Shown here: positions 1-64,000 of the stretch, piece after piece | How the letters are laid out: the number at the start of each line of letters is the position of its first letter | Position numbering within the stretch: position 1 is the first letter of the stretch | Assembly: GCA_937864535.1 (NCBI GenBank) | Contig: CALMJS010000015.1 | Coordinates: 124,001-188,000, forward strand | Origin: an uncultured Paracoccaceae bacterium | GTDB taxonomy: Bacteria; Pseudomonadota; Alphaproteobacteria; Rhodobacterales; Rhodobacteraceae | DNA length: 64,000 nucleotides | Direction of reading: 5' to 3' | Notes under the pieces: model-generated | Told to the model about the DNA's origin: nothing | The model's database searches: none | What the model saw: the letters and a program-made list of their open reading frames with translations, nothing else | Made by a program: the position numbers and the translations under genes

Positions 1-92
1 GTCGGTTTGGAGCCGCCGGCCCCGGTCCCTATCGCGATAGATTTGGGGCCGCTGACCATAAACGCAAGCAAAAGCCTGAATTTTTCCGCCGG

Positions 93-287
93 TCAGGCCG
101 GGCTGGCGTCGAAACCGACCCCGTCCAGGGCCGCGATGATGGCCGCCGCGTCGCGGGTGCTGCTGACAGCGATCGTGCGGGTGGTCAGATCGACCTCGAC
201 CTGTGCTGCAGGGTCCAGTGTCGTCAGTGCGGTGGTGACTGTGGCCTTGCAATGTCCACAGTTCATTTCGGGGATATGGAATTTCAT
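93..287 (-). CDS. copZ: CopZ-like heavy-metal-associated (HMA) copper chaperone
   Basis: 64 aa with MNCGHCKATV (MxCxxC) HMA motif; divergent from copA. Confidence 0.85.
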   Translation of the reverse strand: MKFHIPEMNCGHCKATVTTALTTLDPAAQVEVDLTTRTIAVSSTRDAAAIIAALDGVGFDASPA

Positions 288-349
288 GTTAGTCTCCTGT
301 GTGCATGTGGATATCTGGGGCCTCCACCAACTGGAAGGTCAAGGGGGGC

Positions 350-380
350 TTGACCTTCTTGTTACTGGAAGGCCTATCTG
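350..380 (+). promoter_or_regulatory. MerR/CueR-type copA promoter: TTGACC (350-355), 19-bp spacer, TATCTG (375-380), dyad CCTTC-N9-GAAGG (354-372)
   Basis: Read from sequence: cttgaccttcttgttactggaaggcctatctg; 19-bp spacer and dyad are typical of MerR-family promoters. Confidence 0.75.
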
Positions 381-404
381 GATTGAAAACAGTAGGAAAC
401 TCTT

Positions 405-2831
405 ATGCCTCAGTCCGTGACCCTCGACATCGAAGGTATGACCTGCGCGTCCTGCGTGGCGCGGGTCGAAAAACTGGCCTCCAAGGTCGAGGGTGTGACG
501 GATGTTGCGGTCAACCTCGCCAATGAAACGGCACAGGTTACATTTGACGGACCGGGTGTCCCCGTCGCGGTGGCCGAGGCGCTCCGTCGCGGCGGCTATG
601 GTGCAACGCCGCGCAACTACACCTTGTCGGTCGCTGGCATGACCTGCGCGTCTTGTGTGACGCGTGTCGAAAAAATCCTGATGCGGCAGGTCGGGACACT
701 CTCGGCCACGGTGAATCTGGCGACGGAAACCGCGCAGGTCCAGACCTTTGCACATGATCCCGCCCCGATCCTTGCCGGGTTGGAGAGGGCCGGATATCCG
801 GCAAAACCATCGTCCGGTTCGGGCAGTCAGACGGTCGCAGAGCGCAAGGCGGTCGAGGCACAGGCCTTTCTCGATCGGCTGATCGTGGCGATTGTCCTGA
901 CCCTGCCGGTGTTTCTGACGGAGATGGCGGGCCATGTCTATATGCCGTTCCATCATTGGATTGCCGCGTCGATCAGCGTGACGACGTACCACGTCCTGCA
1001 ACTGGTGCTTGCCACGGTGCTGCTGGCATGGCCGGGGCGGGACTTTTTCCTGCATGGTCTGCCGGCCCTGATCCGCGGCGCGCCGGATATGAATAGTCTG
1101 GTGTCGATGGGTGCCGGAGCGGCCTATCTGTTTTCGCTGTTGGTGACGATTGCCCCCGGCCTCTTACCCGAAGGCTCTGCCAACGTCTATTTCGAAGCCG
1201 CGATGGTCATTGTGACCCTGATTTTGCTCGGCAAATACCTCGAGGCGCGGGCCAAAGGCCGGACTGGTGCCGCAATTGACGCGCTCCTCGCTTTGGCGCC
1301 CAAGGTTGCTCTCGTGCAGCGCGGCGAAGACACCGTGGAAATTGCGATTGCCGACATTGCGGTGCGGGACACCGTGCTGGTGCGTCCGGGCGGTCAAATT
1401 CCGGTCGACGGGATCGTACTGTCTGGCCGTAGCTACGTGGACGAATCGATGGTGACGGGCGAACCCGTCCCGGTCGAGAGAACACTTGGCGATCCGGTGA
1501 TCGCGGGAACGATCAACGGGTCTGGCGCGCTGACGATCGAGGTCACGTCGACTGGCGGCGATACGGTGCTGGCGCGGATCGTGCGGCTGGTCGAACAGGC
1601 CCAAGGCGCCAAACTGCCGATTCAGGCGCTGGTCGATCGGGTTACGGCGATATTTGTTCCCGTGGTTATCGTGATTTCCTTGGCTACGGCCGCGATTTGG
1701 CTGGCGCTGGGCGGAACGGTCGCGCAGGCGCTGGTCTCTGCGGTCAGTGTTTTGATCATCGCCTGCCCCTGCGCGATGGGGTTGGCGACGCCGACCTCGA
1801 TCATGGTGGGGACGGGGCGCGCGGCGGAACTCGGTATCCTGTTTCGCAAAGGCGATGCCCTCCAGCGTCTGGCCGAAGTTCGTAGCTTTGCCTTTGACAA
1901 GACCGGGACACTGACCGAGGGCCGCCCGGAACTCTCTACAGTATATGCAGAAAATCGCCGCGAAGCGCTGCGGCTGGTGTCCGGGCTAGAGGCGCTGTCC
2001 GAACATCCCGTGGCCTCCGCGGTTTTGCGCGCGGCGATGGAGCAGGGCGTCCGGCCACCACTGGCGTCGGACTTCGAGGCGCTATCGGGGATGGGGGTGC
2101 AGGGCATCGTCGACGGTCGATTTGTTCTGGTCGGCACCGAACGGTTGATGACGGAACGGGATGTCGACGTGACGCGCTATGTTGCGCGCGCCCAGTCACT
2201 GGCCATCGAGGGCCAATCGGTGTTCTTTGTCGCCGTCGAGGGCCAAATGTACGGGCTGATGGGCGTTTCGGACCCGCTGCGCGCCACCGCGATGTCCACG
2301 GCTGATCAGCTGCGCAATCGTGGCATCAAGATTACCATGATTACCGGTGATAGCGCCGAGACCGCGCAGACGATTGGCCGGCGGCTCGGGATTGATGACA
2401 TCTGCGCCGAGGTTCTACCAGAGGACAAGGCGAACATCGTCGCTGGCCTACGCAATAAGGCCCCCGTGGCCTATGTCGGTGACGGGATCAACGATGCCCC
2501 TGCGCTGGCAGAGGCAGACGTCGGCCTGGCCATGGCAACCGGGGCCGATGTGGCGGTGCAGACCGCCGATGTGGTGCTGATGGGCGGGGACGTGTCACTG
2601 GCAGCCTCGGCCTTCCGCATAAGCCGCGCCGTGATGCGTAACATTCGACAAAACCTGTTCTGGGCCTTTGCCTATAATGTCGCCCTGATCCCGGTTGCCG
2701 CCGGGGCTCTCTATCCGGTTTTCGGCATCACGCTGTCGCCGATGCTGGGCGCGGCGGCAATGGCGTTTTCATCGGTGTTTGTGGTCACCAATGCCCTGCG
2801 GCTGCGCGGCTATTCGGCTGGGCGGGGGTAA
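405..2831 (+). CDS. copA: Copper-translocating P1B-type ATPase
   Basis: Two N-terminal MTCASC HMA domains, CPC transmembrane motif, [20 protein letters not shown]. Confidence 0.95.
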
Positions 2832-2832
2832 T

Positions 2833-3234
2833 ATGAATATCAAAGAGGCATCGCAGCGCACGGGACTGCCGTCGAAAACCATCCGCTATTACGAGGACAT
2901 CGGGCTGGTCGCGCCGCAGCGGGATACAAACGGATATCGGCGTTTTTCAGATAAGGACATGCATCGACTGGGTTTTGTCGGTCGCGCCCGTGCGTTGGGA
3001 TTTTCCATCGAGGAATGTCGCAACCTCTTGGCACTTTATGCCGATCAGACCCGGGCCAGCGCCGAAGTTAAAGAGATCGCCCACCAGCATCTGATCGAAA
3101 TCGACCGCCGCATCGCCGAAATGACCGAAATGCGGAACACGCTCGGTCAATTGGTGCGCTGCTGCGCGGGGGATGACCGGCCGGACTGCCCGATCCTCGA
3201 GAGCCTTGCCGGGGGCGGTGCCGCAACGTCCTAG
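2833..3234 (+). CDS. cueR: MerR-family copper-responsive regulator CueR
   Basis: N-terminal MerR HTH (RYYEDIGLV..GYRRF) and C-terminal CCAGDDRPDCPI metal-binding loop; directly follows copA. Confidence 0.88.
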   Translation: MNIKEASQRTGLPSKTIRYYEDIGLVAPQRDTNGYRRFSDKDMHRLGFVGRARALGFSIEECRNLLALYADQTRASAEVKEIAHQHLIEIDRRIAEMTEMRNTLGQLVRCCAGDDRPDCPILESLAGGGAATS

Positions 3235-3710
3235 AGGATCACCTGAAACGCGGGAACCTGCGCCTCTTGCAGGTTCGGTCCCTCGCCGATCCGGTCGACG
3301 ACCGCAAACAGTCCGGGTGCATGCAGGGGGGTCAGCCAGCCGTGCCATGTGCCGCGGTGCAGATTGATCGCCTGTCCCGGTTGGGTGACAAAGGCCTCGG
3401 GCGCGCCGGGTTGCCCGCCGTTATCCGGAGCGACGATCACCAGAAACGGGTCGAGGCTCATGGGGACAAAGGCCTGACTGCCGTCAGGATGCCGTTCGAG
3501 CAGGTCGCAGACATAGGGTAGCTCGCGCGGTTCGGCCTGAAACAGGCTGATCCCCGCGCGGCCGTCGTGGAAATCCAGCCGCGCGCGGTCGTGATAGCGC
3601 CCGCACAGGCCGCCGTTGATCAGACGATCCGGTGCACCGTCCGTATCGAGGACATCGCCATAGGGCGCAAAGGCGGCGGCTGTCAGGGTCTGGGCAATCA
3701 ACGTGATCAT
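3231..3710 (-). CDS. allA: Ureidoglycolate lyase
   Basis: 159 aa, AllA-like cupin-fold sequence (LINGGLCGRYHDRARLDF, FVPMSLDPFLVIVAP, GTWHGWLTPL); purine catabolic neighbourhood. Confidence 0.85.
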   Translation of the reverse strand: MITLIAQTLTAAAFAPYGDVLDTDGAPDRLINGGLCGRYHDRARLDFHDGRAGISLFQAEPRELPYVCDLLERHPDGSQAFVPMSLDPFLVIVAPDNGGQPGAPEAFVTQPGQAINLHRGTWHGWLTPLHAPGLFAVVDRIGEGPNLQEAQVPAFQVIL

Positions 3711-3719
3711 CTGGGTATT

Positions 3720-4535
3720 TCAGAGTTTGAGGGCAGGGTGTCTGTTGACGTCTTTGTACAACAGATAGCGAAACGGCCCGTCGCCGGTCGCGATGCAGGC
3801 CTGCGGACAAAACGCACGGAGCCACATGAAATCGCCGGGGCCGACGTCGACCCAGCGTTCGTTCAGCAGATATTGCGCCGTTCCCTCCAGCACATAGAGC
3901 CCGTGTTCCATGACATGGGTTTCGGCAAAGGGAATGCGCCCGCCGGGGTGAAACGTCACGATATTGACGTGCATATCATGCGTCAGGTCGGTCGGATCGA
4001 CGAACCGCGTCGTGCCCCATTTGTCGGTGCCGGGCATCCATCGGATCGGCGTTTCCTGATCGCTTGTGACAAAGGGGAACGGCGCGTCCTGCCCGAAAAT
4101 CGGCGTATACCGTCGCCGGATCCAGTGAAACCGCAGCGGCGTTGTTCCGGCGTTGCGCAGCGTCCAGCGCGTGGCGGGCGGTGCATAGACATAACCGCCG
4201 GGTCCCAGAATATAGGTCTGGCCGGCAATGATCAGCTCCATGGTGCCTTCGGCGATGAACAGCACCCCTTCGGCATCGCGGTCCGGTTCGGGGCTGTCGC
4301 TGCCGCCATTCGGGGCGACCTCGACCGCATATTGGGCAAAGGTTTCGGCAAACCCGGTCAGGGGGCGCGCGATGATCCAGCAGTGGGTTCCGGTCCAGTT
4401 CGGCAGATAGCTGGTCGTGATCGACCGCATCGTCGCTGCGGGAATAAAGGCATAGCTCTCGGTGAAATGCGCCCGGTTGCTATCGGGCTCATCGGTCATC
4501 GGAGGCAGACCGCCGGGTGGAAAGGCATAGGTCAT
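3720..4535 (-). CDS. allE: (S)-ureidoglycine aminohydrolase (bicupin)
   Basis: Two cupin modules (GPGGYVYAPPATRWTLRN; ETHVMEHGLYVLEGTAQYLLN..WVDVGPGDFMWL); neighbourhood. Confidence 0.85.
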   Translation of the reverse strand: MTYAFPPGGLPPMTDEPDSNRAHFTESYAFIPAATMRSITTSYLPNWTGTHCWIIARPLTGFAETFAQYAVEVAPNGGSDSPEPDRDAEGVLFIAEGTMELIIAGQTYILGPGGYVYAPPATRWTLRNAGTTPLRFHWIRRRYTPIFGQDAPFPFVTSDQETPIRWMPGTDKWGTTRFVDPTDLTHDMHVNIVTFHPGGRIPFAETHVMEHGLYVLEGTAQYLLNERWVDVGPGDFMWLRAFCPQACIATGDGPFRYLLYKDVNRHPALKL

Positions 4536-5944
4536 GGCAGGATCGCTTTCAGTCGGTGATAGGCGATGCGTTCCACCTGTGCGCAGGCGGTCGCGAATTC
4601 GGTGTCCGAGTCATTTCCGATCCGCTGATGGAACGCGGCCAGAATGCTGGCCTTGGTGTGGTCGCGCACGGCAATGATAAACGGGAACCCGTGCTTTTGA
4701 ACATAGGTCCGATTGGCCTCGGTAAAGGTCACTCTTTCGTCATCGGTCAGGGCGTCCAGACCGGCGCTGGCCTGTTCGGCAGTGCTGTCAGCGGTCAAAC
4801 GCTTGGCCTGCGCCAGTTTGCCCGCCAGATCGGGGTGTGCCCGCAAAACCGCCATCCGTTCGTCCGGCGTGGCAGATCGGAACATGCGGGCCAAGGCGTT
4901 ATGCAGCCCCACGGCCGTATCATGCGCCGGACTCAGTTCCAGATGCCACGCGCGCTCGGCAATCCATGCGCTATGTTCGAAAATGCCGCCATAGGCCTCG
5001 ACAAACCTATCCAGCGCCATGGCCGAGGGCCGTTCCCAGCGGTGATGGGGATGGGTCTGCGCCCAGTGTCGGGCAATCTGCTGGCGCGTCGCGAACCAGA
5101 CGCCCTCATGGCGCGCGGCATAATCGAGGAATTTTTGTAGCCCCGCCAGTTTACCGGGCCGTCCGATCAGGCGGCAATGCAGGCCGATGGAAAACATCTT
5201 GGCCGCGCCCTCGCAGCCTTCGGCATAGAGGGTGTCAAAGCTGTCCTTGAGATAGGTGTAGAACTGTTCACCGGTGATATAGCCCGGCGCGGTGGCAAAC
5301 CGCATGTCATTGGCCTCTAGCGTGTAGGGCAGGACCAGTTGATCGCGCTCGCCCACCTCAAGCCAGTAGGGCAGGTCGTCGTCGTAGGTGTCGCTGATCC
5401 AGTCCAGCCCCAGTTCCGCCGTCAGGCGCACGGTGTTGACCGAGCAGCGCCCCGTGTACCACCCAGTGGGCGGGGTGCCGACCACCTCTGTATGCAGGCG
5501 CATCGCTTCGGCGATCTGGCGACGTTCCTCGTCGATGGGCATATCGCGATGTTCGACCCATTTCAGACCGTGGCTGGCAATTTCCCAGCCCGCGTCCTTC
5601 ATCGCCGCGACCTGCTGCGGACTGCGGGCCAGCGCGGTGGCCACCCCGTAAATCGTGACTGGCAGATTGCGGTCCGTAAACAGCCGGTGAAGTCGCCAAA
5701 ACCCCGCGCGGGCGCCGTATTCGTAAATCGATTCCATGTTCCAATGCCGCTGGGCGGGCCAAGGGGCTGCCCCCGCGATGTCGGACAGGAACGCCTCGGA
5801 CTGGCCATCGCCATGCAGGATATTGTTTTCGCCGCCCTCTTCGTAATTCAGCACAAGGCTGATCGCGATCTTTGCACCACCCGGCCAATTGGCCTGTGGC
5901 GGGGTTTCGCCGTGGCCGATCATGTTGCGCGGATATCGGTTCAT
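4532..5944 (-). CDS. puuE: Bifunctional PuuE-type allantoinase / OHCU decarboxylase fusion
   Basis: N-terminal polysaccharide-deacetylase-like PuuE domain (NYEEGGENNILHGD..SHGLKWVEH); C-terminal OHCU decarboxylase (FVEAYGGIFEHSAWIAERAW..LRAHPDLAGKLA). Confidence 0.88.
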   Translation of the reverse strand: MNRYPRNMIGHGETPPQANWPGGAKIAISLVLNYEEGGENNILHGDGQSEAFLSDIAGAAPWPAQRHWNMESIYEYGARAGFWRLHRLFTDRNLPVTIYGVATALARSPQQVAAMKDAGWEIASHGLKWVEHRDMPIDEERRQIAEAMRLHTEVVGTPPTGWYTGRCSVNTVRLTAELGLDWISDTYDDDLPYWLEVGERDQLVLPYTLEANDMRFATAPGYITGEQFYTYLKDSFDTLYAEGCEGAAKMFSIGLHCRLIGRPGKLAGLQKFLDYAARHEGVWFATRQQIARHWAQTHPHHRWERPSAMALDRFVEAYGGIFEHSAWIAERAWHLELSPAHDTAVGLHNALARMFRSATPDERMAVLRAHPDLAGKLAQAKRLTADSTAEQASAGLDALTDDERVTFTEANRTYVQKHGFPFIIAVRDHTKASILAAFHQRIGNDSDTEFATACAQVERIAYHRLKAILP

Positions 5945-6085
5945 GCTTGCCTCTTGAGCGTTTGGTCAAATTTATGGTGTTGTGAAAAGCAAACTTTGGC
6001 AAGCATTGAGAAAATTTCGATACACTGGATCGACAAACAGATGGATCGCGGCGCAGACTCGCCAAAAATAACAGCGGAGAGGTAA

Positions 6086-6445
6086 ATGGCAGGCGGCTTT
6101 TTGACGACACATGTTTTGGACACGGCACGCGGCGTCCCCGCTGCCGGTATGACCATCGACCTGTTCCGGCTGGACGGCGCGATCCGGCAACATCTGGGCC
6201 ACAAAATCACCAATGACGATGGCCGCACCGACGGGCCGATTCTGCCCAAAGAACACTTTGCAGTCGGCGTTTACGAACTGGAATTCCGGGTCGGGCACTA
6301 TCTGCGACAACTGGGGATCGAACTGCCGGAACCGTTGTTTCTGGACGTCGTGCCGATCCGTTTTGGCATTTCGGACCCGTTTTCGCACTATCATGTCCCA
6401 CTCTTGGTCTCGCCTTTTGGCTATTCCACTTATCGGGGGAGCTAA
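6086..6445 (+). CDS. uraH: 5-hydroxyisourate hydrolase (transthyretin-like)
   Basis: 119 aa, LTTHVLDTARGVPAAGM and C-terminal YRGS signature. Confidence 0.92.
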   Translation: MAGGFLTTHVLDTARGVPAAGMTIDLFRLDGAIRQHLGHKITNDDGRTDGPILPKEHFAVGVYELEFRVGHYLRQLGIELPEPLFLDVVPIRFGISDPFSHYHVPLLVSPFGYSTYRGS

Positions 6446-6448
6446 CCC

Positions 6449-7663
6449 GTGACGGCAATTTTACTGGATTGGATCGAATTCGCGGTGCGCTGGCTGCACG
6501 TCATCACGGGCGTCGCGTGGATCGGGTCTTCGTTCTATTTTATCGCGCTGGATCTGGGTCTGCATCGCGATCGCAATCTGGCCAGCGGTGCCGATGGCGA
6601 AGAATGGCAGGTCCACGGCGGTGGATTTTACCACATCCAGAAATATCTGGTCGCCCCGGCGCAAATGCCCTCTGATCTGATCTGGCACAAATGGCAGAGC
6701 TATTCGACCTGGATGTCCGGATTTGCCCTGTTGTTCGTCGTCTATTATCTGGGCGGCGACCTCTATCTGATTGATCCGGCCAAACTCGACATCCCTGTCT
6801 GGCAGGGCGCGCTGATCTCTGTCGCCTCGCTGGCGCTGGGCTGGGTGTTGTACGACCGCATTTGCAAATCCAGGTTTGGCGATGACAACACGCGGCTGAT
6901 GATCGGCCTCTACATCATTCTGGTGGCGATGGCCTGGGGCTATACCGAGGTGTTCACCGGGCGCGCCGCGCTGATCCATCTGGGCGCATTCACGGCGACG
7001 ATCATGTCGGCCAACGTTTTCTTTATCATCATTCCGAACCAGAAAATCGTCGTCGCGGACCTGATTGTGGGCCGCAAACCCGACCCGAAATACGGCAAGA
7101 TCGCCAAGCAGCGGTCGACGCATAACAACTACCTGACGCTGCCAGTGGTGTTCCTGATGCTGTCGAACCATTATCCGCTGGCCTTTGGGACCGAGTATAA
7201 CTGGATCATCGCGTCGCTTGTCTTTCTGATGGGGGTCACGATCCGTCATTTCTTTAACGAAATGCATTCGCGGCGCGGGATGCTGTGGTGGACTTGGGGC
7301 GCGACGGCGGTGATTTTCGCGATCATCGTTTGGCTGTCGACCCTGTCGTCGTGGTCGTACCAAGAGGACGCGGCGCTCGGCGGCGTAGCCGAACGCTATG
7401 CCGCCGCCGAAAATTTCGATCTGGTGGTGGATATCGTCACGGCCAATTGTTCGATGTGCCACGCCGCAGAGCCGGGTTGGCCGGGGATGGCCACCCCGCC
7501 CAAGGACGTGATGCTGGAAACCCCTGCCCAGATTGCGGCACATGCCAAGCAGATCTACATGCAAGCGGGCGTCAGCCATGCCATGCCTCCGCCCGTTGCC
7601 GCCTATATCTATCCCGAGGATCGGGCCGAACTGGTCCGCTGGTTCGAGAGCGTCAGCGGCTAA
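6449..7663 (+). CDS. puuD: Membrane urate hydroxylase PuuD with C-terminal cytochrome c domain
   Basis: Multiple TM helices, N-terminal WLHVITGVAWIGSSFYF, C-terminal CSMCH heme motif; follows uraH. Confidence 0.9.
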   Translation: MTAILLDWIEFAVRWLHVITGVAWIGSSFYFIALDLGLHRDRNLASGADGEEWQVHGGGFYHIQKYLVAPAQMPSDLIWHKWQSYSTWMSGFALLFVVYYLGGDLYLIDPAKLDIPVWQGALISVASLALGWVLYDRICKSRFGDDNTRLMIGLYIILVAMAWGYTEVFTGRAALIHLGAFTATIMSANVFFIIIPNQKIVVADLIVGRKPDPKYGKIAKQRSTHNNYLTLPVVFLMLSNHYPLAFGTEYNWIIASLVFLMGVTIRHFFNEMHSRRGMLWWTWGATAVIFAIIVWLSTLSSWSYQEDAALGGVAERYAAAENFDLVVDIVTANCSMCHAAEPGWPGMATPPKDVMLETPAQIAAHAKQIYMQAGVSHAMPPPVAAYIYPEDRAELVRWFESVSG

Positions 7664-8588
7664 ACCGCCATTCGGTTTCCTGGGTCCAGATTTCCCCCTT
7701 TTTGACCTGAATCCGGGGGAAATTCGGTTCGTGCGGTGCATTCGGCCAGAATTGCGGTTCAATGGCCAGCCCGTGATAGCCGCCATGGCGGGCATCATAG
7801 ACCTGAATGCCGGGCATATCGGTCGCGACCGTCATCGTCAGATCGCCGCCCTTTAGGATCAGCACGTCGCGCAGGTCCAGCCGGATGCGCGACAAACAGA
7901 AATTGTGATCCAGCGGCGGCTGGGCAGGCACCAGATCGCGCAGGCGGCGGAAATCATAGGCGGTGCCTTCGACCTCTTCGATGCCGGTGGGCAATTTTTC
8001 CTCATCCGTCGGCAGATAGGCCTGCGCGTTGACCTGCAACTGATGGCCCTCAAAGGTCGGTGCGCCCGTCAGGTTCCAATAGCTGTGGTTGACGACGTTG
8101 AGCATCGCGTCCTCGTCCGTGGTCGCGGTGATTTCCATGCGCAGGACGTTGTCGGGGCGAATGACGAAATGCACCATCAGACGCTGATTGCCGGGAAACC
8201 CTGCCTCGCCATCGGGCAGCGTTACGGACATCGTGACGCTATCGGGCTGGTGATCTTCGACTGTCCAGATTTTGGCGTGGCTGCTGGCCTCTGCGCTATG
8301 CAGCGTATTGCGGCCCTCATTGGGGGTCAGCATATGTTCGATGCCGCCGACCCGTGCCCGTGCCCCCTTGAGCCGGTTGCCCACGGGGCCGACGATCGCA
8401 CCGTAATATTTGCGCGGCCCCAGATAGTCTTCGGCCCGATCATATCCGAGCGTCAGGTTATACGGCACGCCAGCCAGACGCACCTCTTGCAGCGTTGCGC
8501 CCAATGTCAGGAAAGAGGCGGACAGGTCACCGCGCTGAATGGTCAGACGATCTACGGAACGCCCGTCGGACAGGGTATCAAAATGCAT
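7653..8588 (-). CDS. galM: Aldose 1-epimerase
   Basis: NRLKGARARVGG, NHSYWNLTG, LDHNFCL, IQVYDARHGGYHGLAIEPQFWPNAPHEPNFP; start placed at the internal Met (MHFDTLSDG) of the longer ORF. Confidence 0.9.
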   Translation of the reverse strand: MHFDTLSDGRSVDRLTIQRGDLSASFLTLGATLQEVRLAGVPYNLTLGYDRAEDYLGPRKYYGAIVGPVGNRLKGARARVGGIEHMLTPNEGRNTLHSAEASSHAKIWTVEDHQPDSVTMSVTLPDGEAGFPGNQRLMVHFVIRPDNVLRMEITATTDEDAMLNVVNHSYWNLTGAPTFEGHQLQVNAQAYLPTDEEKLPTGIEEVEGTAYDFRRLRDLVPAQPPLDHNFCLSRIRLDLRDVLILKGGDLTMTVATDMPGIQVYDARHGGYHGLAIEPQFWPNAPHEPNFPRIQVKKGEIWTQETEWRFSR

Positions 8589-9294
8589 TCTTGGACTCCG
8601 AAAGTCGGTAATAGAGGGCGCAGAGCCCCGCCAGAGTTGTGTCGGGGATAGCGGTAACAGGACAGCCCTGCGCCGCCAAGCCCCGTGCGTAACCCTGCGC
8701 GAGGTCGCCCTCTCCGATGACCGCAACCTGTTGTCCCAGCCAGTAGGGCCGGGCGGCCTTGAGGTCGGTTCCGATGATCAGACCGCGCAGGAACGCCGCC
8801 GGTTTCCCCGTGTCCAGTGCCGACGCCATGCGCGGCAACAGCCATTCTGGCCGGTCCAGACCCTGATCCAGACCGGCATCGAAATCGGCCTCGGACCCGG
8901 TCCCGCCCAATCCAGCGGCAAGCGTCGGGGCGACCGAAGCCTGAAAGCTGATAATTTCATTGGCGCTGACTTGGACCCAATAGACGCGGTCCGTCACATG
9001 GCAGATCACACCGTCCCAGTCGCGGCAATGCAAATAGCCTGCGATTGCGGCGGCATGGGGCAGGATGTGATGCGGCTGGGCCTGTGTTATGGGGGGGAAC
9101 AGGCCCTGATCGGGAAACACCGGGCAGGGGGTTTGTCGTGGCCCTGCGTCATCGACCAGCCCGGCGATGATCTGTGGGCCGGTCCAGTCACCGACCAGTG
9201 CGGCAGGTTCAGTTCCCGTCCTGCGATCCAGAACCTCGAGCCCGCTCATCCGCCAACTGCGGCCACCGGGCAGGTCAATTGCGATCCATTCCAT
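8578..9294 (-). CDS. DgoK-like 2-dehydro-3-deoxygalactonokinase family protein, divergent/short
   Basis: C-terminal FDAGLDQGLDRPEWLLPRMAS..AAFLRGLIIGTDLKAA..GCPVTAI resembles DgoK; N-terminal GSTNLRAW and GTHxKW motifs not seen. Confidence 0.65.
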   Translation of the reverse strand: MEWIAIDLPGGRSWRMSGLEVLDRRTGTEPAALVGDWTGPQIIAGLVDDAGPRQTPCPVFPDQGLFPPITQAQPHHILPHAAAIAGYLHCRDWDGVICHVTDRVYWVQVSANEIISFQASVAPTLAAGLGGTGSEADFDAGLDQGLDRPEWLLPRMASALDTGKPAAFLRGLIIGTDLKAARPYWLGQQVAVIGEGDLAQGYARGLAAQGCPVTAIPDTTLAGLCALYYRLSESKNAF

Positions 9295-9348
9295 TTGTCA
9301 CCTCTTGCCCCTTTCAATCACGAAGAGGGCAAGAGGGAAAGACAGCGA

Positions 9349-10719
9349 TCAGGCCATCACGCGCGTCAGGGCATTGTCGACGGCAGCGGTGATTTCGTCG
9401 ATGTCCGATGCGGTGGCGATCAGCGCCGGGGCAAACAGCAGCGTATTGTTAAAGCCCGGCATCGACCGGTTCGACGCGCCGATGATAACCCCGTTTTTCA
9501 GACAGTCGCCGACCACGGCCTGCACCCGCTTTTCATCCAGCGGTTCGCGCGTGTCGCGGTCCACCACCAGTTCGGCGCCTTGGAACAGGCCCATACCGCG
9601 CACTTCGCCGATGACCTTATGCTTGTCCATCAGGGCCAGCAGGTTGTCCTGAAGCCGTTGCCCCATCGCCACCGAATTGTCGCACAGCGCTTCGTTTTCG
9701 ATGATCTTAAGGTTTTCGAGTGCCGCCGTCGGACCCGCCGTACAGCCGCCAAAGGTCGAAATGTCACGGAAGTACCCCAGTTTATCGGTGTCATCCTTGA
9801 ACATGTCGAAAACGCGCTCGGTGGTCACGCAGCAGGAAATCGCCGCATAGCCCGACGCGACGCCCTTGGCCATCGTCACGATGTCGGGCTGGATGCCGAA
9901 CTGCTGGTACCCGAACCAGGTGCCGGTGCGACCCAGACCGCAGACGACCTCGTCGATGTGCAGCAGGATATCGTACTTCTGGCAAAGGGCCTGAACGCCC
10001 TGCCAATAGCCGGCGGGCGGAACAATGATGCCGCCGCCAGCGGTGATCGGCTCCAGACACAGAGCGCCGATCGTGTCGGCCCCTTCGCGCAGGATGACGT
10101 CCTCGATGGCCTTGACCGCGCGCTCGGCATAGCCCTCGCCACGGTCGAGCGATTGATATTCCAGACAGTGCGGCACCTCGACAAAGTCGGGAACAAACGG
10201 GCCATACTGCGCATTGCGTTCCTTTTGGCCACCAGCCGACAGGCAGGCGATGGTCGTGCCGTGATAGTCACGATCCCGATAAAGGATTTTCGATTTCTTG
10301 CCGCCAAAGTGTTTTTGCGAAATCTGGCGCACCATTTTGAAGGCTTTTTCGTTCGCCTCGGAGCCGGAGTTGGCGTAGTACACGCGGCTCAGGCCCGGCA
10401 TTTTGCCGATCAGGCGCTGGGCAAACTCTGCCCCCGGAATCGTGCCCTTGGCCCCGGCGAAATAGCACAGCTTGACCAGTTGATCGCGCAAGGCATCTGC
10501 AATCTCGGTACGACCATAGCCGACGTTCACTGTCCAGACACCGCCGGACACGGCGTCCAGATGTTCCTTGCCGGTAATGTCCCAGACCCGCATGCCCTTG
10601 CCCTCGACGATGATCTGCGGGTCGATGGTTTCAAAGGGTTTGTGCTGCACCAGATGGTGCCAGACGTGGGCGCGGTCGGCGTCAATCACCGCCTGAGGGT
10701 CGTTGGTGTGAACGTTCAT
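9349..10719 (-). CDS. tpa: Class III aminotransferase, probable taurine--pyruvate aminotransferase
   Basis: HVWHHLVQHKPFE..GKGMRVWD..HLDAVSGGVWTVNVGYGR start; PLP-domain IDEVVCGLGRTGTWFGYQ; start set at Met MNVHTN. Confidence 0.75.
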   Translation of the reverse strand: MNVHTNDPQAVIDADRAHVWHHLVQHKPFETIDPQIIVEGKGMRVWDITGKEHLDAVSGGVWTVNVGYGRTEIADALRDQLVKLCYFAGAKGTIPGAEFAQRLIGKMPGLSRVYYANSGSEANEKAFKMVRQISQKHFGGKKSKILYRDRDYHGTTIACLSAGGQKERNAQYGPFVPDFVEVPHCLEYQSLDRGEGYAERAVKAIEDVILREGADTIGALCLEPITAGGGIIVPPAGYWQGVQALCQKYDILLHIDEVVCGLGRTGTWFGYQQFGIQPDIVTMAKGVASGYAAISCCVTTERVFDMFKDDTDKLGYFRDISTFGGCTAGPTAALENLKIIENEALCDNSVAMGQRLQDNLLALMDKHKVIGEVRGMGLFQGAELVVDRDTREPLDEKRVQAVVGDCLKNGVIIGASNRSMPGFNNTLLFAPALIATASDIDEITAAVDNALTRVMA

Positions 10720-10781
10720 GGGAACCTCGACTGTTTGAGAGGCCCCTCTTCGGGGGCTATGTTGGGGGTTTTGATCATATT

Positions 10782-10793
10782 GACCAACTGGTC
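10782..10793. promoter_or_regulatory. Perfect palindrome GACCA-AC-TGGTC upstream of the aminotransferase, putative regulator operator
   Basis: Read directly: attgaccaactggtctaaaa, about 63 bp upstream of the assigned start. Confidence 0.5.
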
Positions 10794-10823
10794 TAAAACC
10801 GTCAAGCACGGCCCCGACGCGCC

Positions 10824-13400
10824 CTAGTCGGAATCCGACCCTTCATGGATCAGAGACGTCAGTTCCATTCGCGTGTTGGCCCAAATGGTTTCAAGCCGCG
10901 GGAGCTGGTCCCGCATTTTGTCGGCGGCATTGCTCTTGCCCAGGGTTTCCAGCGTCCGCAGCGTGTCGCCCAGTGCTGCCGTCCCGAATAGCGACGCAGA
11001 GCCGGCGAGTTTGTGGATGTCGCCGATCAGCTGCTTGTCGTCGTCGCTTGGCCGGTTGACCAGCATGTCCACCACCCCGTCGGTTTCCTGGATAAAGTTA
11101 TTCACCAATCCCAAGGCCCGCTCTTCTCCGAGATCCTCGAACAGGTTGATGATGACATCCTCTGCGATGATTGCCATCTCTCTGTGGATGGGTTGAACGT
11201 CCTGCGACGAGTTGGTCTTGATCGACAGAACGCGAGCCAGTTTCGTCCGCGAGATCGGCTTGACCAGCGCATCGTTCATACCGGCGTCCTTGAACCGTTC
11301 GATGTCTGCAGGCAGCGCGTGCGCGGTCAGGGCGATGATCCGGCTATCACGGCTACGACCATCGCCGGATCTGATTGCCATACAGGCCTCGACGCCGTCC
11401 ATGCGCGGCATGGAAATGTCCATCAGGATTACATCGTATTTGCGCAGCGCGGCAGCGGCCACACCTTCGACACCATTGTTGGCGAGCGTGACACGGTGGC
11501 CTTCCTTGTTCAGCATCTCTTCGACGACCAGTTGGTTGATCTGGTTGTCCTCGACAACGAGGATGTCCAGAGAGGCCGATACCACCGCAGGCGCAATGGT
11601 GGTCTCGACCGGCACCGGCATTTCGAATTGGGAACGGGACAGGATCGGTAGCGGTATCCGGAACCAGAACAGACTGCCATCGCCCAGTTCGCTCTCGGCC
11701 CCGATGGAGCCATCCATCGTTTCCACCAACCGCTTGGCAATGCCGAGCCCGAGGCCCGTACCGCCGGATTCGCGAGAGTAGGACGAATCCAGCGTCACGA
11801 AATCCTCGAAGATCCGTTCCAGATTTTCCTCCGAGATGCCGATCCCGCTATCGACGACCCGGAATTCAATGACGTCGCTGTCGCCCAGTTGTTCTGCCTC
11901 GATCCGCACCAGCCCGTCACGGGTGAATTTGATCGCATTGGAAACGAGGTTCAGCAGAACCTGCCGTAGCCGCTGCTGGTCGCCCAGCACATTGACCTGC
12001 CCGAGTTCGGACATGTCTACCTCGACAGTGGTGTTGTTGGCCGTGGCGATGCCGTGCTGGCTCTCCATGACTTCGATCAGCAGTTCGTTCAGGGCAAATG
12101 GGCGTTTTTCCGCATGCCCTCGTCCGGAATCGAGGCGGGCAATATCCAGCACGTCATTGACGTGGTGGAGCAACAAACGGCCCGAGGTCTCCATGATCTT
12201 GATGTAGTCACGCTGCCGCTGCGACAGGGGCGTGTCCTTGATCAATTCCATCGTGCCGAGCATGCCATTGAGCGGCGTGCGCATTTCGTGGCTCATCACC
12301 GCCATGAATTCGGCGCGGGCACGTTCGCCGGCCAGGGCCTCGTCGCGGGCGGTCAGCAATTCCAGCTCTGCCGCGACCTGAGCCGAATTGTCCCGCAGGA
12401 ACGACACAAAGAGAACGCCCTGAGGCGACTGGGCACTGGCGATCGAGAATTCGCAGGGGAATACCTCGCCATTCTTGCGCAGGGCCTCCATCTGCACCCG
12501 GCCCTTGCCGACGATATGGGCAGTCCCGTCCCGCAGGTGTCGCTTCATGCCTTCCATATGGGCTTTGCGGTACTTGAGCGGGATGATGATGTCGACCATG
12601 GGCTGGTCGATGACTTCGTCGCGGCTATAGCCGAACACGAATTCGGCGGCGCCGTTGAATTCGACGATCTTGCCCTTGTTGTCGATCACGATCACCGCAT
12701 CGAGTGTGGAGTTGACCATCGCCTCCAGTCGGGCAGAGGCTGCACGCACGCTCTCGGCAGAACGTTGGGACACGCTGTAGAGTTGGAACAGCACCACGGA
12801 CAGAATGATCAGCGCCATGACAAGGGCGATGGTCAGCGCGGCGACCCGCATCAGGGTCAGCCAGATGTCGTTCCGACTCTCGTCCGAGACGCGTGCGAAA
12901 TAGTTGATGCCGGCCAGAGCTATGTTGCGGACGCCCGCCTCCAGACCTTCAAAGCGCCCGACGAGCTCTTCGAGGTTGGTGGCCAGTACGTCGTTCGGGG
13001 CGTCCACCAAAGGTATCAGGACATCCAGTTCGTGGATAACACCCGCCAACATGGTCGCAAAGGTCAACTCCGACCTCAGACCGGCATAGACGCTTCCTTT
13101 CTGAAAGGTTGCGAGCCGGCTGTACAAGATATCAAATCGCCGTCGGAATTCGGCGATATCGTTCGGCTCTTTGGAGTCCCGCGCGTCGCGAACGGCTTCT
13201 TCGACCCGTAGGAATTCGACTTCGATCTGGGACAAAGTCCATTGGATATTGTCCGAACTGGCGGTGGCCTGTTCGGACATCTTGCGATTGACCTCGAACC
13301 CGAGCATGGCGATCGCAATGAAACAAACAGCCAGGACGGCACCCAAGATGCCGACCTTTGCCCACCTGAGCGGTTGCTGTAGTTCAACTGTTTCTTGCAC
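10824..13400 (-). CDS. Membrane hybrid sensor histidine kinase: TM-sensor, PAS, HisKA, HATPase_c, REC, Hpt
   Basis: VMSHEMRTPLNGMLGTMELI H-box, GTGLGLGIAKRLVETMDG, REC VILMDISMPRMDG, C-terminal DIHKLAGSASLFG Hpt. Confidence 0.93.
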   Translation of the reverse strand: MQETVELQQPLRWAKVGILGAVLAVCFIAIAMLGFEVNRKMSEQATASSDNIQWTLSQIEVEFLRVEEAVRDARDSKEPNDIAEFRRRFDILYSRLATFQKGSVYAGLRSELTFATMLAGVIHELDVLIPLVDAPNDVLATNLEELVGRFEGLEAGVRNIALAGINYFARVSDESRNDIWLTLMRVAALTIALVMALIILSVVLFQLYSVSQRSAESVRAASARLEAMVNSTLDAVIVIDNKGKIVEFNGAAEFVFGYSRDEVIDQPMVDIIIPLKYRKAHMEGMKRHLRDGTAHIVGKGRVQMEALRKNGEVFPCEFSIASAQSPQGVLFVSFLRDNSAQVAAELELLTARDEALAGERARAEFMAVMSHEMRTPLNGMLGTMELIKDTPLSQRQRDYIKIMETSGRLLLHHVNDVLDIARLDSGRGHAEKRPFALNELLIEVMESQHGIATANNTTVEVDMSELGQVNVLGDQQRLRQVLLNLVSNAIKFTRDGLVRIEAEQLGDSDVIEFRVVDSGIGISEENLERIFEDFVTLDSSYSRESGGTGLGLGIAKRLVETMDGSIGAESELGDGSLFWFRIPLPILSRSQFEMPVPVETTIAPAVVSASLDILVVEDNQINQLVVEEMLNKEGHRVTLANNGVEGVAAAALRKYDVILMDISMPRMDGVEACMAIRSGDGRSRDSRIIALTAHALPADIERFKDAGMNDALVKPISRTKLARVLSIKTNSSQDVQPIHREMAIIAEDVIINLFEDLGEERALGLVNNFIQETDGVVDMLVNRPSDDDKQLIGDIHKLAGSASLFGTAALGDTLRTLETLGKSNAADKMRDQLPRLETIWANTRMELTSLIHEGSDSD

Positions 13401-13456
13401 GGCCTGAGCCTAGGGTTGGAACGTTTTTTAGGAATAGCAGACCCATTCCTAAAAAT

Positions 13457-13984
13457 TTACTTTAAAATTTCCAAACGGTCCAACTGCCATATGCTACGGG
13501 AGTAGATGACTTCGGTTTGGTACTCGGGCGCGCTGTCGTAGGGGTACACGATCCAAAGCGGCCCCTTGTCACGAATGGACATCGCGCTGCCATTGTTTTC
13601 ATAGGCGATCATCGGCGCATCCGCGGTCACATCTGCCACGGGAATCTCGATGGAATAGTCGTTGATCGCGCTGGCGCGTACCGTACCCTCGGTGACGCCG
13701 AGCGTGTCGAGAATGGCCTTGAGATATACGCCGACAAACTGCTGGTCGCCTTCGGTCCAGATCGTGGTCGTCTGGATTGTATCGGACCCGACCGAACGAA
13801 GCATCTCCAGATCGAACTGGGCAGTGGCGTCGACGTTCGTGGTGCCGATGTTGCCGCTGACAGTCAGCAGGACGTCACCGGTCGGCGCGGCCAGATCACC
13901 CGCAAAGGACGGAGCGGCTAACGCGAGTGTAGAGGCAAGTGCGGCGGCCGCAACTGATCATTGAAAACGTACCGAAGAGTACAT
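13457..13984 (-). pseudogene. Molybdopterin-oxidoreductase-like periplasmic protein interrupted by in-frame TGA in its signal peptide
   Basis: From an SD-preceded ATG (GGGAGA-N6-ATG at 13984) the frame reads MYSSVRFQ*SVAAAALASTLALAAPSFAGDLAAPTGDVLLTVSGNIGTTNVDATAQFDLEMLRSVG..; stop at 13958-13960; remainder open to 13457. Confidence 0.75.
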
Positions 13985-14301
13985 CGAGATTCTCCCATCA
14001 AAGACGTGTTTCCGCCATTAGTTGCACCGTTTCGAATAGGTTTCACTTGGGCATAGGAATATGAAAATATCCGTTAGTATATATAAAAGTACCTTTTGAT
14101 ATTTTTGTTATACTATCGCCAACATGTGACAACGCCAGGATGAGCGTAACAATACCTCTACAGCAAAAATATTTGCAAAAATGTCCGGGGGTGCGACAAA
14201 TGTATAACAACCAACTGCTTGATGGGTCAAATGTCACAAAAGCGAGCGGCATTCGACCAACAGGGCAACTCCAACGAATTAAAAGTGAGACGGAGCAGAC
14301 T

Positions 14302-14904
14302 ATGCGGGTATTGATCGCAGATGACCACGACTTGGTTCGCGAAACAATCGCGGCCTTTCTTCTGGCCGAGGGTGTCGTCGAAGTTCGCACCGCAGCATCG
14401 TTGGATGAGGCGATCAGCATCACCGAAGATACCGGTAGTTTTGACGTGGTGCTGCTGGACTACAACATGCCGGGGATGAATGGCCTCGAGGGGCTGACCA
14501 AGATGTTGCAGGCCAACGATGACCGTCCCGTTGCGATTTTGTCGGGCACCGCGACCCGCGATGTTGCCGATGCCGCGCTCAAGGCCGGTTCGGCCGGGTT
14601 CGTTCCGAAAACACTGGCCTCCAAATCGATGGTTACCGCGATCCGCTTTATGGCTGCGGGTGAAATCTACGCGCCCTTCGGATTCATGCAGGAAGCCCCG
14701 GCAACGGGTGACGGCCTGCTGACCAAGCGTGAGACCGATGTGCTGCGCGGGATCTGCGAAGGCAAATCGAACAAAGAGATCGCCCGTGATCTCGACCTCC
14801 AAGAGGTGACTGTAAAACTCCACGTTAAAACGCTGAGCCGTAAACTGGATGCCCGCAACCGCACCCAGGCTGCGATGATCGCGCGCGACCGCAACCTGGT
14901 CTGA
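14302..14904 (+). CDS. NarL/LuxR-family response regulator
   Basis: REC domain (ADDHD, LLDYNMPGMNG, K in PKTLAS) plus LTKRETDVLRGICEGKSNKEIARDLDLQEVTVKLHVKTLSRKL HTH; start at MRVLIADDHD. Confidence 0.93.
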   Translation: MRVLIADDHDLVRETIAAFLLAEGVVEVRTAASLDEAISITEDTGSFDVVLLDYNMPGMNGLEGLTKMLQANDDRPVAILSGTATRDVADAALKAGSAGFVPKTLASKSMVTAIRFMAAGEIYAPFGFMQEAPATGDGLLTKRETDVLRGICEGKSNKEIARDLDLQEVTVKLHVKTLSRKLDARNRTQAAMIARDRNLV

Positions 14905-14929
14905 TTTTTACCCTGACTACCACTCACGC

Positions 14930-14968
14930 CAAAGAGGGCGGGCCATCGCGGTCCGCCCTTTGTTTTTG
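14930..14968. terminator. Rho-independent, possibly bidirectional terminator
   Basis: aaagagggcgg-gccatcgcggt-ccgcccttt followed by gttttt, between convergent genes. Confidence 0.8.
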
Positions 14969-14984
14969 AACCGGCCGCAGCCGG

Positions 14985-15932
14985 TCAGTCGCCCATATCC
15001 CCAAAGCTGCCGCCCAGTTGATCGAACAGCGCGCTGTTCCCCGAAAGGCTGGCGAGGTCGGTCGCCTTGGATTTCTTCCGTTTGGGCTTGGGCGCTTGGG
15101 CGGCGGGTTCGTCGGCTACAATCTCTGGCCCGCTTTGCGGGGTGGTCGCGGGCTGGCCATCTGGTTCTCCCGCGCTCGGCACGACTAGACTATCCGCGGG
15201 CCTGCCGAGGGGAACCGCGACAAAGTCCGGAACGCCTGCCTCCCCTGAACCGTCGGTATCGGCCAATTGGGCCGCCACCTCGGCTACCACCAACTGGTCG
15301 AGCGGATCGTCGGCGATGCCGGTCGCGTCTGGCAGAGAACCGGCCTCTTCGGTGTCGTCGCTATCCGCGAATGGATCGAAATCATCCCCGAACACATTGG
15401 TCGACGCGCTGCCAAATGTATCGTTTTCCCTGTCGCCGATATAGTCGCTGCCAAAGCCCGACGTTCCATCGTTCGGAGCGTCGCTATCCGACAGTGCAGC
15501 AAGCGCCGCGAACGGGTCCTCTGGCGCTGCGGCCGAGACGATGGGTTCGTCGTCGTCGGTATCCGACCCTCCACCGAATTGCAGCATCATCGCCGCGTCG
15601 GACAGATCGAGCGACATCATCTGCGTCTTCTTGGCCGGCTTTTTGGGTTTGGGCGGTTCGGGGATCGGTTCGGGTACCGGCTCCGGTTCCGGAGGCGGCG
15701 GAGTGGGCAGCTTTTTGGGCTTGAACTCGGGTTCGGGGGCAGGTTCGGCCACCAAAGACTGCATCAGCAGGGCGCGAATGGCCCGTCTGTCCGGCCCCGG
15801 CGGTGTAACCCGATACAGATCGTTCAGGGCCACCATGAACGCAGGGCCAAAGTCGATCCCCTTGCGCCGCAACAGATTGCGCAAGGCTTTCTTGTAGGCA
15901 GGCGCCTTGGGCAGCAGGGTCTCGACGATCAT
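14985..15932 (-). CDS. Uncharacterised protein: basic N-terminus, Pro/Glu repeat linker, acidic low-complexity body
   Basis: Open frame of 315 aa with [27 protein letters not shown] linker; divergent from flgB. Confidence 0.7.
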
Positions 15933-15953
15933 TTTTTACTCCGGTCGGCTCTT

Positions 15954-15969
15954 TGGCACGGTGCTTGCA
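15954..15969 (+). promoter_or_regulatory. Sigma54 -24/-12 promoter (TGGCACG-GTGC-TTGCA) for flgB operon
   Basis: Exact consensus match 50 bp upstream of flgB. Confidence 0.9.
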
Positions 15970-16019
15970 CCTTTCCACCCAGACGCGGCGCGGCCGCAGG
16001 AAAAACACTGGATGACTCG

Positions 16020-16406
16020 ATGACGACCGGAATCAAGGACAGTTTAGGGATACATGCGAACGCGCTTGTTTTGCGTTCCGCCCGTAACTCTCTGCTCGCG
16101 TCGAATATCGCGAACGCCGCGACGCCCGGGTTTCAGGCCCGTGACTTCGACTTTGAATCGGTTCTGGCACAGCAGACCGGCGGCGGGCCGATGCGGGTGA
16201 ACGACGCGCGCCATATGACCAACCTCGGCTCTGCGACGAACGAGCCGGGCTATCGCATCCCTGTCATGCCGTCGATGGACAACAACACCGTCGATCTGGC
16301 GGTCGAGCAGCTGGAGTTTTCCGAAAACACTGTCCGCTATCAGACGACGCTGGAACTGCTGAACCGTCGCATTTCCGGTCTGATGCAAGCGATCAGAGGT
16401 GAATGA
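16020..16406 (+). CDS. flgB: Flagellar basal-body rod protein FlgB
   Basis: 129 aa; [23 protein letters not shown]; head of flg operon. Confidence 0.93.
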
Positions 16407-16825
16407 TGACCGGTCCGAGCAATATTTTCGACGTGGGTAAAACCGCCATGTCCGCGCAGATGGTGCGGATGAACACCATCGCGTCGAACCTCGCCAATGC
16501 CAATACGATCGCAGGATCGGCAGCCGAAGCCTATCGCGCCCAGCGTCCGATTTTCGAGACGATCTACGGCGATGCACAGAACGGGCTCAATGCGCTGTCA
16601 ACCTCGCAGGCGACCGAAGTGATCGACCTCAATCGCGAGCCCGAGGCGCTGTTTCGTCCCGACCACCCGATGGCTGACGAAAATGGCATGGTCTACGCCT
16701 CGACCGTCAATTCCCAAGAGGAAATGGTCGAGATGCTGGAATCCAGCCGCCAATACCAAAACGTTCTGGAAACCGTTTCGACGCTGCGCACCCTGATGTC
16801 GCGCACCGTGAACATGGGCAAGTGA
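16403..16825 (+). CDS. flgC: Flagellar basal-body rod protein FlgC
   Basis: [19 protein letters not shown]; overlaps flgB stop (Met at 16403 or 16406). Confidence 0.93.
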
Positions 16826-16837
16826 TAGGCGGATACG

Positions 16838-17521
16838 ATGAGTACGATCAGCGAAATCGGCAGTCCCTTTAACCTCAACCGGACCGGCAGCCTTTTGTCC
16901 GACACCGAGGCGAAATCGTCTGGTGTTCTGGCCCAGGAGGATTTTCTCAAGCTGCTGACGACCCAGCTCCAGAACCAGGACCCGCTGTCCCCGATGGATA
17001 ACGCCGAGTTTCTGGCTCAGATGGCCCAGTTTTCGACTGTTGAAGGGATCGAGCAAGTCAACCAGAATATTTCGACCCTGACCACCACGATGGCCGCCAG
17101 TCAGGTGCAAACCGCTGCCGGTCTGCTGGGCAAATCGGTTCTGGTCGAGGGGAACGTCGTTCGTCCCGATGCCGCCGGCGGTGTTCACGGGATGGCCGAA
17201 TTGACCCAGTCGGTGGGCGCTGTAACGGTGACCTACGCCGACGCAAACACCGATGCGGTGCTCTATCAACAAAATCTGGGCGCACAGACCGAAGGCTGGA
17301 TGGCCTTTGACTGGACCGATGTTCCCAGCGACATCGCCAATTCCCGCAGTCAGGTCCGAGTGACCGTCACCGCCCAGACGGACCAAGGGCAGATTGCGGT
17401 TCCAACCTCTGTCTTTGCGCAGGTTCAATCGGCACTGGGTGGGCCGGGAACCCCGAGCATGACGCTCCTCCTCGAAGATTATGGCGCGCTGGATAGCCAA
17501 GAAGTCAGCGCCTTTCGCTAA
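16838..17521 (+). CDS. flgD: Flagellar hook-capping protein FlgD
   Basis: QEDFLKLLTTQLQNQDPLSPMDNAEFLAQMAQFSTVEGI. Confidence 0.95.
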   Translation: MSTISEIGSPFNLNRTGSLLSDTEAKSSGVLAQEDFLKLLTTQLQNQDPLSPMDNAEFLAQMAQFSTVEGIEQVNQNISTLTTTMAASQVQTAAGLLGKSVLVEGNVVRPDAAGGVHGMAELTQSVGAVTVTYADANTDAVLYQQNLGAQTEGWMAFDWTDVPSDIANSRSQVRVTVTAQTDQGQIAVPTSVFAQVQSALGGPGTPSMTLLLEDYGALDSQEVSAFR

Positions 17522-17542
17522 ACCCCAGTTCGGAGACATACC

Positions 17543-18823
17543 ATGAGCATGACCACTGCCCTTTCCGGGCTGATCGCCGCCCAACAGGACATTTCGACCA
17601 CCTCGCACAACATCGCGAACGTCGGCACCAACGCCTTTCGCAAGAGCCGCGCCGAATTTGTGGATGACTATTACACCAGCCCGATGGACAGCGTTCGCAC
17701 CGTCGTCGGCTCTGGTACCCACATGAACCGCGTTGCGGTCCAGTTCGAACAGGGCAACTTTGTCGCGACGGGCCAGACGCTGGATATGGGTATCCAGGGG
17801 CCGGGATTTTTCACTGTTGCGCCGCAACTCGACATCAACAACCAACCGACCGAGGTTCTCTATACCCGCAATGGCGGGTTCAAGCTGAATGAAAACGGCA
17901 TGATCGGGGACGGTGCGGGTCGCGTGATGCTGGCTTGGCCGGTGGCTCAGGACGGTTCTGTTCTGCAAATGACGCCCGAGGCGCTGGGTCCTGTTCATGT
18001 GCCCCTGATGCAGGGCGCTTCGTCCGCCACCGAAAATCTCAGCCTGCACCTGCGCATGCCGTCCAGCAATGATATGCTGGGCAGCCAGGATGCCGTCCCG
18101 CCGACCAACGCGTTTGATCCCGATGACGCAACCAGCTTTGCGTTTTCGACTGCGGTCCCTGTCGTCGATGCGGACGGGAATGCGATCGAGGCTCGCGCCT
18201 ATTTCGTGAAATCCGCCGAACCGAACGCCACCTCGACGGAAACCGAATTCCAGATGCACCTGATGGTCGATGGATTGGTGTTTCCCTCGACCGATCCGAG
18301 CGGGTTCTCGACCTTCAGCTTCGATGCCGGCGGTGTGTTGACCGCGACCTCGGGCGCAATGGAGTTCGCAAACTCTGTGGGCACCTATAGCGTTGACGTC
18401 ACAGGGACCCGGATGGAGGACAATCCCTTTGTCGTGTTGTCGGCAGACCATGACGGTGGCTCTCCGGAGGGTCTGTCCAACCTCGAAGTGGACCAGATGG
18501 GCGTTATCTGGGCAAACTACGGCACCGATGACCGTATTGCGCTGGCGCGTGTCGCCCTGACCAATTTCCCCAACCCGCAGGGTCTGAGCCAGGACGGCAA
18601 CGCCAGCTTTAAGATGGCGGCGGAATCGGGTGAACCGACCTATAGCGCCCCCGGCGAAAAGGGGCTGGGACAGGTTCAGTCCGGCATGCTGGAACGGTCG
18701 AACGTCGATCTGACCGAGGAATTGGTGCACCTGATCACCGCCCAGCGCAACTATCAGGCCAATGCCAAGGCGATGGAGACCTCCTCGTCCCTGATGCAGA
18801 CCATCATGAATATCCGCAACTAA
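17543..18823 (+). CDS. flgE: Flagellar hook protein FlgE
   Basis: MTTALSGLIAAQQDISTTSHNIANVGTNAF..; C-terminal ELVHLITAQRNYQANAKAMETSSSLMQTIMNIRN. Confidence 0.93.
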   Translation: MSMTTALSGLIAAQQDISTTSHNIANVGTNAFRKSRAEFVDDYYTSPMDSVRTVVGSGTHMNRVAVQFEQGNFVATGQTLDMGIQGPGFFTVAPQLDINNQPTEVLYTRNGGFKLNENGMIGDGAGRVMLAWPVAQDGSVLQMTPEALGPVHVPLMQGASSATENLSLHLRMPSSNDMLGSQDAVPPTNAFDPDDATSFAFSTAVPVVDADGNAIEARAYFVKSAEPNATSTETEFQMHLMVDGLVFPSTDPSGFSTFSFDAGGVLTATSGAMEFANSVGTYSVDVTGTRMEDNPFVVLSADHDGGSPEGLSNLEVDQMGVIWANYGTDDRIALARVALTNFPNPQGLSQDGNASFKMAAESGEPTYSAPGEKGLGQVQSGMLERSNVDLTEELVHLITAQRNYQANAKAMETSSSLMQTIMNIRN

Positions 18824-18852
18824 GCAATCAGTTGGCCGGAGAGGGGTAAGCG

Positions 18853-19614
18853 ATGGATAAATTGATCTATACTGTGTCGAATTCGATGAATTCGGTTCAG
18901 ACACGTCAGGCCATCACTGCCCAAAACCTGGCCAACATGAATGTGCCCGGCTATCGTCGCGACCTGCCAAACGACAATGGATCGCTGCGGACGGACAACG
19001 GGCAAAGCTTTGCGGCGCGGGTGTTTCAGATGCAGGAAGACCGATCCTACTATTCCGGTGAGGTCGGTTTCATGGATCAGACGGGCGATCCGCTGGATAT
19101 CTCGATTGCAGAAGAGGGCTATTTCTATGTCCAGGAGGGCGATGGTCAGGTCGGCCTGACACGGCGTGGGGATTTGCGCACCGATGGGCTAGGGCGTCTG
19201 ACCAACGGGGCCAACGAATTGATCCTGGACGTCAATATGCAGCCTATCGTCTTGCCGCCGCACCGGTCGATGCAGATCGACGATGTGGGTCAGATTTCCA
19301 TCGTTCCCATCGACTCGCAAACTGGCGACCCCGAGCCGGTCAATATGCTCGCGACCGTGGCGCCGGACCCCAATCTGGCCCTGACCAAGGGGCTGGACGG
19401 GCTGATCCGCGGGCTGGACGGGCTCGTCCCGCTACCCAACCAGTTGGCCACGGTTCAACAGGGCGTGCTCGAGGGTGCGAACGTGAACACGACCGAAGAG
19501 CTGATTGCCATGATCGATCTGCAGCGGGGGTTTGAAATGAATACCCGCATGATCGAAACCGCCAAGGAACTGGACGAATCCGGCGCCAGCCTGATGCGCG
19601 CCCCGCAAGAATAA
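18853..19614 (+). CDS. flgF: Flagellar basal-body rod protein FlgF
   Basis: NSMNSVQTRQAITAQNLANMNVPGYRRD; ELIAMIDLQRGFEMNTRMIET; position between flgE and flgG. Confidence 0.9.
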   Translation: MDKLIYTVSNSMNSVQTRQAITAQNLANMNVPGYRRDLPNDNGSLRTDNGQSFAARVFQMQEDRSYYSGEVGFMDQTGDPLDISIAEEGYFYVQEGDGQVGLTRRGDLRTDGLGRLTNGANELILDVNMQPIVLPPHRSMQIDDVGQISIVPIDSQTGDPEPVNMLATVAPDPNLALTKGLDGLIRGLDGLVPLPNQLATVQQGVLEGANVNTTEELIAMIDLQRGFEMNTRMIETAKELDESGASLMRAPQE

Positions 19615-19632
19615 GGGCGTTTCGTCGCTGGG

Positions 19633-19648
19633 TGGCACGGGGTTTGCA
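19633..19648 (+). promoter_or_regulatory. Sigma54 -24/-12 promoter (TGGCACG-GGGT-TTGCA) for flgG
   Basis: Exact consensus match 37 bp upstream of flgG ATG. Confidence 0.88.
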
Positions 19649-19684
19649 GCCTTTGGGGTGTAATGACCCCGCAAGGAGCCCCCA

Positions 19685-20473
19685 ATGTCCACCAACGCCA
19701 TGCATGTCGCCAAGACAGGGCTGAACGCCCAGCAGACCCGGCTACAGGTCATCGCCAACAACCTGGCGAACGTGAATACCACCGGGTTCAAGCGCGACCG
19801 CGCCAATTTCGAAACCTTGCTCTATCAGGTCTCCCGCCCCGGCGGTGATCCGACCTCGCAGGATACGCAACTGACGTCGTCGCTGGCGCTGGGCACCGGT
19901 GTGCGCGTGGTCAGCACCGATAAACTCTATACCCAAGGGTCGCTCTCGGACACTGGCAACGCGCTGGATGTCGGGATCAACGGTCAGGGCTTTTTCCAGG
20001 TTCTGATGCCGGACGGCCGGATTGGCTATACCCGTGACGGGTCGTTTTCGATGAATGACCAGGGCATTCTGACGACCCATTCGGGCTATGTCGTCCAGCC
20101 GGAAATCGAAATTCCCGCAGGGGCGATGCAGATCAACATTTCCAATGACGGTGTCGTGTCCGTGCTGATGCCCGGCGCAACCGAGCGCGAGGAAATGGGA
20201 CAGATCACGCTGGCGAATTTTGCCAACCCGCGCGGTCTGGAGCCGGTCGGAGAAAACTTTGTCGTCGAAACGATGGCCAGCGGCGCCCCCATCGTTGGCG
20301 TCCCGATCGAGGATGGCATGGGCCAACTGCAACAGGGGATGCTGGAAACCTCGAACGTCAACGTGGTGCAAGAGCTGGTCGACATGATCGAAACCCAGCG
20401 CGCCTACGAAATCAATTCCAAGTCCATTTCGGCAGCGGACGAGATGCTCCGCTTTATGTCCAACAAGATCTGA
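19685..20473 (+). CDS. flgG: Flagellar distal rod protein FlgG
   Basis: AKTGLNAQQTRLQVIANNLANVNTTGFKRDRANFETLLYQ; ELVDMIETQRAYEINSKSISAADEML. Confidence 0.96.
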   Translation: MSTNAMHVAKTGLNAQQTRLQVIANNLANVNTTGFKRDRANFETLLYQVSRPGGDPTSQDTQLTSSLALGTGVRVVSTDKLYTQGSLSDTGNALDVGINGQGFFQVLMPDGRIGYTRDGSFSMNDQGILTTHSGYVVQPEIEIPAGAMQINISNDGVVSVLMPGATEREEMGQITLANFANPRGLEPVGENFVVETMASGAPIVGVPIEDGMGQLQQGMLETSNVNVVQELVDMIETQRAYEINSKSISAADEMLRFMSNKI

Positions 20474-20485
20474 TCAGGAGTGATC

Positions 20486-21145
20486 ATGCGTACTCACCTG
20501 CTTTTCTCGGCTCTGGCGCTGACCGCGGCCTGTTCGACCTATACCGAAGAGGTCACCTCGGCCAATTATCAGCCGATCTACCCAGAGGCCCCGATGTATG
20601 CGGCCAATGCCTCGCCGACCGGCGGCATCTATCACGCCAGCGCCCAGGGCCTGTTCGTTCAGGATCGCCGCGCCGCGCAGGTGGGCGACGTGCTGACGGT
20701 CGATCTGTCCGAACGGTTCACCGCCAGCGTTTCCCTATCGGCCGCATCCGGTCGGACCAGCAGTTACAGCGCCGATTTGCCGAATATGCTGACAGGCGGG
20801 TTCGACGATGGTCTGTTGACCAACGGGACCACACAGACCTTTCAGGGGACAGGATCGAACAACCAGTCCAATTCGCTGCGTGGCCGGATGACGGTGCAGG
20901 TGTCCCGCGTGCTGCCCGGCGGTCTGCTCGAAATCATGGGCGAAAAGCGGCTGCGCCTGAATTCCGGCAACGAATATATCCGCATCACCGGCGTTGTGCG
21001 CCCCGAAGACATCGACGCCAGCAATATGGTGTCATCTGACCGCATCGCCAACGCGCGGATCGAATATGTCGGTGCAGGCAATGCCGCGGACAGCACCCGC
21101 CCGGGTTGGCTATCGCGCGGGCTACAGGCGGTGTCGCCGCTATGA
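20486..21145 (+). CDS. flgH: Flagellar L-ring lipoprotein FlgH
   Basis: Lipobox [18 protein letters not shown]..; [33 protein letters not shown]. Confidence 0.95.
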
Positions 21146-22263
21146 TCAAATACGTTGTCGCCTGTATCGCCGCCTTTGTGCTCATGTCCTCGCCCGCCGA
21201 AGCGGACAGGATCAAGGATATGACAAGCGTCGAGGGGGTTCGCTCGAACCCGCTCGTCGGCTACGGGATTGTCGTCGGCTTGTCCGGGACAGGCGATGGC
21301 GGCAATGGTCTGACGCTCCAATCCATGCAGTCGATGCTGTCGCGGATGGGGCTCGCTGTCGAAGTGGGCGACATCGTCGCCGATAACGCTGCGGCGGTGA
21401 TGGTCACGGCAACGCTCGGGCCGTTCCTAAAGACCGGACAGGCGATCGACGTGACCGTTTCGACCGTGGGCGAGGCAGAGTCGCTTCAGGGCGGGACGCT
21501 GCTGATGACCCCGCTGATGGGGGCGGATGGTGAAATCTATGCCATCGCGCAGGGCAACCTGATCGTCGGCGGCATGGGGATCAGCGCGAATGACGGGTCG
21601 TCCCTGACAGTGAACATTCCCACCGTTGGACGGGTTCCGAATGGCGCGACCGTCGAGCGCATGGTCGAGAGCCCGTTTCAGAACGCGGATTCGATGATCC
21701 TCAACCTGAACCGTTCGGATTTCTCGACCGCCGCCGCTGTGGCGGAGGCGATCAATGGCGTGTTCGGGCCAGGTGTGGCTGTTGCCCTCGATGGGACCTC
21801 GATCCGCGTTCAGGCCCCGGCTGACCCCGATCAGCGCGTGTCGTTTATGGGGCTGGTCGAAAATATCCAAGTGATGCCCGACCCGCCCGCAGCGCGTGTC
21901 GTCGTCAACAGCCGCACCGGCACCGTGGTGATCGGCGGCGAGGTTCTCGTGACGCCCGCAGCCGTGACCCATGGCGGGCTGACGGTCAAAATCAACGAGG
22001 ATTACAACGTCGATCAGAGCGCGACTGTCGCGATGAATGGCGACTCGACCGTCGTCGCCCCCGCCGAGCCGACCATCACGCCCGACAGCCAGCTCTACGT
22101 CAACGAAGAGCCGGCCCGTGCGTTTCTGTTCGATCCAGGTGTCTCGCTGGCCTCACTGGTCGATGCGATCAACGGCGTCGGTGCCAGCCCCAGCGATCTG
22201 GTGGCAATCCTCGAAGCCCTGCGCGAGGCAGGGGCTCTTCGGGCGGAACTCATTGTTATCTAA
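21142..22263 (+). CDS. flgI: Flagellar P-ring protein FlgI
   Basis: Signal peptide; [31 protein letters not shown]. Confidence 0.96.
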
Positions 22264-22274
22264 GGTAAACGGTT

Positions 22275-22589
22275 ATGGAACTAACCTCTGGTGTCCCCTA
22301 CCTCTCGCCCAGCCTCACGGCCGCGCAGTCTGGTCCCTCTGCCTCGGATCGGCGGGATCAGGATCTGCGGACAGCCGCCCAAGGGTTTGAGGCGATTTTC
22401 CTCACCACGCTCATGCGCAATGGCCGCAGCGAGGCATTTCAGGACGAGTTGACCGGCTCTAACGCCGTTCGGTCATCGCAGGATATGTTCGACATGCAGG
22501 TGGGACAGATGCTCTCGAGCAAATCCCGTCTGGGGATTGCCGAGGCCGTCTATCGTCAGTTTTCCTCTCAGGCCGCGCGGCAGGAGTAA
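22275..22589 (+). CDS. flgJ: FlgJ rod-binding protein, N-terminal domain only (no muramidase)
   Basis: 104 aa; AAQGFEAIFLTTLMRNGR..FDMQVGQML; position between flgI and flgK. Confidence 0.88.
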   Translation: MELTSGVPYLSPSLTAAQSGPSASDRRDQDLRTAAQGFEAIFLTTLMRNGRSEAFQDELTGSNAVRSSQDMFDMQVGQMLSSKSRLGIAEAVYRQFSSQAARQE

Positions 22590-22593
22590 CTAG

Positions 22594-25500
22594 ATGCCCA
22601 ACCTTCTCGATATCGGCACGAGCGCGGTTCTGGCCTATCGGACCGCATTGACGACGACGGGCGAAAACATCGCTAACGCCGAAACAGAAGGATATGCCCG
22701 CCGCGATATCAGCATCGCCGAAATCACCGGCGCCCAGATGTCGCCGACCACGCGCAATTCCGGCGGGCAGGGTGTTCAGGTTGATGAAGTCCGCCGCGCC
22801 TACGACGGGTTTCTGGCAGAACGTGTCCGCTCGACCGCGAGCGCCTATAGTTCGTCCACAGCCTTTGCTACGGTATCACAGGCGGTCGAAGATCTGTTCT
22901 TGCCGTCGAATGGCGGTATCGCCAAGGGGCTGGACGGGTTCTTTAGTGCACTCTCGACCCTGTCAGGCAATCCCTCCGACCTCGCCTTGCGGCAATCGAC
23001 GCTCGAGGCGGGCCGCGCCATGGCGACCTCGATCGCCGATGTCGCCTCTAACCTGATTTCCCTGCGCGAAGATATCGTTGTGCAGGCCGAAAATGCCGCC
23101 GACATTCTGACCCAGCGCCTGTCCACACTGTCCGAACTGGAACGGGGTCTGACCGGGGCCAGCAATAGCAACGGCGGGCTGAACCCGATCTTTGACAAGC
23201 GCGATGCCATCCTCAAGGAAATCGCAGAGATGACCGGCGTCACCACGCAGGTCGACGCCTTTGGCCGTTCGGAAATCCGACTGGGCGCGACGATGGGCGG
23301 GCCGATCCTGTTCGATGCCGGCGCCGCGGCCTATGTCACCGTCGAAGCGGAAACCGACCTGCGCCTGAACGTCTATTTCGAAGGCGAAACCAAAGAGAGC
23401 ACGCAGATTTCCGGTGGTCTGATCCAAGGTTATCGCGCGGCGCTGGGGGCGATCGACGAAGCCTTGACGCAGTTGAATTCGTTTGCGGGCCGGATCGCGG
23501 AGGATATCAACACCCTCCATGCCTCGGGGATGGATCTGGATGGCAATATTGGCGGCGATTTGTTCCGCCTCGAGGGCTGGGAGGCCTCGGCGGTCGTCGC
23601 GAACCGCGGTCAGTCCTTTGTGGAATTTACCGTCACCAACCGCCAGCTTGCCTCTGATCTGGGGGCCTTCACGCTGGTGCGTGATGCCACCACCGGTCTG
23701 TGGAATGCCCAAGATGCCAGTGGCACCGTTCTGGCCAGCGGGGCGGAAATTCTGACGCTCAGCGGTCTGACTGTCACTGTCACCGGATCTCCGGCGGATG
23801 GGGATCGTATTGACGTCTCGCCTGTCACCGGACGGGCGGTCGATATGGCGATGGTTCTAACCGATGCCACCGAATTGGCGGCGGCGGCGTCGTCTCTGGT
23901 CGTGCCGGCGGCGACGAACACCGGCACAGGTGTCGCGGTCATGGGCCGGATTCCGGTGTCGGCACCTGCCGTCGATGACCTTGCCGATATCCTGACGGTC
24001 AGCGGATCAGGAGCCGACGCGGTCAACCTGTTGCAATCGGGCGTCGTGGGGTATGTCCCTGCCGGTGCGACCTCGCTTGATCTGGCGGCGCTGGGCATTC
24101 AGGGCATGATGGACTTTGCCCTTACGGATGCGAATGCGGGCTCTGCCTCGGCGCTGTCCGTGGTGCTGGGCGGCACCACCTATAGCTTTGCCCTCTCCGG
24201 TTCTGGGGCCAGCAGTGTCGCGGACCTGGCGGCTGCGCTGAATGCGGGGACATTGACCACGGCGGCAGGCGAGAGCTTTGCCGACCTCGGCCTCTTTGCG
24301 GCAGGAACGGATGGCCAATTGACCCTCGCCGTGGGCGACGGGGATTTTGGCGCGGTCGCCACGCTGACCTCTGGCGCGGGGACGGCGACGGGTGCCCGGA
24401 CGCTGGCGCAGGCGGGCGGCGCGACCGTCCAAGTGTTTACGCGCAACGGTGTGCAAATCGCTGGCACCCCACTGGATGCGATTTCCGCGACCCAGCTGCT
24501 TACGACGGCAAACGGATTTTTTGACGGTGCGACCTACAACGATGATTACCTCTATCCGGCAGGGACGAGCGGCTACCGCGGCATGAGCCTGTCCCAGCAG
24601 TCCGTTCCCGGGGCCGAGGTGATCCGGCTGGCGATGGCGGACCCGCTGACCTGGTCGTCGTCTTCTTTGCCAACCGCAACAGCCGCCCAAACCCTGACCC
24701 TGTCCTATGTTCCGGGCGAAGACGTCAGCATCGACCTGCCGGCGGGCATGTCGGCGCGGCGCGCTGCCGCGCTGATCGACGACCAAGTCGAGGGCATGCA
24801 GGTCAGCGCCGTAACCTCGGTCGGGTTGACCGTTTCGACGGATGGCTTGGTCAGTTTCAAAATCGAAGGCGATAACATCGATCCGATCTCGATTTCCGGA
24901 TTGGTGTCGTCGGGCCGGATGGATACGCTGGCCCAGTCGATCAATGTCGCGACCGGACGCACCGGAATCACCGCCTCTCTGTCGCCGGACGGAAGCCGTA
25001 TCGTTCTGACCCATCCCACCGGCGAGAGTATTCGCCTGACCGAATTCGGACATGCCGCTGGCGGGACGATGGACATCGCTGCGGCCGATCAACACGGCGC
25101 CGTGACGGGGCTGCCAACGACGCTTGGCGCGGGGGTGGACAATATCCATGTGACCGGAACTGTCATCATGGAGGCCCCGGCGAGCTTTGGCGTCGGCTAT
25201 GATAGCGCGATGTATGCCTCGGCCACCGATACCGAAATGGGCGGACTGGTCGAACGCAGTTTCGGGCGGGCAGGGGCTGATCAGACCTTTGTGTTCTCTG
25301 GCAATAGCGACCTCGATTCCGGCGCGGCGAGTGTCGACGGGCTGATGTCCCAGGCCCCCAACGCCCGGTATGAATTGACGGTGAACGGCGTGACGGTCGA
25401 TTACACCGGAGATGCGCCTGCTGCCGGTCTGGCCTCGGCCCTGCGAACGCAGGCTCCGCAGTCTGCATTGATTGGCGGCGTGGTCTCGACCTTGCCGGTG

Positions 25501-26691
25501 ACCGGGGCTGCGACCTCGGTCCTGCTGGGCGGCGATACCTATGTCCTGCGCATGAATGCCAGCGGCGGCATCGACGTCAGCGGCCCCGAAGAGGGGCGTC
25601 TCACCGCCAGCTTTGACAGTTCGAACCGGCTGCAAATCGCGGTGACGGATGGCACATTGGATGGCGCTGCGCTGCGGGTGCAGACAGGGCAATCCGGCGC
25701 GGCGGCCTTTGGTCTGGATGCAACAGGTGGCCCGACGTCGGTCGTGACAGGGCAGGCGATGGACCCCGGCGGCTTGCCCGGCACCATGGAGATCGAGATC
25801 GCCGGAACCAGCTACAGCATCGGCGTTGCTACAGGCGGCGCGACGCTCCCCGGCGGCTTTCCCGGCACAGCCAGCGTGAGCGGTGGCGTGATGTCGTTTA
25901 CCTTTGCTTCGACCACGGGGCCGGTGCGGTTTCTGCCCTCGGCTGCCGCCACGGCCGCGGGGTTCTCTACCCTCGGGGCCGAGGCACGGGTCGATGGCGA
26001 CAGCCTGTCGATCAACGCCACCGGCGATGACGCCGTAGAGGCCAGCATCGACGTCTCTGCCCTTGCCAGCCAGCGGATCAACCTGACGAACCTGCCGCCG
26101 GAGGATTTGATCGTGGTGGTGACCGGCGGTTCGCCCCTGCGGATTGCCGGAAGCTATGCGGCCGGAACGCCGCCTGTCACACCGCCCAGCGTACGGGTAG
26201 AGGTGACCGACGCCGTAGCGGGGGCCGTGCGTCTGGTCGACGAGGCCAGCGGCCATACCATCGCCGAACGTGTTCTGGATGCCAGCCGATCCGCCGTCTT
26301 TGGCGACGTGCAATTTGCCCTGACCGGCAATCCGGACGATGGCGACAGTTTCGCGCTGGCCAGCAACGACGGCTACGTCGGCGATAGCCGGAACATCAAC
26401 GCGATGGCAGCCCTGCGCAATGCGGACCCGACCACCGGCAAGGGCGGATTTGGCCGTATCCTCGCCGCGCTTCAGGCGCAAAAGGGCGCGATGACGGCGG
26501 CAGCGAATGCCAGGGTTGAGGTCACAGACGCTAACCGTGAGAGCGCAGAGCGCGTCTACAGTGACAAAACCGACGTGAACTTGGACGAACAGGCCGCCCG
26601 CCTGATCGATCAACAACAAGCCTACCAGGCAGCGGCACAGATTCTGAGCGTCGCGAACGAACTCTTTGACACGCTGCTGCAATCTCTCTGA
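22594..26691 (+). CDS. flgK: Flagellar hook-associated protein FlgK (HAP1), very large (1365 aa)
   Basis: N-term AYRTALTTTGENIANAETEGYARRDI; C-term DEQAARLIDQQQAYQAAAQILSVANELFDTLLQSL. Confidence 0.93.
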   Translation: MPNLLDIGTSAVLAYRTALTTTGENIANAETEGYARRDISIAEITGAQMSPTTRNSGGQGVQVDEVRRAYDGFLAERVRSTASAYSSSTAFATVSQAVEDLFLPSNGGIAKGLDGFFSALSTLSGNPSDLALRQSTLEAGRAMATSIADVASNLISLREDIVVQAENAADILTQRLSTLSELERGLTGASNSNGGLNPIFDKRDAILKEIAEMTGVTTQVDAFGRSEIRLGATMGGPILFDAGAAAYVTVEAETDLRLNVYFEGETKESTQISGGLIQGYRAALGAIDEALTQLNSFAGRIAEDINTLHASGMDLDGNIGGDLFRLEGWEASAVVANRGQSFVEFTVTNRQLASDLGAFTLVRDATTGLWNAQDASGTVLASGAEILTLSGLTVTVTGSPADGDRIDVSPVTGRAVDMAMVLTDATELAAAASSLVVPAATNTGTGVAVMGRIPVSAPAVDDLADILTVSGSGADAVNLLQSGVVGYVPAGATSLDLAALGIQGMMDFALTDANAGSASALSVVLGGTTYSFALSGSGASSVADLAAALNAGTLTTAAGESFADLGLFAAGTDGQLTLAVGDGDFGAVATLTSGAGTATGARTLAQAGGATVQVFTRNGVQIAGTPLDAISATQLLTTANGFFDGATYNDDYLYPAGTSGYRGMSLSQQSVPGAEVIRLAMADPLTWSSSSLPTATAAQTLTLSYVPGEDVSIDLPAGMSARRAAALIDDQVEGMQVSAVTSVGLTVSTDGLVSFKIEGDNIDPISISGLVSSGRMDTLAQSINVATGRTGITASLSPDGSRIVLTHPTGESIRLTEFGHAAGGTMDIAAADQHGAVTGLPTTLGAGVDNIHVTGTVIMEAPASFGVGYDSAMYASATDTEMGGLVERSFGRAGADQTFVFSGNSDLDSGAASVDGLMSQAPNARYELTVNGVTVDYTGDAPAAGLASALRTQAPQSALIGGVVSTLPVTGAATSVLLGGDTYVLRMNASGGIDVSGPEEGRLTASFDSSNRLQIAVTDGTLDGAALRVQTGQSGAAAFGLDATGGPTSVVTGQAMDPGGLPGTMEIEIAGTSYSIGVATGGATLPGGFPGTASVSGGVMSFTFASTTGPVRFLPSAAATAAGFSTLGAEARVDGDSLSINATGDDAVEASIDVSALASQRINLTNLPPEDLIVVVTGGSPLRIAGSYAAGTPPVTPPSVRVEVTDAVAGAVRLVDEASGHTIAERVLDASRSAVFGDVQFALTGNPDDGDSFALASNDGYVGDSRNINAMAALRNADPTTGKGGFGRILAALQAQKGAMTAAANARVEVTDANRESAERVYSDKTDVNLDEQAARLIDQQQAYQAAAQILSVANELFDTLLQSL

Positions 26692-26701
26692 GGACTGATC
26701 C

Positions 26702-27964
26702 ATGACCATCGGCAATTCTTTGGCAACTGAACTGGCGAACCGCGCCTTTTCGCGGACCGCTGACAAGATTTCTGATTTGCAGGGCCTGATTGCCTCGGGG
26801 AAAAATGACCCACGGGCCTCTGCCGACCAGATGCGTGCGGCGCAGTTGTCCGCGCTGCGCGAACAGCGGGCCGCGATGGATCATTTTACAAACGCTGCGG
26901 AACAGGCCGCCAGCCGCGTCGCACTGTCCGATCAGGCGATCGGCGATGCGGCCACGCTGATGCGCCGTCTGTCAGAATTGGCTATTCAGGCCGGAAACGA
27001 CACGCTGCCGGATGAAGGGATGCAGGGTATCCAGGTCGAGGCAGAGACCCTGCGGTCTGCCCTGGTCGAGATCGCCAACCGCGTCGACGCCTTGGGCCAG
27101 CCGCTGTTTGCCGGCTATTCGCCTGCCCCCGCCTATGAGGAAACCGCGACCGGCGTGCGCTATTTGGGCGACGGCGGGCGGCCATCTCAACGGTTGTCTG
27201 AAACCCTGACCTTGCCTGTGGGCCTGAACGGGGCTGAATTGTTCGGCGCAACCCCGTCAGGCGACGGGAAAATGGATGTGTTCCAGATCGTTGACGAATT
27301 GATCGACAGCTTTGGCGTCGAAATGCACAATTCACGGTCCGAGGTGGCGATCACCGGACGCGCCGAGGTACATCTGACCGGCGGGCGGGATGCGCGTACG
27401 GTGTCGATGACGCTGGGCGGGCCTCTGGGATCGGTCGATCTGGATCTGGATGTCGTGGCGGGGATGACCGCAACCGTTGTGGACCAGATCAATGCACATA
27501 CCGCAGCCACCGGGATTACCGCGTCCCTGACGGCTGATGGCAAAGGCTTTGAACTGAATGCCGAAGGTGAAATTACGATCGAGGGTCTGAGCCGCGATGA
27601 CAATCCGACGGCTCATATCGGCACAATCCAGCAGCTCGAATTCCGAGGTGAACCGGGCAAGCCCATGTTGCGGCTCAAGACCGAGGCGATGTCTGCCACC
27701 GCCATGCTGGAGCAGGTGCAGGATGCCTTGGCGCATTTTGCCACCAAACGCGCCGAAGTAGGGGCGATGGGATCGACCGTCGATGCCCAGAAAGAGGCCA
27801 TCGACGTGCGACGCCTGAACATTGATACCGCCGTCGCCGGCTTGGAGGATCTGGACGTCGCGGCGGCGATCACACGGTTGGAAACGTTGCTCTTGAACCG
27901 CGATGCGGCGCAGCAAACCTATGTGCAGATCACCCGGACATCCCTGTTCGATTATTTGCGCTAG
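26702..27964 (+). CDS. flgL: Flagellar hook-associated protein FlgL (HAP3)
   Basis: Flagellin-like N- and C-termini; position after flgK; GLEDLDVAAAITRLETLLLNRDAAQQTYVQITRTSLFDYLR. Confidence 0.9.
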   Translation: MTIGNSLATELANRAFSRTADKISDLQGLIASGKNDPRASADQMRAAQLSALREQRAAMDHFTNAAEQAASRVALSDQAIGDAATLMRRLSELAIQAGNDTLPDEGMQGIQVEAETLRSALVEIANRVDALGQPLFAGYSPAPAYEETATGVRYLGDGGRPSQRLSETLTLPVGLNGAELFGATPSGDGKMDVFQIVDELIDSFGVEMHNSRSEVAITGRAEVHLTGGRDARTVSMTLGGPLGSVDLDLDVVAGMTATVVDQINAHTAATGITASLTADGKGFELNAEGEITIEGLSRDDNPTAHIGTIQQLEFRGEPGKPMLRLKTEAMSATAMLEQVQDALAHFATKRAEVGAMGSTVDAQKEAIDVRRLNIDTAVAGLEDLDVAAAITRLETLLLNRDAAQQTYVQITRTSLFDYLR

Positions 27965-27976
27965 GGCGGACCCGTC

Positions 27977-27992
27977 TGGCGCGATCATTGCA
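27977..27992 (+). promoter_or_regulatory. Candidate sigma54 -24/-12 element (TGGCGCG-ATCA-TTGCA) before sltF
   Basis: GG-N10-GC spacing kept; only 11 bp separate it from the sltF ATG. Confidence 0.45.
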
Positions 27993-28003
27993 GCGGGGTC
28001 GGT

Positions 28004-28873
28004 ATGAAACCGATTGCTCTGATCTTTGTCACTGCGTTTCTCTGGGGTCTGCCCGATCCGGCCAGTGCCACATCCGTTCCCGATTGCGAGGCGATTGCCG
28101 CCGAGGCCGGGCAGCGCTACGGTCTGCCCGCGAACCTGTTGCCCGCCATCGCCCGCATGGAGAGCGGCTATTCCCCCGATGGGACTGACCGCCGCGCGTG
28201 GCCCTGGGCGCTGAACCAGGGCGGTGACAATAGTTACCACCTCTCCAAGGAAGAGGCGCTGACCACGCTCACGGCGCTGCTGGACCGTGGGGTGACCAAT
28301 GTCGATATCGGGTGTTTGCAGCTCAATTACCGCTGGCATGGCGGGAATTTCGCGTCGCTTGAACATATGATCACACCCGAGGCGAACGCGGATTACGCAG
28401 CGCAATTCCTGCTGGGGCTCTATCAGCAGTTAGGCAGCTGGCAGGCCGCCACGCAGGCCTACCATTCCCGCACACCCGAATTGGGGCAAGCCTACGAGTC
28501 GCAGGTCGCCGTCATCGCCGCGCAGCTTGGCCAAGGGGGAGCGGGCTCCTATCGCACGGCTGCGGCGCCTGTGGTGCAAACCTTAGGGTTCCTGACACCG
28601 GTGGGGCGGCCCTTGGTCGATATCGGGCAAACCGTCAGCAACTGGATCGAGGGCGCACCGCCGTCCTTGCCTGAAGACGGCTCGACTGGGGTCGCCGCCG
28701 CGTTCAATCCGCCGCCGCCGCCGATGCGCGGATCACCCAAGCCAGATCCGGTCCAGCCGATTGTGGTTCAGATTTCCCAAACAACGCTGTTGCAGGCAGA
28801 TGAGCTCTCGCCCCGATTGCAGCGCGACTGGGCCAAAATTCAGGCGTTCCGACAGGTTCTAGCTTCTCGTTAA
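28004..28873 (+). CDS. sltF: Flagellum-associated lytic transglycosylase (SltF-like)
   Basis: Signal peptide; LPAIARMESGYSPDG; VTNVDIGCLQLNYRWHGGNF SLT-domain motifs; follows flgL. Confidence 0.85.
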   Translation: MKPIALIFVTAFLWGLPDPASATSVPDCEAIAAEAGQRYGLPANLLPAIARMESGYSPDGTDRRAWPWALNQGGDNSYHLSKEEALTTLTALLDRGVTNVDIGCLQLNYRWHGGNFASLEHMITPEANADYAAQFLLGLYQQLGSWQAATQAYHSRTPELGQAYESQVAVIAAQLGQGGAGSYRTAAAPVVQTLGFLTPVGRPLVDIGQTVSNWIEGAPPSLPEDGSTGVAAAFNPPPPPMRGSPKPDPVQPIVVQISQTTLLQADELSPRLQRDWAKIQAFRQVLASR

Positions 28874-30310
28874 TGCGAGGTCGTCCAACGCGATATCGAT
28901 GTCGCTGGCGTTTGTTGAACGCGGATGGGGAACAATCTCGATCAGGCGCAGGTCGGTCTGTCCTGTGTTGATCAACTGATAGGTCTGGCCTTGGGAAATC
29001 GACACGACACTCTTGGGCGCAATGATCTGCACCGCGGCGTCGATCATCACTTCGCCGCTGCCAGAGATCACGACCCATGTCGTATCGGCGCCCTGTAGTT
29101 GCCTCTCCGGGAGGGTCGCGCCAACCGGCACATTGATCCATTTCAGGCTCGCGTCCGGAGCCGAGTAAATGGTGTCTGTCTGCCCCGTGGGGATGCCGGT
29201 CATGAGCGGCGTCGTCTTGAGGGCCAGCGACTGCAAAGCAGACGGCACCTGATGCAGGGATTGAAGGTCCGTAACCAAGAGCGCATCGTCGGTTGCGACC
29301 ACGGCAATGGACTCCAGCCCGACAGCGACCACCTCGATTTGCTGGTTGTCGTTGATGACCAAAGACTCGGCACAATTGATCGCGACAGCACGTCCGCTGA
29401 TATGCGATCCGCTGTCGTCCTTTGGCGCGTCCTGCAAAAAATCGTTCCAGGTGGATTTTGATTTCTGCGCGAATTTGCAGGGTACGACATAGCCCTGTTC
29501 GTGCTCGAGGATACTGCGCCGGAAATCCTCTTGGCCGATCTGGTCCAGTGAAACCGCGGGCGTGAAGAGGGCGTCGTTTCTTTGACCCTCGCGAATGGCG
29601 CGACGCACCTGCGCCCGGATCGAGGCCGCGTGTTTGCCATAGGAGGCACGCATGGTCTTGACCGAACAGAGCATGATATCGGCCGCGCAGAGATACCGAT
29701 TGGTGCCGATCATGTGGTCGATCGCGACGGCCTCTGGATCGAACGCCATATGTGCGATCGGCTGCGGCGAGGTCGAGGCCGCATTCCCCTGTGCCATCTC
29801 GATATGGACGAGGTTGGGGCGGATTGGGCTGCTGGCAACGCCGAACATAACGAGGTGGCCGTGTCTCGCCAGAGGCGTTGCCGTCCGTAATGCATGGATC
29901 AGATCGTCAGTGTCATAGGTCCAATGATCGGCGAGGCAAATCAGCATCAACTGCTCGGGATCGAACTGCGCCAGATATTCGACGCCCGCGCAGACCGATA
30001 TCGCTGTGCCTGCAGGGGCCGGGGTCTCGATGATCAGCCCCGCACCCAGTCCGAGTTCGGCCAGTTGCTCTTGGACCGGAGTGCTGTCGGTCGAGGAGGT
30101 CACGAGGATCGGGGCCGCAAGGCCGGCGTCATGGAATGTCTGGGCAAGGGTAGCCAGATGGCTCTTTTGGGTGTCGGTCCGCGCCAGCAGAGTCTCGCAG
30201 CTTCGGCGCGCACGGGGCCACAGGAACCTGTCATCCTGACCGCAAAGGATCAGCGGCAGGATGTCGTGAGATGGCTTGATGTCAGCATCTTTGGGTTGAT
30301 CTTGAGGCAT
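28859..30310 (-). CDS. Mannose-1-phosphate guanylyltransferase/mannose-6-phosphate isomerase-like protein with degenerate catalytic motifs
   Basis: Overall family pattern retained (LILCGQDDRFLWPRARR; LICLADHW; C-terminal cupin-like VISGSGEVMID..YQLINTGQTDLRLIEI) but GGxGTRLWPLSR, EKP and WNSG motifs not conserved. Confidence 0.65.
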   Translation of the reverse strand: MPQDQPKDADIKPSHDILPLILCGQDDRFLWPRARRSCETLLARTDTQKSHLATLAQTFHDAGLAAPILVTSSTDSTPVQEQLAELGLGAGLIIETPAPAGTAISVCAGVEYLAQFDPEQLMLICLADHWTYDTDDLIHALRTATPLARHGHLVMFGVASSPIRPNLVHIEMAQGNAASTSPQPIAHMAFDPEAVAIDHMIGTNRYLCAADIMLCSVKTMRASYGKHAASIRAQVRRAIREGQRNDALFTPAVSLDQIGQEDFRRSILEHEQGYVVPCKFAQKSKSTWNDFLQDAPKDDSGSHISGRAVAINCAESLVINDNQQIEVVAVGLESIAVVATDDALLVTDLQSLHQVPSALQSLALKTTPLMTGIPTGQTDTIYSAPDASLKWINVPVGATLPERQLQGADTTWVVISGSGEVMIDAAVQIIAPKSVVSISQGQTYQLINTGQTDLRLIEIVPHPRSTNASDIDIALDDLALTRS

Positions 30311-30659
30311 GACTACAAATCCAAATGTTGTATTGCTGTATCTCCCACGCTCGAGATATAGAGGGGGCCATAAAAATGTCGATAATTCAAAGGCATAGAT
30401 TCGGTGTCCGAATCGAGTCGGCCCTAGGGTCTGGGTTGATCCTGCGCCGGCCTCGCGCTCATAGGTTGTGATCGCTGCTGTTATCTCGATGGCATATTGT
30501 GCATATCCGAAGGAATAAATTTACACCCGTAAATGTCGCAAATGGCGATAATTATGATCCTAGAGGATGGCCTAAAATGCCTTCTGAGAACCCGAAAAAA
30601 CGCGCTTAAACCGTCATAATGAAACTGTAAGCGAAAGTTTAGGTCATAGGTGGTGGGAG

Positions 30660-31591
30660 ATGGGCATGAACTCGATAGCCTCGTTCAACTTTGATAGCGC
30701 GAAAGCACCCTCCCTTATGGACCGCAAAGTCGCCGATATCATCGTCGGTGAAACGCCGGTCATGCAGCAGGTCAAGTCCAACATCGCGCTGATCGGGCAG
30801 TCCGACGCGCCTGTACTGATCCAGGGCGAAACCGGAACCGGCAAGGAATTGGTGGCCCAGGCCCTGCATGCGGTGTCAGGCCGATCGGGCGAACTGGTGG
30901 CCGTGAACTGCGCTGCGATCCCTGCGGATCTGTTGGAGTCCGAACTGTTCGGTCACGAAAAAGGTGCCTTTACCGGCGCCGAGACCCGCAAGATCGGTCG
31001 TTTTGAACAGGCCCATGGCGGCACCCTGTTTCTCGATGAAATCGGGGATATGCCTGCCACGCTGCAGGCAAAATTGCTGCGCGTTCTGGAAACCCGCAAG
31101 GTGCGGCGCATCGGGGCAGCCCAAGAAACCGAGGTGGATTTCCGGCTGGTGACGGCGACCCACCGCAATCTGACCACCGGCGAGGTCGAATTTCGCGAAG
31201 ATCTGTATTTCCGTGTCGCGGTATTTCAGATTTCGCTGCCCAAGCTGGCCCAGCGGGTCAGTGATATTCCGCTGATTTTGGACCGCATGCTGCGTCAGGC
31301 GCAGGCCAAGGACCCGCGGTTGGTCCTACCGCATTTTGATCAGTCCGCCATTCGCGCGCTCTGCGCCCATCCGAGGCGCAGGGGCTACCGAATGCCGGTG
31401 CGTTCAGAACCATGGCCGTCGAGGCGGATAATCTCGATATGCGTCGGTATCTGCGCGATATCGAAGTGGCCCTGATCGAGGCCGCACTGGATCGCACCGA
31501 AGGCTGTGTATCGCGTGCGGCGGACAATCTGCGCCTGCGCCGGACGACCCTGATTGAAAAGATGAAAAAATACGGGATCAACCGCGAATAA
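30660..31591 (+). pseudogene. fleQ: FleQ-like sigma54 enhancer-binding protein disrupted by frameshifting internal deletion
   Basis: AAA+ domain GETGTGKE, GAFTGA, GGTLFLDEIGD intact; frame goes off after IRALCAHP; Fis-type HTH (CVSRAADNLRLRRTTLIEKMKKYGINRE*) lies in another frame ending at 31591; WPGNVREL segment absent. Confidence 0.8.
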
Positions 31592-31600
31592 TCCGTTGCT

Positions 31601-31651
31601 CCAAAGCAAATGATCATGGCGGCATCGAACACGGTGCCGCCATTGCTTTGG
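31601..31651. terminator. Large hairpin between convergent fleQ-like gene and fliD
   Basis: CCAAAGCA..ATGGCGGCA / TGCCGCCAT TGCTTTGG inverted repeat; no clear U tract. Confidence 0.55.
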
Positions 31652-31654
31652 GCG

Positions 31655-33286
31655 TTAGTCGCTGTTCCAGCTGGCCACGAGGTTTTCCAGATAGGTTCCG
31701 GTGGCCTTGAGCGCGGAAATCGCCTGCTCCATCGCGGCGAACCGTTTGAGATAGCGGGTCTCCAGATCGGCGGCTTTTTCCTCGGCCACCGTCATCAGGG
31801 CGTCCTGCTCTTCCATCAGGTTGGTAAAGTAGAGCTCGCGCTTGTCCAGCGTGCCATTGGTCTGCAGAGCGTCATTCAGTGCCAGCCGCAGGGTCGATAC
31901 CATACTGCGGCCATAGCTGACGCTGCCGCTGACGGCCGAGGTGCCCGTGCTGATCACCGCGCCTGCCATATCGCCGCTGATCGCGACAAACCGCATTTTG
32001 TTGCCGTCCAGGACGGTTGCGAACAGGGACGAGTTGCCCAGAGTGGCGGTCCCGGCAACAGGATCAAAGCTGAAATCGTAGCTGCCGGATTTGGTGCTGT
32101 TGTTGGCTTTGCCGGTGACTGTCAGATCGGACGATCCCGACCTGAAGGTATCGGAAAAGACCTGATCGAAGGCCTCTGGGTCCTTTTCAAAGGACCGCTC
32201 GAACAGGGCCTTGTTCAGGTAGATGCTGCCATCGCGAGAGGTCGCGATCCCGAGATCGGACAGGTGGATCGGTTTGTCGCGATGGCCGGTGAGCGGCTGT
32301 TTCAGGATAGAGGTGAACTGATCCAGCAATTGACGCGCTGTACGGTCCCCATAGAGATCGCCCGCGTCGCTGTCTTCGGTGCCATAGGCGATCATGCCCC
32401 GCAGGGTCGACAGGGTCGTATTGACCTGACTGACAAAGGTGTCCAGCACCTCAAGCGCCAGATCGGCATCGCGTGACACGGACACGGCGGTGGCATATTC
32501 CGTCGTGCCGTTCAGTGTCAGCGTCAGCCCGTCGATGACGTCATCGATCACATTGGTCGGACGAAACACGGTCACCCCGTCAACGGTCAGCATCGCATCG
32601 GTGGCGGCCTGCACCTGAACCGTCGCATTGGTGGCGGTGTTGTCAAACGTAGTCATCAACCCCGTCGCGGCGGGATCGACGCTCATGCGCAGGGCGCGGC
32701 CGGCTCCCTCTTCGCTGACCACACCCAGCGTATAGGTGCCGTCCCCGCGGTCCAGAACCCGCGCCGTCACGCCGTCCAGTGACGACAGCGCCTCGGCCAG
32801 TTCCTGTAGCGTTGCGCCCGCGCCGATGGTGATCGAACTGCCGGGGTAATTCGGGTTCGCGGCAAAATTCGTGTCATCGGTCCAAACGCCGAATTCGATC
32901 GTCAGATCGCCGGTGCCGATGACGTCCTCCGGGCTGGTAAAGCCGGTGAATTCCAACACCTGACGTTTGGCGATTTCGATGACATCGACCGAACTCGTCG
33001 TTTCGGAGACAGCCGCCCGGTCGCTGACAGTGACAGTCACGGCGCTGCTGCCCGATTGCGCGGCCAGAACCGATGTGCCTTCCAGATACCCCAGCGCGCC
33101 CTCGAAATCCTCAAAGGCGGCGCGCAATTTGCCATAAGCCGAGATCGCGACCTCGGCTTCGGCCTTGCGACGGTTCGCGGCAGCGATTTTTGGCGCGGAC
33201 TCGGCCTGCGCGATGCTGCTGGCCAGTTCGGTCAGATTCAGACCAGAGCCGTTTTTGTTCAGGGTGCTGATGTAGTCGACTGCCAT
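31655..33286 (-). CDS. fliD: Flagellar filament cap protein FliD
   Basis: N-terminal DYISTLNKNGSGLNLTELASSIAQAESAPKIA; FliD-like C-terminus; flagellar context. Confidence 0.88.
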   Translation of the reverse strand: MAVDYISTLNKNGSGLNLTELASSIAQAESAPKIAAANRRKAEAEVAISAYGKLRAAFEDFEGALGYLEGTSVLAAQSGSSAVTVTVSDRAAVSETTSSVDVIEIAKRQVLEFTGFTSPEDVIGTGDLTIEFGVWTDDTNFAANPNYPGSSITIGAGATLQELAEALSSLDGVTARVLDRGDGTYTLGVVSEEGAGRALRMSVDPAATGLMTTFDNTATNATVQVQAATDAMLTVDGVTVFRPTNVIDDVIDGLTLTLNGTTEYATAVSVSRDADLALEVLDTFVSQVNTTLSTLRGMIAYGTEDSDAGDLYGDRTARQLLDQFTSILKQPLTGHRDKPIHLSDLGIATSRDGSIYLNKALFERSFEKDPEAFDQVFSDTFRSGSSDLTVTGKANNSTKSGSYDFSFDPVAGTATLGNSSLFATVLDGNKMRFVAISGDMAGAVISTGTSAVSGSVSYGRSMVSTLRLALNDALQTNGTLDKRELYFTNLMEEQDALMTVAEEKAADLETRYLKRFAAMEQAISALKATGTYLENLVASWNSD

Positions 33287-33298
33287 GATGGTGATCCT

Positions 33299-34468
33299 TT
33301 AGAAGTCGATCTCGATTTCGATACGCCGGTTCTGCTCGCGGCCCTCGGCGGTCGCGTTATCCGCTATGGGTTCGCTTTCGCCCTTGGAGGTGGCGGTCAT
33401 CCGCGATGGGTCGATCAATCCGGTCGCCCCCAATTCGCGGACCACCGCCGAGGCGCGGCCTGCGGCCAGCCCCCAGTTGTCGGTGAATTGTCCGCCTGAC
33501 AATGGAACGTTGTCGGTGTGGCCTGTCACGGTGATGGTGCCCTCGCTGCCCGCCGAAGCCAGTGCAAGTCCGGCCATGATTTCCCGCGCAGCGCCAGTCA
33601 GATCGGCTGACCCGGACCCAAAGGCCCCGCCAGAGCCGACGGTGACGAAAACCTTGCCGTCGCGGCGTTCGATTTCGACCAGACCCTGATCGATCTGCTG
33701 TTGCAGGACGACCTCCAGCTTGGCCTCTGCCAGCCCGGCGCGGCGCTCTGCAGCGGCAGCATCGCCAGACCCCTCGCCTTCGGCGGCACCGGTGTCGGGG
33801 GCTTCGGTTTGACCGCCGCCGCCCATGGCATCCGCCATATCGCCCAAGCTCTCGGTCAGGCCGGACAGTTTGACATCCTCGCCGGTCGCGCCGGCCGTTT
33901 CCATGGCGTCCGCGACCTGCTGCAATTGCTCGGCCAGCTTCTCCATGGTCTGATCGGAACTGCCTTCGGGGAATTGCACCTCGATCTGGTCGCCGTCCAC
34001 TTTGACGTCGACGCCGGTTCCTTCCAGCTCCTGCTTCATCTTGTCAGCCATTTCCTGTTTCTTGGGATCTGGCTGGGTTTCATCCTCGGTCGTGTCCTTG
34101 GGTTCCGTGGTATCGACGTCCTCCAGATCGCGGTTGGTCGTTTGCTGGGTCATCTCTTGGGTGACCGAGGGCGACGGCGACGGAGAAAAGCTCTGTTCGA
34201 TGACGGTCGTGCCCTCGGGCATTTCCATCACCGGCACCAGACGCTGCACGCCAAAGGCCTCTCGCAGAGAGCCGGCGATCATTTTAAAGCGCGGCTGGTT
34301 GAATTCGGCAAATGACAGGATGAGAACGAAGAACGCCATCAGCAGCGTCGCCATGTCGGCAAAGGTCGCCATCCACGCGGGCGCACCGACAGGCGGGCAC
34401 TTTGGGCAATCCTGGTTGTCTTCTTCCTCGGGCGGAGGAGGGGGCGGAACGACCTTGAGCTTTGCCAT
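33299..34468 (-). CDS. motB: Flagellar stator protein MotB (PomB-like)
   Basis: PAWMATFADMATLLMAFFVLILSFAEF TM helix with conserved Asp; OmpA-like ITVTGHTDNVPLSGG..NWGLAAGRASAVVREL. Confidence 0.93.
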   Translation of the reverse strand: MAKLKVVPPPPPPEEEDNQDCPKCPPVGAPAWMATFADMATLLMAFFVLILSFAEFNQPRFKMIAGSLREAFGVQRLVPVMEMPEGTTVIEQSFSPSPSPSVTQEMTQQTTNRDLEDVDTTEPKDTTEDETQPDPKKQEMADKMKQELEGTGVDVKVDGDQIEVQFPEGSSDQTMEKLAEQLQQVADAMETAGATGEDVKLSGLTESLGDMADAMGGGGQTEAPDTGAAEGEGSGDAAAAERRAGLAEAKLEVVLQQQIDQGLVEIERRDGKVFVTVGSGGAFGSGSADLTGAAREIMAGLALASAGSEGTITVTGHTDNVPLSGGQFTDNWGLAAGRASAVVRELGATGLIDPSRMTATSKGESEPIADNATAEGREQNRRIEIEIDF

Positions 34469-34471
34469 GGG

Positions 34472-35236
34472 TTATGCCGCCTCGGCCATCTTGGCCTGTT
34501 CTTTCGGGCTCAGTGCTGCCGAGAGCTGATCCTGGATATTGCGGCCACTTTCGCCCTTGGCGATGCCGCGCAGCCCTTCGATGACCAATTCGCGATAGAC
34601 AACCTCGTCCGCCGAATAGCCTTCGAGTTTGGCGAGCATCGGCATGAACATCACGTTGGCCATGAACGCCCCGTAGAGCGTCGTCAGCAGCGCCACGGCC
34701 ATTGCGGGGCCGATCGCTTTAGGGTCAGACATGTTCCCCAGCATGAGCACCAGACCGATCAGGGTCCCGATCATGCCCATGGCGGGGCCGATATCGATCC
34801 ATGCCTTGATCGCCCCGTGGTTCCCGGCATGGCGCCGCTTCATCGCCTCGATCTCTTGCTTGAGCTGCTTGACCAGCTTGGCCTCGTCGGCGCCGTCGAC
34901 CAGCATTTGCAAGCCTTTTTCAAAGAACTTGTCGGTGACCGTCTGACCTTCGAGGGCCATCATCCCGTCCTTGCGGGCGAGGTTGGACAGTTCGACCATC
35001 TTTTCGATCAGTGCTTCGGTTTTGAAGACCGAGGGTTTGAACGCCTTGGCCATCGCGCCAAAGCTGGCGAGAAAGGTTCCCATCGGGTTCAGATACATGA
35101 CCGCAAAGAACGACCCGCCGAACACAATCAGGATCGAGGGCACGTCGATAAACGGCCCGACTCCGCCGCCGGCGACCATCGAACCGACGATCATGCCGAC
35201 CGCGCCGATAAATCCGATCAGTGATGCGATATCCAT
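34472..35236 (-). CDS. motA: Flagellar stator protein MotA (PomA-like)
   Basis: GPAMGMIGTLIGLVLMLGNMSDPKAIGPAMAVALLTTLYGAFMANVMFMP. Confidence 0.95.
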   Translation of the reverse strand: MDIASLIGFIGAVGMIVGSMVAGGGVGPFIDVPSILIVFGGSFFAVMYLNPMGTFLASFGAMAKAFKPSVFKTEALIEKMVELSNLARKDGMMALEGQTVTDKFFEKGLQMLVDGADEAKLVKQLKQEIEAMKRRHAGNHGAIKAWIDIGPAMGMIGTLIGLVLMLGNMSDPKAIGPAMAVALLTTLYGAFMANVMFMPMLAKLEGYSADEVVYRELVIEGLRGIAKGESGRNIQDQLSAALSPKEQAKMAEAA

Positions 35237-35282
35237 AACAGGCTCCGTGTTAGGCGTCTGCGAACCCTAACGGCAGCCCCGC

Positions 35283-35298
35283 TGCAAATTTCAGTCCA
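35283..35298 (-). promoter_or_regulatory. Sigma54 -24/-12 promoter (TGGACTG-AAAT-TTGCA) for motA-motB-fliD
   Basis: Reverse-strand GG-N10-GC element 47 bp upstream of motA. Confidence 0.7.
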
Positions 35299-35407
35299 AG
35301 CGCCCAAACGTATCTACGGATCGTGAACTTATCGCGCCTCGCCTACGCGCGTGCGTATTCGGAAGAGCAAGAAAATAAGGGAAAAACGGGAATCTTTTCG
35401 ATCTCGC

Positions 35408-35433
35408 TAAACATTTTTCTGAGAGGCCGTTGA
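35408..35433 (+). promoter_or_regulatory. Sigma28-like promoter (TAAA-N14-GCCGTTGA) for fliC
   Basis: Close to TAAA-N15-GCCGATAA consensus, 59 bp upstream of fliC start. Confidence 0.5.
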
Positions 35434-35492
35434 GGATTGCAAGCGCCACGACGGCGCGTTCAGATCAAACCGCCAACCCCCAGGAGGCACCA

Positions 35493-37064
35493 ATGACCAC
35501 TATTAACACCAACATCGGCGCCCTTAACGCTCAGGCCAACATGTCCCGCGTTAATGACGAATTCAACACCGCGATGACCCGCCTGTCGACCGGTCTGCGC
35601 GTCAACGCCGCCAAGGACGATGCCGCCGGTATGGCGATCGGTGAAAAGATGACCGCACAGGTCATGGGTCTGAACCAGGCGATCCGTAACGCCTCGGACG
35701 GCAAGAATCTGGTGGACACCACCGAAGGTGCGCACGTCGAAGTTTCGAACATGCTGCAGCGTCTGCGCGAACTCGCTGTCCAGTCTGCGAACGACACCAA
35801 CACCGCCTCGGATCGTGGCTCGCTGATGTCGGAAGCCAAGCAGCTGATCTCGGAAGTCAACCGCGTTGCCGAAACCACCACCTTCAACGGCATGAACATT
35901 CTGGACGGCACCTTCAAGGGCAAGCAGTTGCAGATCGGCGCCGACAGCGGCACCACGATGGAAATCAACGTCGACAGCGCCAAGGCCACCGACATTGGTG
36001 CCCACACCGTGACGACCGAAGCCGACATTGCCGACTTTGACTCGGAAACCATCACCATCTCTGGTCACGCCGGTTCGGAAAACGTGACGACCGCTGCCGG
36101 TGACTCGGCCAAGGAAATCGCTGCCCGCATCAACGAAGTGACCGCCTCGACCGGCGTTTCGGCGAGCGCCTCGACCAGGGCCGTTCTGGAAGGCCCGCAG
36201 GCCTCTTCGGCTGATGTCGCCTCGACCGTCCAGTTCTCGATCAACGGTGTGTCGACCAAGGCGGTTGCCGTTCCGGCCACTGATCCGAACGGTGGCGAAC
36301 GCCTCGCCTCGCTGCGTGACGCGATCAACGACATTTCGTCCCAGACCGGCGTTACCGCTACGATCAACGACGATGGCAACATCGAGCTGACCGACACCGA
36401 TGGCGACGACATCGCGATCACCAACTTCTCGTCTTCGGCAGCTTCGTCGTCGATGACCATCACCACCGGCGACGGTGCAGCCACTGACGACCTCGACTCC
36501 TCGACCACCTCGGTCACGATGAAGGGTCAGGTAGAAATGTCCTCGACCAAGACCTTCTCGGTCGCAACCGACTTTGACACTTCGTCTGTGACGGCTGCAT
36601 CTACCAGTGCTCTGGCTGCGTTCACCGCCGGTTCGGGCGACACCTCGATGTTCGACGTTGATGATACCGCCGGTGCGCAGGCTGCCGAAGCTGCTGGCAC
36701 CGCCTCGGCAACGGGTACGATCTCGACCAACAACGCGTCGTCGCTGGACGCTGTGTCGGACATCGACCTGACCACGGCAGAAGGTGCGAACGCCGCGATC
36801 AAGGTGATCGACTCCGCTCTGTCCAAGATCTCGGATACCCGCGCTGACCTCGGTGCTGTGTCCAACCGTCTTGACTCGGTCGTGTCGAACCTGACCAACA
36901 TTTCGACCTCGGTTCAGGCCGCCAAGTCGCAGGTGATGGACGCTGACTTTGCTCAGGAATCGACCAACCTCGCACGTGGCCAGATCCTGTCGCAGGCCGC
37001 AACTGCGATGCTGGCTCAGGCGAACTCGTCCAAGCAGGGCGTGCTGCAGCTGCTCCGCGGCTAA
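35493..37064 (+). CDS. fliC: Flagellin
   Basis: [50 protein letters not shown] and [18 protein letters not shown] termini; Ser/Thr-rich central region. Confidence 0.97.
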
Positions 37065-37091
37065 CGTCGAGAAACCGACATTATCCAAAAG

Positions 37092-37130
37092 TATCCCCGC
37101 CACTCCTTTTGGCGGGGATATTTTGTTTTA
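37092..37130 (+). terminator. Rho-independent terminator after fliC
   Basis: atccccgcc-actcctttt-ggcggggat followed by attttgtttt. Confidence 0.88.
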
Positions 37131-37251
37131 AAACGATATTTTTGCCGTACGCCTCTTTTCTGACACGAGGATTCCGACAGTTTAGGCCTGTCAAATAGAA
37201 AATTTCACAGAATCGGCGCGGTGGGACAATTTCGGTCCAAGGAGACCCGCC

Positions 37252-38577
37252 ATGTACCTTTCAACGTCCCAGATCGTTAGTCAGAAACAATCGCTAGTTG
37301 TCACTGCGCAGTTGCAGCAGGCGATCCATTTGTTGCAGCTGTCGAACCAGGACTTGGCCCGCTTTATCGAAGAGCAGTCCGAAGAAAACCCCTTTGTCGA
37401 ACTCCGCGTCAAAACTCAGACGGCGCCTTTGCCGATCGCCCCGCGCGGCGGCAGCGATACAGATTGGGACCGGATTGGCAATCTGGCGGCGGACCCGGGT
37501 CCGTCTCTCTATGCCCATGCCACGGCCGAAGTGGATCGGCTGGGACTGTCGCTTGTGGACCGTCAACGGGCCGAGGCGTTTCTGGATGCTCTCGAGCCGT
37601 CGGGCTGGCTCGGCCAGTCTCTGGAGATGATCGCGCTCAACGGCGCGATGACCGTGACCGAGGCCGAACATTTGTTGACGGTTCTGCAAACCGTTGAACC
37701 GGCGGGACTTTTTGCGCGCAATCTGGCGGAATGCCTGCGGCTTCAGGCCGCTGAACAGGGTATTTTGAGCCCGGTCTTCTCCGCCGTGTTGAACAACCTG
37801 CCCAAGCTCGCCTCTGCCGATCTCAAGGGGTTGGCCCGCGTCTGTGCCTGCGAGTTGGACGAACTGCGCGCCGTCCTGCGCCAGTTGCGCGGCCTCAATC
37901 CCAAGCCCGGCGCGGTCTTTGACGGCCCGGTGTCGGCAGTGCGCCCGCCCGATCTGATCGTCACCCGTGGCGAAGACGGCTGGAAGGTCGACCTGAACCG
38001 GTCCACCTTGCCGTCCGTACATGTACGCCCCGGCGAGGCGGCCCGCAGCGTCAGCCGGACCGCCGAAGGCAAGGTCTGGGCAGAAGAGCGCGTCAACGTC
38101 GCCCGCTGGCTGCAGCGCGCGGTCGAGCATCGCAATATGACCACGCTCAAGGTTGGTGCCGAAGTGGTCAAGCGTCAGGCTGAATTTCTGGAGCATGGCC
38201 CTGCGCATCTGCGCCCGATGATCCTGCGCGAAGTGGCCGATGCCATCGGCGTGCACGAGAGCACCGTGAGCCGCGTGACGCAGGGGATGTTGATCCAGAC
38301 GCCGCAGGGAACGCTGCCGCTCAAGACATTTTTCAATGCCGCTCTCGGTCCGCGCGGTGATAGCGCCGGTAGCGCCGCCGCTGTCCGTCACCGGATCAAG
38401 CAGCTGGTCGCCAACGAAAACCCCGAGTGCCCGCTGTCCGATGACACGATCGTTGAAATCTTGGGGAAAGACGGCATCGAACTGGCGCGCCGGACCGTCG
38501 CGAAATATCGCGATATGCTGAATATCCCCAGCTCGGTCCAGCGTCGTCGTCAGGCCGTGGTATCCGGCGCGGTCTGA
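37252..38577 (+). CDS. rpoN: RNA polymerase sigma54 factor RpoN (flagellar paralog candidate)
   Basis: Glutamine-rich N-term QLQQAIHLLQLSNQDLARFIEEQSEENPF; VHESTVSRVTQGM; RpoN box ARRTVAKYRDMLNIPSS. Confidence 0.95.
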   Translation: MYLSTSQIVSQKQSLVVTAQLQQAIHLLQLSNQDLARFIEEQSEENPFVELRVKTQTAPLPIAPRGGSDTDWDRIGNLAADPGPSLYAHATAEVDRLGLSLVDRQRAEAFLDALEPSGWLGQSLEMIALNGAMTVTEAEHLLTVLQTVEPAGLFARNLAECLRLQAAEQGILSPVFSAVLNNLPKLASADLKGLARVCACELDELRAVLRQLRGLNPKPGAVFDGPVSAVRPPDLIVTRGEDGWKVDLNRSTLPSVHVRPGEAARSVSRTAEGKVWAEERVNVARWLQRAVEHRNMTTLKVGAEVVKRQAEFLEHGPAHLRPMILREVADAIGVHESTVSRVTQGMLIQTPQGTLPLKTFFNAALGPRGDSAGSAAAVRHRIKQLVANENPECPLSDDTIVEILGKDGIELARRTVAKYRDMLNIPSSVQRRRQAVVSGAV

Positions 38578-39299
38578 TCTGCGGGTGGCTTGGTGTCATC
38601 CTTGGAGGCACCGCCAAAGTAGAACCGCCCCTTCGGGTCAATCTTGCCATAGGCCGCATGGGCGCCCGCTTCGCTGTGGGCGGCGACGATGGCGTAGGGG
38701 ATCATCCCCATATTGACGCGGTCCAGGCGATAGAGCGTTGCTCCGCTGCGCCGCAGGATCATTCCGGTCAGGACGTAGACCAGCGCCCCGATCGGCCACC
38801 AGATCGCGGCAGAAATGGCGATGGCGGCGACGATGGCGGCGGCTGGTACCCAGAGCCGGTTTTGCAAAAGCCAGATCGGCGGTACGAGCAGCACCAGTGG
38901 GCCGGGGGTCAAAGGGTGCAGGTCATAGCGGCCATCGTCCGTCCTCAGCACCTCCCAATTGCGCATCGAGGCAGGGTCCTGCCGTGCCTCGTTCCAGGGC
39001 CGGGCTGGTACAGCCTCCCATTTGCCCAGATTGGGATGATCCGCCAGAACCGTGATGTCGATGTCCCCGCGTAGAAACGTCAGGGCCAGCGGTTTCCCGT
39101 TCGCCTGAATAAAGCGTTCGGTCAGTTCCTTTGAAGACCCGATAAACGCCTTGCCGTTGATCGCTGCCAGAACATCCCCGGCCCGTAGACCCAAGGCCGC
39201 GCCCGCGTCGTTGACGCGATACTCGCACAGACGCAGCGTCTTTTTTACGCCGGCATCCTCTGGGGCGTTGTCGTCTAGATCATAATCCGGGTCTGGCAT
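38550..39299 (-). CDS. PDZ-like domain membrane protein of unknown function
   Basis: AALGLRAGDVLAAINGKAF PDZ-like core; hydrophobic segments LVLLVPPIWLLQ and VPAAAIVAAIAISAAIWWPIGALVYVLTGM; downstream of MotF-like gene. Confidence 0.7.
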   Translation of the reverse strand: MPDPDYDLDDNAPEDAGVKKTLRLCEYRVNDAGAALGLRAGDVLAAINGKAFIGSSKELTERFIQANGKPLALTFLRGDIDITVLADHPNLGKWEAVPARPWNEARQDPASMRNWEVLRTDDGRYDLHPLTPGPLVLLVPPIWLLQNRLWVPAAAIVAAIAISAAIWWPIGALVYVLTGMILRRSGATLYRLDRVNMGMIPYAIVAAHSEAGAHAAYGKIDPKGRFYFGGASKDDTKPPADQTAPDTTA

Positions 39300-39317
39300 C
39301 TATGGCGTGGCTCGGAA

Positions 39318-40139
39318 CTAGGGAAAGCTGAACGGGTTGGCGGGGGGCGGCGTCGCGCGGTTGCTGCCTGATCCCGTTGTACCACCGCTTGTTGCCGGAC
39401 GCGAGGGCGTTGGCGCGGCGGGGGCGGGGGCAGGTCTGACCGCAGCCAGTTGTACGGTGGCCACCGCCGTCCGCAGTTCCTCGATCAGTGCGGTGATTTC
39501 TTCCTGATCCGCTGTTGACATGCCAGCGCCGCCCTGACCGGTGATCACCGACTTGAGCGACACGTCCAGCTCTGCGATCGACGCGACAATCGCCTCTTGC
39601 ATCATGGTCAGTTGCGCGGTCATTTCGGTGCCCATGCCCGCAGCCATCTGATTGCCGATCCCGGCATTTTCGGTGGCAAAGGTCGCCAGTTCGGTGGACA
39701 GCCGTTCCGTCGATTGCGAAATGGCCGTGGTGATTTCTGTATTCAGCGCGCCCTGCTGGTTGCCGGCCTGAGAGACGACCTCGCGCAGGGCTGCGGTCTG
39801 TTCGACCAACTGCGCCAGAGTTTCCGCCTGTAGTTCCGCATTCTCGCGCAGGTCCTTGACAGAACGGAAATAGACCAGCCCGGCAATCGTCGTTGCCATC
39901 AGCCCGCCCACCATCGCCCCGATCGCGAGGGCGCCCATCCTCTTGCCCTGGGTCTGCACCTTGGCGACAAAGGCATCATGGGCGGATTTCAGTTTCTCGA
40001 TATCGTCGGCGGCGTCATCGGCCAAACGCGCGGCGTCCAGCGCCTTGGTAATCGTCTCTGACAGCTCGTCCGCCTCGGAGGTGAAGTCTTCATCCTCTTC
40101 GATGACGGAGGTTGCTTTTTTGGCTCTACGATTACTCAT
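39318..40139 (-). CDS. Bitopic coiled-coil membrane protein, candidate MotF-like motor component
   Basis: Single TM (GALAIGAMVGGLMATTIAGLVYF), acidic N-terminus, long coiled-coil-like region, Pro-rich C-terminus; sigma54 promoter upstream. Confidence 0.65.
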   Translation of the reverse strand: MSNRRAKKATSVIEEDEDFTSEADELSETITKALDAARLADDAADDIEKLKSAHDAFVAKVQTQGKRMGALAIGAMVGGLMATTIAGLVYFRSVKDLRENAELQAETLAQLVEQTAALREVVSQAGNQQGALNTEITTAISQSTERLSTELATFATENAGIGNQMAAGMGTEMTAQLTMMQEAIVASIAELDVSLKSVITGQGGAGMSTADQEEITALIEELRTAVATVQLAAVRPAPAPAAPTPSRPATSGGTTGSGSNRATPPPANPFSFP

Positions 40140-40185
40140 GTCGGTCTCCGCTTGGGTTGCCCCAGATCAGGTTTCATGGGGTAAC

Positions 40186-40201
40186 GGCAAAATCCGTGCC
40201 A
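40186..40201 (-). promoter_or_regulatory. Sigma54 -24/-12 promoter (TGGCACG-GATT-TTGCC) for MotF-like/PDZ pair
   Basis: Reverse-strand match 47 bp upstream of the MotF-like gene. Confidence 0.82.
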
Positions 40202-40204
40202 CTG

Positions 40205-40420
40205 CTAGCGTCTGATCCAATCTGCCAGCGTTTGCAGCGGGAACCGCACCGCCGCCAGCGTGCAGGTCAGCGCCGAGAGCCACAGCAGGGCCCCTCCTAC
40301 CCAGCCGCCGGGCCAGAACATCGCGTTAAACGTCAGCTTTGCGGCCATGCCGGCAAAGACAAAGGTCGAAATCATCTCGCCGGTGGACCGGCCTTTCTTG
40401 GGACATTTAGCCATTGCCAT
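40205..40420 (-). CDS. Small hydrophobic protein, unknown function, coupled to flhB
   Basis: 71 aa with two hydrophobic segments; overlaps flhB 3' end by 14 bp. Confidence 0.6.
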   Translation of the reverse strand: MAMAKCPKKGRSTGEMISTFVFAGMAAKLTFNAMFWPGGWVGGALLWLSALTCTLAAVRFPLQTLADWIRR

Positions 40421-41561
40421 CCTCCAAGGGGCGACCGTGTTCGTTCAGGCGCAGCTCGCTCGGCAGGTCGATATCGGGGGCTTCGCCTTTGAACCCGTGG
40501 TCGACGTGGTACACATAGCCGAGAAGGATCGCGACGGCGGTAAACAGGCGCTCGTCGATCTCTTGGCCGATTTCGGTGGTGAAATACAGTGCACGGGCCA
40601 GCAGGGGCATGCTGATGGTCTGAACGCCCGCCGTGGCACCGATCCGCCGGATTTCCGCAGCGATATGCCCCGTGCCCGAGGCGATGACCTGCGGGGCGGC
40701 CATTTCCCCCGGCACATAGCGCAGCGCAACGGCAAAGTGGGTCGGGTTGGTCACAATAGCCGTCGCGGTCGGCACATCCTTGAGTGCGGCGCGTTCGCGC
40801 GATCCACGGCGTGACATTTCCATTTGCTTTTGGCGGATCTTGCCCTTGAGCTCGGGCGAGCCGTTGGCCTCTTTGCTCTCTTCCTTGACCTCCTGGAAGG
40901 TCATCATCAGGCTTTGCCGCATCGAATACATTTGCCAGCCTAGGTCGATGGCCCCGATCAGCGCCAGAACCCCGGTCATACCGCCGAGTAGCAGCACCAT
41001 ATCCTCGAGGATGATCGCCAGCCCTTCGCCGGTATCGGTGGCCCACAGACGGTCGATCCGCGGCAGCATGCCATAGAGCAGCCCGCCCGCGACGGCGGCC
41101 AGCATCGCGACCTTGAGCACGCCCTTGACCAGTTCGACCAGCGCCTGTTTCGACACCATGCGGCCGATGCCTTTGATCGGGTCCAGCTTTTCAGGCTTGA
41201 ACCCGATGGCTTTGGGCGCAAACTGAATGCCGCCCATTGCGCCCTGCAGGCCCAGAACACCGATGGCGACGGGCACGGCCACCGCCAGCCCCAGCAGCAG
41301 GGTTTGCCGCCATGCATCGCCCAGACGGGTCAAGAGCAGACTGTCGAGATCGGCGCCCTGCTGGATTTGCAGATAACCCGCCCAGATCCCGCTGACGGTG
41401 GATAGCATGCCTTGGGTAATCGCCAGCAACAGCGTGCCCATGCCGATGCCGATAAAAACGAACATTTCCTTGGAGGTGACGATCTTGCCTTCTTCGCGCG
41501 CTTTCTCTTTGCGCTTTTCGGTTGGCTCATTTGATCGTTCGCCGCTGTCGTCCTCAGCCAC
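40407..41561 (-). CDS. flhB: Flagellar export protein FlhB
   Basis: EKRKEKAREEGKIVTSKEM start and TNPTHFAVALRY autocleavage motif. Confidence 0.97.
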   Translation of the reverse strand: MAEDDSGERSNEPTEKRKEKAREEGKIVTSKEMFVFIGIGMGTLLLAITQGMLSTVSGIWAGYLQIQQGADLDSLLLTRLGDAWRQTLLLGLAVAVPVAIGVLGLQGAMGGIQFAPKAIGFKPEKLDPIKGIGRMVSKQALVELVKGVLKVAMLAAVAGGLLYGMLPRIDRLWATDTGEGLAIILEDMVLLLGGMTGVLALIGAIDLGWQMYSMRQSLMMTFQEVKEESKEANGSPELKGKIRQKQMEMSRRGSRERAALKDVPTATAIVTNPTHFAVALRYVPGEMAAPQVIASGTGHIAAEIRRIGATAGVQTISMPLLARALYFTTEIGQEIDERLFTAVAILLGYVYHVDHGFKGEAPDIDLPSELRLNEHGRPLEDGNG

Positions 41562-42357
41562 GGGCCGCCTCCATCAGGGTTTGGGTCAGGACGGTCAACG
41601 CCTCATAGACCAGACTGTCAAATGCCGCCGCGGTGCCGGGAACCGTCAGAAACAGCAGTACAATCGTCGCCGTCATCGTGATCGGAAAGCCAAAGGAAAA
41701 CACGTTCAACTGCGGCGAGGAGCGGGTGAAGACGCCAATCATCACGTTGATCAACAACAGGGCCGAAACCACAGGCAACATGATCCGAGCGCCCAGCGCC
41801 AGCATCTGACCGCCCGCCATCAAACCGGCAGAGACAAAGGCGACCAGATCGGGGATTTCCCCTGGCGGCAGATAGAAATAGCTGTCCAGCAGGATGCGAA
41901 ACGCCGTCAGATGGCCGTCTGTCCCGATAAAGATCAACAGCAGGGTTATGCCGTAGATCTGTGCCACGACCGGCGTCTGGGCCCCCGCCGATGGGTCCAT
42001 TTGCGCGGCAAAGCCCAGACCGGCGGTGTTGGCGATCCGGTCCCCGGCCACGGCGGCGGCGCCAAACAGGATGGTCAGGATCATTCCGCCCCCGAGGCCG
42101 ATCATGATCTCGACCCCCAAAATCCGCAGCGCAGAGAGCTGCGACAAGGTATCGACAGAGGGGACAGGGACACGGCCCACCAGCGGCAGAGTCATCACAA
42201 TCGTGGCGACGATCCGCACCGGTAGCGGCACATAACGCCCGCCAAAACCCGGCCCGGCCAACAAAAATGCTCCGATCCGCATCGACAGCACAAAGAACTG
42301 CGTGATCCACAGGGTCACGTCGGTCAGTTCAAAGCCAGGCAGAACGGGGCTCTCCAT
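41554..42357 (-). CDS. fliR: Flagellar export protein FliR
   Basis: Hydrophobic; FVLSMRIGAFLLAGPGFGGRYVPLPVRI; order flhB-fliR-fliQ-fliP. Confidence 0.93.
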   Translation of the reverse strand: MESPVLPGFELTDVTLWITQFFVLSMRIGAFLLAGPGFGGRYVPLPVRIVATIVMTLPLVGRVPVPSVDTLSQLSALRILGVEIMIGLGGGMILTILFGAAAVAGDRIANTAGLGFAAQMDPSAGAQTPVVAQIYGITLLLIFIGTDGHLTAFRILLDSYFYLPPGEIPDLVAFVSAGLMAGGQMLALGARIMLPVVSALLLINVMIGVFTRSSPQLNVFSFGFPITMTATIVLLFLTVPGTAAAFDSLVYEALTVLTQTLMEAARG

Positions 42358-42360
42358 CGG

Positions 42361-42627
42361 TTATTGCAGGCCTCGGATGGTTTCGAACACAAAGGCGAAA
42401 TAGTCGGTCATCGTGGTCAACATGAACCCGGAGGCCAGCGCCATGGTCAGCATGACGATGGCCAGCTTTGGCACGAACGATAGGGTCTGTTCGTTGATTG
42501 AGGTCGCCGCCTGCAGGATGCCGATGACCAGACCCACCGCCAGCGCGGTGCCCAGCACAGGTCCGGCCGTCACGAGGATTTTCCAATAGGCGATGCGCAG
42601 ATGTTCGATATTGGCGTCAAATTCCAT
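42361..42627 (-). CDS. fliQ: Flagellar export protein FliQ
   Basis: AVGLVIGILQAATSINEQTLSFVPKL; start at MEFDAN with GGAG SD. Confidence 0.93.
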   Translation of the reverse strand: MEFDANIEHLRIAYWKILVTAGPVLGTALAVGLVIGILQAATSINEQTLSFVPKLAIVMLTMALASGFMLTTMTDYFAFVFETIRGLQ

Positions 42628-42628
42628 C

Positions 42629-43381
42629 TCAGACTCCGGTTGCATAGGTTGCGGCCAGCGATCCCAGCGTCAGCGCCCAGCCGTCCACGAGGACGAACAG
42701 CAACAGCTTGAACGGAAGGGAGACCAGCACGGGCGACAGCATCATCATCCCCAGACTCATCAGGATCGAGGCGACGACCATGTCGATAACGAGGAAGGGC
42801 AGAAACAGCAGGAACCCGATCTGGAAGGCGGACTTTAGCTCGGAGGTCATGAACGACGGCATGAGCACCGACCACGGCACCTGATCGGGGTTTTCAAACG
42901 GACCCACCCCCGCCAGATCGGAAAACATCAACAGATCGGTTTCGCGGGTATTGGCGATCAGGAAACCGCGCATGATCCCGCCGCCGATTTCAATCGCCGA
43001 CTGCGGGTCCATCGCCCCGTCCAGATAGGGTGACAGCGCCTGATCATAGAGCGCGGTCAGGGTCGGGTTCATGATGTAGAATGTCACGAACAGCGCGAGA
43101 GCGATCAGCACCTGGTTTGGCGGGGTTTGCTGGGTCCCGAGCGCCTGTCGGAGAATTGACAGGACGATGATCACCCGCGTGAAGGCCGTCATGCCCAGCA
43201 CGATGGACGGCAGCACCGTCAGCGCCGTCATCAGGATCAGGATCTGATAGGACAGGGAATAAGAGGTCGCGTCGGTGCCTTGGGTGATGTTGAGCGCAGG
43301 GAGCCCCTGCGCGACAGCATCGTGGGGATGGGCCATAAAGGCCATGGCCAGGACGATCGGGGGCAGGATCTTGAGGATCAT
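42629..43381 (-). CDS. fliP: Flagellar export protein FliP
   Basis: TVLPSIVLGMTAFTRVIIVLSILRQALGTQQTPPNQVLIALALFVTFYIM. Confidence 0.97.
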   Translation of the reverse strand: MILKILPPIVLAMAFMAHPHDAVAQGLPALNITQGTDATSYSLSYQILILMTALTVLPSIVLGMTAFTRVIIVLSILRQALGTQQTPPNQVLIALALFVTFYIMNPTLTALYDQALSPYLDGAMDPQSAIEIGGGIMRGFLIANTRETDLLMFSDLAGVGPFENPDQVPWSVLMPSFMTSELKSAFQIGFLLFLPFLVIDMVVASILMSLGMMMLSPVLVSLPFKLLLFVLVDGWALTLGSLAATYATGV

Positions 43382-43644
43382 TGGGCGTCTCCCTGCGGCA
43401 GGGTGGTGACGACCGGGGCGGAACCTTTTGATTTCAGGACCAGAAATTCGCGGCCATCAACCGCGAGGATCATCGCGCGATCCATCGGTGACAAGGCTGT
43501 CACCTCTTGGACCACGATGCGTTTGCCCTGCTTTATCCGGCCGCTCAGTGCGCCGCGGTTCAGCCGCACATACCCCCACGCCAGACCCAGAAGGCCCAGA
43601 AACAGGACGACGATCAGGATTTGATCAGGTCGAATAACGGTCAT
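43378..43644 (-). CDS. fliO: FliO-like flagellar export protein
   Basis: Short protein with N-terminal TM and ALSPMDRAMILAVDGREFLVLKSK; position before fliP. Confidence 0.8.
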   Translation of the reverse strand: MTVIRPDQILIVVLFLGLLGLAWGYVRLNRGALSGRIKQGKRIVVQEVTALSPMDRAMILAVDGREFLVLKSKGSAPVVTTLPQGDAQ

Positions 43645-43678
43645 GCGGCGTCTCCTGACTAGCTCTTGCAGAAATTCG

Positions 43679-43694
43679 TGCAAAAGCTGTGCCA
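43679..43694 (-). promoter_or_regulatory. Sigma54 -24/-12 promoter (TGGCACA-GCTT-TTGCA) for fliOPQR-flhB
   Basis: Reverse-strand match 35 bp upstream of fliO. Confidence 0.88.
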
Positions 43695-43719
43695 GTCGCC
43701 GCCCTGATCGGATGAGGTG

Positions 43720-44004
43720 TTAGACGCTCTCGGCGCGTTTTTCCGGATCGATGATTTCGCCGACGCGGATGCCGAACCGTTCCCCGACCACGACGACCTC
43801 GCCTTTGGCGATTGTGGTGCCGTTGACCAGCACATCCAGCGGATCACCGGCCAGACGATCGAGTTCGATGATCGACCCTTCGGACAGGCGCAGCAGGTCG
43901 CGGATGGTCAATTCGGTCCGCCCGACCTCGACGGTCAGTTTGACCTCGATGGTCTCTAGCATTCGCAGGCTCTCGGCGGTGTCCTTTGTCTCAGCTGCGC
44001 TCAT
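43720..44004 (-). CDS. fliN: Flagellar motor switch protein FliN
   Basis: VKLTVEVGRTELTIRDLLRLSEGSIIELDRLAGDPLDVLVNGTTIAKGEVVVVGERFGIRVGEI. Confidence 0.97.
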   Translation of the reverse strand: MSAAETKDTAESLRMLETIEVKLTVEVGRTELTIRDLLRLSEGSIIELDRLAGDPLDVLVNGTTIAKGEVVVVGERFGIRVGEIIDPEKRAESV

Positions 44005-44989
44005 GGGTACGCCCTTTCTTGAGTTTGGTCGGGTCGAGCTTTTGGGTCAGGTTCAAAGCGGATTTGCCGCCGATTTCTCCGGCTTGGGCCTCAAAGAACG
44101 GCATGCCTTCAACCTTGACCAAAACACGGTCGTCGATCTGGGCGGGAATGATATCGCCGTCCTGTAGGCTCTTGAGTTTCCGCAGTGGCATTTGCGGCTC
44201 TGTCAGTTGCGCGGTGACGTTCAGCGGGATCGACAGGATCGCACGGATCAGGCGTTCACGCCAAGATTTATCGTCGGCCACATAGTCCGACTGCATCCGG
44301 CTCCGCAGTTGGCTGGAAATCGGTTTCAGCGTCTGTAGCGGATAGAGGATGTCGAAACTGGCCGGTTCGGCATCCGGCAATTGCACCATGAACGAACAGT
44401 TGACCACCATCTCGTCGCCATCGACAAAGGCGGCGAATTGTAGGTTTTCTTCGCGGCTGACCAGCGAGAACGTCAGGGGCATCAGGTCCCGCCACGCGAG
44501 CCGAAGCGCCTGATTGAGGCTGTCGGTCACGATCTCGATCACTCGGTGTTCGGTCGCGGTGAATTCGGACCGCGTCGGACGCAACGCGCGGATCGATCCG
44601 CCGTAATAGGCATCCGTCAACAGCGAGATAAACGCCGGCGGGATCACGATCAGCTGATTGCCGCGCAGTTCCTCGATCCGGCAGTTGGTCAGTGACAGGA
44701 ACGGGTCCTGGCTATCGCGGTAGTCGTCAAAGTTGCGAATTTCCGGCGGAAAGGACGAAATACGCGGCTGGAACCGCAGCATGGGCATAAATACGGTGCG
44801 GGCGATCCGGCAAAACCGGTCGTTGATCATCCGCAACGCGTGGAATTCGCCGAGGAGCGAAAGATCGTCCGACCCGAACTGGTAACTGCGATAGGAGACG
44901 CCATCGGCATCGCCGCCGCCGTCCATATCCATGAGGCCGCCAACGAGCGCCGCAACCTCATTAGAGCTAAGTTTGCGAGGTGACTTCAC
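43991..44989 (-). CDS. fliM: Flagellar motor switch protein FliM
   Basis: LSSNEVAALVGGL; CheC-like and C-terminal SpoA domains; GTG start with GAGG SD preferred over upstream ATG inside fliL. Confidence 0.92.
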   Translation of the reverse strand: MKSPRKLSSNEVAALVGGLMDMDGGGDADGVSYRSYQFGSDDLSLLGEFHALRMINDRFCRIARTVFMPMLRFQPRISSFPPEIRNFDDYRDSQDPFLSLTNCRIEELRGNQLIVIPPAFISLLTDAYYGGSIRALRPTRSEFTATEHRVIEIVTDSLNQALRLAWRDLMPLTFSLVSREENLQFAAFVDGDEMVVNCSFMVQLPDAEPASFDILYPLQTLKPISSQLRSRMQSDYVADDKSWRERLIRAILSIPLNVTAQLTEPQMPLRKLKSLQDGDIIPAQIDDRVLVKVEGMPFFEAQAGEIGGKSALNLTQKLDPTKLKKGRTHERS

Positions 44990-44999
44990 GTTGGACCTC

Positions 45000-45605
45000 T
45001 TATTGCAGAACGAAGCTGGTAAAGAACACGTCCTCGACGCCGCCAAATCCCTCGAGTTGTTCGAGACGCTTGTTCACGACATCCTTGATGGCTGTGGCCA
45101 ACTGGGCGCGGCCTTCGGCATCGGCGACGGCTTCCTCGGTGAAATCGCTCATGACCCCCAAGATATCAGAGCGCAGCGCGACCTTGTGGGTTTCGACGTT
45201 GGTCATCACCTGCGCATTGTACTGGGTCGACATCCCGATACCGATTTGCAGATAGCGGCGGGAATTGTTCAGGTTTGTCGTGAGCGGGTCTTCCATCTGG
45301 TAATAGCTGGTCTGGAACACCGGCGTTTCCGGCAATTCACGCGGCAGTTTCTGCGGGGTGCCGTCGGGGTTCGTGCCGTCGGCAGCCGCTTCGCCGTCTG
45401 CCGTTTCCTCGGCCTCGGTCATCGGATCAGGCGCCAAGAGCGACAGCGCATTTTGCGCCGGGGACATCGGGTTGGCAAAATAGAACCAGCCGCCAGCAAA
45501 ACCGGCCCCAAGCAGCACGATCGCCATGACCAGGCGGATCAGGAGCTTGATGATCTTGCCGACAATACCGGGTTTTTTCGGGGCATCTGCGGTTGCGTCA
45601 GTCAT
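45000..45605 (-). CDS. fliL: Flagellar basal-body-associated protein FliL
   Basis: N-terminal TM; PLTTNLNNSRRYLQIGIGMSTQYNAQVMTNVETHKVALRSDIL. Confidence 0.93.
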   Translation of the reverse strand: MTDATADAPKKPGIVGKIIKLLIRLVMAIVLLGAGFAGGWFYFANPMSPAQNALSLLAPDPMTEAEETADGEAAADGTNPDGTPQKLPRELPETPVFQTSYYQMEDPLTTNLNNSRRYLQIGIGMSTQYNAQVMTNVETHKVALRSDILGVMSDFTEEAVADAEGRAQLATAIKDVVNKRLEQLEGFGGVEDVFFTSFVLQ

Positions 45606-45612
45606 CGGAGCC

Positions 45613-47124
45613 TCAGGCGATTAGATTGACCAGCCCTTTGACGGGCGCGGCACGGGTTTCTACATCTGCTCGGTCATCGGTGCCGTTCGGGCTGTTCTGG
45701 CCGCTTTGCCCGCTGGCATTGCGACCGGTCCCCTGGTCCTGACGACGCTCTGTCCCGGCCTCCTGGCCGGTCAGGTTCATGCCGGATTTCGCCAGCATTT
45801 CACTAAGCTTTTGTTCCGACTGCGCAAACAGTCGTGCGGCCTGATCGGTTTCCGTCACAATCGTTACCTGCGCCGCGCCGTCATTCAGCTCTAGCCGGAT
45901 GCGCACCGATCCCAAGTTATCAGGGGTCAGGGCGATATCGATTTGACCGCCGTTCTCGGTAAACAGGGCATCGATCTGGGTGGCGATCGTGTCCTCCCAA
46001 TTGTCGGCGGTCATATCGACGGCGGGCTGATCCGTTGGGCCGTCAAGCTGTAGGGCGGAGCCGCTCTGGTCTACTTGCTCTGAGGGTGCTGTTGAGCCGG
46101 GCAGGGTCGGTTGACCATCACCTTGCCGAATGGGTGCGGCTCTATCCGCGGCAACCACCGGGGCCTCTACCTCGGTCTTGGCGAGGGTAGGCGAGAATTT
46201 GTCGTTTGGCCTCGGGCTCCGGCGATCTGACACCGCGACGTCGGTTTCGGATTTGGCGTTGGTCAGTTCCGCTGCGAACCCGGAGGCCTTGGTGGAGTCC
46301 GATCTCTCGGCGGTCGGTTCAGTGCCAGCGTTCGCGACAGGGTCCTTGGCCTGCGCGGTGACGGGCTGTCTCGTGGTTTGCACGCCGATGGTTTGCTGCG
46401 CTGCGATTTGCGCGGTCTGGACCGCCTGCAGGGCCTGAACCGGCGCAGCTACCGGCTGGGGTGCCGGTGTTGCGATCTCTCTCAGAGCACCCTCGGGCGA
46501 AGCCGGCTCGGCCGGATTGTCGTCATCCGCGACGACGGCGGTGTCTGCGGCGGTCGTGTCGATCCGGTCCGGCGCATCCGTCGTTGGTGCCGGAGCGTCA
46601 TCCAAGGCAGGGGAAACAGCTGCCGCTGGATTGTCCGACTGGGCCGTATCCAGATCGGAGATCCCGGTCTCGGGGGCTTTGGCCGGCATGGCGTCCAGCG
46701 CGCCCTCAGTCTCAGCCTGTTCGGCGATCATGTCCTCGGGCAGCGCGTCCGGCCTCGGCGCGGCGGGGTCTGCGGCCTGGGGGATATCTGCCTGGACCAG
46801 CTCGGCTCCCTCGGGCGCAGCGGTCTGCACCTGGCTTGCCTGTTGTTCCAGCAGTCCCAGAATTTCGGGCATTTCTGCTGTGTCGGTGTCAGGACGCGGG
46901 GCCTGATCGACCGCACCCGCGCCAGCCAAGGCCTGCGGGACGGTCGCAGTCGATAGCATCACATCGGACGGAGCATCGGCCATCTCCGCCCCCGGTGTCC
47001 GGAGTGAAACGGACATCTGGCTCATGATCTTGCCAAAGAGATCAGACGACCCCGTCGCGGCCTTTTTCGCATGGAAAAAGGTCGGGGCGGTCGTAGTCTG
47101 TTCGGATTGAACAACTGGGATCAT
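45613..47124 (-). CDS. fliK: Flagellar hook-length control protein FliK
   Basis: Low-complexity N-terminus; C-terminal Flg_hook domain (QIDIALTPDNLGSVRIRLELNDGAAQVTIVTETDQAARLF). Confidence 0.9.
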   Translation of the reverse strand: MIPVVQSEQTTTAPTFFHAKKAATGSSDLFGKIMSQMSVSLRTPGAEMADAPSDVMLSTATVPQALAGAGAVDQAPRPDTDTAEMPEILGLLEQQASQVQTAAPEGAELVQADIPQAADPAAPRPDALPEDMIAEQAETEGALDAMPAKAPETGISDLDTAQSDNPAAAVSPALDDAPAPTTDAPDRIDTTAADTAVVADDDNPAEPASPEGALREIATPAPQPVAAPVQALQAVQTAQIAAQQTIGVQTTRQPVTAQAKDPVANAGTEPTAERSDSTKASGFAAELTNAKSETDVAVSDRRSPRPNDKFSPTLAKTEVEAPVVAADRAAPIRQGDGQPTLPGSTAPSEQVDQSGSALQLDGPTDQPAVDMTADNWEDTIATQIDALFTENGGQIDIALTPDNLGSVRIRLELNDGAAQVTIVTETDQAARLFAQSEQKLSEMLAKSGMNLTGQEAGTERRQDQGTGRNASGQSGQNSPNGTDDRADVETRAAPVKGLVNLIA

Positions 47125-47168
47125 CGAAGGGTCCTGAGAAAAGCGGTCATTGTCTGTCGCAGGTCGGT

Positions 47169-47184
47169 TGCAAAACCTGTGCCA
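47169..47184 (-). promoter_or_regulatory. Sigma54 -24/-12 promoter (TGGCACA-GGTT-TTGCA) for fliK-L-M-N
   Basis: Reverse-strand match 45 bp upstream of fliK. Confidence 0.87.
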
Positions 47185-47589
47185 CTATCGAAGTCGGGTC
47201 GGCCGAGACGCATCCGCCAGGGCCTGCTTGGTTTCCGCCTCTTCGCGCCGCGCTTTGGTTGCTGCCTCGTCCAAGAACCGCGCTTTGTGGCTCTGTTTCG
47301 CCAATTCAGACCGTGATTCATCCAGCGCGGTCGCCAGTTGCTGCGCCTTGGCGGACTGGTTGGCAGCCTCTGCGGCGATTTTGGAATTGAGCGTGCTGGC
47401 GCTGCGCAAATCCGCGGCCAGAACGGGGCCCGAAACCTGCCGCTCGGCCAGAATGCCGCGCAGTTTCTGGGTCAGATGTTCGGCCTGCGCGTGTGCGTCG
47501 TGCAGTTTGCGCAGATCGGCCAATGCGGCGGCCTTGCGGGCCTCTTCCTGGCGCGCCATCAGTCGATAGAGATCACTTTTTTGACGCAT
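47185..47589 (-). CDS. fliJ: FliJ-like coiled-coil export chaperone
   Basis: 134 aa, Ala/Glu/Lys-rich coiled coil directly downstream of fliI. Confidence 0.65.
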   Translation of the reverse strand: MRQKSDLYRLMARQEEARKAAALADLRKLHDAHAQAEHLTQKLRGILAERQVSGPVLAADLRSASTLNSKIAAEAANQSAKAQQLATALDESRSELAKQSHKARFLDEAATKARREEAETKQALADASRPTRLR

Positions 47590-47590
47590 C

Positions 47591-48925
47591 TTATGCTCCG
47601 GTGAGGTTGATCAGGCTGGCAACACTGTCAGCAAAGGGCGCGGGTTCGTGAACGTTCTGCCGGATCAGATCCTGAATCCGTGGCCAGAGCGAAACGGCCT
47701 GATCGAGATCTCTGTCCTGTCCGGCCTGATAGCCGCCCATCAACATCAGATCGCGGTTGTCCATATAGAGCGACACCAGCTGCCGCAGCCGGATCGCGGC
47801 CTTTTGGTGGTCCTTGCTGACGATATCGGACATCACGCGGCTGACCGACTGCGGCAGGTCGATGGCGGGATAGATGCCCATCTGCGTCTGACGCCGTGAC
47901 AGGACAAAGTGTCCGTCCATAATAGCGCGGGCCGTATCGACCACAGGGTCGTTCGTGGTGTCATCGCCATCGGCCAGTACCGTATAAATCGCGGTGATCG
48001 CCCCCTGTCCGGGCAAACCGGGTCCGGTGCGTTCGATCAGGTTCGGGATCAGCGACACCACTGATGGCGGATAGCCCTTGGCGGTGGGTTGCTCACCCAA
48101 AGCCAGACCGATTTCGCGCTGGGCATGGGCGACGCGGGTCAGGCTGTCCATGATAAGCAGGACCTGTTTGCCCTGTGCCCGGAAATACTCTGCAATCGCG
48201 GTGGCCCGTTTGGCGGCCCGCAGACGCAACAGCGGCGAGCGGTCGGCGGGCACGGCAACCATGCACAGTTTCTTGGCGGCCTCTCCCGTCATGATGGTGC
48301 GGGCAAAGGCTCCGACTTCGCGGGCGCGTTCGCCGATCAGGCCGACGACGACAACCTCTGCACCAGTGTAGCGGGTCATCATTTCGATCAGGACGGATTT
48401 GCCGACACCGGAGCCCGCGACGATGCCGACACGCTGGCCCTGACCGACGGTCAGGCAGGCGTTGATGATCCGCACCCCGACATCCAGCGGCTTATCCACC
48501 GCCGTTCGGGCCAGCGGGTTCATCATTTTTCCGGCCAAGGGCCATTGATCCGCCAGATGGGGCAGGGGACGCCCGTCGAGCGGCTGGCCCTCGGCGTCGA
48601 TCACGCGGCCCAGCAGGGCGGAGCCAACCGATACCATGCGCCCGCCATCGCGCAGTCGTACATGCGCTCCGGCCAGAATATCCGCACCCGGACTGTCCAG
48701 AAACACCAGATTGCGGCCTTCGTTGAACCCGATGACCTCGCCATAGACCTTGCCACCGGATTCTGTATCAATTTCACACAGGCTGCCGGGGGTGGCGGGA
48801 AAACCAGAGGTATGCACGATCAGCCCGTCATAGCGCAGCACGCGGCCGGTGATTTTCGGCGCGCTCTCGGCGCTAGATTTCAGCCGCGCGGTCAGGTCGA
48901 TTATCAGGGGGTTGCCGTCAGTCAT
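47591..48925 (-). CDS. fliI: Flagellar export ATPase FliI
   Basis: GSGVGKSVLIEMMTRYTGAEVVVVGLIGERAREV; LIMDSLTRVAHAQREIGLALGEQPTAKGYPPSV. Confidence 0.97.
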   Translation of the reverse strand: MTDGNPLIIDLTARLKSSAESAPKITGRVLRYDGLIVHTSGFPATPGSLCEIDTESGGKVYGEVIGFNEGRNLVFLDSPGADILAGAHVRLRDGGRMVSVGSALLGRVIDAEGQPLDGRPLPHLADQWPLAGKMMNPLARTAVDKPLDVGVRIINACLTVGQGQRVGIVAGSGVGKSVLIEMMTRYTGAEVVVVGLIGERAREVGAFARTIMTGEAAKKLCMVAVPADRSPLLRLRAAKRATAIAEYFRAQGKQVLLIMDSLTRVAHAQREIGLALGEQPTAKGYPPSVVSLIPNLIERTGPGLPGQGAITAIYTVLADGDDTTNDPVVDTARAIMDGHFVLSRRQTQMGIYPAIDLPQSVSRVMSDIVSKDHQKAAIRLRQLVSLYMDNRDLMLMGGYQAGQDRDLDQAVSLWPRIQDLIRQNVHEPAPFADSVASLINLTGA

Positions 48926-49671
48926 CCTGTGGCCTTTCCGGTCTGGGACGGATCGGATTTTGCGCGCGCCACAGGGGCTATGATATCTTCGAGCCGGACG
49001 GCCTCGGTCCGGACGATGACATCTCCGCGCCCTAGCGACATGTCGATGCTGATGTTGCCGGGGTCGATCGTCTCGCTCTGGTCGATATGCGGCTGGATCG
49101 CGGCAAAATCACCGGGGTTCAGGCGCACCCGCACATCATGGACGCCTTGGCTCACCCGTTCTGCCAGCGACTCGATCCGGGTCAGGAAATCGCGCGGCAT
49201 GTCGTCAATTGCCAGACCTGCGCGCTCGCTGGCCAAACGGCGCACTGCTTCGGTCAATTGGGCAGACAGGGTTGCGCTATCGGCGGGGTGGACCTCGGAC
49301 AGACGGCTGACCACCCGCAAGAACGCATCGCGTGCCTCGCGCAGGGCGGCCTGTTCCGCCTCGACCTGGGCGGTCAGGCGGGCGCGCTCTTCGGCAATGC
49401 CCTCGGCCTTGGCGGCGGCGCGGGCAGCGGCCAGACGATGTTCGACCTCTTCTTCGGGAATGCCGGGCGGAGGGGCCTTGGGGGTTGTCGGCGCGACGTC
49501 CTTGGTCGGATCATGGATGACGACGGCGTTTTCCGTCGCGGGCCGCGCCGCAAAGCTGGACCCGATGCTGGGGTCGCGAAAATTGCGTTCCACAAATCCC
49601 CGGTCCGAGGATTCCCGCAACAGCGAGAGAATATCGGCAGGACGAATGGCGCGGGCAGGGTTGTCTGACAT
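48922..49671 (-). CDS. fliH: FliH-like ATPase regulator
   Basis: Ala/Glu-rich helical region and C-terminal HDVRVRLNPGDFAAIQPHI..DVIVRTEAVRLEDII; between fliG and fliI. Confidence 0.8.
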   Translation of the reverse strand: MSDNPARAIRPADILSLLRESSDRGFVERNFRDPSIGSSFAARPATENAVVIHDPTKDVAPTTPKAPPPGIPEEEVEHRLAAARAAAKAEGIAEERARLTAQVEAEQAALREARDAFLRVVSRLSEVHPADSATLSAQLTEAVRRLASERAGLAIDDMPRDFLTRIESLAERVSQGVHDVRVRLNPGDFAAIQPHIDQSETIDPGNISIDMSLGRGDVIVRTEAVRLEDIIAPVARAKSDPSQTGKATG

Positions 49672-49674
49672 CGG

Positions 49675-50688
49675 TTACACCATCTGTTCGCCGCCACGAC
49701 CGGCCAGAACGATGGTGCCATCGTCGGCCATGCGGCGGGCAATTGCCACGATTTGACGCTGCGCGGTCTGAACCTCGGTGAGGCGCACGGGACCCATCGC
49801 CTCCATTTCGTCGCGGATGTTGGCCGCGGCGCGGGTGGACATACAGCCCAGCAGTTTGTCCCGGAGAGCTTCGTCCGCGCCCTTGAGCGCCAGAACGAGC
49901 AGTTCGGTATCGACCGACCGCATGAGCGTCTGCATCGAACGGTCGTCGGACTTGATAAGGTTGTCGAAGACGAACATGTTGTCTTCGATCGAGTTTTGCA
50001 GTTCCTTGTCGCCCTTTTTCAGGTCGCGCATGATGCGCTGTTCCATATCCGTCTTGGTAAAGTTCAGGATGCGGGCTGCCGCCTTGACCCCGCCGATCTG
50101 GCTGGCGCGCATGGTCGAGGACTGCTTGAACTTGCGCTGCATGACCTGTTCCAGATCGCGCAGCGGTTCGGGTTGAACCGTCGAGAGCGAGGCAATACGC
50201 TGCACCAGATCGCCCTGGATTTCCTCGGGCAACAGCGCCAGCACTTCGGCGGCCAGCGAATAGTCCAGACAGGCCACGACAAGGGCCATGATCTGCGGGT
50301 GTTCATCGGCGATCAGTTCGGCAATCGCACGGGCATCCATCCAGTCCAGAATTTCAATCGGCTTTTGCGTGTCCAGCGGGTTGATCCGCGACAGAACCGA
50401 CTGCGCCTTTTCTTCGCCCAGGGCCTCGGTCATCACGCTACGCACATAGGACGACGCGCCGAGCCCGAGCCCGGTTTCTGCCTTGAGCGCATGCAGGAAT
50501 TCTTCGACAATCGCGTCCAGCGTATCGGCGTCCATGTCGCCGACCCCATACATTGCCGAACCCAGATGCTGCACCTCTTTCGGGGCGAGGTTGCGCAGAA
50601 TTTCGGCAGCAGGCTTTTCGCCGAACACCATCATCAGCACGGCAGCCTTTTGGGTCTTGGTCACATTGGCAAGTTTGGGGTTGGCCAT
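49675..50688 (-). CDS. fliG: Flagellar motor switch protein FliG
   Basis: KAAVLMMVFGEKPAAEILRNLAPKEVQHLGSAM; DEHPQIMALVVACLDYSLAAEVLALLPEEIQGDLVQRIA. Confidence 0.96.
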   Translation of the reverse strand: MANPKLANVTKTQKAAVLMMVFGEKPAAEILRNLAPKEVQHLGSAMYGVGDMDADTLDAIVEEFLHALKAETGLGLGASSYVRSVMTEALGEEKAQSVLSRINPLDTQKPIEILDWMDARAIAELIADEHPQIMALVVACLDYSLAAEVLALLPEEIQGDLVQRIASLSTVQPEPLRDLEQVMQRKFKQSSTMRASQIGGVKAAARILNFTKTDMEQRIMRDLKKGDKELQNSIEDNMFVFDNLIKSDDRSMQTLMRSVDTELLVLALKGADEALRDKLLGCMSTRAAANIRDEMEAMGPVRLTEVQTAQRQIVAIARRMADDGTIVLAGRGGEQMV

Positions 50689-50690
50689 GC

Positions 50691-52421
50691 TCAGCTCACC
50701 TGATCAATTTCATCAGCCATCATCCGGTGCAGGACCGAGGCGATCCGGGCCGGATCGTCAGAGGCCAACTGCCGGATGGCGGCAAACTTGTCTTCGCGCG
50801 ATACGTTGGCACCAATTACACTATCGGTCAGTTCACGGCGGCGGGTATTTAGGCGCTTTTGCACATCCGAAAGAGTCTCGCCCTCTCCCACTTCGATAGC
50901 CGCTGCCTGCAAGTTGTTTGCCAGTTCCATCGTGGCTGACGCCGGAACCAGAACGCGGTCGAGGATCGGACGAACAACACCCAAGCCCACAATCGCCAAC
51001 CCAACTACCACGGCGATCTGGCGCAGCACGTCCGGCAGCCACGTCATGCCGCGCGTCGGCGAAATCGAGGGAATTTCCATCGGGCGGAATTCCTGCGCCT
51101 GAATGGTCACACTGTCGCCGCGACGTTCGTCAAAACCGATGGCGCTGCGGGCCAGTTCCTCTAACCCGGATAGGTCAGGGCCCGTGGTCTCTTCGCCCTC
51201 CGTGGTGGGGGTTTTCGCGATCAGAATGGCGGCACTGACGCGGGTGACTTTGGCACCCGGAGTTTGGGTGGCGGTTACAGTGCGGCTGACCTCATAGTTG
51301 CGGACCGTCTGCGACGACCGGCTGGACTGACCGGGGGTCGAGGCGGGGGCCGCAGCGGCGGCAGCATTGGTATCGGTCGCGGCGGCCAACGCTGCGTCCG
51401 CGTTCGCGGCGGCGTTCGGCGTGTTCGCGGCCTGCGGCGGCGGCGTATTCGAAATCGCACCGGGAATGCCGCGCGCCTGGATCTGGGTGTTCTCGGACAG
51501 CGACTCCTGTTCCGACAAAACCACGGTTCCATCCGGGTCCAGCACCTCGGCGGTGGTTTCCGTTTTGGTAAAGTCCATGTCGACGGTCACTTGCACCGAC
51601 AGGTTTTCCGGGCCGACGATTGGCGCAAGGATCGCCTCGATCCGGCTGCGATACAGGCTTTCGATCTGGACGCGGTGTTGCAGTTCGCGCTCTGACATCC
51701 CCAGACCTGCATCGTCGGTGCCCCGTGACAGGAGGCGGCCCATCTGGTCGACCACCGTCACGTCTTCGCGGGCCATGCCCGGAACAGATGATGACACGAG
51801 GTTTACAATCGCCTCGACCTGACCCTGATCCAGAGCGCGACCCTGAGCGAGTTGCAGGAAAACCGACGCCCGGGCAGGCTGGTTGTCACGCAGAAATGCC
51901 GACCGTTCCGGCAGGGCCAGATGCACGCGGGCGGATTGGACGGCGGAAATTTCCGAAATCGATCGGGCGAGGTCGAATTCCTGCGCCTGACGCAGCCGGG
52001 TCGCCTCGACCGAGCGGCTGGCCCCCATCGGCAAATCGTTCAGCATATCCGATCCGGCGGGCACGCTGGCCGGAAGGCCCGCAGAGGCCAAGAGCATCCG
52101 GGCACGATAGTAATCATTGGCGGGCACTTCGACGTCGCCGGTGGTGGTATCGATCACTGCATCAATGCCATTGCCGACCAGAACCTCGACCACCTGCGCC
52201 TTATCGGCCTCGGCCATGCCGGGATAGAGGGCCGTGCGCGCGGGTTCGGTCAGGAACATCCATGCCAGAAACCCGATCCCGAGCAGCGTCACCAAGACAA
52301 TCGCGGGCAGGGCGCGTTGGACCGCCGGTTGGCGCGCCATCACCGAGACCTGTGACAAAGCGCCAGAGGCCTGCGACATGATCGATCCCGATCCGCTTTG
52401 AGTAGTTGGTGCCAGAGCCAT
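50691..52421 (-). CDS. fliF: Flagellar MS-ring protein FliF
   Basis: VPANDYYRARMLLASAGLP..; RVHLALPERSAFLRDNQPARASVFLQL; NYEVSRTVTATQTPGAKVTRVSAAILI. Confidence 0.96.
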   Translation of the reverse strand: MALAPTTQSGSGSIMSQASGALSQVSVMARQPAVQRALPAIVLVTLLGIGFLAWMFLTEPARTALYPGMAEADKAQVVEVLVGNGIDAVIDTTTGDVEVPANDYYRARMLLASAGLPASVPAGSDMLNDLPMGASRSVEATRLRQAQEFDLARSISEISAVQSARVHLALPERSAFLRDNQPARASVFLQLAQGRALDQGQVEAIVNLVSSSVPGMAREDVTVVDQMGRLLSRGTDDAGLGMSERELQHRVQIESLYRSRIEAILAPIVGPENLSVQVTVDMDFTKTETTAEVLDPDGTVVLSEQESLSENTQIQARGIPGAISNTPPPQAANTPNAAANADAALAAATDTNAAAAAAPASTPGQSSRSSQTVRNYEVSRTVTATQTPGAKVTRVSAAILIAKTPTTEGEETTGPDLSGLEELARSAIGFDERRGDSVTIQAQEFRPMEIPSISPTRGMTWLPDVLRQIAVVVGLAIVGLGVVRPILDRVLVPASATMELANNLQAAAIEVGEGETLSDVQKRLNTRRRELTDSVIGANVSREDKFAAIRQLASDDPARIASVLHRMMADEIDQVS

Positions 52422-52448
52422 GATAAATGCCTTGAAGTGTCAGAGCCG

Positions 52449-52763
52449 TTAAACCGGCATGTTCATGATATCGCGGTAGGCGGTCAGCGCCTTGTTCCGG
52501 ACGTTCAGCGCCAGCTGCATCGACAGGGATGCGATTTGCTGATCGACCATCACGGCGGCCAAATCCTGTTCCTGACCCAGTTCAAAGGCGGTCGCGCTGC
52601 TGCGTGCCTGCTGTTGTGCTGCGGTCAGGTCGTCGACAGCGCCTTTGACGCGGTCGGAAAAATCGGTGCCGGTGGATTGTCCCGGCGCAGCGAGCGTCTC
52701 GGCCTTGGCCGTTTGCAACAACTGCTGCGGAGAAATTGAGGAAGTGATGCCCCCGATGCTCAT
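52449..52763 (-). CDS. fliE: Flagellar hook-basal body protein FliE
   Basis: DLAAVMVDQQIASLSMQLALNVRNKALTAYRDIMNMPV. Confidence 0.95.
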   Translation of the reverse strand: MSIGGITSSISPQQLLQTAKAETLAAPGQSTGTDFSDRVKGAVDDLTAAQQQARSSATAFELGQEQDLAAVMVDQQIASLSMQLALNVRNKALTAYRDIMNMPV

Positions 52764-52775
52764 TTCCTAAAGTCC

Positions 52776-53912
52776 TCAGATTGCCTCGGCCAGCGCGGGC
52801 ATGGCCAGGGTTTCACCAGCGTCGATGATCAGATCGGTCGGTTCGATGGTTTCGCCGTCACACAGGACCAAGGCCCGCTGGATGACATTTTCCAATTCGC
52901 GCACGTTGCCGGGCCAGCTATGCGCCTGCAGTGCCAGCAGCGCATCGGCGCTGATCATCGGCAGGCCCATGTCGGCGGGACGATGGCGGGCAGCCAGAAC
53001 GGTGGCCAGAACCGGGATGTCGTCGCTGCGCAACGCCAGCGCCTGCGTGGCAAGGGGGAACACGTTCAGACGATAATAGAGGTCTTCACGGAACCGACCG
53101 GCGCGCACCTCTTCGGGCATGTTGCGGTTCGAGGTGGCGATGATGCGGATATCGACCGGAACCTCGGTTTGCGATCCGATCGGGGTGACGCTGCGTTCTT
53201 GCAGTACGCGCAGCAGCTTGGACTGGAGGCCCATCGGCATTTCCGACACTTCGTCCAGCAACAGCGTGCCGCCATCTGCGGCGCGGATGATCCCCTTGTT
53301 GCCATTGGCCGCGCCGGTAAAGGCACCCTTTTCATGGCCGAACAGGATCGCCTCGAGCATGTTTTCCGGAATGGCTGCGCAGTTGATGGCGATAAAGGGC
53401 TTGTCGGCGCGGCGGCTGGAGGCGTGGATCTGGCGGGCCAGAACCTCTTTGCCGCTGCCGGTCGGGCCGTTGATGAACACGGTGACATCAGACCGCGCTA
53501 CGCGGCGGGACATGTCGATCAGTTGTCCGGTGGTGGCTGTTGCGGCGGCCATCGCGCCCACGGTGGCTCCGATCACATTGGCAAGGGTCAGCAGCGGGGC
53601 ATTTTGCAGCATCGGGGCAAGAGAGCTCGGCATCGACAGGCGCACCAGACGGCCGCCCAGTTCCTGGACTTCTTCAAAGCGGGCCGCGTTTTCGGTGACG
53701 ATGATGACCGTCTTGGCGCCGACCTTGCGCACGGCATCGATCACAGCGCGGGTGCCGCCCATACCGGCCTCTGTGACAGAAGAGAGGACCAGAACGTCGG
53801 CCGCAGAGGTTTCGATAGGGCCAACGGACACTCCAATACGGCGGCGGTTCAGCAACTGCCCCAATTGGGGTGCAACCGAAAAGTCGACATCGACGATATG
53901 GATCTGCTGCAT
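52776..53912 (-). CDS. fleT: Sigma54 enhancer-binding protein without C-terminal HTH (FleT-like)
   Basis: [48 protein letters not shown]; ends about 29 aa after this helix, no Fis-type HTH; first gene of the fliEFGHIJ operon. Confidence 0.82.
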
Positions 53913-53947
53913 TTTGGTCTCCTGCGATGAACTTGCAGGACTTGAAA

Positions 53948-53963
53948 AGCAGGGATCGTGCCA
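53948..53963 (-). promoter_or_regulatory. Sigma54 -24/-12 promoter (TGGCACG-ATCC-CTGCT) for fleT-fliEFGHIJ
   Basis: Reverse-strand match 36 bp upstream of FleT-like gene. Confidence 0.82.
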
Positions 53964-54316
53964 TGCCGTAATTTTGCCCGAAAAAATATCGGCCCTCCCC
54001 TAAAATGGCGGGGTTTGTTGTCGATATAAAAGACCGAGGAAAAAGGTTTCGTCGGGAATCCGTCAAAACGCGGTCGGTTAGCTTGACTCTGACTCTTCTG
54101 CTGACACTCCCTTTGGTCGAGTCAGCCGTACTTTGGGTGGTCAGCGATGATCCGTGCGGAGTCTTTAGCTCATCTTTTAGTTGATGCAGAGAGAATTAAG
54201 GTATTGTTTTACCGAATTTTTGCTCACCGAAAGATTGAAACCATACTTTAGAGTATATCACATTTCGGTTGAGATCACCGTTTCTGACCTCGTAAGTCAA
54301 AAGGGATCTCGGCAAA

Positions 54317-54625
54317 ATGCTTTCCAAGACATATCACCTGAAATTCCCCAATCTTGACGCAGCACAAATTGCGGCGCCATTCGTGATCGAAGCGCTGGGC
54401 AATGCTATTCCGGCCTGTAACCTCACAGGTTTGAATGTGCTGATCAGTAAAGAAGGGGACATCTCCATCAATGTGTTCTTTGCGAACATCGGTGATCTGA
54501 AAACCTATGAAAAGAAGCACGGCGGCTTCTTGGACTCTATGAAGAAGACGTTCTTGTTCAAGTCGACCGGCTTTGACGGTGTGTGCATCTACAACTTCGA
54601 ACGCGGCGAAGACGAGGCTGCGTAG
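54317..54625 (+). CDS. Small conserved-looking protein of unknown function at head of che operon
   Basis: 102 aa ORF on the che operon strand; no recognised motif. Confidence 0.65.
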   Translation: MLSKTYHLKFPNLDAAQIAAPFVIEALGNAIPACNLTGLNVLISKEGDISINVFFANIGDLKTYEKKHGGFLDSMKKTFLFKSTGFDGVCIYNFERGEDEAA

Positions 54626-54726
54626 GAAACTGTTCATGTGGCCTGATGCTTGCATCGGGCACGCGGAACGCAAGTTGGCCCCCGGATCATGCAGAGACGG
54701 GCGATCGTGTAGACAAGGACGTACTA

Positions 54727-55929
54727 ATGAGCGCGCAGCCAGAAGCCACAGCCGACTCCGGTCTAGTCCGGGTATCGTCGGAAAAGATCGGCAGATTGAT
54801 GGACCTCGTCGGGGAACTGTCTCTCAGTGTCTCCGAAACGGTGCATTCGCCTGATCTCCAGGGGCTTGATCTTGCTTCATTTGATGCAGCCGTACACCGG
54901 TTGACGATGATTGTCCGCGAAGTGCAGGATGTCGCGACCGAGCTGCGTCTCGTGCCGATGGACGACGTTTTCAAACGCTTGCGGCGCATGATCCGTGAAC
55001 TCGAGCGCCAGACCGGCAAAAAGATCGATCTGGTGATCGAGGGCGGCGACACAGCCATCGACAAGATGGTTGCCGACAAACTCTATGATCCGCTGCTGCA
55101 CGTTTTGCGCAACGCCGCGGACCACGGACTGGAACCCCCCGAGGAACGTCTGGCAGCCGGCAAAACCGATCGTGGCCGTATTCTTCTGTCCGCAGCACAG
55201 ATCGGTAGCGAAGTGCGCATCGTGGTCGAGGATGATGGCCGCGGACTGAACCGCGAAAAGATCCTCAAGAAAGCCCGTGAACGGAAATTCTTTGGCCCCG
55301 ACGAAGAGCCGGAGCCGAGTGTCCTGTGGCGCGTGATTTTCGAACCGGGTTTCTCGACCGCCGAGGTGGTCAGCAACCTGTCGGGTCGCGGTGTTGGCAT
55401 GGACGTATTGAACGCGACGATGACGGCCCTGCGTGGCCGTATCGGCGTGGACAGCCAGGCCGGCAAAGGATCGCGGGTATCGTTGTATATTCCGGTATCG
55501 CTGGCCTTTCTCGATTGTATCATCCTGCGGCAGGGGCGGACCCTGTTTGCCGTGCCGATCGATGTTGTCTCCGAGATCGCCCGTCCGTCGCGGGACGAGC
55601 TGACCAATGTGTCCGCGGATGACAACCGCGAATTGCTGCGTCTGCGCGGGACGATGATCCCGATCGTAAGACTGGATGAATTCTTTAACGAAGTTGATCG
55701 TTTCGCGCCACGGTCCCCCGTGCCGCCGATCCTCGTTGTGTTCAACACGGCCATGGGCGCGATTGCGATCCCGGTCGACGAGGTCTTGGACCGTCAACAG
55801 GTGGTCATGAAGCCACTTGTCGGAAAATTGGCTTCGGTTCGTGCCAGCTGGGGCTGCGCCCTTCTGGGTACGGGCGAAGTGGCGCTCGTTCTCGATTGCG
55901 AACGATTGGCAGCGGGAGCAGGGAAATGA
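54727..55929 (+). CDS. cheA4: CheA-type kinase lacking Hpt/P1 and P2 (P3-P4-P5 only; CheA4-like)
   Basis: Begins at P3 (VSSEKIGRLMDLVGELSLS), HATPase N-box LLHVLRNAADHGLE, VEDDGRGLN, GRGVGMDVL, C-terminal CheW-like P5; no phospho-accepting His domain. Confidence 0.93.
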   Translation: MSAQPEATADSGLVRVSSEKIGRLMDLVGELSLSVSETVHSPDLQGLDLASFDAAVHRLTMIVREVQDVATELRLVPMDDVFKRLRRMIRELERQTGKKIDLVIEGGDTAIDKMVADKLYDPLLHVLRNAADHGLEPPEERLAAGKTDRGRILLSAAQIGSEVRIVVEDDGRGLNREKILKKARERKFFGPDEEPEPSVLWRVIFEPGFSTAEVVSNLSGRGVGMDVLNATMTALRGRIGVDSQAGKGSRVSLYIPVSLAFLDCIILRQGRTLFAVPIDVVSEIARPSRDELTNVSADDNRELLRLRGTMIPIVRLDEFFNEVDRFAPRSPVPPILVVFNTAMGAIAIPVDEVLDRQQVVMKPLVGKLASVRASWGCALLGTGEVALVLDCERLAAGAGK

Positions 55930-56738
55930 TGCACGAAGAAATCGGGTTTGAGCAAATACGGAACTGGCTCGGGCAACGCTGCGGGATCAGCTATTCCGAC
56001 CAGAAAAAGGATCTGCTGCTCCAGCGGTTGAACCGTGTCCAGCGGGCGTTCGGGATTGAACGCCTGTCGGACATGTCGCGCCGTCTGCAGGATGTCGCAG
56101 AACATGACCTGCAATTGGCAGTCATGCATGCGGCCTCGACCAACCACACCTATTTCTTTCGCGAAATGGATGTGCTGGACAAATTCCGCGACAACATCCT
56201 GCCGTCCTTGGCGAACCGTAATGAAATTCGCATCTGGAGCGCGGCCTGTTCCTCCGGGGACGAGGCCTTTACCCTTGCCATCATCATCGCGGAAACTCTG
56301 GGCATGGCGGCCCTGAACAAGACGCTGATCCTGGGCACCGACATCAGCGCGCCAGTGGTAGAGCGGGCCGAGGCCGGTATTTTCGGGGGTCGCCAACTGG
56401 ACCAGGTGCCGTCCCATTTGCTGTCCAAGTATTTCAAGCCGATCGGCATGGGGCAATATCAGGTCGTGGATGCGATCCGCAGCCGCTGCACCTTCCGGCG
56501 CTTGAACCTCAAGACGACGCCGTATCCGTTCAAACAGCCGTTCCAGGTCGTGTTCTGCCGTAACATCCTGTATTATTTCGATATTGCTGACCAAAAGGCC
56601 ACGGTGGATGCTATCTATGACGTCACCGAACCGGGCGGTTGGCTGATCACCTCTGTGACCGAGAGCGTCCGCGATCTGAGCACCAGATGGCAGCCGGCCG
56701 GAACCTCGATCAACCGCAAGGAGGGGCGTAACAAATGA
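55926..56738 (+). CDS. cheR: Chemotaxis MCP methyltransferase CheR
   Basis: STNHTYFFRE, WSAACSSGDEAFTLAI, FCRNILYYF. Confidence 0.95.
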   Translation: MMHEEIGFEQIRNWLGQRCGISYSDQKKDLLLQRLNRVQRAFGIERLSDMSRRLQDVAEHDLQLAVMHAASTNHTYFFREMDVLDKFRDNILPSLANRNEIRIWSAACSSGDEAFTLAIIIAETLGMAALNKTLILGTDISAPVVERAEAGIFGGRQLDQVPSHLLSKYFKPIGMGQYQVVDAIRSRCTFRRLNLKTTPYPFKQPFQVVFCRNILYYFDIADQKATVDAIYDVTEPGGWLITSVTESVRDLSTRWQPAGTSINRKEGRNK

Positions 56739-57832
56739 ATGCTCCCCAGCGGACCAGGGTTCTTATTGTTGATGATAGCGCCGTTGTGCGCCGTGTGCTG
56801 GCGATGGGGATCGATCGCGAACCCGATTTGCATGTGGTCGGCTTTGCCTCGAATGGCGAGCAGGCGCTGGATCTGATGGAGCGCCTCAACCCGGATGTGA
56901 TCACTCTCGATCTGGAAATGCCGAATATGGACGGGCTGACGTTTATGCGGTCGTTCATGAAAACGCGGCCGATCCCGACCATTGTGATTTCCTCGGCAAC
57001 CAATGGTAACCGCAACGTGGCGCTCCAGTGCGTCGAGGCGGGGGCTGTCGATATCATCTCGAAACCGACGCTGGGAACCAATGCCGGTCTGGCCAGCATG
57101 ATGGTCGATATTTGCGCCCGCATCCGAGAAGCTGCCGGCGCCAAGACGCGACCCAGTGCCACCCGCGCGGCAGCCGCAGTCGTCGCCGCCACGGCAAAGC
57201 CGCCGATCCAGGTTCCTGTCGGCAAGGCGGGGTCATGGCTCTATGCGATCGGGTCCTCCACCGGCGGGATCCAGGCGCTGTCGTCCATCCTGCCGCTGTT
57301 TCCCGCGTCCTCGCCTGCGGTCGTTATCGTCCAGCATATGCCCGAAGGCTTTACCGCCTCTTTCGCGGCGCGGCTTAACACTATCTGTCCGATGGACGTT
57401 AAAGAGGCAAAGGACGGAGACATCGTTCAGCAAGGACGCATTCTGGTAGCCCCGGGCGGCACCCGGCACATGGAGATCATGCGCTACGCTGGCGGTTATC
57501 GTGTCAAGTTGGTCGAAGGAGATCCGGTGTGTTTCTCGCGCCCCTCCGTCGACGTTCTATTCAAGTCCGTTGCCCGCGAAGCCGGGCGCCGGGTGTCGGC
57601 TGCGATCCTGACGGGGATGGGCCGCGATGGTGCAGAGGGGATGCTGGAAATCCGCAAGGCGGGTGGCGCAACCTTTGCACAGAACCAGCAGACCTGCGTC
57701 GTCTACGGGATGCCTCAGGCTGCACATCAGGTCGGTGCCACCGATACGCTCCTCCCGCTGGAAGACATTCCGGCGAAGATGACCGAAGCCATGGGCGCCA
57801 ACCCCGATCGAAGCCGTACGCATCAATTCTGA
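56735..57832 (+). CDS. cheB: Chemotaxis methylesterase CheB
   Basis: REC domain plus AIGSSTGGIQALSSIL, VIVQHMPEGFTASFAARLN, ILTGMGRDGAEGM. Confidence 0.97.
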   Translation: MNAPQRTRVLIVDDSAVVRRVLAMGIDREPDLHVVGFASNGEQALDLMERLNPDVITLDLEMPNMDGLTFMRSFMKTRPIPTIVISSATNGNRNVALQCVEAGAVDIISKPTLGTNAGLASMMVDICARIREAAGAKTRPSATRAAAAVVAATAKPPIQVPVGKAGSWLYAIGSSTGGIQALSSILPLFPASSPAVVIVQHMPEGFTASFAARLNTICPMDVKEAKDGDIVQQGRILVAPGGTRHMEIMRYAGGYRVKLVEGDPVCFSRPSVDVLFKSVAREAGRRVSAAILTGMGRDGAEGMLEIRKAGGATFAQNQQTCVVYGMPQAAHQVGATDTLLPLEDIPAKMTEAMGANPDRSRTHQF

Positions 57833-57855
57833 AATAACGCCCAAAGGATACCGCA

Positions 57856-58389
57856 ATGACCAATGCAGCAGCAGAAGTAAACGAAGATGCCCTGAACGCG
57901 GTCACCGCCCGGGGCGATAGCAGCTTTAGCGACGCCGACAATATCGATGACATGTATCTGACGTTCGCTCTTGCGAACGAAGAATATGGCGTCGGCATCG
58001 GTGTCGTGACCGAAATCGTGGGGATGCAGCGCATCATGTCCGTTCCGGATATGCCCCACTATGTCAAAGGCGTGATCAACCTGCGTGGTAAGGTCATTCC
58101 CCTGATGGATGCGCGACTGCGCTTTGGCATGGCCGAGCGTGAATACGACGACCGTACGGTCGTCATCGTGATGGATGTGGGTGATGCCCTGATCGGCCTG
58201 ATTGTAGACGGTGTCAGCGAAGTGCTGGAAATTCCGCCGTCGCAAGTGGACCGCAACGGTCAGTTCGGCAAGAGCGCCAAATCCGTGATTTCCGGGATCG
58301 GCAAGGTGGGTGAACGGGTGTCGATCCTTCTGGATACAGAGGTCCTGGTCTCTGACTCGGACATTTCGTTGCCGGCTAGCATGACCTGA
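57856..58389 (+). CDS. cheW: Chemotaxis coupling protein CheW
   Basis: LTFALANEEYGVGIGVVTEIVGMQRIMSVPDMPHYVKGVINLRGKVIPLMDAR. Confidence 0.96.
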   Translation: MTNAAAEVNEDALNAVTARGDSSFSDADNIDDMYLTFALANEEYGVGIGVVTEIVGMQRIMSVPDMPHYVKGVINLRGKVIPLMDARLRFGMAEREYDDRTVVIVMDVGDALIGLIVDGVSEVLEIPPSQVDRNGQFGKSAKSVISGIGKVGERVSILLDTEVLVSDSDISLPASMT

Positions 58390-58493
58390 TCGTCATGATG
58401 CCAAACTCCGATGGCGGACCTCGCAAAAGGGTCCGCAAGATCGTTGTCGAAAATTCGCCTCCTTTAGCCCTGCCCCCTCAAAGGAATGACGCC

Positions 58494-60701
58494 ATGACGA
58501 ACCCTGCCCCTAGCTCACCAGAGAGCCTCGAAACGGCTCTTGCGTGCCTGTCCGGGAAGAGCCTGATGGATATGATCGGAAGCCCGATCACCATTGCCGA
58601 CCGAGATATGATCATTCGCTACGCCAACCGGGCCGCGTATGATTTGTTTTCTGATGCTGAACAGGAAATCCAGCGCGATCTGCCCGGATTTTCCGCGGAC
58701 ACCATGATCGGCACCTGTGTCGACGACTATCATAGCAATCCCGCCCACCAGCGACGCATGACCGGTCGGATGCGGGAAAACACAGCTGGCAAGCTCAGCG
58801 TCGGCGGTCGGCATTTCGACTTTGTCGCGACGCCGTTGTTCGATGACCGCAAAGAGTTCGTCGGTGCGATCGTCCAGTGGGTTGACCAGACCATCGCCCG
58901 CAATGCCCTCGCCGAAGGCATGCGGCTGGGTCAGGCCTTTGCCGACATGGCAGCCGCGCATGAGGCCGGCGATATTGATGTTATGGCCTCTGCCGAAGGT
59001 TTCGGCGCAGAGAATGCGTCGGTGATCCGACAGGTCAACGACATGGTCCAAGGCCATATCGACACCAAGAAAAAGGCAATCGGTTTTGCGATCGAGCTGG
59101 CCAAAGGCAATCTCGATGCCGAGCTCGAGACCTTCCCGCGCAAGAAAGCCTTTATCAACGAGGCGCTGGAAAACGTGCGCGCCAACTTTAAGGCCAACGC
59201 CGCCGAGGTCGCGCTGCTGATGCACGAACTCAAGGCGATGAGCCATGCCCATGATGCTGGCGACATCGACGTGTTCGTCGACCAGACCAAATTCAGCGGC
59301 GGCTTTGCCGAAGTGGTCGAAAACGTCAATGAAATGGTCCAGGGCCACATCGACACCAAGAAAAAGGCAATCGCCTTTGTCATCGAATTGGCAAATGGCA
59401 ATTTCGACGCGCATCTGGAACAGTTCCCGCGCAAGAAGGCCTTTATCAACGAGGCGATGGAAAACGTCCGGAACAATTTCCGCAACGTCGTGCAGGAAAT
59501 GGAAACCCTGTCGCGGTCCATCGTCGATGGCGATCTGAGCCAGAGCGTCGAACTGGGCCAGTTCAAGGGATCGTTCCGCGATGTGATAGCGTTGATGCTG
59601 GAAATCATCGCGACCTTTGGAAATGTGACCAGTGAAATCGAACGCTTGTCGAACGGCATCGTGCAGGGTCAGCTCGACACCAAGGTGGACCTCAATGCGT
59701 ACAAGGGTGCCTATGGCGCGATCATGCGGGCCTTTGAAGCCTCCTTTGGCAGCCTGAACTCTGCGTTTACGACGATCAACACGCAGGTGGGGCAGATTTC
59801 CACCACGGTTGATCAGATGACCCGCTCTAGTCAGGCTCTTGCGACCAATAGCCAGATCCAGTCGTCCTCGGTGGACGAGGTGTCCTCCTCGACCGAAGAG
59901 ACCGAAAGCCAGGTCAAGGCTAATGCGACCTCTGCGGTTGCGGCGCGTGATCTGGTGGTCGGTGCCTCGGTCGTCGCCTCGGAAGGCAAGATCAAGATCG
60001 GTGAAATGGTCGATGCGATGGACGGGATCCGCACATCCAGCCATGACATCGCCAAGATCATCAAGGTCATCGACGAGATCGCCTTCCAGACCAATCTGCT
60101 GGCCCTCAACGCCGCCGTCGAGGCCGCGCGCGCCGGTCAACATGGTCGCGGGTTCGCTGTGGTCGCCCAAGAGGTCCGTAACCTTGCCGGCCGGTCTGCC
60201 AAAGCCGCCCGAGAAACCAGCGAACTGATCGAAAGCGCGACGGTGCGCGTGTCCGAAGGTGTCCGGATCGCGGATGAAACCTCCAGCGCCTTTACCTCGA
60301 TTGTCCATGACATCGAAAAGGTCCGTACGCTGGTCGGTGATATCGCCACCGCGTCCGAAGAACAGTCGCGTGGTGTGGCCCAGATCAACGTCGCGGTCGG
60401 CGAAATCGCCAAATCCGCGCTGGCCACCAGCCAGCAGGCCGATGAACTGGCGGCCTCGGCTGCGCAGATGCAGGCCGCGACCGAAAGCATGCGGAACGAA
60501 ATTTCGCGCTTTAGTCTGCGGAAAATGCCGACCTCGATCGCGGCTGGCATGGGTCTTGATAGCATAACCCCAGAACTGTTGGCCCAGATCCAGGCCCTCT
60601 TGGCAGCGCAGAGCAATGCAAACCTTGCTCCGTCGATGACAAGGGGGGTGCACAAATCACGTAACAGCGATCGTGACGAACGCGGTTTCGGCCACTTTTG
60701 A
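58494..60701 (+). CDS. Cytoplasmic chemoreceptor (PAS + tandem HAMP-like repeats + MCP signalling domain; TlpT-like)
   Basis: No TM; PAS-like N-terminus; duplicated ~97-aa module; hairpin IIKVIDEIAFQTNLLALNAAVEAARAGQHGRGFAVVAQEVRNLAGRSAKAARE; start at MTNPAPS with AAGGA SD. Confidence 0.9.
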   Translation: MTNPAPSSPESLETALACLSGKSLMDMIGSPITIADRDMIIRYANRAAYDLFSDAEQEIQRDLPGFSADTMIGTCVDDYHSNPAHQRRMTGRMRENTAGKLSVGGRHFDFVATPLFDDRKEFVGAIVQWVDQTIARNALAEGMRLGQAFADMAAAHEAGDIDVMASAEGFGAENASVIRQVNDMVQGHIDTKKKAIGFAIELAKGNLDAELETFPRKKAFINEALENVRANFKANAAEVALLMHELKAMSHAHDAGDIDVFVDQTKFSGGFAEVVENVNEMVQGHIDTKKKAIAFVIELANGNFDAHLEQFPRKKAFINEAMENVRNNFRNVVQEMETLSRSIVDGDLSQSVELGQFKGSFRDVIALMLEIIATFGNVTSEIERLSNGIVQGQLDTKVDLNAYKGAYGAIMRAFEASFGSLNSAFTTINTQVGQISTTVDQMTRSSQALATNSQIQSSSVDEVSSSTEETESQVKANATSAVAARDLVVGASVVASEGKIKIGEMVDAMDGIRTSSHDIAKIIKVIDEIAFQTNLLALNAAVEAARAGQHGRGFAVVAQEVRNLAGRSAKAARETSELIESATVRVSEGVRIADETSSAFTSIVHDIEKVRTLVGDIATASEEQSRGVAQINVAVGEIAKSALATSQQADELAASAAQMQAATESMRNEISRFSLRKMPTSIAAGMGLDSITPELLAQIQALLAAQSNANLAPSMTRGVHKSRNSDRDERGFGHF
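59038..59480 (+). repeat. Intragenic tandem duplication (about 291-bp period) in the chemoreceptor
   Basis: VNDMVQGHIDTKKKAIGFAIELAKGNLDAELETFPRKKAFINEALENVRANF and VNEMVQGHIDTKKKAIAFVIELANGNFDAHLEQFPRKKAFINEAMENVRNNF. Confidence 0.9.
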
Positions 60702-60757
60702 CCTAATCGGGCCGACGCCAACCGGAGCCGGCCCATACTAACCCCAAGGAGACTCTC

Positions 60758-61165
60758 ATGCCTCATAATGTGATGATCGTAGATGACGCCGCGATGATGC
60801 GGCTCTACATCGCCAGCTTCATCAAGACCCTTCCCGACTTCAAGGTCGTCGCTCAGGCGAGCAACGGTCAGGAAGCGCTGGACAAACTGGCTGATCTGCC
60901 GTCGGTCGACCTGATCCTGCTGGATATCGAAATGCCGGTGATGGATGGTCTGGAATTCCTGCGCCATGCCAAGCTGAAAACCCGGGCCAAGATCGTGATG
61001 TTGTCATCGGTTGCCGTATCGGGTTCGCCCCACGCCGCCAAAGCCCGCGAACTGGGCGCAGATGGCGTTGTTGCCAAGCCGTCGGGTACCGTGTCGCACG
61101 ATCTGGAAGAAAAAGCTGGCGATGAACTCGCACGGGTTATGCGGTCGCAATTCGCGACAGCCTAA
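60758..61165 (+). CDS. cheY: CheY-type single-domain response regulator (CheY6-like by position)
   Basis: MIVDDAAMMR, LILLDIEMPVMDGLEFL, K in VVAKPSG. Confidence 0.93.
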   Translation: MPHNVMIVDDAAMMRLYIASFIKTLPDFKVVAQASNGQEALDKLADLPSVDLILLDIEMPVMDGLEFLRHAKLKTRAKIVMLSSVAVSGSPHAAKARELGADGVVAKPSGTVSHDLEEKAGDELARVMRSQFATA

Positions 61166-61185
61166 CACGCCGATCCGCCTGACCG

Positions 61186-61207
61186 CCGGTCCCATATCCG
61201 GGACCGG
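61186..61207. promoter_or_regulatory. Perfect hairpin CCGGTCCC-N6-GGGACCGG between cheY and cheA3-like gene
   Basis: 8-bp perfect inverted repeat in the intergenic gap, no U tract. Confidence 0.6.
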
Positions 61208-61260
61208 GCGCCGCAATTCGTGAGCGCCCTCTGTTGCTACACCTTTGAAGAGAGACTGCC

Positions 61261-64000
61261 ATGTCTGATGAAATGGACGAAATCTGGGCACTCTACCTGG
61301 ACGATGGGACCCAATCGCTCGACCAGATGGAAGCGGCCTTGCTCGCCCTTCAGGAGGGCGGACCCGAAACAGCTGGCGAACACGTCAGCGCCCTGTTCCG
61401 GGCTGTCCATACCTTCAAGGGAAATAGCCGGGTTCTCGGTCTTGCCGTCGTAGAAAGCCGCGCACACGTTGCCGAGGACCTGATCGGTCTGGTGCGTGAC
61501 GAAGGCGTTCCGCTTGACGACGAGATCCTGGAAATCCTGCTCTACGCAGGCGACATCCTGCGCGAAATGCTGGAGCAGACATCTGCCAGCCGCGCTGACG
61601 TCGATCCTGCCGGGTCGGAAGACCTGATGACGCAGATGCGCGACAAGGTGGCCCGCTGCAAGGGCGAGACCGGCGCAGGCGCTCCGGCCGAGGCTGTCGC
61701 AGTGGCAGAGGAACCTGCCGCCGCCGCCGCGCCCGAGCCCGAAACCGTGGTCCCCGCTGCGCCGCCGATCGCCGGTATGTCCGCGGCCTTGTCGCAAATG
61801 GATCAACTCGGCGGTAGCTGGGGCGAGCAGGAATTCGACGAAGACAACGACGACGATGCGTCCGAAGCGCCTCAGACAGTAGACGAGACGCCTGAACCCG
61901 AACCCGAGCCGGCTCCGGCTCCGGCTCCGGCGCCTGTGGTCGAGGCCGTTGCCCCCGCGCCCTCGCCAGAGCAGGACACCCGTCCGGTCCAGATGGCCTC
62001 AAAGCGCTTGATCGACGATCCGAGCTATCGCGACATTTTCAAGGGCATGTCGGACGGTGCGATCACCAAGTTCCGCGGTGCGATGTCCAGTTTTGCCAGT
62101 GATGCAAATGGCGCGATCGCGATTGCCAAGCGCGAGGCGGATAACCTCCATCATGCCGCCAAACAGATGGGGCTGCAGGAATGGGTGCTCGTCCTTGCCG
62201 ACTTTATGCAGGCGAACCTGGACGACCATTCGATCGTCGTTGAAAAGATTGCATCGCTTGTCTTGCGTCTCGAAGAGCTCACGCTCCTCGATTTGACCGA
62301 CGGCGGGGCACAACTGCTCCCCGCGGCTGAGGGCGGCGAGACTTTCTTTGATCGGGTCAAGTATCCGCTGGCCCAATTGTCCAATGCGGGCGTGAGCTGG
62401 GCCCTCGGGGATGCGCCCGACGCGACCACTCTGGCGGAACATGTTGCCGCTGTGCGCGAGGCCGCCGAGGCGCGCGGTCTGATCCGTGTGGCCGACGCCG
62501 TGGGGCGTTTGAACGATGCGAAATCCGCCAAGGATTTCCGTAATTCCGAACTGCGTCTCTACGAGGAATTGGCCGCTGTCGAGCGGGTTCTGGAGGACGA
62601 AGCTGCCGCGTCGAGCGTCAGCCCGACCGAATTGCTGCGCCATTGGTGCGCCGAACACGCCTTTGATACGCTGGCCGCGCTGGATGCCGCACTGGACGGG
62701 ATGAAAAAGTCCGTCGATCTGGACGCGCAATACAGCAATTTTGCGCGGCAGATGCGGTTGATTTTCCACGCCTGTATCCATCACAAGCTGGATACCGCCG
62801 GGCAGCTGTCGATGTCGTTGATCGACCTGTTCGGGCGTGTGCAGACCTCCGGGTCCGCGCCGGATAGCATCCTGATGCACATTGCCCGCGGGTTCATCGA
62901 TACCATTGAACTGGTGTTCGATGCGCTGGAGCAGGGCGAAATTCCGGATACCCAGAGCCTCGATATCCTGTTCGAACAGGCCTCCAACGCAGCCTTTACC
63001 CAAGAAGGCCTGATGACCGCGACGGCCATCGAGCGGCGTCTGAATCTGCCCGAGGATTTCCATCGCGTCCTGTCGCCCGAAAGCGTCAAGACCGCCAGTG
63101 CCGCCATCGAGGCGCGCCATAATTTCTATATCATTCGGGCCGATATCAACGACAAGGAAGATCTGGCCGAGAAATTCCTCGAATGGATCAGCGCGGATAA
63201 CGTCAAGTCGATCACGAACGTCACGGTTTTCCGGAACGCCGACACCCTGTTCGATTTCCTGGTCTCTACGCCGATGGACCAGTCCGAGGTCATCGCCTCG
63301 ATGGCTGAAATGGACCCGTCGGGCAAGTATCTCGCCGTCCAGCAGGTGCTGGAGGACAGCAACGCCGAAATGGTGACCTCGACGGTCCAGGCGGTCGAAG
63401 GCGATCAGCCGGTGAACCAGGGCGCTGGCCTGACGACCGAAATGCTGGAAAGCATCAGCGAGGTCGCCGCAAGTCAGGCGATGGTCAACCATATGCTGTC
63501 CGACCTGTCGGAAATCAGCCTCGAAGAAACCATCGAGACGGCCTTCAAGATTGCCGAGCAGGACCCGGAACAGGGTCGCGCCATGATCCGTAGCGTCGTC
63601 AGCCAATTCTCGGCCAAGCTGCAAGAGGCCGTTCAGGTCGAAACCCAGCTGGTCAGCCAGATGGCCCATCTGCAGGAACAGACGGTGGCGATCCGTTCGC
63701 GTCCGCTCGAGATGCTGATCCGTCCGCTGGAAGCTCTGGTCGAAACGATCTCGCGGAAATCGCGCAGCGAGGCCAAGCTGACCTCGTCTGGTGGCAACAT
63801 GTCGATTGACGTCACGCTGATGGAACATCTGCGCAAAATGCTGCGCATCATGTTGACACATCGCCTGAACATGCCAGAGCGTGCGCCATCCAATATCCAC
63901 ATGTCGTTCCATCGTGATGACGAACGTGTGCTGGTCACCCTCGAAGACGACGGCAAGGGCATCGAGGACGAAAATCTGGTCACGTCACTGGCGGCCCAGA
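61261..64000 (+). CDS. cheA3: CheA3-like protein: N-terminal Hpt (P1), long helical region, degenerate P3/P4-like segment; truncated by window end
   Basis: Hpt motif FRAVHTFKGNSRVLG; open frame to 64000; late segment IRSRPLEMLIRPLEALVETISRKSRSEAKL..VLVTLEDDGKGIEDENL resembles P3/P4 but lacks RNAxDHG. Confidence 0.88.
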   Translation, partial: MSDEMDEIWALYLDDGTQSLDQMEAALLALQEGGPETAGEHVSALFRAVHTFKGNSRVLGLAVVESRAHVAEDLIGLVRDEGVPLDDEILEILLYAGDILREMLEQTSASRADVDPAGSEDLMTQMRDKVARCKGETGAGAPAEAVAVAEEPAAAAAPEPETVVPAAPPIAGMSAALSQMDQLGGSWGEQEFDEDNDDDASEAPQTVDETPEPEPEPAPAPAPAPVVEAVAPAPSPEQDTRPVQMASKRLIDDPSYRDIFKGMSDGAITKFRGAMSSFASDANGAIAIAKREADNLHHAAKQMGLQEWVLVLADFMQANLDDHSIVVEKIASLVLRLEELTLLDLTDGGAQLLPAAEGGETFFDRVKYPLAQLSNAGVSWALGDAPDATTLAEHVAAVREAAEARGLIRVADAVGRLNDAKSAKDFRNSELRLYEELAAVERVLEDEAAASSVSPTELLRHWCAEHAFDTLAALDAALDGMKKSVDLDAQYSNFARQMRLIFHACIHHKLDTAGQLSMSLIDLFGRVQTSGSAPDSILMHIARGFIDTIELVFDALEQGEIPDTQSLDILFEQASNAAFTQEGLMTATAIERRLNLPEDFHRVLSPESVKTASAAIEARHNFYIIRADINDKEDLAEKFLEWISADNVKSITNVTVFRNADTLFDFLVSTPMDQSEVIASMAEMDPSGKYLAVQQVLEDSNAEMVTSTVQAVEGDQPVNQGAGLTTEMLESISEVAASQAMVNHMLSDLSEISLEETIETAFKIAEQDPEQGRAMIRSVVSQFSAKLQEAVQVETQLVSQMAHLQEQTVAIRSRPLEMLIRPLEALVETISRKSRSEAKLTSSGGNMSIDVTLMEHLRKMLRIMLTHRLNMPERAPSNIHMSFHRDDERVLVTLEDDGKGIEDENLVTSLAAQ

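Follow-up and report, generated by a model that had tools for sequence, protein, structure and literature searches.

The flagellar cluster in the window (the whole stretch of 64,000 nucleotides analysed here) contains two adjacent genes, A and PDZ, that lie between flhB and a sigma-54 gene of the rpoN2 type, behind a sigma-54 promoter of their own. The question raised by this locus is what these genes contribute to the flagellum and, in particular, whether the second one, which encodes a membrane protein with a PDZ-like domain, is an overlooked part of the motor.

Gene order and the sigma-54 promoter

The cluster belongs to the type named Fla1 in Rhodobacter (Cereibacter) sphaeroides, which also goes by fla3-type (PMC12363192). 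On the minus strand, the order of the genes is fliF, fliG, fliH, fliI, fliK, fliM, fliP, fliQ, fliR, flhB, a gene for a small hydrophobic protein, A and PDZ; fliC and rpoN are encoded on the plus strand, convergent with the minus-strand genes. The coordinates that the preliminary description had assigned to the sigma-54 site, A and PDZ are all correct (Table 1): the two open reading frames encode 273 and 249 amino acids and are separated by 18 bp, and PDZ and rpoN share 28 bp where their 3' ends meet (38550-38577).

Table 1. Features of the A-PDZ unit and of its immediate surroundings in the window
Feature	Coordinates	Strand	Basis or remark
rpoN2-type sigma-54 gene, convergent with PDZ	37252..38577	+	context
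Gene PDZ, PDZ-DUF2628-like membrane protein, 249 aa	38550..39299	-	
DUF2628-like PPxWLLxxRLW segment and membrane hairpin, residues about 133-185	38745..38903	-	
Truncated HtrA-type PDZ core, residues about 19-90	39030..39245	-	
Gene A, MotF-like, predicted bitopic coiled-coil protein, 273 aa	39318..40139	-	family search; size and transmembrane segment of relatives agree with published MotF
Conserved C-terminal tail of A, NPFSFP; family pattern hydrophobic-x-[F/Y/I]-P-COOH	39321..39338	-	
Transmembrane segment of A, residues 71-91	39867..39929	-	hydropathy
Sigma-54 -24/-12 element of the A-PDZ unit, TGGCACG-GATT-TTGCC	40186..40201	-	kept upstream of A in 30/35 related loci, also on the Octadecabacter plasmid
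Small hydrophobic protein gene between flhB and A, about 71 aa, motif RSxGEMIST	40204..40416	-	
flhB, Fla1 type	40407..41561	-	context; co-occurrence marker

The near-perfect -24/-12 element previously proposed upstream of A is indeed present. The sequence TGGCACGGATTTTGCC (40186-40201, minus strand) is located directly after the stop codon of the small hydrophobic gene, 46 bp from the ATG of A, and fits GG-N10-GC with the TGGCAC-N5-TTGC consensus. The window contains 5 copies of the near-perfect pattern, TGGCACRNNNNTTGCH, compared with 0.06 expected from shuffles; the other sites start at 15954, 19633, 43679 and 47169, and two of these precede fliP and fliK. Only the near-perfect form is informative because the looser pattern, with two mismatches allowed, is not above chance (18 occurrences in the window against 12.95 expected). 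Stringent matches are found at a near-constant place, 202-297 bp upstream of the codons for the A transmembrane segment, in 30 of the 35 related loci, against an expectation of 0.026 per region.

The small hydrophobic protein encoded ahead of this element shows the pattern RSxGEMIST ... ALRFxI. It is present in most relatives and missing from genomes G308 (locus L084) and G083 (locus L085), and the window copy has no Pfam family. Its gene is probably transcribed together with flhB, and it is the third member of the A-PDZ neighbourhood. A four-cysteine small protein (C-x2-C ... C-x2-F ... CA) is encoded between flhB and A in divergent relatives, namely L217 (10352-10546) as well as L025, L094, L095, L098, L102 and L110-L113; it was not found in the window.

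Gene A and MotF

Of the earlier characterization of A as a single-TM, coiled-coil protein, the single transmembrane segment (residues 71-91) is borne out by hydropathy; the structure model of A is all helical, of very low confidence and unusable (pLDDT 43; the predictions for both A and the PDZ protein were built from 5 sequences). The N-terminal part of the protein is acidic and includes an amphipathic helix; further features are a long region for which helix is predicted with very low confidence, a proline-rich stretch and a C-terminal tail that is conserved in the family. A falls into no Pfam or NCBIfam family, and the match to phrog_1499 (E 6e-4) and other weak Pfam matches were discarded as coiled-coil noise.

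In the Fla1 system of R. sphaeroides, MotF is reportedly required for rotation, a requirement said to be suppressed by mutations in the MotB plug. To our knowledge, MotF is among the few proteins known to activate stators via this plug, and studies of it are confined to R. sphaeroides. The published protein is 24 kDa in size, with a transmembrane segment at 54-74 and a large periplasmic C-terminal part, and acts on the MotB plug (PMC7277832). The same size range and topology are found in the relatives of A from loci L084, L085 and L088 (24.8-25.1 kDa, transmembrane segment 54-74), with the L084 protein (24.9 kDa) reproducing the published values, whereas the window protein is longer at the N-terminus. 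In L084, the gene order is fliC-rpoN-A-flhB, A being the sole gene between flhB and rpoN, and in R. sphaeroides, the hypothetical gene RSP_0067 comes next after flhB, RSP_0066 (PMC9779115). In the window, A is likewise located between flhB and rpoN2. We take RSP_0067 to be motF and RSP_0068 to be rpoN2. The MotF-like character proposed previously agrees with the published protein in position, size and topology. Matched by neighbourhood, size and topology against these values, A is very probably the MotF orthologue. A tblastn search of plasmids with window A, window PDZ and L084 A gave no match, and a search of genome contigs with the RpoN2 alignment gave no Cereibacter record among the 600 matches listed.

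The PDZ protein and its distribution

The PDZ-like assignment of the second gene product stands although the Pfam PDZ score, 22.1 bits, is under the cut-off of 27. A profile of six relatives matches the PDZ domain of DegP with an E-value of 1.2e-6, profile positions 11-83 aligning to DegP 382-452, and Foldseek superimposes the core of the model (pLDDT 72) on the DegP PDZ domain with an rmsd of 2.1 A over 69 columns. Residues 1-17 form a disordered acidic tail in the model, and there is no counterpart of the carboxylate-binding loop and ligand strand N-terminal of residue 19. Canonical peptide binding is therefore unlikely because the PDZ core begins after the strand that bears the loop. The protein contains no protease domain; the PDZ core is followed by a PPxWLLxxRLW motif, a hydrophobic hairpin and then a short beta-alpha element. 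The motif and hairpin resemble DUF2628 (PF10947, cut-off 23), with scores of 30.6 bits in L110, 27.3 in L102 and 14.9 in the window. Because inspection reveals no signal peptide and the two flanks of the hairpin are rich in K/R over D/E (56:14 and 122:45 over 33 proteins), both ends of the protein are predicted to reside in the cytoplasm and, judging from this topology, the PDZ core is probably cytoplasmic as well. We know of no function for DUF2628, and the literature searched contained no paper on the function of this domain or on any PDZ protein of a Fla1-type flagellum.

The distribution of the two genes was analysed in 397 genomes from 396 genera of the window's family, in which FlhB separates 27 genomes with at least 39% identity (E <1e-78), taken as Fla1-type, from the rest, with no more than 37% (E >1e-48). 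Full-length PDZ is present in 25/27 of the Fla1-type genomes and in 0/370 of the others (Fisher P 1.3e-37), and A in 26/27 versus 0/370 (P 6.8e-40); the independence implied by these P-values is overstated, given the kinship of the genera and the ability of the cluster to move en bloc. The exceptions are G308, where A is present and PDZ absent, and G109, where both are undetected. In the latter genome, the Fla1-type flhB (L189, 5933-7087) is the last gene of the cluster. Weak PDZ matches elsewhere (E about 1e-4), mostly of ~50 residues inside open reading frames of 430-610 amino acids, were rejected as generic PDZ domains. A second sample of the family, searched with a profile including L084 A, returned almost only genera already seen.

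Outside this family, PDZ was identified in four other families of the class (sample of 186 genomes), with A in three of the four. In G044, G577 and G531, the A-PDZ pair has the same order, whereas the contig of G536 stops within PDZ, ahead of any A. The order flhB-A-PDZ and the sigma-54 site before A recur in other alphaproteobacterial families, and named HIMB59 and Marivita contigs also carry the pair (among the matches listed). In a phylum-wide sample of 160, no PDZ was found apart from that of the window's own genome. The small transmembrane gene, the sigma-54 site, A and PDZ are all present together on plasmid pOA238_118 of Octadecabacter arcticus, where the A and PDZ proteins are annotated as hypothetical (WP_245581584.1 and WP_015497643.1). 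In the Fla1-type cluster of this plasmid (L217, NC_020909.1), an IS21-like element lies between rpoN and motB.

In the HIMB59-type loci, PDZ is followed by a gene for a ribosome recycling factor-like protein (L112 4954-5550, L111 4895-5491, L113 5054-5647, L025 8471-9067; PF01765, E 3e-12 in L112).

A candidate motor component and its known counterparts

On every contig that carries both genes, A and PDZ are neighbours, and in each locus with both, the PDZ frame starts no more than 35 bp from the A stop codon. Given the observed gene structure, promoter, domain make-up, conservation, synteny and co-occurrence, we assign a probability of about 0.55 to the reading that the unit is a sigma-54-driven operon for MotF together with a hitherto undescribed protein that is accessory to the same motor. 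With fairly high confidence, the PDZ protein is a component of the Fla1-type flagellum, and somewhat more probably than otherwise, we infer, its action is tied to MotF or the stator and not to another part of this flagellum. In this scheme, A and PDZ would be co-expressed from the one sigma-54 promoter. MotF would be anchored by its single transmembrane segment, its short amphipathic helix, which is conserved, lying on the cytoplasmic side and its long coiled coil lying in the periplasm and ending in the conserved hydrophobic-x-aromatic-proline tail, and, following the published work on R. sphaeroides, would help to open the MotB plug and the stator channel. The DUF2628-like hairpin would hold the PDZ protein in the inner membrane, leaving the PDZ core and the C-terminal domain in the cytoplasm, where the protein would most likely help to place or stabilize MotF or a MotF-stator assembly at the base of the flagellum. 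This contribution is not universally needed for MotF because G308 possesses MotF without PDZ, and the synteny by itself might stem from linkage with flhB.

In nearly all loci, fliPQR-flhB immediately precede the A-PDZ pair. The PDZ protein might aid assembly or substrate switching at the cytoplasmic face near FlhB and FliPQR, its closeness to MotF being a matter of gene order, and the predicted cytoplasmic core would indeed face the export gate. We consider such a role in export unlikely: the conserved promoter separates the pair from flhB, G308 contains flhB without PDZ, and PDZ is coupled to A rather than to flhB. In L088, flhB has an inverted orientation and another place, yet the pair remains together beside rpoN.

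HtrA-type PDZ domains read C-termini, and the C-terminal pattern encoded just ahead of the PDZ gene, found in the window and 33 family members and also in L214 and L217 (with one exception, L216), suggests a pair in which the PDZ groove binds the MotF tail and controls the assembly or turnover of MotF. The tail is conserved at the protein level, given that its codons vary among the members; this variation, together with its retention as VYSFP in G308 without PDZ, led us to reject a nucleotide-level signal. Binding by PDZ does not explain the tail either because G308 keeps it without any PDZ gene and because it should be periplasmic (PMC7277832), opposite a PDZ protein without a signal peptide and with K/R-rich hairpin flanks, the core of which, as described above, lacks the strand for carboxylate binding. 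The cytoplasmic helix pattern of MotF is also conserved in G308, so this helix is not there solely for PDZ binding. Altogether, a PDZ-ligand pair appears improbable.

Comparably improbable is a signalling adaptor, in which the PDZ protein would, from the cytoplasm, connect the motor with a signal from inside the cell, for example as a brake or a gate. In the L097-L101 relatives, PDZ is followed by tandem small open reading frames (L098 6553-7271, L101 7036-7757, L100 9637-10312, L097 4518-5233), and all 6 of the 6 scanned match cNMP_binding, one below the cut-off; by this similarity, they are possible motor regulators, but neither the window nor most relatives have them. A general membrane quality-control factor hitchhiking in the flagellar cluster, suggested by the frequency of PDZ domains in proteases and chaperones and by the uncharacterized DUF2628 part, is very unlikely given the absence of a protease domain, the 0/370 family genomes with full-length PDZ outside Fla1-type flagella and the conserved flagellar-type promoter.

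The interpretation first offered for the locus is partly supported. It stood to be refuted by a lack of similarity between A and MotF or of co-occurrence of PDZ with sigma-54-type flagella, and it withstood both checks: A agrees with MotF in position, size and topology, and the co-occurrence is near-perfect. The action of the PDZ protein on the stator or MotF, or in quality control, is a proposal that gained no direct support; the protein lacks a protease domain and the ligand-binding strand, and one relative keeps MotF without it. The PDZ gene is well placed as a candidate for a motor part that has been overlooked. A more far-reaching view, which we put forward tentatively, is that the inner-membrane PDZ-DUF2628 protein is a new structural or activating component that cooperates with MotF in stator engagement from the cytoplasmic side, was lost in the MotF-only lineage resembling the laboratory model, and forms with the RSxGEMIST protein a three-gene motor module that escaped study. 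PDZ is conserved with MotF almost throughout the Fla1-type flagella and absent from the relative with an R. sphaeroides-like gene order; this absence may explain why it was overlooked, and the model would lack a motor part that most relatives have. The PDZ protein would also provide a cytoplasmic handle on the placement of MotF.

Comparison with known systems places A closest to MotF of R. sphaeroides Fla1, with which it shares the position beside flhB and rpoN2, the sigma-54-type flagellum and the large periplasmic C-terminal part; the relatives of A share in addition the single transmembrane segment at 54-74 and the size of 24-25 kDa, unlike the longer window protein (273 amino acids, transmembrane segment 71-91). 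The published R. sphaeroides system is described without a PDZ partner, in contrast to the window. MotF has been termed Rhodobacteraceae-restricted; relatives of A, however, occur in other families, which would widen its range from one to at least four alphaproteobacterial families. The 'MotF' of Sinorhizobium and Agrobacterium shares the name and a role in stator activity yet is a different protein, a FliL paralogue as far as a reference in PMC9812332 indicates. As to the PDZ protein, DUF2628 membrane proteins have the same PPxWLLxxRLW motif and hairpin but neither the N-terminal PDZ fusion nor the flagellar gene context, and the window score is below the cut-off. The PDZ domains of DegP/HtrA and RseP have the same fold over about 70 residues, whereas the window protein lacks a protease domain and the N-terminal ligand-binding strand. 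Finally, PflC of Campylobacter jejuni is a degenerate HtrA-related PDZ module of the flagellar motor without a conserved ligand-binding loop, as the window protein would be. PflC is periplasmic and carries two PDZ domains beside a dead protease domain, whereas the window protein is a membrane protein with one truncated, probably cytoplasmic PDZ domain and a DUF2628-like hairpin; the comparison covers the PDZ fold. PflC nonetheless provides a precedent for a degenerate PDZ protein as a flagellar motor scaffold (PMC12222027).
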